From the IMG/VR virus record IMGVR_UViG_3300044843_000161, positions 1 through 20,855 of that record: a stretch of 20,855 nt of DNA; one strand, 5' to 3'. The notes under the pieces were generated by a model. The model saw nothing but the letters and a program-made list of their open reading frames with translations, was not told the origin of the DNA and made no database searches. A program made the translations under genes and the position numbers. This stretch comes from a virus. Positions within the stretch are counted from its first letter, which is position 1. The number at the start of each line of letters is the position of its first letter. This document shows positions 1 through 20,855 of the stretch, piece by piece.

Positions 1-57
1 TCCTTAGTGGATTATATCCAATCCGGTCGAGTTGCACAATCGTATGGCGGGGAGTAA
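1..57 (+). CDS. C-terminal end of an upstream gene (partial)
   Basis: Frame 1 is open from the first base of the window and ends at a TAA at 55-57, giving an 18-residue C-terminal tail that finishes in SYGGE. It lies in the same direction as all other genes and stops 9 bases before the ATG of the methyltransferase gene, as expected for a neighbour in a tightly packed operon. The GGGGAG that probably serves as the next gene's ribosome binding site (49-54) lies inside these last codons. Too little is present to assign a function. Another frame is also open over this short stretch, so the coding call is only moderately supported. Confidence 0.4.
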   Translation, partial: SLVDYIQSGRVAQSYGGE

Positions 58-66
58 ACTGGCTCG

Positions 67-1356
67 ATGAAAAGCGACACTAAAAAATGGCCAGCCGCCA
101 AAGTGGAACTGATGCCGGTCTCTCGGGTCGGTCCCTATGCCCGGAACTCTCGCACCCACAGCGACGAGCAGGTGGCGCAGATCGCCGCTTCCATCAACGA
201 GTGGGGATGGACTATCCCGGTGCTTGTTGACGAAGGCGGCCAACTGATCGCCGGTCATGGTCGCCTGCTGGCGGCCCGTAAACTCGGGTTGCCGGAAGTC
301 CCGGCCATGACGGCGACTGGATGGACCGAGGCTCAGAAGAAAGCCTACGTCATCGCCGACAACAAGCTGGCGCTGAATGCCGGGTGGGACTTGGACGCGC
401 TCAAGGTTGAGCTTGCCGATTTGGGCGAGCTTGGATTTGACGTCGGGCTGACCGGCTTCGGCGGCGATGAGCTTGCCTACTTGCTTGCCGAGCAAACGGA
501 AGGTCTGACCGATCCCGACGACGTTCCAGAGCCTCCCGCCGATCCGGTGAGCGTCGAGGGCGATGTGTGGGTGTTGGGGAACCATCGTATCATCTGCGGA
601 TCGTCAACCGATGCCCATACGGTCGAGAAACTGCTTGGCCCGGTCAAGCCGCACCTGATGGTCACTGATCCGCCTTATGGCGTCGAGTATGATGCCAACT
701 GGCGCAATGAAGCGGTCATGGTCAAGGGCGAGAAGCCTGGGCAGCATGGATCAAGATCAATCGGCAAAGTGCTGAACGACGACAAGGCCGACTGGCGCGA
801 AGCCTGGGCGCTGTTCCCCGGAGATGTTGCCTATGTTTGGCATGCCGGGTTGTTCGCTGGCGTGGTCGCGGACTCCCTGATTTCCTGCGATTTCACGTTG
901 CGCTCCCAGATCATCTGGGCCAAGAGCAATTTTGCCATCGGGCGCGGCGACTATCATTGGCACCACGAGCCGTGTTGGTATGTCGTCCGACAGAAGGCCA
1001 CCGGCCACTACTGCGGAGACCGCAAGCAGACAACCCTCTGGCAAATCCCCAAGCCTGCGAAGTCCGAGACCGGCCACAGCACCCAAAAGCCCGTCGAGTG
1101 CATGAAGCGCCCCATCGAGAACAACAGCAGCCCCGGCCAAGCCGTCTACGAGCCATTCAGCGGTTCCGGCACGACCATCATCGCCGGTGAGATGACCGGG
1201 CGGCACATCTATGCCATCGAGCTAAACCCGGCCTATGTGGACGTTGCCGTCAAGCGGTGGCAGGAGTTCACCGGGAAGCAAGCAACTCTAGAAGCAACCG
1301 GCGCGACGTTCGCCCAGGTCGCAGAGGACAAGACCAATGCCAATGCCGCCGCATAA
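67..1356 (+). CDS. ParB-like domain / DNA methyltransferase fusion
   Basis: A 429-residue DNA modification protein. Residues about 12-100 resemble a ParB/sulfiredoxin-type domain, with the typical motif AGHGRLLAARKLG at 62-74. The C-terminal part is an amino-methyltransferase. The catalytic motif DPPY is at 201-204, HSTQKPVE at 337-344, and the S-adenosylmethionine-binding motif EPFSGSGTT at 362-370. The order, catalytic motif before SAM motif, is that of the beta class, and DPPY favours N6-adenine methylation, with N4-cytosine possible. Proteins of this architecture are common just upstream of phage terminases, where they may protect phage DNA from host restriction; that role is inferred. 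The ATG at 67 has GGGGAG 12 bases upstream. The 3' end overlaps the small terminase gene by 20 bases. The recognition sequence cannot be predicted. Confidence 0.93.
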   Translation: MKSDTKKWPAAKVELMPVSRVGPYARNSRTHSDEQVAQIAASINEWGWTIPVLVDEGGQLIAGHGRLLAARKLGLPEVPAMTATGWTEAQKKAYVIADNKLALNAGWDLDALKVELADLGELGFDVGLTGFGGDELAYLLAEQTEGLTDPDDVPEPPADPVSVEGDVWVLGNHRIICGSSTDAHTVEKLLGPVKPHLMVTDPPYGVEYDANWRNEAVMVKGEKPGQHGSRSIGKVLNDDKADWREAWALFPGDVAYVWHAGLFAGVVADSLISCDFTLRSQIIWAKSNFAIGRGDYHWHHEPCWYVVRQKATGHYCGDRKQTTLWQIPKPAKSETGHSTQKPVECMKRPIENNSSPGQAVYEPFSGSGTTIIAGEMTGRHIYAIELNPAYVDVAVKRWQEFTGKQATLEATGATFAQVAEDKTNANAAA

Positions 1357-1693
1357 GCCAACCGAGCAGCAGCGCAAGACCGTCAAGGCCATGAGCGCCT
1401 ATGGCATCCCGCAAGACGACATCGCTAAGGTCATCGGCATTCACGACACCACGCTGCGCGAGCATTACCGGGACGAACTGGACAAGGCCAATGCCGAGGC
1501 CTGTGCCAGGGTGGCCGAGAACTTATTTCGCAAGGCGACGGGCGAGGGCCGCGAATCCGTGACTGCAGCTATCTTCTGGCTCAAGACGCGAGGCCGCTGG
1601 AAAGAAACCACCGTGCAGGAACACACCGGCCCGGACGGCGGGGCCATCATTCAGCGTATTGAGCGGGTCATCGTCGACCCGAAAGACGATTGA
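1337..1693 (+). CDS. Putative terminase small subunit
   Basis: A 118-residue protein. Residues about 20-45 form a helix-turn-helix-like segment (IPQDDIAKVIGIHDTTLREHY), followed by a charged, helical C-terminal part. Its place directly before the large terminase gene, its size and its HTH fit a small terminase subunit, which recognises the phage DNA and hands it to the large subunit for packaging. The start overlaps the methyltransferase gene by 20 bases. A second in-frame ATG at 1343 is also possible. The stop TGA (1691-1693) overlaps the TTG start of the large subunit, which suggests translational coupling. The small-subunit role rests on the HTH and synteny; it could instead be another DNA-binding phage protein. 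Confidence 0.85.
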   Translation: MPMPPHKPTEQQRKTVKAMSAYGIPQDDIAKVIGIHDTTLREHYRDELDKANAEACARVAENLFRKATGEGRESVTAAIFWLKTRGRWKETTVQEHTGPDGGAIIQRIERVIVDPKDD

Positions 1694-2937
1694 CCCTCCG
1701 CATCCAAACCCCCCGCGTCTTCGTGCCGCTGCTCCAAGAGGGAATGCGGTACAAGGGCGCTTGGGGCGGGCGAGGTAGCGGGAAGTCGTGGTTCTTTGCC
1801 AGCTACATCATCGAGCGATGCATAGCCGAGCCGGGCCTTCGCGTCGTCTGCGTTCGAGAGGTTCAGAAGACCCTGCGGGAAAGCGCCAAGCGCCTCCTGG
1901 AGGATACAATCAAAGCCATGGGCGTCGGTTCGTTGTTCGAGATTATGGCGGACTGCATCAAGACCCCAGGCGGCGGAATCATCATCTTCCAGGGGATGCA
2001 GGATCACACGGCGGAATCCATAAAGAGCCTTGAAGGTTTTCGGGTGTGTTATTGGGAGGAGGCACAGACAGCTTCCGATAGGTCAATTGAGCTTCTTAGA
2101 CCAACTATGCGAAGTGGTTCCGAGCTTCTGTTCGCATGGAACCCCCGGAATGCGAACGACCCGGTTGACAAGCTCTTGCGCGGCCCTGACCGCCCATCCC
2201 GATCAGTCGTGGTCAAGGCCAATTGGTCCGACAACCCGTTTTTCCCCAAGGAACTGGAGGAAGAACGGCAATTTGACCTCAAGACCAACCGCGACCGATA
2301 CGGCCATATCTGGAACGGCGACTATGAGCCTGCCGCCATCGGCGCTATCTGGGACAGGGTGACGATCCACCAGGGTCGCAGGGATACCGCGCCAGAGCTT
2401 GATAGGGTCGTGGTGGGCATCGACCCTGCCGTGAGTTCCGAAAGTGGCTCAGACATGCATGGCGTCGTCGTGGCGGGCCGGTGCACCGCCGGGCATGGCT
2501 ACGTCATCCACGACGGCAGTCTGCGGGGCAGCCCACGGCAGTGGGCCGAGCGTGCCGTTGCGCTGTATGACGCCTACGAGGCCGATGCCATCGTGATCGA
2601 AGTCAACCAGGGCGGGGACATGTGCCGCCACACGCTGCAATCCGTCCGCCCTGGCCTTCGGGTGGTGGAAGTCCGCGCCACGCGGGGCAAGCACGTCCGA
2701 GCCGAGCCCATCGCCGCCCTATACAGCCTTGGCCGCGTCCATCACGTTGGGACGTTCCCAGAGCTTGAGGACCAGCTATGCCTGTTCACAGCGAGCGGGT
2801 ATGAGGGAAGTGGCTCTCCCGATAGGGCCGATGCGCTAGTATGGGCCATGACCGAGCTTTTCCCCGGCATGGTGCGCAAGGCCGCCGATCCCGCGCCGCC
2901 GAGAGTTGATTATGGGTCTGGCGGGTGGATGGGTTAG
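1690..2937 (+). CDS. terL: Terminase large subunit (packaging ATPase/nuclease)
   Basis: A 415-residue packaging motor that pumps DNA into the prohead and cuts it into genome units. The N-terminal ATPase has a Walker A motif GGRGSGKS at 26-33, a Walker B-like VCYWEEA at 119-125 with acidic E123/E124, and a likely coupling motif around FAWNPRN at 148-154. The C-terminal RNase H-like nuclease shows D245 in VVGIDPAVSS, E304 in IVIEVNQGG and a late acidic cluster at 378-381 (DRAD). Length and motif order match PBSX-type (Terminase_3) large subunits. The start is TTG at 1690, overlapping the small-subunit stop as TTGA. It is the only usable start between an in-frame stop at 1660-1662 and an ATG at 1744, and the latter would remove the strand before Walker A. 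No strong Shine-Dalgarno is visible, so coupling is likely. Confidence 0.96.
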   Translation: MTLRIQTPRVFVPLLQEGMRYKGAWGGRGSGKSWFFASYIIERCIAEPGLRVVCVREVQKTLRESAKRLLEDTIKAMGVGSLFEIMADCIKTPGGGIIIFQGMQDHTAESIKSLEGFRVCYWEEAQTASDRSIELLRPTMRSGSELLFAWNPRNANDPVDKLLRGPDRPSRSVVVKANWSDNPFFPKELEEERQFDLKTNRDRYGHIWNGDYEPAAIGAIWDRVTIHQGRRDTAPELDRVVVGIDPAVSSESGSDMHGVVVAGRCTAGHGYVIHDGSLRGSPRQWAERAVALYDAYEADAIVIEVNQGGDMCRHTLQSVRPGLRVVEVRATRGKHVRAEPIAALYSLGRVHHVGTFPELEDQLCLFTASGYEGSGSPDRADALVWAMTELFPGMVRKAADPAPPRVDYGSGGWMG

Positions 2938-3012
2938 CCGGTATACTCCCCGAGTTGACGCTTTAGGCCGCTTTGGAAAGCAGGCCCCGATCCCTTCCCG
3001 GTGTGTCCCCGC

Positions 3013-3043
3013 AAATCCCCGCTGCCTCCACCGGCGGGGATTT
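3013..3043 (+). terminator. Terminator-like hairpin after the terminase gene
   Basis: A perfect 10-bp inverted repeat, AAATCCCCGC (3013-3022) and GCGGGGATTT (3034-3043), is separated by 11 bases. It is followed by a T-rich but interrupted tract (TTTCGCGTTTCTT). It lies in the 182-base gap between the large terminase and the portal, 75 bases past the terminase stop. It could end or attenuate transcription of the packaging genes. The lack of an uninterrupted T-run leaves a processing or attenuation role open. Confidence 0.5.
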
Positions 3044-3051
3044 CGCGTTTC

Positions 3052-3080
3052 TTGACGGTGGTGTCTAAATACCGCACAAT
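3052..3080 (+). promoter_or_regulatory. Sigma70-like promoter candidate for the head/tail operon
   Basis: TTGACG at 3052-3057 matches five of six bases of the -35 consensus. After a 17-base spacer, CACAAT (3075-3080) matches four of six bases of the -10 consensus. It sits just downstream of the hairpin at 3013-3043 and about 40 bases before the TTG start of the portal gene, where a fresh start of late transcription would be useful. The pattern is seen; activity is inferred, and a phage-specific late promoter cannot be excluded. Confidence 0.4.
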
Positions 3081-3119
3081 GCGCCGCATCACCGCCGTGA
3101 GGCTGGGGAGTTTTGGGCT

Positions 3120-5027
3120 TTGGCGAAGAACGCGGGAAGTAACGATGACCTGATCCGGGAGGCCCGCGAACGGCTTCACGAATCCGAGACTGTTTCGGAC
3201 GACAACCGCCGGAACTTCGAGGAAGACATTGACTTCGCTCGCATGGCGAACCAGTGGCAAGACAAGGATCGAAAACAGCGCGAGCTTGAAGGTCGACCGT
3301 GTCTGACCATCAACAAGCTTCCCGCGTTCATTCGCTCAGTCGTCAACGAAAGCCGCCAGTCCAAGCCGGGCGTCAAGGTCTCTCCGGTTGACAGCGGCGC
3401 TGACGTTGACACTGCCGAGGTCATCTCCGGCCTGATCCGCTCCATTGAGCGCGACAGCATGGCCGATGTGGCATATGACACCGCCATTGACCAAGCCGTG
3501 TCTGGCGGCTTCGGGTTCTTCCGTATATCCATCGACTACGCCCATGAGGACAGCTTTGACCTCGTGGCGAAAATCGAGCGCGTCCCTAATTCTCTCATGG
3601 TCCATTGGGATGTGTCGTCAACCTCGTTTGACGCTTCGGACTGGAGCTATGCTTTCGTCTCGGACTTCCTGACCCAGGAGGAGTTCAAGCGCCGCTACCC
3701 CAAGGCCACGCCGGTTTCGTTCGAGGCTGGGGATCAGGAATGGCACCAAGATTGGGTGCAGGACGACAGCGTCCGCATCTCCGAATATTGGTCGCGCCAG
3801 GAAAATGAGCGGGAGATCATCCAGCTTTCGGACGGCCGCGTTATGCGGGCCGATAGCATGCCCAACGTGGCGCGCCAGTTCTTCGCTGCTGGTGGCGTCG
3901 AGTTGGGCGGGATGCTCAAGGAAGATGATGCCGTACAAGCCTTTATGGCGATCAACGGGTTGACAGAGACGCGCCGCCGAAAGGCCAAGTTCCACACAGT
4001 GACCCGCCGCCTCATGACTGGCGTCGAAGTGATTGAAGAAGAAGAATGGCCAGGATCCACCATTCCTATCTGCCCGGTGTGGGGCGAGGAGATTTTCCAC
4101 AAAGGCAACCGCTATTTCCGGTCCATGATCAGGGACGCCCGCGACCCGCAGGCCATTTTCAATTTCTGGCGGTCGGCGACCACCGAGCTTGTTGCCCTTG
4201 CCCCCCGTGCGCCATGGGTCGGCCCTCTCGGGTTCGTCCCGAGGGGACATGAGGCCAAGTGGGCAAGCGCGAACACCCGGAGCCATGCATTCCTCGAATA
4301 CGACCCGTCATCGGGCGGGGCACCCCGTCGCGAGGCTTTTGCCGGTGTTCCGGCTGGGGCGCTACAGGAGGCCATGAACGCCGCCGATGACATCAAGGCC
4401 ATCACGGGCATTTATGACAGTTCCCTCGGTGCCAGGAGCAACGAGACGAGCGGCCGGGCCATCATGGCGCGGGAAGCTCAGGGAGACGTGGCGAACTTCC
4501 ACTTCAAGGACAACTTGGCCCGTGCCATTGGCTACGCCGGTCGTGTGCTGGTAGAAATTATCCCGTCCATCTACAGCCCGCGTGAGACGATCCGCATCCT
4601 TGGCGAGGACAGCAAGGAGAAGGTCGTCCGCCTGACCATGGAAGACGGCGGGTCTGTCCTTCCCGGCATCGAAGGTGAGCAGCGCCTCTATAACCTGGCC
4701 GTGGGCCGGTATGACGTCACCGTGGCCTCCGGCCCAACCACTGCCACCCAGCGCGAGGAAACCCGCGAAACGTTGATCGAGATCATGCGGGCGGTGCCGG
4801 ATAGCGCCGCGCTCTTGGGCGACGTGCTGCTCGAGCATATGGACTTCGTAGGCGCGGACAAGGTTTCCAAGCGCCTCCAGGCGATGCTTCCGCCCCAGGT
4901 CATGGCAGCCGAGGGCATTGTGCCTCCGCCCATGCCGATGCAGCCGCAGCAGATGCCGCCTGCCATGAATCCTAACCAAATGCCCGGAGCGGCCCCGCCG
5001 CAGCCGGGAACGCCGCCGGGGGTGTAA
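3120..5027 (+). CDS. Portal protein, P22-like
   Basis: A 635-residue portal protein, forming the ring at one head vertex through which DNA enters and leaves and on which the tail is built. The N-terminal half has the pattern I know from P22-type portals: a charged helical start, then LTINKLPAFIRSVVNESRQ, a stretch on tracking many orthologous states (DTAEVISGLIRSIE), and a Gly-rich GGFGFFRIS strand. The long C-terminal part has KAITGIYDSSLGARSNETSG, the usual portal helix region. The last 45 or so residues are rich in Pro, Met and Gln and probably disordered. The start is TTG at 3120, with GGGGAG at 3105-3110 nine bases upstream; the first in-frame ATG is at 3243 and would remove conserved sequence. 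It follows the terminase and precedes the scaffold, the normal order. Confidence 0.95.
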   Translation: MAKNAGSNDDLIREARERLHESETVSDDNRRNFEEDIDFARMANQWQDKDRKQRELEGRPCLTINKLPAFIRSVVNESRQSKPGVKVSPVDSGADVDTAEVISGLIRSIERDSMADVAYDTAIDQAVSGGFGFFRISIDYAHEDSFDLVAKIERVPNSLMVHWDVSSTSFDASDWSYAFVSDFLTQEEFKRRYPKATPVSFEAGDQEWHQDWVQDDSVRISEYWSRQENEREIIQLSDGRVMRADSMPNVARQFFAAGGVELGGMLKEDDAVQAFMAINGLTETRRRKAKFHTVTRRLMTGVEVIEEEEWPGSTIPICPVWGEEIFHKGNRYFRSMIRDARDPQAIFNFWRSATTELVALAPRAPWVGPLGFVPRGHEAKWASANTRSHAFLEYDPSSGGAPRREAFAGVPAGALQEAMNAADDIKAITGIYDSSLGARSNETSGRAIMAREAQGDVANFHFKDNLARAIGYAGRVLVEIIPSIYSPRETIRILGEDSKEKVVRLTMEDGGSVLPGIEGEQRLYNLAVGRYDVTVASGPTTATQREETRETLIEIMRAVPDSAALLGDVLLEHMDFVGADKVSKRLQAMLPPQVMAAEGIVPPPMPMQPQQMPPAMNPNQMPGAAPPQPGTPPGV

Positions 5028-5036
5028 CCCGGAAAA

Positions 5037-5056
5037 GCAGCGTCGTGAGACGCCGC
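5037..5056 (+). other. GNRA-type hairpin between portal and scaffold genes
   Basis: GCGTC (5040-5044) and GACGC (5049-5053) form a 5-bp stem closed by the loop GTGA, which in RNA is a GNRA tetraloop. After one A/C mismatch the stem extends by two further GC pairs (5037-5038 with 5055-5056). It sits in the 51-base gap after the portal stop and 22 bases before the scaffold ATG. No T-run follows, so it is more likely an mRNA processing or stability element than a terminator. The structure is seen; the role is a guess. Confidence 0.35.
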
Positions 5057-5078
5057 ATCCCTTAGATGGAGCCTTCCA

Positions 5079-5972
5079 ATGTCCGATGAAGCAACCGCCC
5101 TTGAGGGAGTTGCCGCCGAAGCCGAAGCCACGATCCCGGATCCCGTTAAGGTAGCCGAGGCCGATGGCATTGAGATTGATGCGGAACAGTCCGAGGATGC
5201 CACCGAGGCCGAACATCCGCCCGAGGAGATCGAATTCGATTTCGGCGGGAACAAGTTCAAGGTGCCGAAGGGTTCGATCCCGGACGAAATAGCGGATCAG
5301 TTGGACAAATTCACCAAGGGCACTTGGTCCGATTACACCCGGAAATCACAGGAAGTCGCCGAGGTTCGCAAGTCCGTCGAGGCGAGGGCTCAAGCCGTCG
5401 CCAAGCTGGAAGGCATCAACGGCGAAGTGCTGAGCGCCTATTCCAAGGGCCTTCAGATCAAGGCTGAAATCGAGCAGCTTCGCGGTATCGACGTTAACGC
5501 GCTGTGGCAGTCCAACCCGGACCAAGCCCGCCGCGTTTCCGATTTGATGGCACAGAAGTCGGCCGAGTTCAACGCGACCGTCAACCGAGTGGCGCAGCTT
5601 GAAACCGGGCTTACGCAAGCGCAGGAGGCCGAAGCGGCCCGCCGGGCGCAGGAAGGCGAGGCCGTTCTTGAGCGCCGTATCAAGGGCTTTTCTCAGAAAA
5701 TCCCCGAAATCATCGATTACGTGGCCCAGAATTACGGCATTGACAAGGATCATGCCGCGAAGGTCTGGCGCCAAGACCCGGCAACGGCGGAAATGGCCTA
5801 CAAGGCCATGATGTTTGACCGGATGCAATTGGCGGGAAAGAAGCCTGCCCCTGTCGCGCCGAAAACCGCCGCCCCCGTGACGGCCATGAAGGCGAAGGGC
5901 GCTTCCCCTGCCTCGAATCTCAATCTCTCGGACCCGGCGGTAATGGCTAAGTACCTCCGCTCGGGCCGATAA
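5079..5972 (+). CDS. Putative head scaffolding protein
   Basis: A 297-residue protein between portal and coat genes, the usual place of the scaffold that guides coat assembly and then leaves the head. Residues 1-55 are very acidic (EAEATIPDPVKVAEADGIEI and similar). Residues about 60-95 hold a short ordered segment with FGGNKFKVP and DYTRKSQEV. The middle is a long helical, coiled-coil-like region (about 85-200). The C-terminus is Pro/Ala/Lys-rich and ends in a short helix (LSDPAVMAKYLRSGR), as expected for a coat-binding tail. The ATG at 5079 has GGAG at 5068-5071. Scaffolds diverge greatly in sequence, so the call rests on position, charge pattern and predicted coiled coil. Confidence 0.8.
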   Translation: MSDEATALEGVAAEAEATIPDPVKVAEADGIEIDAEQSEDATEAEHPPEEIEFDFGGNKFKVPKGSIPDEIADQLDKFTKGTWSDYTRKSQEVAEVRKSVEARAQAVAKLEGINGEVLSAYSKGLQIKAEIEQLRGIDVNALWQSNPDQARRVSDLMAQKSAEFNATVNRVAQLETGLTQAQEAEAARRAQEGEAVLERRIKGFSQKIPEIIDYVAQNYGIDKDHAAKVWRQDPATAEMAYKAMMFDRMQLAGKKPAPVAPKTAAPVTAMKAKGASPASNLNLSDPAVMAKYLRSGR

Positions 5973-5990
5973 TCGAAAGGAACCGCCAAC

Positions 5991-7238
5991 ATGGCGAACA
6001 CCACGCTTACTGCGGACATCATCGCGTCCGCCGCCGTGGCCGTGCTCGATAATGAGCTGGTCATGGCTCGCAAGGTCTTCCGAGGCTACGAGGAGGACTT
6101 TGGCAAAAAGGTCAACGGTTACGAGGTTGGAGAAACCATCTCGATCCGCAAGCCTGCCGACTTCACCGTTCGCGACGGCGCTACCGCGTCGGCCCAGAAC
6201 GTGACCGAGGGCAAGACCACCATCACCGTGGACAAGCGGAAGGGTGTCGATTTCAAGTTTACGTCGCAGGACCTGACCCTGAACATCAAAGACCTGACCG
6301 AGCGTGTCATTCGCCCGGCCATGGTGCAGCTTGCCAACCAGATTGACGTTGACCTGCATGGCCTTTACAAGAAGGTCCCGAACTGGGTCGGCACTCCCGG
6401 CCAGACCATCAACTCCTTCGCGGATTTCGCCAAGGGGCCGGAACGTCTGGACGAGAACGCCGCCCCCCAGGATATGCGGTGCGCCGTGATGGCTCCCGCC
6501 GATCACTGGGGCCTTGTGGGCTCTCAGACCGCGCTGTTCACCGATACCATCGTGAAGCCCGCCTATCGGCAGGGCAGCGCTGGCATGATCGGCAACGTCG
6601 ACACCTACATGACCCAGAACGTCGCCACCCTGACCACCGGCACCCGTGCGGGCTCGATCCTGGTGGACCTGTCCATCACGACCTCGACCACCACCTACGC
6701 GGCGGTCAAGGATACGTGGGTCCAGACCATCCACATCGACGCTCTGACCAACGCCACCGATACCGTCAAGAATGGCGAGGTGTTCACCATCGCTGGCGTC
6801 TATGACGTCAACCCGGTGACCAAGGCCCCGTTGGCGCACTTGAAGATGTTCACCGTCACCGCCGACGCTACCGCGTCCGGCAACGAGGTTGACCTGATCA
6901 TCAGCCCGCCGATGATTTGGACTGGCGCCCACAAGAATGTGGACGTCCAGGGCGTTTCCGACCTGAACAATCAGGCCGTAACGTTCATGGGTTCGGCCAG
7001 CACCAACTATCGTCAGAACATGGTGTTCCACAAGAACGCCTTCGCTCTGGTGACTGTGCCGCTGGTGGCCCCGCCCGGCGCTGTTGACGTGGGTCGCAAG
7101 ACTTACAACGGCACCAGCGTCCGCGTGATCCCGGTCTATGACGGTATCACCGATGAGTCGCTGTGGCGTCTGGATGTGCTCTATGGCATGCAGGCCATTG
7201 ATCCGCGCCTGGCCGTCCGTCTGTCGGGCACCGCCTAA
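5991..7238 (+). CDS. Major capsid (coat) protein, P22-like
   Basis: A 415-residue coat protein that builds the icosahedral head. The N-terminal part (ADIIASAAVAVLDNELVMAR, then GYEVGETISIRKP and GVDFKFTSQDLTLNIKDLTE) follows the pattern of P22 gp5-type coat proteins, with the N-arm, E-loop and spine helix of the HK97 fold. A Thr-rich beta segment of roughly residues 210-310 corresponds in position to the inserted domain of this family. The end (TSVRVIPVYDGITDESLWRL) is typical of the P-domain strand and C-terminus. The ATG at 5991 has AAAGGA at 5976-5981; the same TCGAAAGGA context precedes the next gene, at 7273-7281. A strong GC hairpin follows the stop. Confidence 0.93.
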   Translation: MANTTLTADIIASAAVAVLDNELVMARKVFRGYEEDFGKKVNGYEVGETISIRKPADFTVRDGATASAQNVTEGKTTITVDKRKGVDFKFTSQDLTLNIKDLTERVIRPAMVQLANQIDVDLHGLYKKVPNWVGTPGQTINSFADFAKGPERLDENAAPQDMRCAVMAPADHWGLVGSQTALFTDTIVKPAYRQGSAGMIGNVDTYMTQNVATLTTGTRAGSILVDLSITTSTTTYAAVKDTWVQTIHIDALTNATDTVKNGEVFTIAGVYDVNPVTKAPLAHLKMFTVTADATASGNEVDLIISPPMIWTGAHKNVDVQGVSDLNNQAVTFMGSASTNYRQNMVFHKNAFALVTVPLVAPPGAVDVGRKTYNGTSVRVIPVYDGITDESLWRLDVLYGMQAIDPRLAVRLSGTA

Positions 7239-7244
7239 CTAACC

Positions 7245-7266
7245 GGGGAGGGTTTCGGCCCTCCCC
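7245..7266 (+). terminator. Strong GC hairpin after the coat gene
   Basis: GGGGAGGG (7245-7252) pairs perfectly with CCCTCCCC (7259-7266). The intervening TTTCGG can close further with a T-G wobble around a TTCG loop, one of the most stable RNA tetraloops. It begins 7 bases after the coat stop. There is no T-run behind it, so full Rho-independent termination is unlikely. A partial terminator or a 3' stabiliser of the coat mRNA, which would raise coat output over downstream genes, is the better inference. Confidence 0.5.
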
Positions 7267-7289
7267 ACCATCTCGAAAGGACAAATGAC

Positions 7290-7493
7290 ATGGCTGAAAA
7301 GCAGCTTTCCGACGGCGGTCCCGATGGCACCGTCCTTGGTCAGTCCGCCTCCGACCTGATCGCCTTCCACGGCGAGACTGGAACGGCCCAGACCACTTTG
7401 ACCGCTCTGGCTACCGGCGCCACCATCGCTACCGTGGTGACCTCGGTTCAGCAGATCATTGCCAGGTTGCAGGCCAAGGGCCTGTTCGGCTGA
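7290..7493 (+). CDS. Small coat-linked protein, possible head fibre/decoration protein
   Basis: A 67-residue protein directly after the coat gene. The central motif GTVLGQSASDLIAFHGETG resembles the G-x-x-L-G-x-S-x-x-D-x-x-x-F-x-G pattern I know from small phage head-fibre or decoration-type proteins, which are often placed here. The C-terminal half is a Thr/Ala-rich stretch followed by a short helix (TSVQQIIARLQAKGLFG) that could mediate oligomerisation. AAAGGA at 7276-7281 lies eight bases before the ATG, copying the coat gene's ribosome binding site, so high expression is plausible. The stop overlaps the next start as TGATG. The structural role is inferred from motif memory and position. 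Confidence 0.8.
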   Translation: MAEKQLSDGGPDGTVLGQSASDLIAFHGETGTAQTTLTALATGATIATVVTSVQQIIARLQAKGLFG

Positions 7494-8242
7494 TGAGCGG
7501 GAAAATCGCCTTTCGGGCAATCCACGTCATCCCAGAGGATGAGCTGGCGGCCCATAGGCGATATGCAAGGGGGCTCGGGCTGCATGAAATAGGGCAGTCC
7601 GGGCCTTTGCGCATCCCCCTTGCCGTGGTCGGCGGGGGGCATTCTGCGGCGGAGCACATTGACGAATTGCGCGGGTGGGAAGGCGAGATTTGGGCCATCA
7701 ACAAGACGTGGCAATGGTGCCGGAATAACGGCATAGAGGCGACGTTTTACAGCATAGACTCACTGCCGATCATTGCCGAATGGACCGAAGGGGCAACTAG
7801 GGCAATGCTGGCAGACAGCGTGCATCCGAGCGTGTTTGATGTGTGCAAAGGCGTGACTCTGGCTAGGACTGGCTTAGATGCCATATTGCACGACACCACT
7901 TCGGCATCTTCGGCCCCGATGATCGCGGCGGAGGCCGGTTATTCGTCGGTGACGTTCTTCGGGTGCGACGGAAACTTCGGCAAGACGACCCACGTCAACA
8001 AGGACGTACCAGGAGCAAGGCTGGTGGTCCGGTGTGGCGGGGAAGAGTTCACGACGGCACCCGACATGCTGATGCAGACCGAGTTTCTTGCCGAAATGGC
8101 GCGGGCGCTGCCTAAGTGGATTTCCGTTCGGGGGAATGGTTTTCTGTCTGCATTGATCGCCCATGGCGATTATGATGTGACCCACGTTACCCGCGATTTG
8201 CATGACGCATGGACAGAGGCCCAAAATGGCGAACCCTGTTGA
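7493..8242 (+). CDS. DUF115 / MptE-like protein (Rossmann-type, glycan- or pterin-linked family)
   Basis: A 249-residue protein resembling the DUF115 superfamily, which includes archaeal 6-hydroxymethylpterin diphosphokinase MptE and bacterial flagellin-glycosylation Maf proteins. Visible family features are the glycine-rich loop VVGGGHSAAEHI at 45-56, the WAINKTW strand at 67-73, a following SID segment at 88-90, and SSVTFFGCDGNFGKTTH at 151-167 (the usual strand ending in G-x-D). The gene is embedded in the structural region and starts within the previous stop (TGATG), with no clear Shine-Dalgarno, so it is probably translated by coupling. It is not a known assembly component; modification of a surface or a small molecule is possible. 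Superfamily call fair, substrate unknown. Its GC is moderately lower than that of neighbours. Confidence 0.82.
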   Translation: MSGKIAFRAIHVIPEDELAAHRRYARGLGLHEIGQSGPLRIPLAVVGGGHSAAEHIDELRGWEGEIWAINKTWQWCRNNGIEATFYSIDSLPIIAEWTEGATRAMLADSVHPSVFDVCKGVTLARTGLDAILHDTTSASSAPMIAAEAGYSSVTFFGCDGNFGKTTHVNKDVPGARLVVRCGGEEFTTAPDMLMQTEFLAEMARALPKWISVRGNGFLSALIAHGDYDVTHVTRDLHDAWTEAQNGEPC

Positions 8243-9449
8243 GATCGAATTTGACGGCTACCGGGTTTCGTCGGAATACCCTCTGCCGGTTGCACCGCGT
8301 GATGGCAATGTGAACCTGGACGGCCAGACCCGTTCGGCGCAGACACTGACCCTGTTCGACGGCAAAATCATGAATGCCGAGGACACCTATAAATGGGACA
8401 CTAAGGGAACCGGAACGGCGACATATGCCGATAACGCCGTCAACCTCGCGGTGACGAACGGGCAATATCTGATCCGGCAGTCGCGTTTTTTCACCCCGTA
8501 CTTTTCTGGAAAGCCACAGGTCATTGAGGCCACCCACGTCAACTTCGCTTTACAGACTGGAGTCTTGAAGCGTGTTGGGTATTTCAGCAGCAATGCCGTT
8601 GCCCCGTATGACTCCACCAAGGATGGCGTTTGGATTGAGTCAGATGGCATCACTGACAATACCTATAAGCTGATTTGCTCGCGGGCGGGAACCGTCACGC
8701 ATTCAATCGCGTGGACATCTTGGGACGCTTATCCCGAGATTAGCGGATATGACTGGTCTAAGTTCTCGGTGAGCAAGATTGATTTCCTGTGGCTTGGCGG
8801 AGCCGGGTTGAGGCTATTCATGGTCGTTGATGGATGCTTCAAGCTCGTACACACAATTGATAATCATGCTGGCTATCAGGCCGACGTGATCTTCCTGTCG
8901 CCCAACCAGCCAGTTCGGTACGAGATCAGGTCAAGCACTGGCGCCGGATCGTTCACGTCAGTATGCTCTCAGGTGTCCACCGATGGTGGAACAACGAATG
9001 AGCAGGGCGAGGGAATCGCAACATACACCGGGTCAATCGCTGCAAACAGCGTTGGGACGATTTACGCACTTTGTGGGGCGCGAAAGGTCGCGGCGCATCG
9101 CACACACTTCGCCCCGGTCGCTGAGTTTGGCGTAACGCAGGTGTCTGGAAACAGCGACGCGGGGGTGTTGCTGCTGCTGCTCAACCCAACCCTTTCAGCT
9201 TCCTTGACGTGGACCGCGACTTCGCTCATTGAGCTTGGCGTGGCGACCAATCAGACCGTGACGAATGTGGGGCGTATCTTGAAGGCCGTCCCGTTTGCTG
9301 GCGCTGCTGTTGCGGCTCAGGCCCCCAATGCTGCGTTGCGCATCCTTTCATGCGGTATCGACAACACCATGGGGCAAGTGATCGTGGCTTATGCCCCGCT
9401 TACGTCCAATCAGAACGTGGCGGGAACCATTCAGGTCTTGGAGTATTGA
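8226..9449 (+). CDS. Virion structural protein of unknown role
   Basis: A 407-residue protein. The start at 8226 is preferred over an in-frame ATG at 8202, because AGAGG (8214-8218) lies a proper distance upstream and the encoded start MANPVEIEFDGYRV is like that of other virion proteins here. The body is beta-rich and ordered, with repeated aromatic strands (YKWDTKGTGTATY, QYLIRQSRFFTPYFSGK, FDFLWLGGAG-like FLWLGGAGLRLFM, PNQPVRYEIRSSTGAGS). I recall this pattern from uncharacterised virion proteins of tailed, including marine, phages. A lectin-like or capsid-surface role is conceivable but not shown. It overlaps the preceding gene by 17 bases and ends in an ATGATG that starts the next. GC is lower than in neighbouring genes. 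Confidence 0.85.
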   Translation: MANPVEIEFDGYRVSSEYPLPVAPRDGNVNLDGQTRSAQTLTLFDGKIMNAEDTYKWDTKGTGTATYADNAVNLAVTNGQYLIRQSRFFTPYFSGKPQVIEATHVNFALQTGVLKRVGYFSSNAVAPYDSTKDGVWIESDGITDNTYKLICSRAGTVTHSIAWTSWDAYPEISGYDWSKFSVSKIDFLWLGGAGLRLFMVVDGCFKLVHTIDNHAGYQADVIFLSPNQPVRYEIRSSTGAGSFTSVCSQVSTDGGTTNEQGEGIATYTGSIAANSVGTIYALCGARKVAAHRTHFAPVAEFGVTQVSGNSDAGVLLLLLNPTLSASLTWTATSLIELGVATNQTVTNVGRILKAVPFAGAAVAAQAPNAALRILSCGIDNTMGQVIVAYAPLTSNQNVAGTIQVLEY

Positions 9450-9676
9450 TGATGTTCGAAGTTCCCAAGATGATGTACGGCCCGCGTGGTTGGGCGGACT
9501 TGGACGATTACCGGATTGTCCGCAATGAGACGGAGGAGGCTGCCGCAGCTCGGGACGGGTATTTCCGGGCCGGTGAGGATGCCCGCGAGGACTTGGTTGC
9601 TGCGGGGAAGTGGGGTGCCGAGACCGTTGTGGCCGAACAGCCCCGGCGGCGAGGCCGCCCGCCGAAGGTGGCGTGA
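9449..9676 (+). CDS. Small protein with AT-hook-like C-terminus
   Basis: A 75-residue protein whose ATG overlaps the previous stop (TGATGATG; starts at 9449 or 9452). GGAG at 9440-9443 supports either start. The reading frame is open further upstream, but those starts would lie deep in the preceding gene. The N-terminal part (MYGPRGWADLDDYRIV) is followed by an acidic helical segment. The last residues, QPRRRGRPPKVA, contain an RGRP core like that of AT-hook DNA-binding motifs. Short basic tails of this kind occur on several phage head-associated small proteins. It may contact packaged DNA or act as a linker at the head vertex. Function unknown. Confidence 0.72.
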   Translation: MMFEVPKMMYGPRGWADLDDYRIVRNETEEAAAARDGYFRAGEDAREDLVAAGKWGAETVVAEQPRRRGRPPKVA

Positions 9677-10224
9677 TGGCAAACCCCATTGAATTGACGG
9701 ACGGAACGACCAAGGCAACCGTTGACCGGTATGTGGGTGCGCTTCACGTCATTGATGCGAGCCATGAGCAAATCCACCTTGGGGCCATGTATTCGGCGGG
9801 CTATCGGTGGACGGGGCAGGCTGACAACGCAACGATTTACCTCGCTATCGTCGTCCCGGCTGGCTATGTCGCCCATATGATCTATGATGTGGCAGCCACC
9901 GGGAAAGCCTACATTGACATGTACGAGGGCGCGACCGTTGCCAATGGTACGGCCATCGTCCCGGCGAACAAGAACCGCAAGAGCGCGAACACCACATCCA
10001 TCGTCGTGAAACGGGACGTGACGGTTTCTGACGCGGGGACGTTGCTTCCGCAAGATGGATTGCTTGGGGGAGGCGGAAAGCATACGCCCCTCGGCGGAAG
10101 TTCCGGGCTTGATGCCGAATGGATTTTGGACGAGGCTACCACTTACCTCCTGGCGGTCCAGAACAAGGGCGGGGCGGGCCAGGACATCGCCACCGCCATC
10201 ATGTTTTACGAAAAGGAGGTTTAG
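9676..10224 (+). CDS. Putative virion protein, beta-rich
   Basis: A 182-residue protein starting at an ATG that overlaps the previous stop (TGATG). The frame is open upstream to 9610, but that part lies within the preceding gene. The sequence is beta-rich: ALHVIDASHEQIHLGAMYSA, then a strand repeat ending GYVAHMIYDVA, YIDMYEGATV, a Gly-rich loop LLGGGGKHTPLGGSSG around 131-146, and EWILDEATTYLLAVQNKGG. I have seen this general pattern (histidine after I, small jelly-roll-like protein) in phage genes located between coat and adaptor, usually unnamed. A head-decoration or neck role is possible. The gene ends within a perfect Shine-Dalgarno that must serve the following ORF. Confidence 0.82.
   Translation: MANPIELTDGTTKATVDRYVGALHVIDASHEQIHLGAMYSAGYRWTGQADNATIYLAIVVPAGYVAHMIYDVAATGKAYIDMYEGATVANGTAIVPANKNRKSANTTSIVVKRDVTVSDAGTLLPQDGLLGGGGKHTPLGGSSGLDAEWILDEATTYLLAVQNKGGAGQDIATAIMFYEKEV
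10213..10220 (+). promoter_or_regulatory. Perfect Shine-Dalgarno deciding a 22-codon ORF
   Basis: AAGGAGGT at 10213-10220 is a full match to the 16S rRNA anti-Shine-Dalgarno core and the strongest such site I see in the window. It lies inside the last codons of the preceding gene and 4 bases before an ATG at 10225. No longer gene starts there, so it argues that the short ORF is translated. Confidence 0.6.
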
Positions 10225-10293
10225 ATGGCTCCGAAGAAGGACAAGGGCGGGCGAAAGTGCCGTTTCCTTTACACGCGGGAGATGGTGGGTTAA
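10225..10293 (+). CDS. 22-residue basic peptide ORF
   Basis: The ATG directly after the preceding stop (TAG ATG) opens an ORF of 22 codons ending in TAA at 10291-10293. The product has a Lys/Arg-rich first half (MAPKKDKGGRKCRF) and ends LYTREMVG, with one cysteine. The perfect AAGGAGGT four bases upstream is the main evidence that it is made. It is followed by 54 non-coding bases before the adaptor gene. It could be a true small basic virion or regulatory peptide, a leader peptide influencing the next gene, or the stub of a longer decayed gene. I do not recognise it. Confidence 0.5.
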   Translation: MAPKKDKGGRKCRFLYTREMVG

Positions 10294-10347
10294 TATTTCG
10301 GCACTCTTGCCCCGTCGTGATGACGGCGCGTCTCGGGGATAGATGGA

Positions 10348-11055
10348 ATGACGCTTCTCTCGTTGTGCCGTGATGCATCGGACGAAATTGGCATCCCCCA
10401 GCCCGCGACCGTGGCGGGCAACACCGATCCCATCGCTCAGAAGCTCTTGCGCTACGCCAACAAGGTAGGAAACAGCCTCATGAAGGCGGTCCCTTGGCAG
10501 GCGCTGCGGAAGGAACAGACCTTCACCGCCATTGCCGGGGAAACCCAGACCGGCATCATCCCTTCCGACTTTGACCGATTCGTTCCAGAGACTTTCTGGG
10601 ACAGATCAGCGACCGCGCTTCTGTCCGGCCCGATCACGTCAACCGAGTGGGGCGGGCTCAAGGCGTCGTCCTACAGCGGGACCATCCGCAAATTCATCTA
10701 CCGGGGCGGCGTGGTTTCCGTCATCCCCGTGCTTGCCGGGGGCGAATCCTTGGCGTTCGAATATGTCTCTGGCAAGTGGGTGCTGGCTACGGATGCAGTT
10801 ACCTACAAGGCGGCTTTCTCCGTTGATACCGACACCAGCCTGATTGACGAGGAACTGCTGACCCTCGGCGTGGCGTTCGAATACCTCAACGGCGAGGGCC
10901 TGCCTTCGCAGCGCATCGAATTGGCCTACCGTGACCGGCTCAAGATGATGATCGACAACGACCAGCCTACGGCTGGCGTGATGATTGCAGCGGATATCTT
11001 TGGGCGGACCACCCGTCACTTCGACGGCACTCCCGCCAATAACGCTCTGGTGTAA
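10348..11055 (+). CDS. Putative head-tail adaptor protein
   Basis: A 235-residue protein in the position where podovirus-like genomes encode the head-tail adaptor (P22 gp4 / T7 gp11-type role), just before a large beta-rich tail protein. The N-terminus is helical (LLSLCRDASDEIGIP), then ALLRYANKVGNSLMKAVPWQ-like helices (YANKVGNSLMKAVPWQALRK), then beta strands with IIPSDFDRFVPETFWDRS and IRKFIYRGG, and a late helical part (LGVAFEYLNGEGLPSQR, LAYRDRLKMMIDND). This helix-strand-helix order is what I know from an unnamed family in many P22-like prophages. GGGGA at 10335-10339 lies eight bases before the ATG. The adaptor role is inferred from fold pattern and synteny. Confidence 0.8.
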   Translation: MTLLSLCRDASDEIGIPQPATVAGNTDPIAQKLLRYANKVGNSLMKAVPWQALRKEQTFTAIAGETQTGIIPSDFDRFVPETFWDRSATALLSGPITSTEWGGLKASSYSGTIRKFIYRGGVVSVIPVLAGGESLAFEYVSGKWVLATDAVTYKAAFSVDTDTSLIDEELLTLGVAFEYLNGEGLPSQRIELAYRDRLKMMIDNDQPTAGVMIAADIFGRTTRHFDGTPANNALV

Positions 11056-11057
11056 CA

Positions 11058-12575
11058 ATGGCAACTGCCCCGGCCCGCCCCAAGACGATCCCCGCCCCGG
11101 TTGGCGGGTGGGACACGCGGTCAGCTATTGCCGAGATGCCCGAGAAGAATGCCGTCATCATGGACAACTGGTTCCCCGGAACCGACCGCGTGACGCTCCG
11201 GCGTGGCAGCGACGACCACGTTACCGGCATGAGCGGCAATGTGGAGACGCTGTTTGAATATGCCCCCCTGACGGGATCGGGTGCTTTGTTTGCGGCCAAC
11301 GGCGGGAACATCTACGACGTGACCTCGGCGGGCACGGTGGGCGCTGCCGTCGCCACCGGCAAGACAAATGCAAGATGGCAGCAGTTGCAGATCGGGACTG
11401 CGGGCGGGCAGTTCCTCTTTGCCGTCAACGGCGCGGATGCCCCCATTAATTACAACGGCTCGGCATGGGCCACGACCCCGGCCATCACAGGCCCGACGGC
11501 CACCAACCTGGCTTGGTGCAACCTGCATCAACGGCGGCTCTGGATTGGCGAAAAGGACAGCCTCCAGGCGTGGTATCTGCCCGTCAACTCCATCGGCGGC
11601 GCGGCTACGGCTTTCAGTCTTGCCGGTGTGGCAAAGCTCGGCGGCTATATCATGGCGATGGGCACTTGGACCCGTGACGCGGGCGACGGCCCGGATGACG
11701 TGGCGGTGTTTATCACGTCCGAAGGTGAAGCCATCATTTACCAGGGAACCGACCCGTCCTCTGCCTCGACGTGGGCTCTGACCGGCGTGTTCCGCATCGG
11801 CAAGCCTATCGGGCGGCGGTGCATCATCAAGGGCGGAGGCGACCTGATCATCATCACCCAGGACGGTTTTGTGAACGCGGCTTCGATCCTCGTTACCGAC
11901 CGCGCCGAGGCCGAGCGGGTGGCGCTTTCGTCCCAGATCAACAAGGCAGTGAACGACGCGGTGCGGTCATATGGCGGGCTGTTCGGGTGGCAACCCATCA
12001 TCTACCCGCTGGGGACGATGCTGATGGTCAATGTCCCCCAGTCGGCTACCGTCGCCCACCAATATGTCTTCAACACCCTCACGGGCGCTCCCTGCCGGTT
12101 CAAGGGCATGAACGCCCTATGCTGGGGGTTGCTCAACGATGGGCTCTATTTCGGCACGTCGGACGGGCGAGTGGTGCAAGCAGACACCGGGACCAGCGAC
12201 AACGGCACGGCCATCGAGGGCGATTGCCTCCAGGCGTTCTCCGACTTCGGTTCCCCGAACATCAAGCGGTGCAATCTGGTTGAGCCGGTATTTGACAGCG
12301 TGGGCAACCCGAATGCCGCGCTTGATCTCAATGTCGATTATCAGATCAAAGCCCCGACGGGAGTTTCTACGCCTTCGCCTTCGTCGTCCGCCCGGTGGGG
12401 CATCTCGAAATGGGGAATCGGGACCTGGGGAACCTTGACCCAGATTTACAAGGGCTGGCGGGGCGTTCGCGGCATCGGCAAGGCGCTTTCGCTTCGAGTG
12501 CGGGTTTCCACCACGTCTGCCCGCCCGGCATGGATCACCACGAATTTCAGTTTCACGGCGGGGGGTATCCTATGA
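11058..12575 (+). CDS. Putative tail nozzle/stopper-like beta-rich protein
   Basis: A 505-residue protein following the adaptor gene by 2 bases. The N-terminus (PAPVGGWDTRSAIAEMPEKN, then AVIMDNWFPGTDRVTLRRG) is a hallmark of a common phage family whose members I associate with short-tail tube or nozzle proteins, comparable in role to T7 gp12 or P22 gp10. Repeated beta units follow, several with W/G-rich turns (LFAVNGADAPINYNG, ALCWGLLNDGLYFGTSDGRV), consistent with a propeller-like middle. Near the C-terminus a WGISKWGIGTWG repeat is seen. No clear Shine-Dalgarno is present. The stop overlaps the next gene's start as ATGA. The virion role is well supported by context; the exact tail component is inferred. 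Confidence 0.83.
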   Translation: MATAPARPKTIPAPVGGWDTRSAIAEMPEKNAVIMDNWFPGTDRVTLRRGSDDHVTGMSGNVETLFEYAPLTGSGALFAANGGNIYDVTSAGTVGAAVATGKTNARWQQLQIGTAGGQFLFAVNGADAPINYNGSAWATTPAITGPTATNLAWCNLHQRRLWIGEKDSLQAWYLPVNSIGGAATAFSLAGVAKLGGYIMAMGTWTRDAGDGPDDVAVFITSEGEAIIYQGTDPSSASTWALTGVFRIGKPIGRRCIIKGGGDLIIITQDGFVNAASILVTDRAEAERVALSSQINKAVNDAVRSYGGLFGWQPIIYPLGTMLMVNVPQSATVAHQYVFNTLTGAPCRFKGMNALCWGLLNDGLYFGTSDGRVVQADTGTSDNGTAIEGDCLQAFSDFGSPNIKRCNLVEPVFDSVGNPNAALDLNVDYQIKAPTGVSTPSPSSSARWGISKWGIGTWGTLTQIYKGWRGVRGIGKALSLRVRVSTTSARPAWITTNFSFTAGGIL

Positions 12576-13441
12576 GCGATTTGGCGCGATACCTGGCTGG
12601 GGACAACTACCTGACCCGCTCGGCTTCCGGCATCAAGCGCGGCATGTCCGCCCTGGCCGATTCGCTCACTGCTAGGTCAAACGAGGGCATCGAGAACATG
12701 GGCGCGGCACTGTCCGGTGTCCGGGTGCGGCCTGGGGCTATCCTGACCGATGCCGGGTATGTAATGCCGGACGCATCGGGACAGCCTGATTTTACGCAGG
12801 TCGGGCTTGAACGTGAGCCGGACACCATGCGGCTTCTGGAGTTGTTCGGCTCGGCCATGACCCCAGTAAAAGGTGCAAGCCTTGCCGCGAAGTCCGGCGC
12901 GGGCGGGAAGGTCGCTGCGGACGTGGCGCGGGCGTTGCCGATGGACGAGGCTTCGCGCATGGCGAGAGCGGCGGAGATGGGGTTTGATCCATCGCGTGTT
13001 GTTTATCACGGGACAGATAGTGATTTTAGAGAGTTCGATTTAGGCAGGTCTTCCAACCCAAAGGAGAATGCTGTCTTTTTTACGAATAAGGCGTCAGAGG
13101 CAGATCGTTTTGGGGAGCCAAGGGAGTTCCTGACGAAAGGCGACATGCTCGACGTACGGTGGAAAGATTTCAGCGAAGACCCTATATATGACCCTGAGGT
13201 CATGGCTGCAATTCTTGAGCAAGCGCGGTCTGGGGGACGGCAGGGTGCCATTATAAGGGGTGTCCAAAATTTTGAAGGTGGGCCGCTTTCCACCACAACA
13301 GCGGTATTCGACCCCGCAAACATCCGCTCCCGCTTCGCCGCATTTGACCCCGCTCGCGCAGATGAGGCTGACTTGCTCGCCTCCCGCGCCAATCTCGGGC
13401 CAATCGTCAACGCGCTCTTGCAGGGGTATGACCGGCGATGA
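12572..13441 (+). CDS. ADP-ribosyltransferase-like (ART-PolyVal type) phage protein
   Basis: A 289-residue protein starting at the ATGA overlap with the tail gene; the frame is open to 12395 but that part lies inside the upstream gene. Residues 1-125 are low-complexity helical and resemble phage ejection-protein N-termini. Residues about 130-270 match the ADP-ribosyltransferase domain found in phage polyvalent proteins: AAEMGFDP then VVYHGT (H146) at 143-148, DFREFDLGRS at 151-160, AVFFTNKASEADRF at 167-180, and the closing FDPANIRSRFAAFDPARA at 246-263. The YHGT and F/YFT strands are the usual NAD-binding landmarks; the third catalytic residue cannot be fixed by eye. The ART part is in markedly lower-GC DNA than the N-terminal part. 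It may modify a host protein after injection. Target unknown. Confidence 0.85.
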   Translation: MSDLARYLAGDNYLTRSASGIKRGMSALADSLTARSNEGIENMGAALSGVRVRPGAILTDAGYVMPDASGQPDFTQVGLEREPDTMRLLELFGSAMTPVKGASLAAKSGAGGKVAADVARALPMDEASRMARAAEMGFDPSRVVYHGTDSDFREFDLGRSSNPKENAVFFTNKASEADRFGEPREFLTKGDMLDVRWKDFSEDPIYDPEVMAAILEQARSGGRQGAIIRGVQNFEGGPLSTTTAVFDPANIRSRFAAFDPARADEADLLASRANLGPIVNALLQGYDRR

Positions 13442-13848
13442 TGCGCCTCGTCTGTGACCGGCAAGACGAGTTGCTGGCTTGGGCAAAGCAAAGGATGCCG
13501 TTGCTGAATATCGAGGGAAGCGCAGCGGCAATCGGTGTTGAGGACGGGGAAATCATCGCGGCGGCGGTATTTGACAGATACCGGGGGCATGATATAGAAA
13601 TATCATTTGCAGCCGATAGCCCACGATGGGCGCGGCGCGGTGTAATCCGGGGTATTTTCCATTACCCCTTTGTGCAGCTTGGTTGCGTTCGTCTGACCAC
13701 CATCACGGCAGAAAACAACACCAGGGCACGGCGGCTCGATGAGGGCTTAGGCTTTGTCTTGGAGGGCATCCACCCTAATGGCCTCGCGCCGGGTGTGACT
13801 GCGGTTTCCTACGGGATGCAACGGAGCGAATGCAAATGGCTGAAATGA
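13438..13848 (+). CDS. GNAT family N-acetyltransferase
   Basis: A 136-residue protein with the acetyl-CoA-dependent N-acetyltransferase fold. The recognisable parts are the central strands GVEDGEIIAAAVFDRY at 33-48 and HDIEISFAADSP at 51-62, the helix ARRGVIRGIFHYPFVQLGC-like segment at 65-83, and the typical closing motif AENNTRARRLDEGLGFVLEG at 91-110 (N-x-x-A-x-x-x-x-x-x-LGF-x-x-EG). Small acetyltransferases of this subtype are often found among phage tail and ejection genes; the substrate is unknown. The start overlaps the ART-like gene as ATGA, so the two are probably co-translated. The first half is relatively AT-rich like the ART domain before it. Confidence 0.85.
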   Translation: MMRLVCDRQDELLAWAKQRMPLLNIEGSAAAIGVEDGEIIAAAVFDRYRGHDIEISFAADSPRWARRGVIRGIFHYPFVQLGCVRLTTITAENNTRARRLDEGLGFVLEGIHPNGLAPGVTAVSYGMQRSECKWLK

Positions 13849-14759
13849 TTTGGATGGCGCAGCCCGTTCAGCAGCAACAGGGTAAAGGCGGCGGTGGCGG
13901 TGGTTATAGCCCGCCTCCCGCTCCTGACCCTGCGGCGACTGCTGCGGCTCAGGCGACGGCGAACAAAGAATCCGCCATCGCTCAGTCCGAGCTGAACATG
14001 ATCAACCAGTACACCCCTCAAGGGAAGGTTGAATATACCCAGCGCGGGACATCGGCAGAGGGAACCCCCCAATATTCCGCCACTCAGACTTACTCCCCGG
14101 AACAGCAGGCGCTCTATGACCTGACCTCCCAGGCGGGGCAGAAGTTCGGTGAGACGGCAAATACCCAGATGGACGCGGTGCGCGGTCGCCTTGCCGTGCC
14201 CCTCGACTTTTCTGGACTTGGCTCCGCTCCGACCATGAGCGAAGCCACCCGCCAGTCCGTGGCGAATTCGATGTATGAGCGGCTGAACCCGCAGTTTGAC
14301 CGAGACCGGGCCGCTCTTGAAACGCAGTTGGCGAACCAGGGCATCACCATGGGCAGCGCGGCTTACGGCACCGCCATGGATGAAATCAACAGGTCCCGCA
14401 ATGACGCACGCCTCGCCGTAGACACCCAGGCGGGCAACGAGGCGTCCCGACTGTTCAGCCTGGAATCCGCCGCCCGTGATCGTGCCATCAACGAGATGGT
14501 GCAGCAGCGACAGGTCCCGCTGAACGAGCTTTCGGCCATGTTGAGCGGATCTCAGGTTCAGGGGCCGCAGTTCGTGTCCGTCCCGACGGCGCAAATCAAC
14601 GCCCCGGACATCATGGGCGCGACTTACAACGCCTACAATACCCAGGTCCAGGCGGGAATGGCGAACGCCCAGCAGCAAGCGGCGCAGCGTTCGGCGGGGA
14701 CCAGCGGCCTTTATGGATTGCTCGGGTCCGGCGCAATAGCTGGCGGGATGTATTTCTGA
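13836..14759 (+). CDS. Putative internal/ejection virion protein, Gln/Ala-rich
   Basis: A 307-residue protein. The start at 13836 is preferred over 13830 because GGAG at 13823-13826 then has a 9-base spacer instead of 3. After a short start comes a Gln/Gly/Pro-rich stretch (QPVQQQQGKGGGGGGYSPPP), then a helical body with ANKESAIAQSELNMINQYTP, EYTQRG, YSPEQQALYDL and QLANQGITMGSAAYGTAMDE. The Gly/Ala-rich end finishes in GLYGLLGSGAIAGGMYF, which could insert in a membrane. The LxxQGITxGSxAYxxAMDxxxRSRNDARL pattern recurs in phage tail-associated or ejected proteins I know. The stop overlaps the PP-loop gene start as TGATG. Ejection role inferred. Confidence 0.82.
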   Translation: MAEMIWMAQPVQQQQGKGGGGGGYSPPPAPDPAATAAAQATANKESAIAQSELNMINQYTPQGKVEYTQRGTSAEGTPQYSATQTYSPEQQALYDLTSQAGQKFGETANTQMDAVRGRLAVPLDFSGLGSAPTMSEATRQSVANSMYERLNPQFDRDRAALETQLANQGITMGSAAYGTAMDEINRSRNDARLAVDTQAGNEASRLFSLESAARDRAINEMVQQRQVPLNELSAMLSGSQVQGPQFVSVPTAQINAPDIMGATYNAYNTQVQAGMANAQQQAAQRSAGTSGLYGLLGSGAIAGGMYF

Positions 14760-15469
14760 TGACCAAGGCGCTGTTCTTCTCTGGAGGAAAGGACAGCCTA
14801 GCCTGCCTCTACCTCTATCGGGACGACCCCGATGTGGTGGTGGTGTACGTCGATACCGGCACGGCGTTTCCGCACATGCCGGGATTCGTCGGGGATACCG
14901 TGGCGTGGATCGGGATGCGGCTCCATATCGCTCGTCCGGACACCCCATGCGACGCATGGCAGGCCGAGAACGGCTTTCCCGCCGATGTGGTGCCTTGGAA
15001 ATACACCCCAGAGATGGCTTGGACGGTTCCCGGCATCGGCCCGGCCCGCGTTATTCCCGTCATGACGTGTTGCCAACGGAATCTGTGGGGGCCTTCCATG
15101 CAGGCCGTCAAGGATTTGGGCGCGTCCGTCGTCATTCGCGGGTCAAAGGCATGCGACCACAAGGTGGGCGTGCCGGACGGCTACGTCGAGGACGGCGTTA
15201 CGTTCATATCTCCGCTGTGGAATTGGTCGGAAAATGAGGTATTATCATACCTCGATTCTGTCGGTGCAGTTCTTCCCCCGCAATACGCGCAGGGGGGAGA
15301 CAGCCTGGATTGCTGGAACTGCACCGCTCATATGGATATCGGCGGCCCGGCGCGTTTCGCGTATATGAGGCGGCACTATCCCGACCTTTACAAGATTGCG
15401 AAGTCGAACCTTGACACCGTGCGCGGCGCTATTGCCGAAGCCCTGTCAACTACGATGATGGAGGTCTAG
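14759..15469 (+). CDS. PAPS-reductase-like PP-loop protein
   Basis: A 236-residue adenine nucleotide alpha-hydrolase of the phosphoadenosine phosphosulfate reductase family. The PP-loop SGGKDS is at residues 8-13, followed by VVVVYVDTGTAFPHM at 26-40, the usual strand carrying D32 and T33. Two cysteine pairs are visible, MTCCQR (C104, C105) and DCWNC (C185, C188), which could hold a metal or iron-sulfur cluster or take part in sulfur transfer. Related families activate sulfate or thiolate RNA or DNA (for example DndC). It starts in the previous stop (TGATG) and ends just before a strong GGAGGT. It is not a structural protein, yet sits between two putative ejection genes. Substrate unknown. 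Confidence 0.9.
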   Translation: MTKALFFSGGKDSLACLYLYRDDPDVVVVYVDTGTAFPHMPGFVGDTVAWIGMRLHIARPDTPCDAWQAENGFPADVVPWKYTPEMAWTVPGIGPARVIPVMTCCQRNLWGPSMQAVKDLGASVVIRGSKACDHKVGVPDGYVEDGVTFISPLWNWSENEVLSYLDSVGAVLPPQYAQGGDSLDCWNCTAHMDIGGPARFAYMRRHYPDLYKIAKSNLDTVRGAIAEALSTTMMEV

Positions 15470-15471
15470 GG

Positions 15472-16746
15472 ATGGCGTTCAATTTCGGCGGTTTCATGCC
15501 TTCCAGCGGCGGAAGGCGCGTGAAAATGTCGCAGCTTCTGGCCCAGATGCCAGACCCGAACAACGGAACCACTCTCGGCGGCCTCGGAAGCGTGCTCCAA
15601 CGCGCTCTCATGGGCTATCAGATGGGCCAGGAACAGCAGGGGATGCAGGACACCCTTGCCAATGCTTCGCAGGCTCTGGAAAGCCGCCCTGGCGCGGTGG
15701 ATGCCCCCGGCCCGAACATGAGCGGGGAGGCCGGATACAACATTGCCGGAAAAAAGCCGGACATGGGGAAATACGCCCGCATCCTCATGGAAAACCCGGA
15801 CACCATGGATATGGGGTATCGGGCTCAGGCTTTGAACGCGGAACAGGATGCCCGACGCCGGATGATGGAAGAACAGCGGGCGGCGCAACTGGCCGATATG
15901 CAGACGCAGCGTGGATGGTCGCAGAAAGATCTCGTGGAGCAGCAGGGCTTCCAGCGGGAAATGCAGAAGTCTCAAATGATCCAAGCTGAGAAGATGGCGC
16001 GGCTTTCTGCTGGCATTTCCGCAGGCAACCGCCCGCTTGAAGTCGTCCCCGACCCGGCCAATCCCGGCAAGTTCATTTATGGCCGCCCCCAGCCCGGCAT
16101 GTCCGCCATGGCTCCGAAGGGCGTGGGCGGGGCGATTCTGGGATACACCCCGGAAGGCGCTCCGATCATGGGGAATGCGCCGAAACTTTCCGCCACCCAG
16201 GAGAAAGAGCTTTTCGAGGCGGACGACATCATCCGCAATTCGCAGTTCGCAGCGAAGGCGCTTGATGATGCCCGGAAACTGAACCCAGAAGCGGCGGCGG
16301 GGATGACCGCGCCTGTCGTCACCGCGTGGCAACGCAATGCCCCTGAGTTCCTTGGCGGAAATCCCCAGGCGGCGGCCAAGACCAGCGAGTACAACTCCAT
16401 CGTGACCGGGCAGGCGCTCGATAACTTGCGGGCCATCTTCGGCGGAAACCCGACCGAGGGCGAGCGCAAGATCCTGATGGACATCCAGGCCGCCCCCACC
16501 ATGAGCGTGCCGGAACGTGAGGCGCTTTTGGCACGGACGCAGCAGGCCGTCATGAACCGGCAGACCGCAGCGCAGACGAAGGCGCAAAGCATCCGCTCTG
16601 GATCGTTCGCCACTCAGGGCGGGGCCATGCCGCCCGCTCCCGGCGGGATGCCTTCCGGCCAGGGACCGCAACCCGGTTCCGTCATGGATGGATACCAGTT
16701 CATGGGGGGCAACCCCGCCGACCCCCGTTCCTGGCGGAGGATGTAG
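15472..16746 (+). CDS. Putative ejection/internal virion protein
   Basis: A 424-residue protein with a strong ribosome binding site (GGAGGT at 15460-15465, six bases before the ATG). The N-terminal part is helical and Met/Gln-rich (ALMGYQMGQEQQGMQDTLAN). Residues about 120-180 form a charged long helix (EQDARRRMMEEQRAAQLADM), suggesting a coiled coil. A middle part has LSATQEKELFEADDIIRNSQ and a helical C-terminal half. The end, DGYQFMGGNPADPRSWRRM, closes with the GGxPxDPxSW motif that recurs in phage internal-type proteins. Low complexity, a long coiled coil and neighbours support a DNA-ejection or internal core role. No enzyme motif is seen. Confidence 0.85.
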   Translation: MAFNFGGFMPSSGGRRVKMSQLLAQMPDPNNGTTLGGLGSVLQRALMGYQMGQEQQGMQDTLANASQALESRPGAVDAPGPNMSGEAGYNIAGKKPDMGKYARILMENPDTMDMGYRAQALNAEQDARRRMMEEQRAAQLADMQTQRGWSQKDLVEQQGFQREMQKSQMIQAEKMARLSAGISAGNRPLEVVPDPANPGKFIYGRPQPGMSAMAPKGVGGAILGYTPEGAPIMGNAPKLSATQEKELFEADDIIRNSQFAAKALDDARKLNPEAAAGMTAPVVTAWQRNAPEFLGGNPQAAAKTSEYNSIVTGQALDNLRAIFGGNPTEGERKILMDIQAAPTMSVPEREALLARTQQAVMNRQTAAQTKAQSIRSGSFATQGGAMPPAPGGMPSGQGPQPGSVMDGYQFMGGNPADPRSWRRM

Positions 16747-16749
16747 CCG

Positions 16750-18534
16750 ATGGCTGGCCCCTGGGAAAAGTTCGGGCAGCAAGCCGCGCCGGAAGGCCCG
16801 TGGGCACAGTTTGGCCCTAGGACAGCGGAGACATGGCGAGACGATGCGCCAAGCGGCGTCCCATGGGGCGGTGTTGAGAGCTTTGCGCATGGCGTTACGC
16901 AGGGACTTGGCGATGAATCGACGGCGGCGGGAATGGCTGTTCGTCGGGTCTATGATGCCATTCAATCCGGGTGGCGTCCGAACGGGCTATCTGGTCTCAT
17001 GGACGCAATCTCAGAGGGGTACGGTCAATCCCTTGCCCCTGTGCGCGACGCTCGGGACAAGTACCGCGAAGAAAGCCCCGTTGCGGCTATCGGATCCGAG
17101 TTGGCGGGTGGATTGGCAATCGGACTTGCTGGCGGGGCCGCCCTTGCCCCTGCGCGGGCCGCTGGTGCCGCTGCTCCGGTTTTGACGGGTGGCAGGGCCG
17201 CCGCTCAGAATGCCGCCATAGGGGCCGCGCAAGGCGGGCTGTACGGCTTTAACGAGGGCGAAGGCGGATTCGGCAACCGCATAACGGAAGCCGGTCAGGG
17301 CGCTGCATTGGGAGGCGTTTTTGGTGCTGCCATCCCCGCCGTGGCCGGTGTCATCGGTCGCGCCATCAGCCCCGTGCGTTCCCAGCTTACCCCCGAACAG
17401 GCTCGCTTGGCCAGGGTCGCAGCGGCGGAGGGTATCGACCTCACGCCGGGCCAGTTGACCGGAAGCAACCCGCTCCAGACCATGGAAAGCGTGTTTAGCA
17501 CTATGCCTTGGACGGCGGGCCCGCAGCGTGTCATCCAGAACGAGCAGCGCAAGCAGTTCAACCGGGCCGTTCTCTCCCGTGCGGGCATCAACGCTGACAA
17601 CGCGTCTCCCGAGGTTCTTGATCAATCGTTCCGGCAGATCGGCCAGAAATTCGACGAGGCGGCGGCCAAAACAACCGTTGCAATCGACCAGCCGTTTTTC
17701 GATTCGGTTGATAATGTCGTCAGGGAATATGGGCGGAGGCTTCCGACCGACATTGCCCCGACGTTCCAATCCTATGTGGACGACATTTCCCAGATGGCAT
17801 CCGCAGCCGCCCAGCCGGGCGTGACGGGTGTATCCATCCCCGGACGTGAATTCCAGAACATCTATAGCAACCTCCTCCGGGCGGCGCGGAACTCTAAGTC
17901 CAGGCCGGAATTGCAGGAAGCCTTGAACGAGCTTGCCAACTCGCTCGACGACGCCATGGCGCGGACTGGACGGAACCCCGGCAATCTCCCGGTCCCGGCT
18001 GGGACGCAGACGGCGGCGACCAATCCCGTTGACGAATGGCAGGCTGCCCGGTCTCTGTACCGGAACCTGCTGCCGATTGACGAGGCAATGCGCAGCACGA
18101 CGAGCGGGGCTATCGGCGGAGACATCCCCCCCACGGCTCTTTTGCAGGCCGTGCAGCGGCAAGCGGGGACGAAGGGGTACACGACAGGACAGGGCGACTT
18201 GAACGACCTCGCCCGCGTCGGCGCGGCGTTTGTGCGGGACCAAATCCCCAACAGCGCCACAGCCCAGCGGACCAAGATGCAGAACCTTCTGACCGGCGGC
18301 GCTCTGACCGGCGGCGGGGCGGCGATGATGGTTGACCCGGTGACGGCAAGCATCACGGCGGCGCTCGGCCTCGGAGGTCCTCGCATCGTCCAAACCGTTT
18401 ACAATTCCGACATGGGGCGGCGGTATCTGACCAATCAGGCGCTGGACGCGGCTATCCCGCCCGCCACTCGCAGGTCCCTAGCCCGCCTATTGGCCCAAGG
18501 GTCCGGTGTCTATTCTGGAATGAGCGAGGAGTAA
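16750..18534 (+). CDS. Large putative DNA-ejection protein with PWxxFG repeats
   Basis: A 594-residue protein, the largest after the portal. It starts with two copies of a short motif, GPWEKFGQ at 3-10 and GPWAQFGP at 16-23, a pattern I know from the N-termini of phage internal proteins. Residues about 110-207 are Gly/Ala-rich and hydrophobic (GSELAGGLAIGLAGGAALAP, ITEAGQGAALGGVFGAAIPA), a glycine-zipper-like stretch that could insert in a membrane. The rest is helical (AAEGIDLTPGQLTG, FQNIYSNLLRAARNSKSRPE). A second Gly-rich stretch lies near 516-545. GGAGG at 16736-16740 has a 9-base spacer. Such proteins are ejected to build a channel across the cell envelope; this role is inferred. Confidence 0.86.
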   Translation: MAGPWEKFGQQAAPEGPWAQFGPRTAETWRDDAPSGVPWGGVESFAHGVTQGLGDESTAAGMAVRRVYDAIQSGWRPNGLSGLMDAISEGYGQSLAPVRDARDKYREESPVAAIGSELAGGLAIGLAGGAALAPARAAGAAAPVLTGGRAAAQNAAIGAAQGGLYGFNEGEGGFGNRITEAGQGAALGGVFGAAIPAVAGVIGRAISPVRSQLTPEQARLARVAAAEGIDLTPGQLTGSNPLQTMESVFSTMPWTAGPQRVIQNEQRKQFNRAVLSRAGINADNASPEVLDQSFRQIGQKFDEAAAKTTVAIDQPFFDSVDNVVREYGRRLPTDIAPTFQSYVDDISQMASAAAQPGVTGVSIPGREFQNIYSNLLRAARNSKSRPELQEALNELANSLDDAMARTGRNPGNLPVPAGTQTAATNPVDEWQAARSLYRNLLPIDEAMRSTTSGAIGGDIPPTALLQAVQRQAGTKGYTTGQGDLNDLARVGAAFVRDQIPNSATAQRTKMQNLLTGGALTGGGAAMMVDPVTASITAALGLGGPRIVQTVYNSDMGRRYLTNQALDAAIPPATRRSLARLLAQGSGVYSGMSEE

Positions 18535-18538
18535 GTCA

Positions 18539-19780
18539 ATGGCTCGAAACGGTTCTGGCACCTACTCACTTCCCGAGTCGGCATTCGTCTACGATACGGT
18601 TATCGATGAGACGGCGGTAAATTCCAACTTCTCCGACATCGCGTCGGCTCTCACTGCGTCGATTGCCAAAGATGGGCAGACGCCACCGACCGCAAACCTC
18701 CCCATGGCGACGTACCGTCATACGGGCGTCGGGAATGCGGTCGCTCGGACTGATTATGCGGCCATGGGGCAGATCCAGGACGGCGCGGGCATCTGGTGCG
18801 GCACGGCGGGCGGAACCGCCAACGCATTGACGCTCACTCCGAGCCCGGCAATTACCGCCTATGCGGCAGGCCAGCGGTTCGAGTTCAAGGCGGGGGCGTC
18901 CGCCAACACGTCCACCGTCACGTTTGCCATTTCGGGCCTGTCCTCCATCGCCGGCCAGGTCAACGGGGCTGCGTGCTCGGGCGCTGAGATTGAGGCTGAC
19001 AGGTGGTATCGCATTACGCTCAGCGACACCAGCACGGCGCAGATTGAAAAGATCGGGGCGCCGCTGGCGTCGGCGGGCGACGTATCCGGCCCATCCTCGG
19101 CAACGGCCAACGCCATGGTGCTGTTCGACGGCACTAACGGCAAAACCATCAAGGACAGCACCTACACCATCACCGCAGCCGGCGCGGCCTTGCTCGACGA
19201 TGCCAACGCGGCGGCGCAGCGCACTACGCTAGGCTTGGGGACCGCTGCGGTTGCCAACACCGGCACCAGTGCGGGCAACGTCGTGGCCCTCGACGGCTCG
19301 GCGAAACTCCCGGCGGTTGACGGCTCGGCCCTTACCAACCTCCCATCAAGCAGCATCGGAACATCGTTCCTTGCACACAAGAACGGCACGGACCAAACGT
19401 CTATCGGAACAGGAACCTGGACGAAGCTTACCCTGACCACCGAGTCATGGGACACCGCGTCCTCGTATGATGCGGCAAACTCGAAGTTCATCCCGAGTGT
19501 AGCCGGAAAATACCGGATGAACGCATCGGCTATATTCAGCGCCGGTATCGTTGACCAGTCCGGCTATTACATCGCCTTCCGCCTCAACGGGACAGAGATT
19601 GCGCGCTTTATTGCGAGGGCCAGCGGAACAAGCCCCGTCTCTACGTCCATCTCCCGTGATGTGGACCTAAACGGCTCCACGGATTACGTCGAGGTCTTCG
19701 TATACGGCGAAGGTGCGGGGGACAAGTCGGTCTATGGCGGTGCGACTGAAACGTGGTTTTCCGGCGGGAGGGTCGTCTGA
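18539..19780 (+). CDS. Tail fibre protein with C1q-like C-terminal domain
   Basis: A 413-residue receptor-binding fibre. The N-terminus (SGTYSLPESAFVYDTVIDET, AVNSNFSDIASAL, AMGQIQDG) is of the kind that anchors fibres to the tail. A beta-rich segment follows (TLTPSPAITAYAAGQRFEFK). The spacer AGNVVALDGSAKLPAVDGSA is typical of trimeric fibre shafts. From about residue 272 to the end the sequence looks like a C1q/TNF-type jelly roll: FLAHKNGTD, WTKLTLTTESWDT, SKFIPSVAGKYRMNASAIF, and YYIAFRLNGTEIARF. That fold often forms the receptor-contacting tip. GAGGAG at 18526-18531 has a 7-base spacer. Fibre identity strong; tip fold from pattern only. Confidence 0.9.
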   Translation: MARNGSGTYSLPESAFVYDTVIDETAVNSNFSDIASALTASIAKDGQTPPTANLPMATYRHTGVGNAVARTDYAAMGQIQDGAGIWCGTAGGTANALTLTPSPAITAYAAGQRFEFKAGASANTSTVTFAISGLSSIAGQVNGAACSGAEIEADRWYRITLSDTSTAQIEKIGAPLASAGDVSGPSSATANAMVLFDGTNGKTIKDSTYTITAAGAALLDDANAAAQRTTLGLGTAAVANTGTSAGNVVALDGSAKLPAVDGSALTNLPSSSIGTSFLAHKNGTDQTSIGTGTWTKLTLTTESWDTASSYDAANSKFIPSVAGKYRMNASAIFSAGIVDQSGYYIAFRLNGTEIARFIARASGTSPVSTSISRDVDLNGSTDYVEVFVYGEGAGDKSVYGGATETWFSGGRVV

Positions 19781-20112
19781 TGTATTGGAAGATCAAGGCC
19801 ATCCTGCGGGCGCGTGGCGTCGATAGCGACGATTTCAGCCTGTGCGATACCGGCGAAGGCGCCTTCATCGAGCGATGGGGTGACGCTCTGTGCCCACAGC
19901 CCACGGCGGCGGAACTCGCTGCGGCTGACGGTGCGCGGGAGGAAGCGCGACCCGGTATCTTCGCTCAGATTGCCGCGCTTGACTTGAAGCGAGTGCGTCC
20001 GGCGTCTGAGATTGCCGAGGCATTGGCGAACGGCGTCACCCCGGACCCGGTGAGCGTGGGGAAGATGGCCGAACTTAACGCGCAGATCGCCACGCTGCGG
20101 GCGGCGCTGTAG
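19780..20112 (+). CDS. Probable tail fibre assembly / XkdW-like protein
   Basis: A 110-residue protein that begins within the fibre stop (TGATG), with GGGAGG at 19766-19771 eight bases upstream. The first part, YWKIKAILRARGVDSDDFSL, leads into GEGAFIERWGDALCPQPTAA and EL at 36-57, which resembles the D-x-G-x-x-I-x-x-W ... PT-x-x-EL pattern of XkdW and fibre-assembly-type proteins. The C-terminal part is an Ala-rich helix ending AELNAQIATLRAAL, a short coiled-coil-like segment. Location directly after a fibre gene fits a chaperone or a small fibre-associated protein. Similarity is short, so the role is tentative. Confidence 0.75.
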   Translation: MYWKIKAILRARGVDSDDFSLCDTGEGAFIERWGDALCPQPTAAELAAADGAREEARPGIFAQIAALDLKRVRPASEIAEALANGVTPDPVSVGKMAELNAQIATLRAAL

Positions 20113-20114
20113 CC

Positions 20115-20681
20115 ATGGCCCGCGAACGCGCCACCAGCAGCGGCGACGGACTCCCCGGCGTGCGCCGCGCTGCCGGAGCCCGCGTAATGCGCGTCTTCCA
20201 CGATATCCGCCTGTTCTGGCGCCGCATACGCTTTCTCTGGCTGTGCGGCGATACGAGGCCGGCCACCATCTGCGTCATCATGTCGGGCTATCTCTGGGCC
20301 GCCATGCTGGCGATGCCGGGAGACACCATCGCGCGGCCGACCTACACGCATATGCGCCAGATGATCCCGACCGACGGGGGCTGGGCCGCCGCTTTTGCCA
20401 TCGTCGCCAGCCTGCAACTGTGGCGCCTGTTCGCGCTTACAACCGACCGAAGCAAGTGGTTGGACTTTGCGTTGAAGGTCAGCGCCTGCTTCCTCTACGG
20501 CTTCACTGCGATTGCTTGCCTGACCTCGATATCGCCGATCCCCGCCGCCATGGCCGACAACGTGGTCATCGCCGTGGCGGCTTGGTGGGACCTCTACCGC
20601 TGGGACGTGCGCCGGGGATGCGGCGCCCGCCTCATGCCATCCGGGGCGTGCCCCTACGAGGGGGGAAACGGTCATGGATAG
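20115..20681 (+). CDS. Phage membrane protein with about four transmembrane segments
   Basis: A 188-residue protein with hydrophobic segments at roughly 48-66 (ATICVIMSGYLWAAMLAM), 88-108 (GWAAAFAIVASLQLWRLFAL), 113-138 (WLDFALKVSACFLYGFTAIA onward) and 141-160 (AMADNVVIAVAAWWDLYRW). The N-terminus and the loops are basic. The start at 20115 is 2 bases after the previous stop but has no Shine-Dalgarno. An internal ATG at 20187 has GGAG at 20175-20178 with an 8-base spacer and would give a 164-residue product beginning MRVFHDIRLFWRRIRF, so it is a serious alternative. Between fibre and lysis-type genes, a holin-like or superinfection role is possible, but no family is recognised with confidence. 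Confidence 0.78.
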   Translation: MARERATSSGDGLPGVRRAAGARVMRVFHDIRLFWRRIRFLWLCGDTRPATICVIMSGYLWAAMLAMPGDTIARPTYTHMRQMIPTDGGWAAAFAIVASLQLWRLFALTTDRSKWLDFALKVSACFLYGFTAIACLTSISPIPAAMADNVVIAVAAWWDLYRWDVRRGCGARLMPSGACPYEGGNGHG

Positions 20682-20855
20682 CGGCATCGAACAGGGTGGC
20701 ATGTGGGCCGGACTGGGCACCCTGATCGTCACCCTCGCCACGGTCGGTTACAGCGCCATGCGGCGGGTCAAGATAGACAGGTTCGAGGATCGTCAGGTGG
20801 CGCGCAAGGAAGACTTCGTTGACGACCTGATGAAGCGGATGGCCGATTTGGAAAA
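20674..20855 (+). CDS. Single-span membrane protein, N-terminal part (runs off window)
   Basis: An ORF starting at an ATG at 20674, overlapping the previous stop by 8 bases, with a GAGGGGGG ribosome binding site at 20658-20665. Sixty codons are present before the window ends. A hydrophobic segment at about residues 9-29 (GMWAGLGTLIVTLATVGYSA) is followed by a charged helical region (RFEDRQVARKEDFVDDLMKR) like a coiled coil. One membrane span plus a soluble coiled coil is the layout of phage Rz/spanin-type or XhlA-like proteins, and the place after a membrane protein gene would suit a lysis cassette. The rest of the gene is needed to decide. Confidence 0.65.
   Translation, partial: MDSGIEQGGMWAGLGTLIVTLATVGYSAMRRVKIDRFEDRQVARKEDFVDDLMKRMADLE

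What the first reader, a model, noticed from the sequence alone, without database searches (positions are those of the whole stretch)
12572..13441. ADP-ribosyltransferase-like domain fused to an ejection-type N-terminus in the tail/ejection operon
Seen: YHGT at residues 145-148, AVFFTNKASEADRF at 167-180 and the closing FDPANIRSRFAAFDPARA follow a low-complexity helical N-terminus. Known: ART-type domains occur in polyvalent phage proteins thought to be delivered with phage DNA. Inference: the protein rides in the virion and modifies a host target at infection.
Basis: partly seen in the sequence, partly recalled or inferred. Interest (0 to 1): 0.72.

Follow-up and report, generated by a model that had tools for sequence, protein, structure and literature searches.

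The report
Swappable ADP-ribosyltransferase cassette in phage protein
A gene in the particle-building operon of this phage encodes a protein with an ADP-ribosyltransferase (ART) domain, and close relatives keep both ends of the protein almost unchanged while exchanging the ART domain for a different one, much as bacteria shuffle polymorphic toxins.

Summary
The ORF is real (289 aa, 12572-13441 +) and carries a complete, compact ART fold. Evidence: Pfam ART-PolyVal E=9.4e-7, just under the curated cut-off; AlphaFold pLDDT about 90 over residues 131-255; best PDB fold matches are tankyrases, MbcT and diphtheria toxin. The histidine is kept (H146), as is the strand-5 aspartate of the HYD clade (D247). 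The strand-2 tyrosine is Phe (F169), and the PARP-like glutamate site is Thr (T242). Ejection into the host is inferred from gene order only.

In the nearest relative (L001) both flanks of the gene are about 92% identical in DNA, but the ART core (352 bp) is replaced by a 637-bp ART of unrelated sequence. The pattern recurs: 83 loci hold about 60 core types between two constant anchors, PMDEASRMARA and IRSRFAxFDP. One lineage carries six core types. Cores have lower GC than their flanks (58 of 61 core types). A Mesorhizobium chromosome has two tandem copies with different cores, which argues against metagenome chimeras. Phage-particle ARTs and MuF polymorphic toxins are known; I found no description of a middle-domain ART cassette exchanged between two anchors. 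I rate this a new variant of a known kind.

The parts
12572..13441 (+). ART-cassette gene, 289 aa
   Evidence: ORF; Pfam ART-PolyVal; purifying selection on flanks against L001
12572..12951 (+). conserved N-terminal part (residues 1-127), carrier of unknown fold; 92% DNA identity to L001
   Evidence: low-confidence helices in model
12938..12988 (+). left anchor PMDEASRMARAAEMGFD, where homology between relatives breaks
12952..13303 (+). exchanged ART core, 352 bp, GC 0.52 (0.5th percentile of the window); replaced by a 637-bp different ART core in L001
13007..13009 (+). H146 codon (strand 1 histidine of the HYD active site)
   Evidence: 37 of 37 relatives His
13076..13078 (+). F169 codon (strand 2 position, Y in classical members)
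   Evidence: Y13/W11/F8 in relatives
13295..13297 (+). T242 codon (position matching the PARP catalytic Glu; E in 11 relatives)
   Evidence: PARP correspondence from own knowledge
13310..13312 (+). D247 codon (strand 5 aspartate, assigned as the HYD D)
   Evidence: 30 of 37 relatives Asp; HYD definition PMC5512222
13304..13441 (+). right anchor and conserved C-terminal tail VFDPANIRSRFAAFDPARADEADLLASRANLGPIVNALLQGYDRR; residues 251-289 identical in L001
10348..11055 (+). tail protein (phrog_6013), adaptor-like
11058..12575 (+). tail gene of phrog_5107 ('amidase' label; homologues annotated 'phage stabilization protein'), immediately upstream
13438..13848 (+). GNAT (phrog_4470), directly downstream; in 46 of 72 relatives it follows the tail gene with no insert
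13830..14759 (+). virion structural protein (phrog_6121)
16750..18534 (+). DNA ejection protein (phrog_26400)
3120..5027 (+). P22-like portal protein
   Evidence: Pfam PF16510 4.6e-175
5991..7238 (+). P22-type coat protein
   Evidence: Pfam PF11651 1.4e-50

Best explanation
The gene encodes a late, virion-operon effector made of a constant carrier (residues 1-127), an exchangeable ART domain of the polyvalent-protein HYD clade (residues about 128-250) and a constant short tail. Shown: the ART fold, the retained His and Asp, the gene order, and the replacement of the whole ART domain between two fixed anchors in relatives. Inferred: recombination between anchor sequences swaps ART cassettes drawn from a shared, lower-GC pool. 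Inferred: the protein is made with the head and tail proteins, packaged, and ejected with the DNA. Inferred: the ART mono-ADP-ribosylates a host protein (or another host macromolecule) early in infection to help takeover or to counter a defence. The diversity of cores would reflect different targets or hosts.
For: ART: Pfam PF18760 9.4e-7. AlphaFold pLDDT about 90 over 131-255 with the expected strands. PDB fold matches are tankyrase, MbcT and diphtheria toxin, prob up to 0.99. BFVD 'PolyVal ADP-Ribosyltransferase' 2.1e-8. Swap: window against L001, DNA 92% on both sides of a replaced 352/637-bp core, and the new core is also ART-PolyVal at 38.4 bits. In 15 locus pairs homology stops +10 to +75 nt after the MDEA codon and resumes -18 to +12 nt from the IRSRFA anchor, with flanks 73-99% identical next to the junctions. 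There are 60 core types in 83 loci, six in one tail lineage, and shared cores across lineages. Core GC is below flank GC in 58 of 61 types, Wilcoxon p=3e-11, with no such dip in a control comparison. An isolate chromosome has two tandem copies with different cores. Virion context: neighbours are portal, terminase, head and tail genes, matching the published trend for phage ARTs (PMC9503650).
Against: No virion proteomics and no activity data. The strand-2 Tyr is Phe and the PARP-like Glu is Thr, so activity is uncertain. The N-terminal part matches no known packaging or ejection signal; a comparison with other leaders gave only weak hits. PDB fold E-values are weak (0.013). Locus pairs were chosen for low core identity, and most loci were found by searching for the left anchor, so counts describe this sample and not a frequency in nature.
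Confidence: 0.66

Rival explanations
1. The protein is a late-expressed cytoplasmic ART that is not packaged. It acts in the producing cell on the host or on competing phages, and its operon position only sets its timing.
For: The gene is facultative: 46 of 72 relatives lack any insert at this slot, so it is not needed for the particle. It moves between several slots of the operon.
Against: It is consistently inside head/tail operons across many unrelated backbones, and in several relatives the same domain is fused into large ejection-type proteins (L002, L005, L009).
Confidence: 0.22
2. The ART is catalytically dead and the domain now serves as a binding or structural module, for example a NAD or ADP-ribose binder or a decoy for a host sensor.
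For: Phe replaces Tyr and Thr replaces Glu here. A minority of other cores lose the His (R, K, T or S in about 10 of 96). The Mesorhizobium second copy is broken by a stop.
Against: The His is invariant in 37 of 37 aligned rows, the Asp is kept in 30 of 37 and an aromatic residue is kept at the strand-2 site. Mono-ARTs without the Glu are active in the PARP family (own knowledge).
Confidence: 0.2
3. The core differences are assembly chimeras or simple fast divergence rather than cassette exchange.
For: Most loci are metagenome contigs, and the anchors are short conserved stretches where assemblers could join wrong paths.
Against: Flanks stay 92-99% identical in the best pairs while cores are unalignable and differ in length. 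The same core type recurs in independent samples (for example L111/L170/L217). Junctions are in frame at the same codons. A complete isolate chromosome shows two tandem copies with different cores.
Confidence: 0.05

Closest known systems
ART-PolyVal (Pfam PF18760) / Tox-ART-HYD2 clade of polyvalent proteins (PMC5512222)
   Same: ART fold, YHGT strand 1, VFDPxxI strand 5 with Asp, phage virion-operon context; 44 of 67 sampled cores match the model at E<=0.01
   Different: The window's protein is a compact single-domain version. Tyr is Phe. Its core is exchanged between two fixed anchors.
MuF polymorphic toxins of temperate phages (PMC5576092)
   Same: Constant phage part joined to variable effector domains including ARTs, encoded among head genes, presumed ejected
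   Different: No MuF domain found. The variable domain lies in the middle, with a conserved C-terminal tail after it. No adjacent immunity gene, since the next gene overlaps by ATGA.
T4 Alt (head-packaged ART)
   Same: Phage ART thought to be delivered with the DNA
   Different: Alt belongs to the R-S-E (Alt/VIP2) clade (PMC5512222); this one is H-aromatic-D
PARP/tankyrase and diphtheria-toxin ARTs
   Same: Best solved folds for the model; H-Y-E type layout
   Different: Glu site is Thr here; 9-12% identity

Membership tests
ART-PolyVal (PF18760) | profile match above the curated cut-off | tested here: not met
   30.1 bits against 31.2 for the window protein; the partner L001 core passes with 38.4
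ART-PolyVal / Tox-ART-HYD2 | ART fold | tested here: met
   AlphaFold and Foldseek
ART-PolyVal / Tox-ART-HYD2 | His in strand 1 | tested here: met
   H146, 37/37 in alignment
ART-PolyVal / Tox-ART-HYD2 | Tyr in strand 2 | tested here: not met
   F169; relatives Y13/W11/F8, so the site is aromatic but not strictly Tyr
ART-PolyVal / Tox-ART-HYD2 | Asp in strand 5 | tested here: met
   D247 in AVFDPANI; assignment of the D to this position is my reading
ART-PolyVal | NAD-dependent transferase activity | not testable with these tools
   needs biochemistry
polyvalent protein (PMC5512222) | two or more effector domains in one polypeptide | tested here: not met
   only the ART is found in the window protein; several relatives do chain modules
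MuF polymorphic toxin | N-terminal MuF domain | tested here: not met
   no Pfam or PHROG match in residues 1-127
polymorphic toxin (works like) | constant carrier with a variable toxin domain shared between backbones | tested here: met
virion-packaged ejected protein | present in the particle and delivered to the host | not testable with these tools
   gene order only

The most novel reading that the evidence does not exclude
Short-tailed phages share a large pool of interchangeable ART cassettes that recombine between two conserved coding anchors into otherwise constant virion-operon proteins. This gives a phage counterpart of polymorphic toxins in which a middle domain, rather than the C-terminus, is exchanged and effector specificity is reset in one step.
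Probability: 0.6. Interest if true: 0.76.

Novelty: new variant of a known kind. Interest (0 to 1): 0.63.

Why it matters
If true, phages that are nearly identical elsewhere differ in the enzyme they bring to the cell, so a single swap could change which host protein or defence is hit. The near-isogenic pairs found here (for example L147/L198, flanks about 98% and core about 26% identical) are natural experiments for matching an ART cassette to its target, and the anchors give a simple way to mine many more cassettes.

Tried and rejected
phmmer of the protein against PDB sequences found nothing, so structure was needed. A first genome-contig scan with the ART alignment found no relatives. A search with the N-terminal part alone found only L001, so its wider kinship is unknown; iterated leader comparison drifted and is not used. 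A second structure, of the non-His core of Mesorhizobium copy 1, came out at low confidence (pLDDT 62) with meaningless matches, so I do not claim that non-His cores keep the ART fold. Considered and rejected: plain sequence divergence (flank identity too high), assembly artefact (isolate copy, recurring cores), and an immunity gene (no room downstream). Searches failed on coordinates or length and were repeated or dropped.

Full report
OBSERVATION. The reading frame 12572-13441 (+) encodes 289 residues. It overlaps its neighbours by ATGA at both ends: upstream the 505-aa tail gene (phrog_5107), downstream a GNAT (phrog_4470). The window is an entire IMG/VR virus record, a fragment, with P22-like portal and coat genes. 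Compared with L001, the shared parts of the gene show 37 synonymous and 4 non-synonymous codon differences, so it is a real, constrained protein.

WHAT THE DOMAIN IS. Pfam finds ART-PolyVal at E=9.4e-7, 30.1 bits, just below its cut-off of 31.2, over residues 143-182. AlphaFold with 36 relatives gives about 90 pLDDT over residues 131-255, with strands at 138-148, 168-171, 182-189, 225-232 and 240-245, and low confidence for residues 1-120. The best PDB fold matches are tankyrase catalytic domains (prob 0.99, E 0.013), then MbcT and diphtheria toxin, all ART-fold enzymes. Among predicted viral structures the model matches proteins named PolyVal ADP-ribosyltransferase at 2.1e-8. The clade is defined by H in strand 1, Y in strand 2 and D in strand 5 (PMC5512222). 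Here H146 is kept (37/37 relatives), the strand-2 site is F169 (relatives Y13, W11, F8), and the strand-5 aspartate is D247 (30/37). The site that matches the PARP glutamate is T242 (E in 11 relatives). The PARP correspondence rests on my own knowledge of the NEYIVYD motif.

THE CORE IS A CASSETTE. The nearest relative, L001, is about 92% identical in DNA near the gene up to window position 12951 and again from 13304. Between these points the window has 352 bp and L001 has 637 bp without detectable similarity. The L001 core is itself ART-PolyVal (38.4 bits). The junctions lie just before strand 1 and at the end of strand 5, so the whole catalytic domain is exchanged. The window core has GC 0.52 against 0.61 for the window, the 0.5th percentile of 352-bp windows.

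IT RECURS. In 15 pairs picked for different cores, flank homology ended +10 to +75 nt after the MDEA codon and resumed -18 to +12 nt from the right anchor. The clearest pair is L147/L198, with flanks about 98% and core about 26% identical. Grouping gave 60 core types in 83 loci. One tail lineage of 12 loci has six core types, another of 11 has three, and several core types sit on more than one backbone. Cores have lower GC than flanks in 58 of 61 types, p=3e-11, while a control comparison of flank with more distant sequence is even. By sequence, 44 of 67 sampled cores match ART-PolyVal at E<=0.01. A minority of cores have R, K, T or S where the His should be; a model for one of these was not reliable.

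NOT AN ASSEMBLY ARTEFACT. The complete chromosome of Mesorhizobium sp. L-8-3 holds two copies 1.96 kb apart, 89% identical over 615 bp up to the left anchor and different afterwards; the second copy has an in-frame stop. They lie near a terminase-like gene and phage-type genes, judged by eye from the ORF sequences.

CONTEXT. Among 72 relatives of the upstream tail gene, 46 have the GNAT directly after it, and only some carry an insert in the slot. In other phages the ART gene lies between tail adaptor and stabilization genes (L092, L091), between portal and scaffold (L003, L095), or next to portal, terminase and head genes. Some relatives are longer chains of modules, with a GNAT or a ParB-like domain detected by Pfam in two of them, a second ART-like stretch judged by eye, and a repeated linker AANASKSxGLLT. 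Published surveys report that many phage ARTs sit near packaging and head genes and propose ejection (PMC9503650), and that MuF proteins carry variable toxins (PMC5576092).

MECHANISM. Shown: fold (by prediction), conserved residues, gene order, cassette exchange. Inferred: late synthesis with the particle, packaging, ejection, NAD-dependent modification of a host target, and recombination at the anchors as the route of exchange. My estimates: ART fold 0.95, cassette exchange 0.93, active enzyme about 0.65, delivered from the virion about 0.6.

LIMITS. Most loci were collected through the left anchor, so its conservation is by construction. The right anchor, the flank identities over hundreds to thousands of bases, the GC shift and the L001 pair (found with the whole protein) are not. 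My literature searches cover only open-licence papers, and I found no account of a doubly anchored middle-domain exchange in phage ART proteins.

Noticed in passing
L242:13438-16729 (Mesorhizobium sp. L-8-3 chromosome): Tandem paralogues in a prophage-like region with different effector cores; the second is interrupted by an in-frame stop.
   Followed up: partly
L138, L214, L173, L146, L151: Long virion-operon proteins built as chains of modules (GNAT-like, YRG-type ART-like, ParB-like, HG-type ART) separated by a repeated linker AANASKSxGLLT; modules upstream of the terminal ART also differ between close relatives.
   Followed up: partly
L037:6512-7942, L041, L063: A 477-aa protein in the same slot with YQGSPHKY...GEGAQAYGWGRY, resembling the L210 core YHGSPHTF...GEGAQAYGHGLY: probably another ART-like cargo with Gln for His.
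   Followed up: no
window 14759-15469: PAPS-reductase-family gene (PF01507, 4e-15) inside the virion operon, also seen in relatives such as L012 and L079.
   Followed up: no
window 67-1356: ParB-N domain fused to an N6/N4 DNA methylase just upstream of the terminase genes.
   Followed up: no
L091:6564-8603 (MW202573.1): One protein, annotated 'DNA repair protein', with two ART-PolyVal matches and a further YRGA stretch that may be a third, between tail adaptor and stabilization genes.
   Followed up: partly
window 11058-12575: phrog_5107 is labelled 'amidase' but its homologues are tail/stabilization proteins; the label looks wrong.
   Followed up: no
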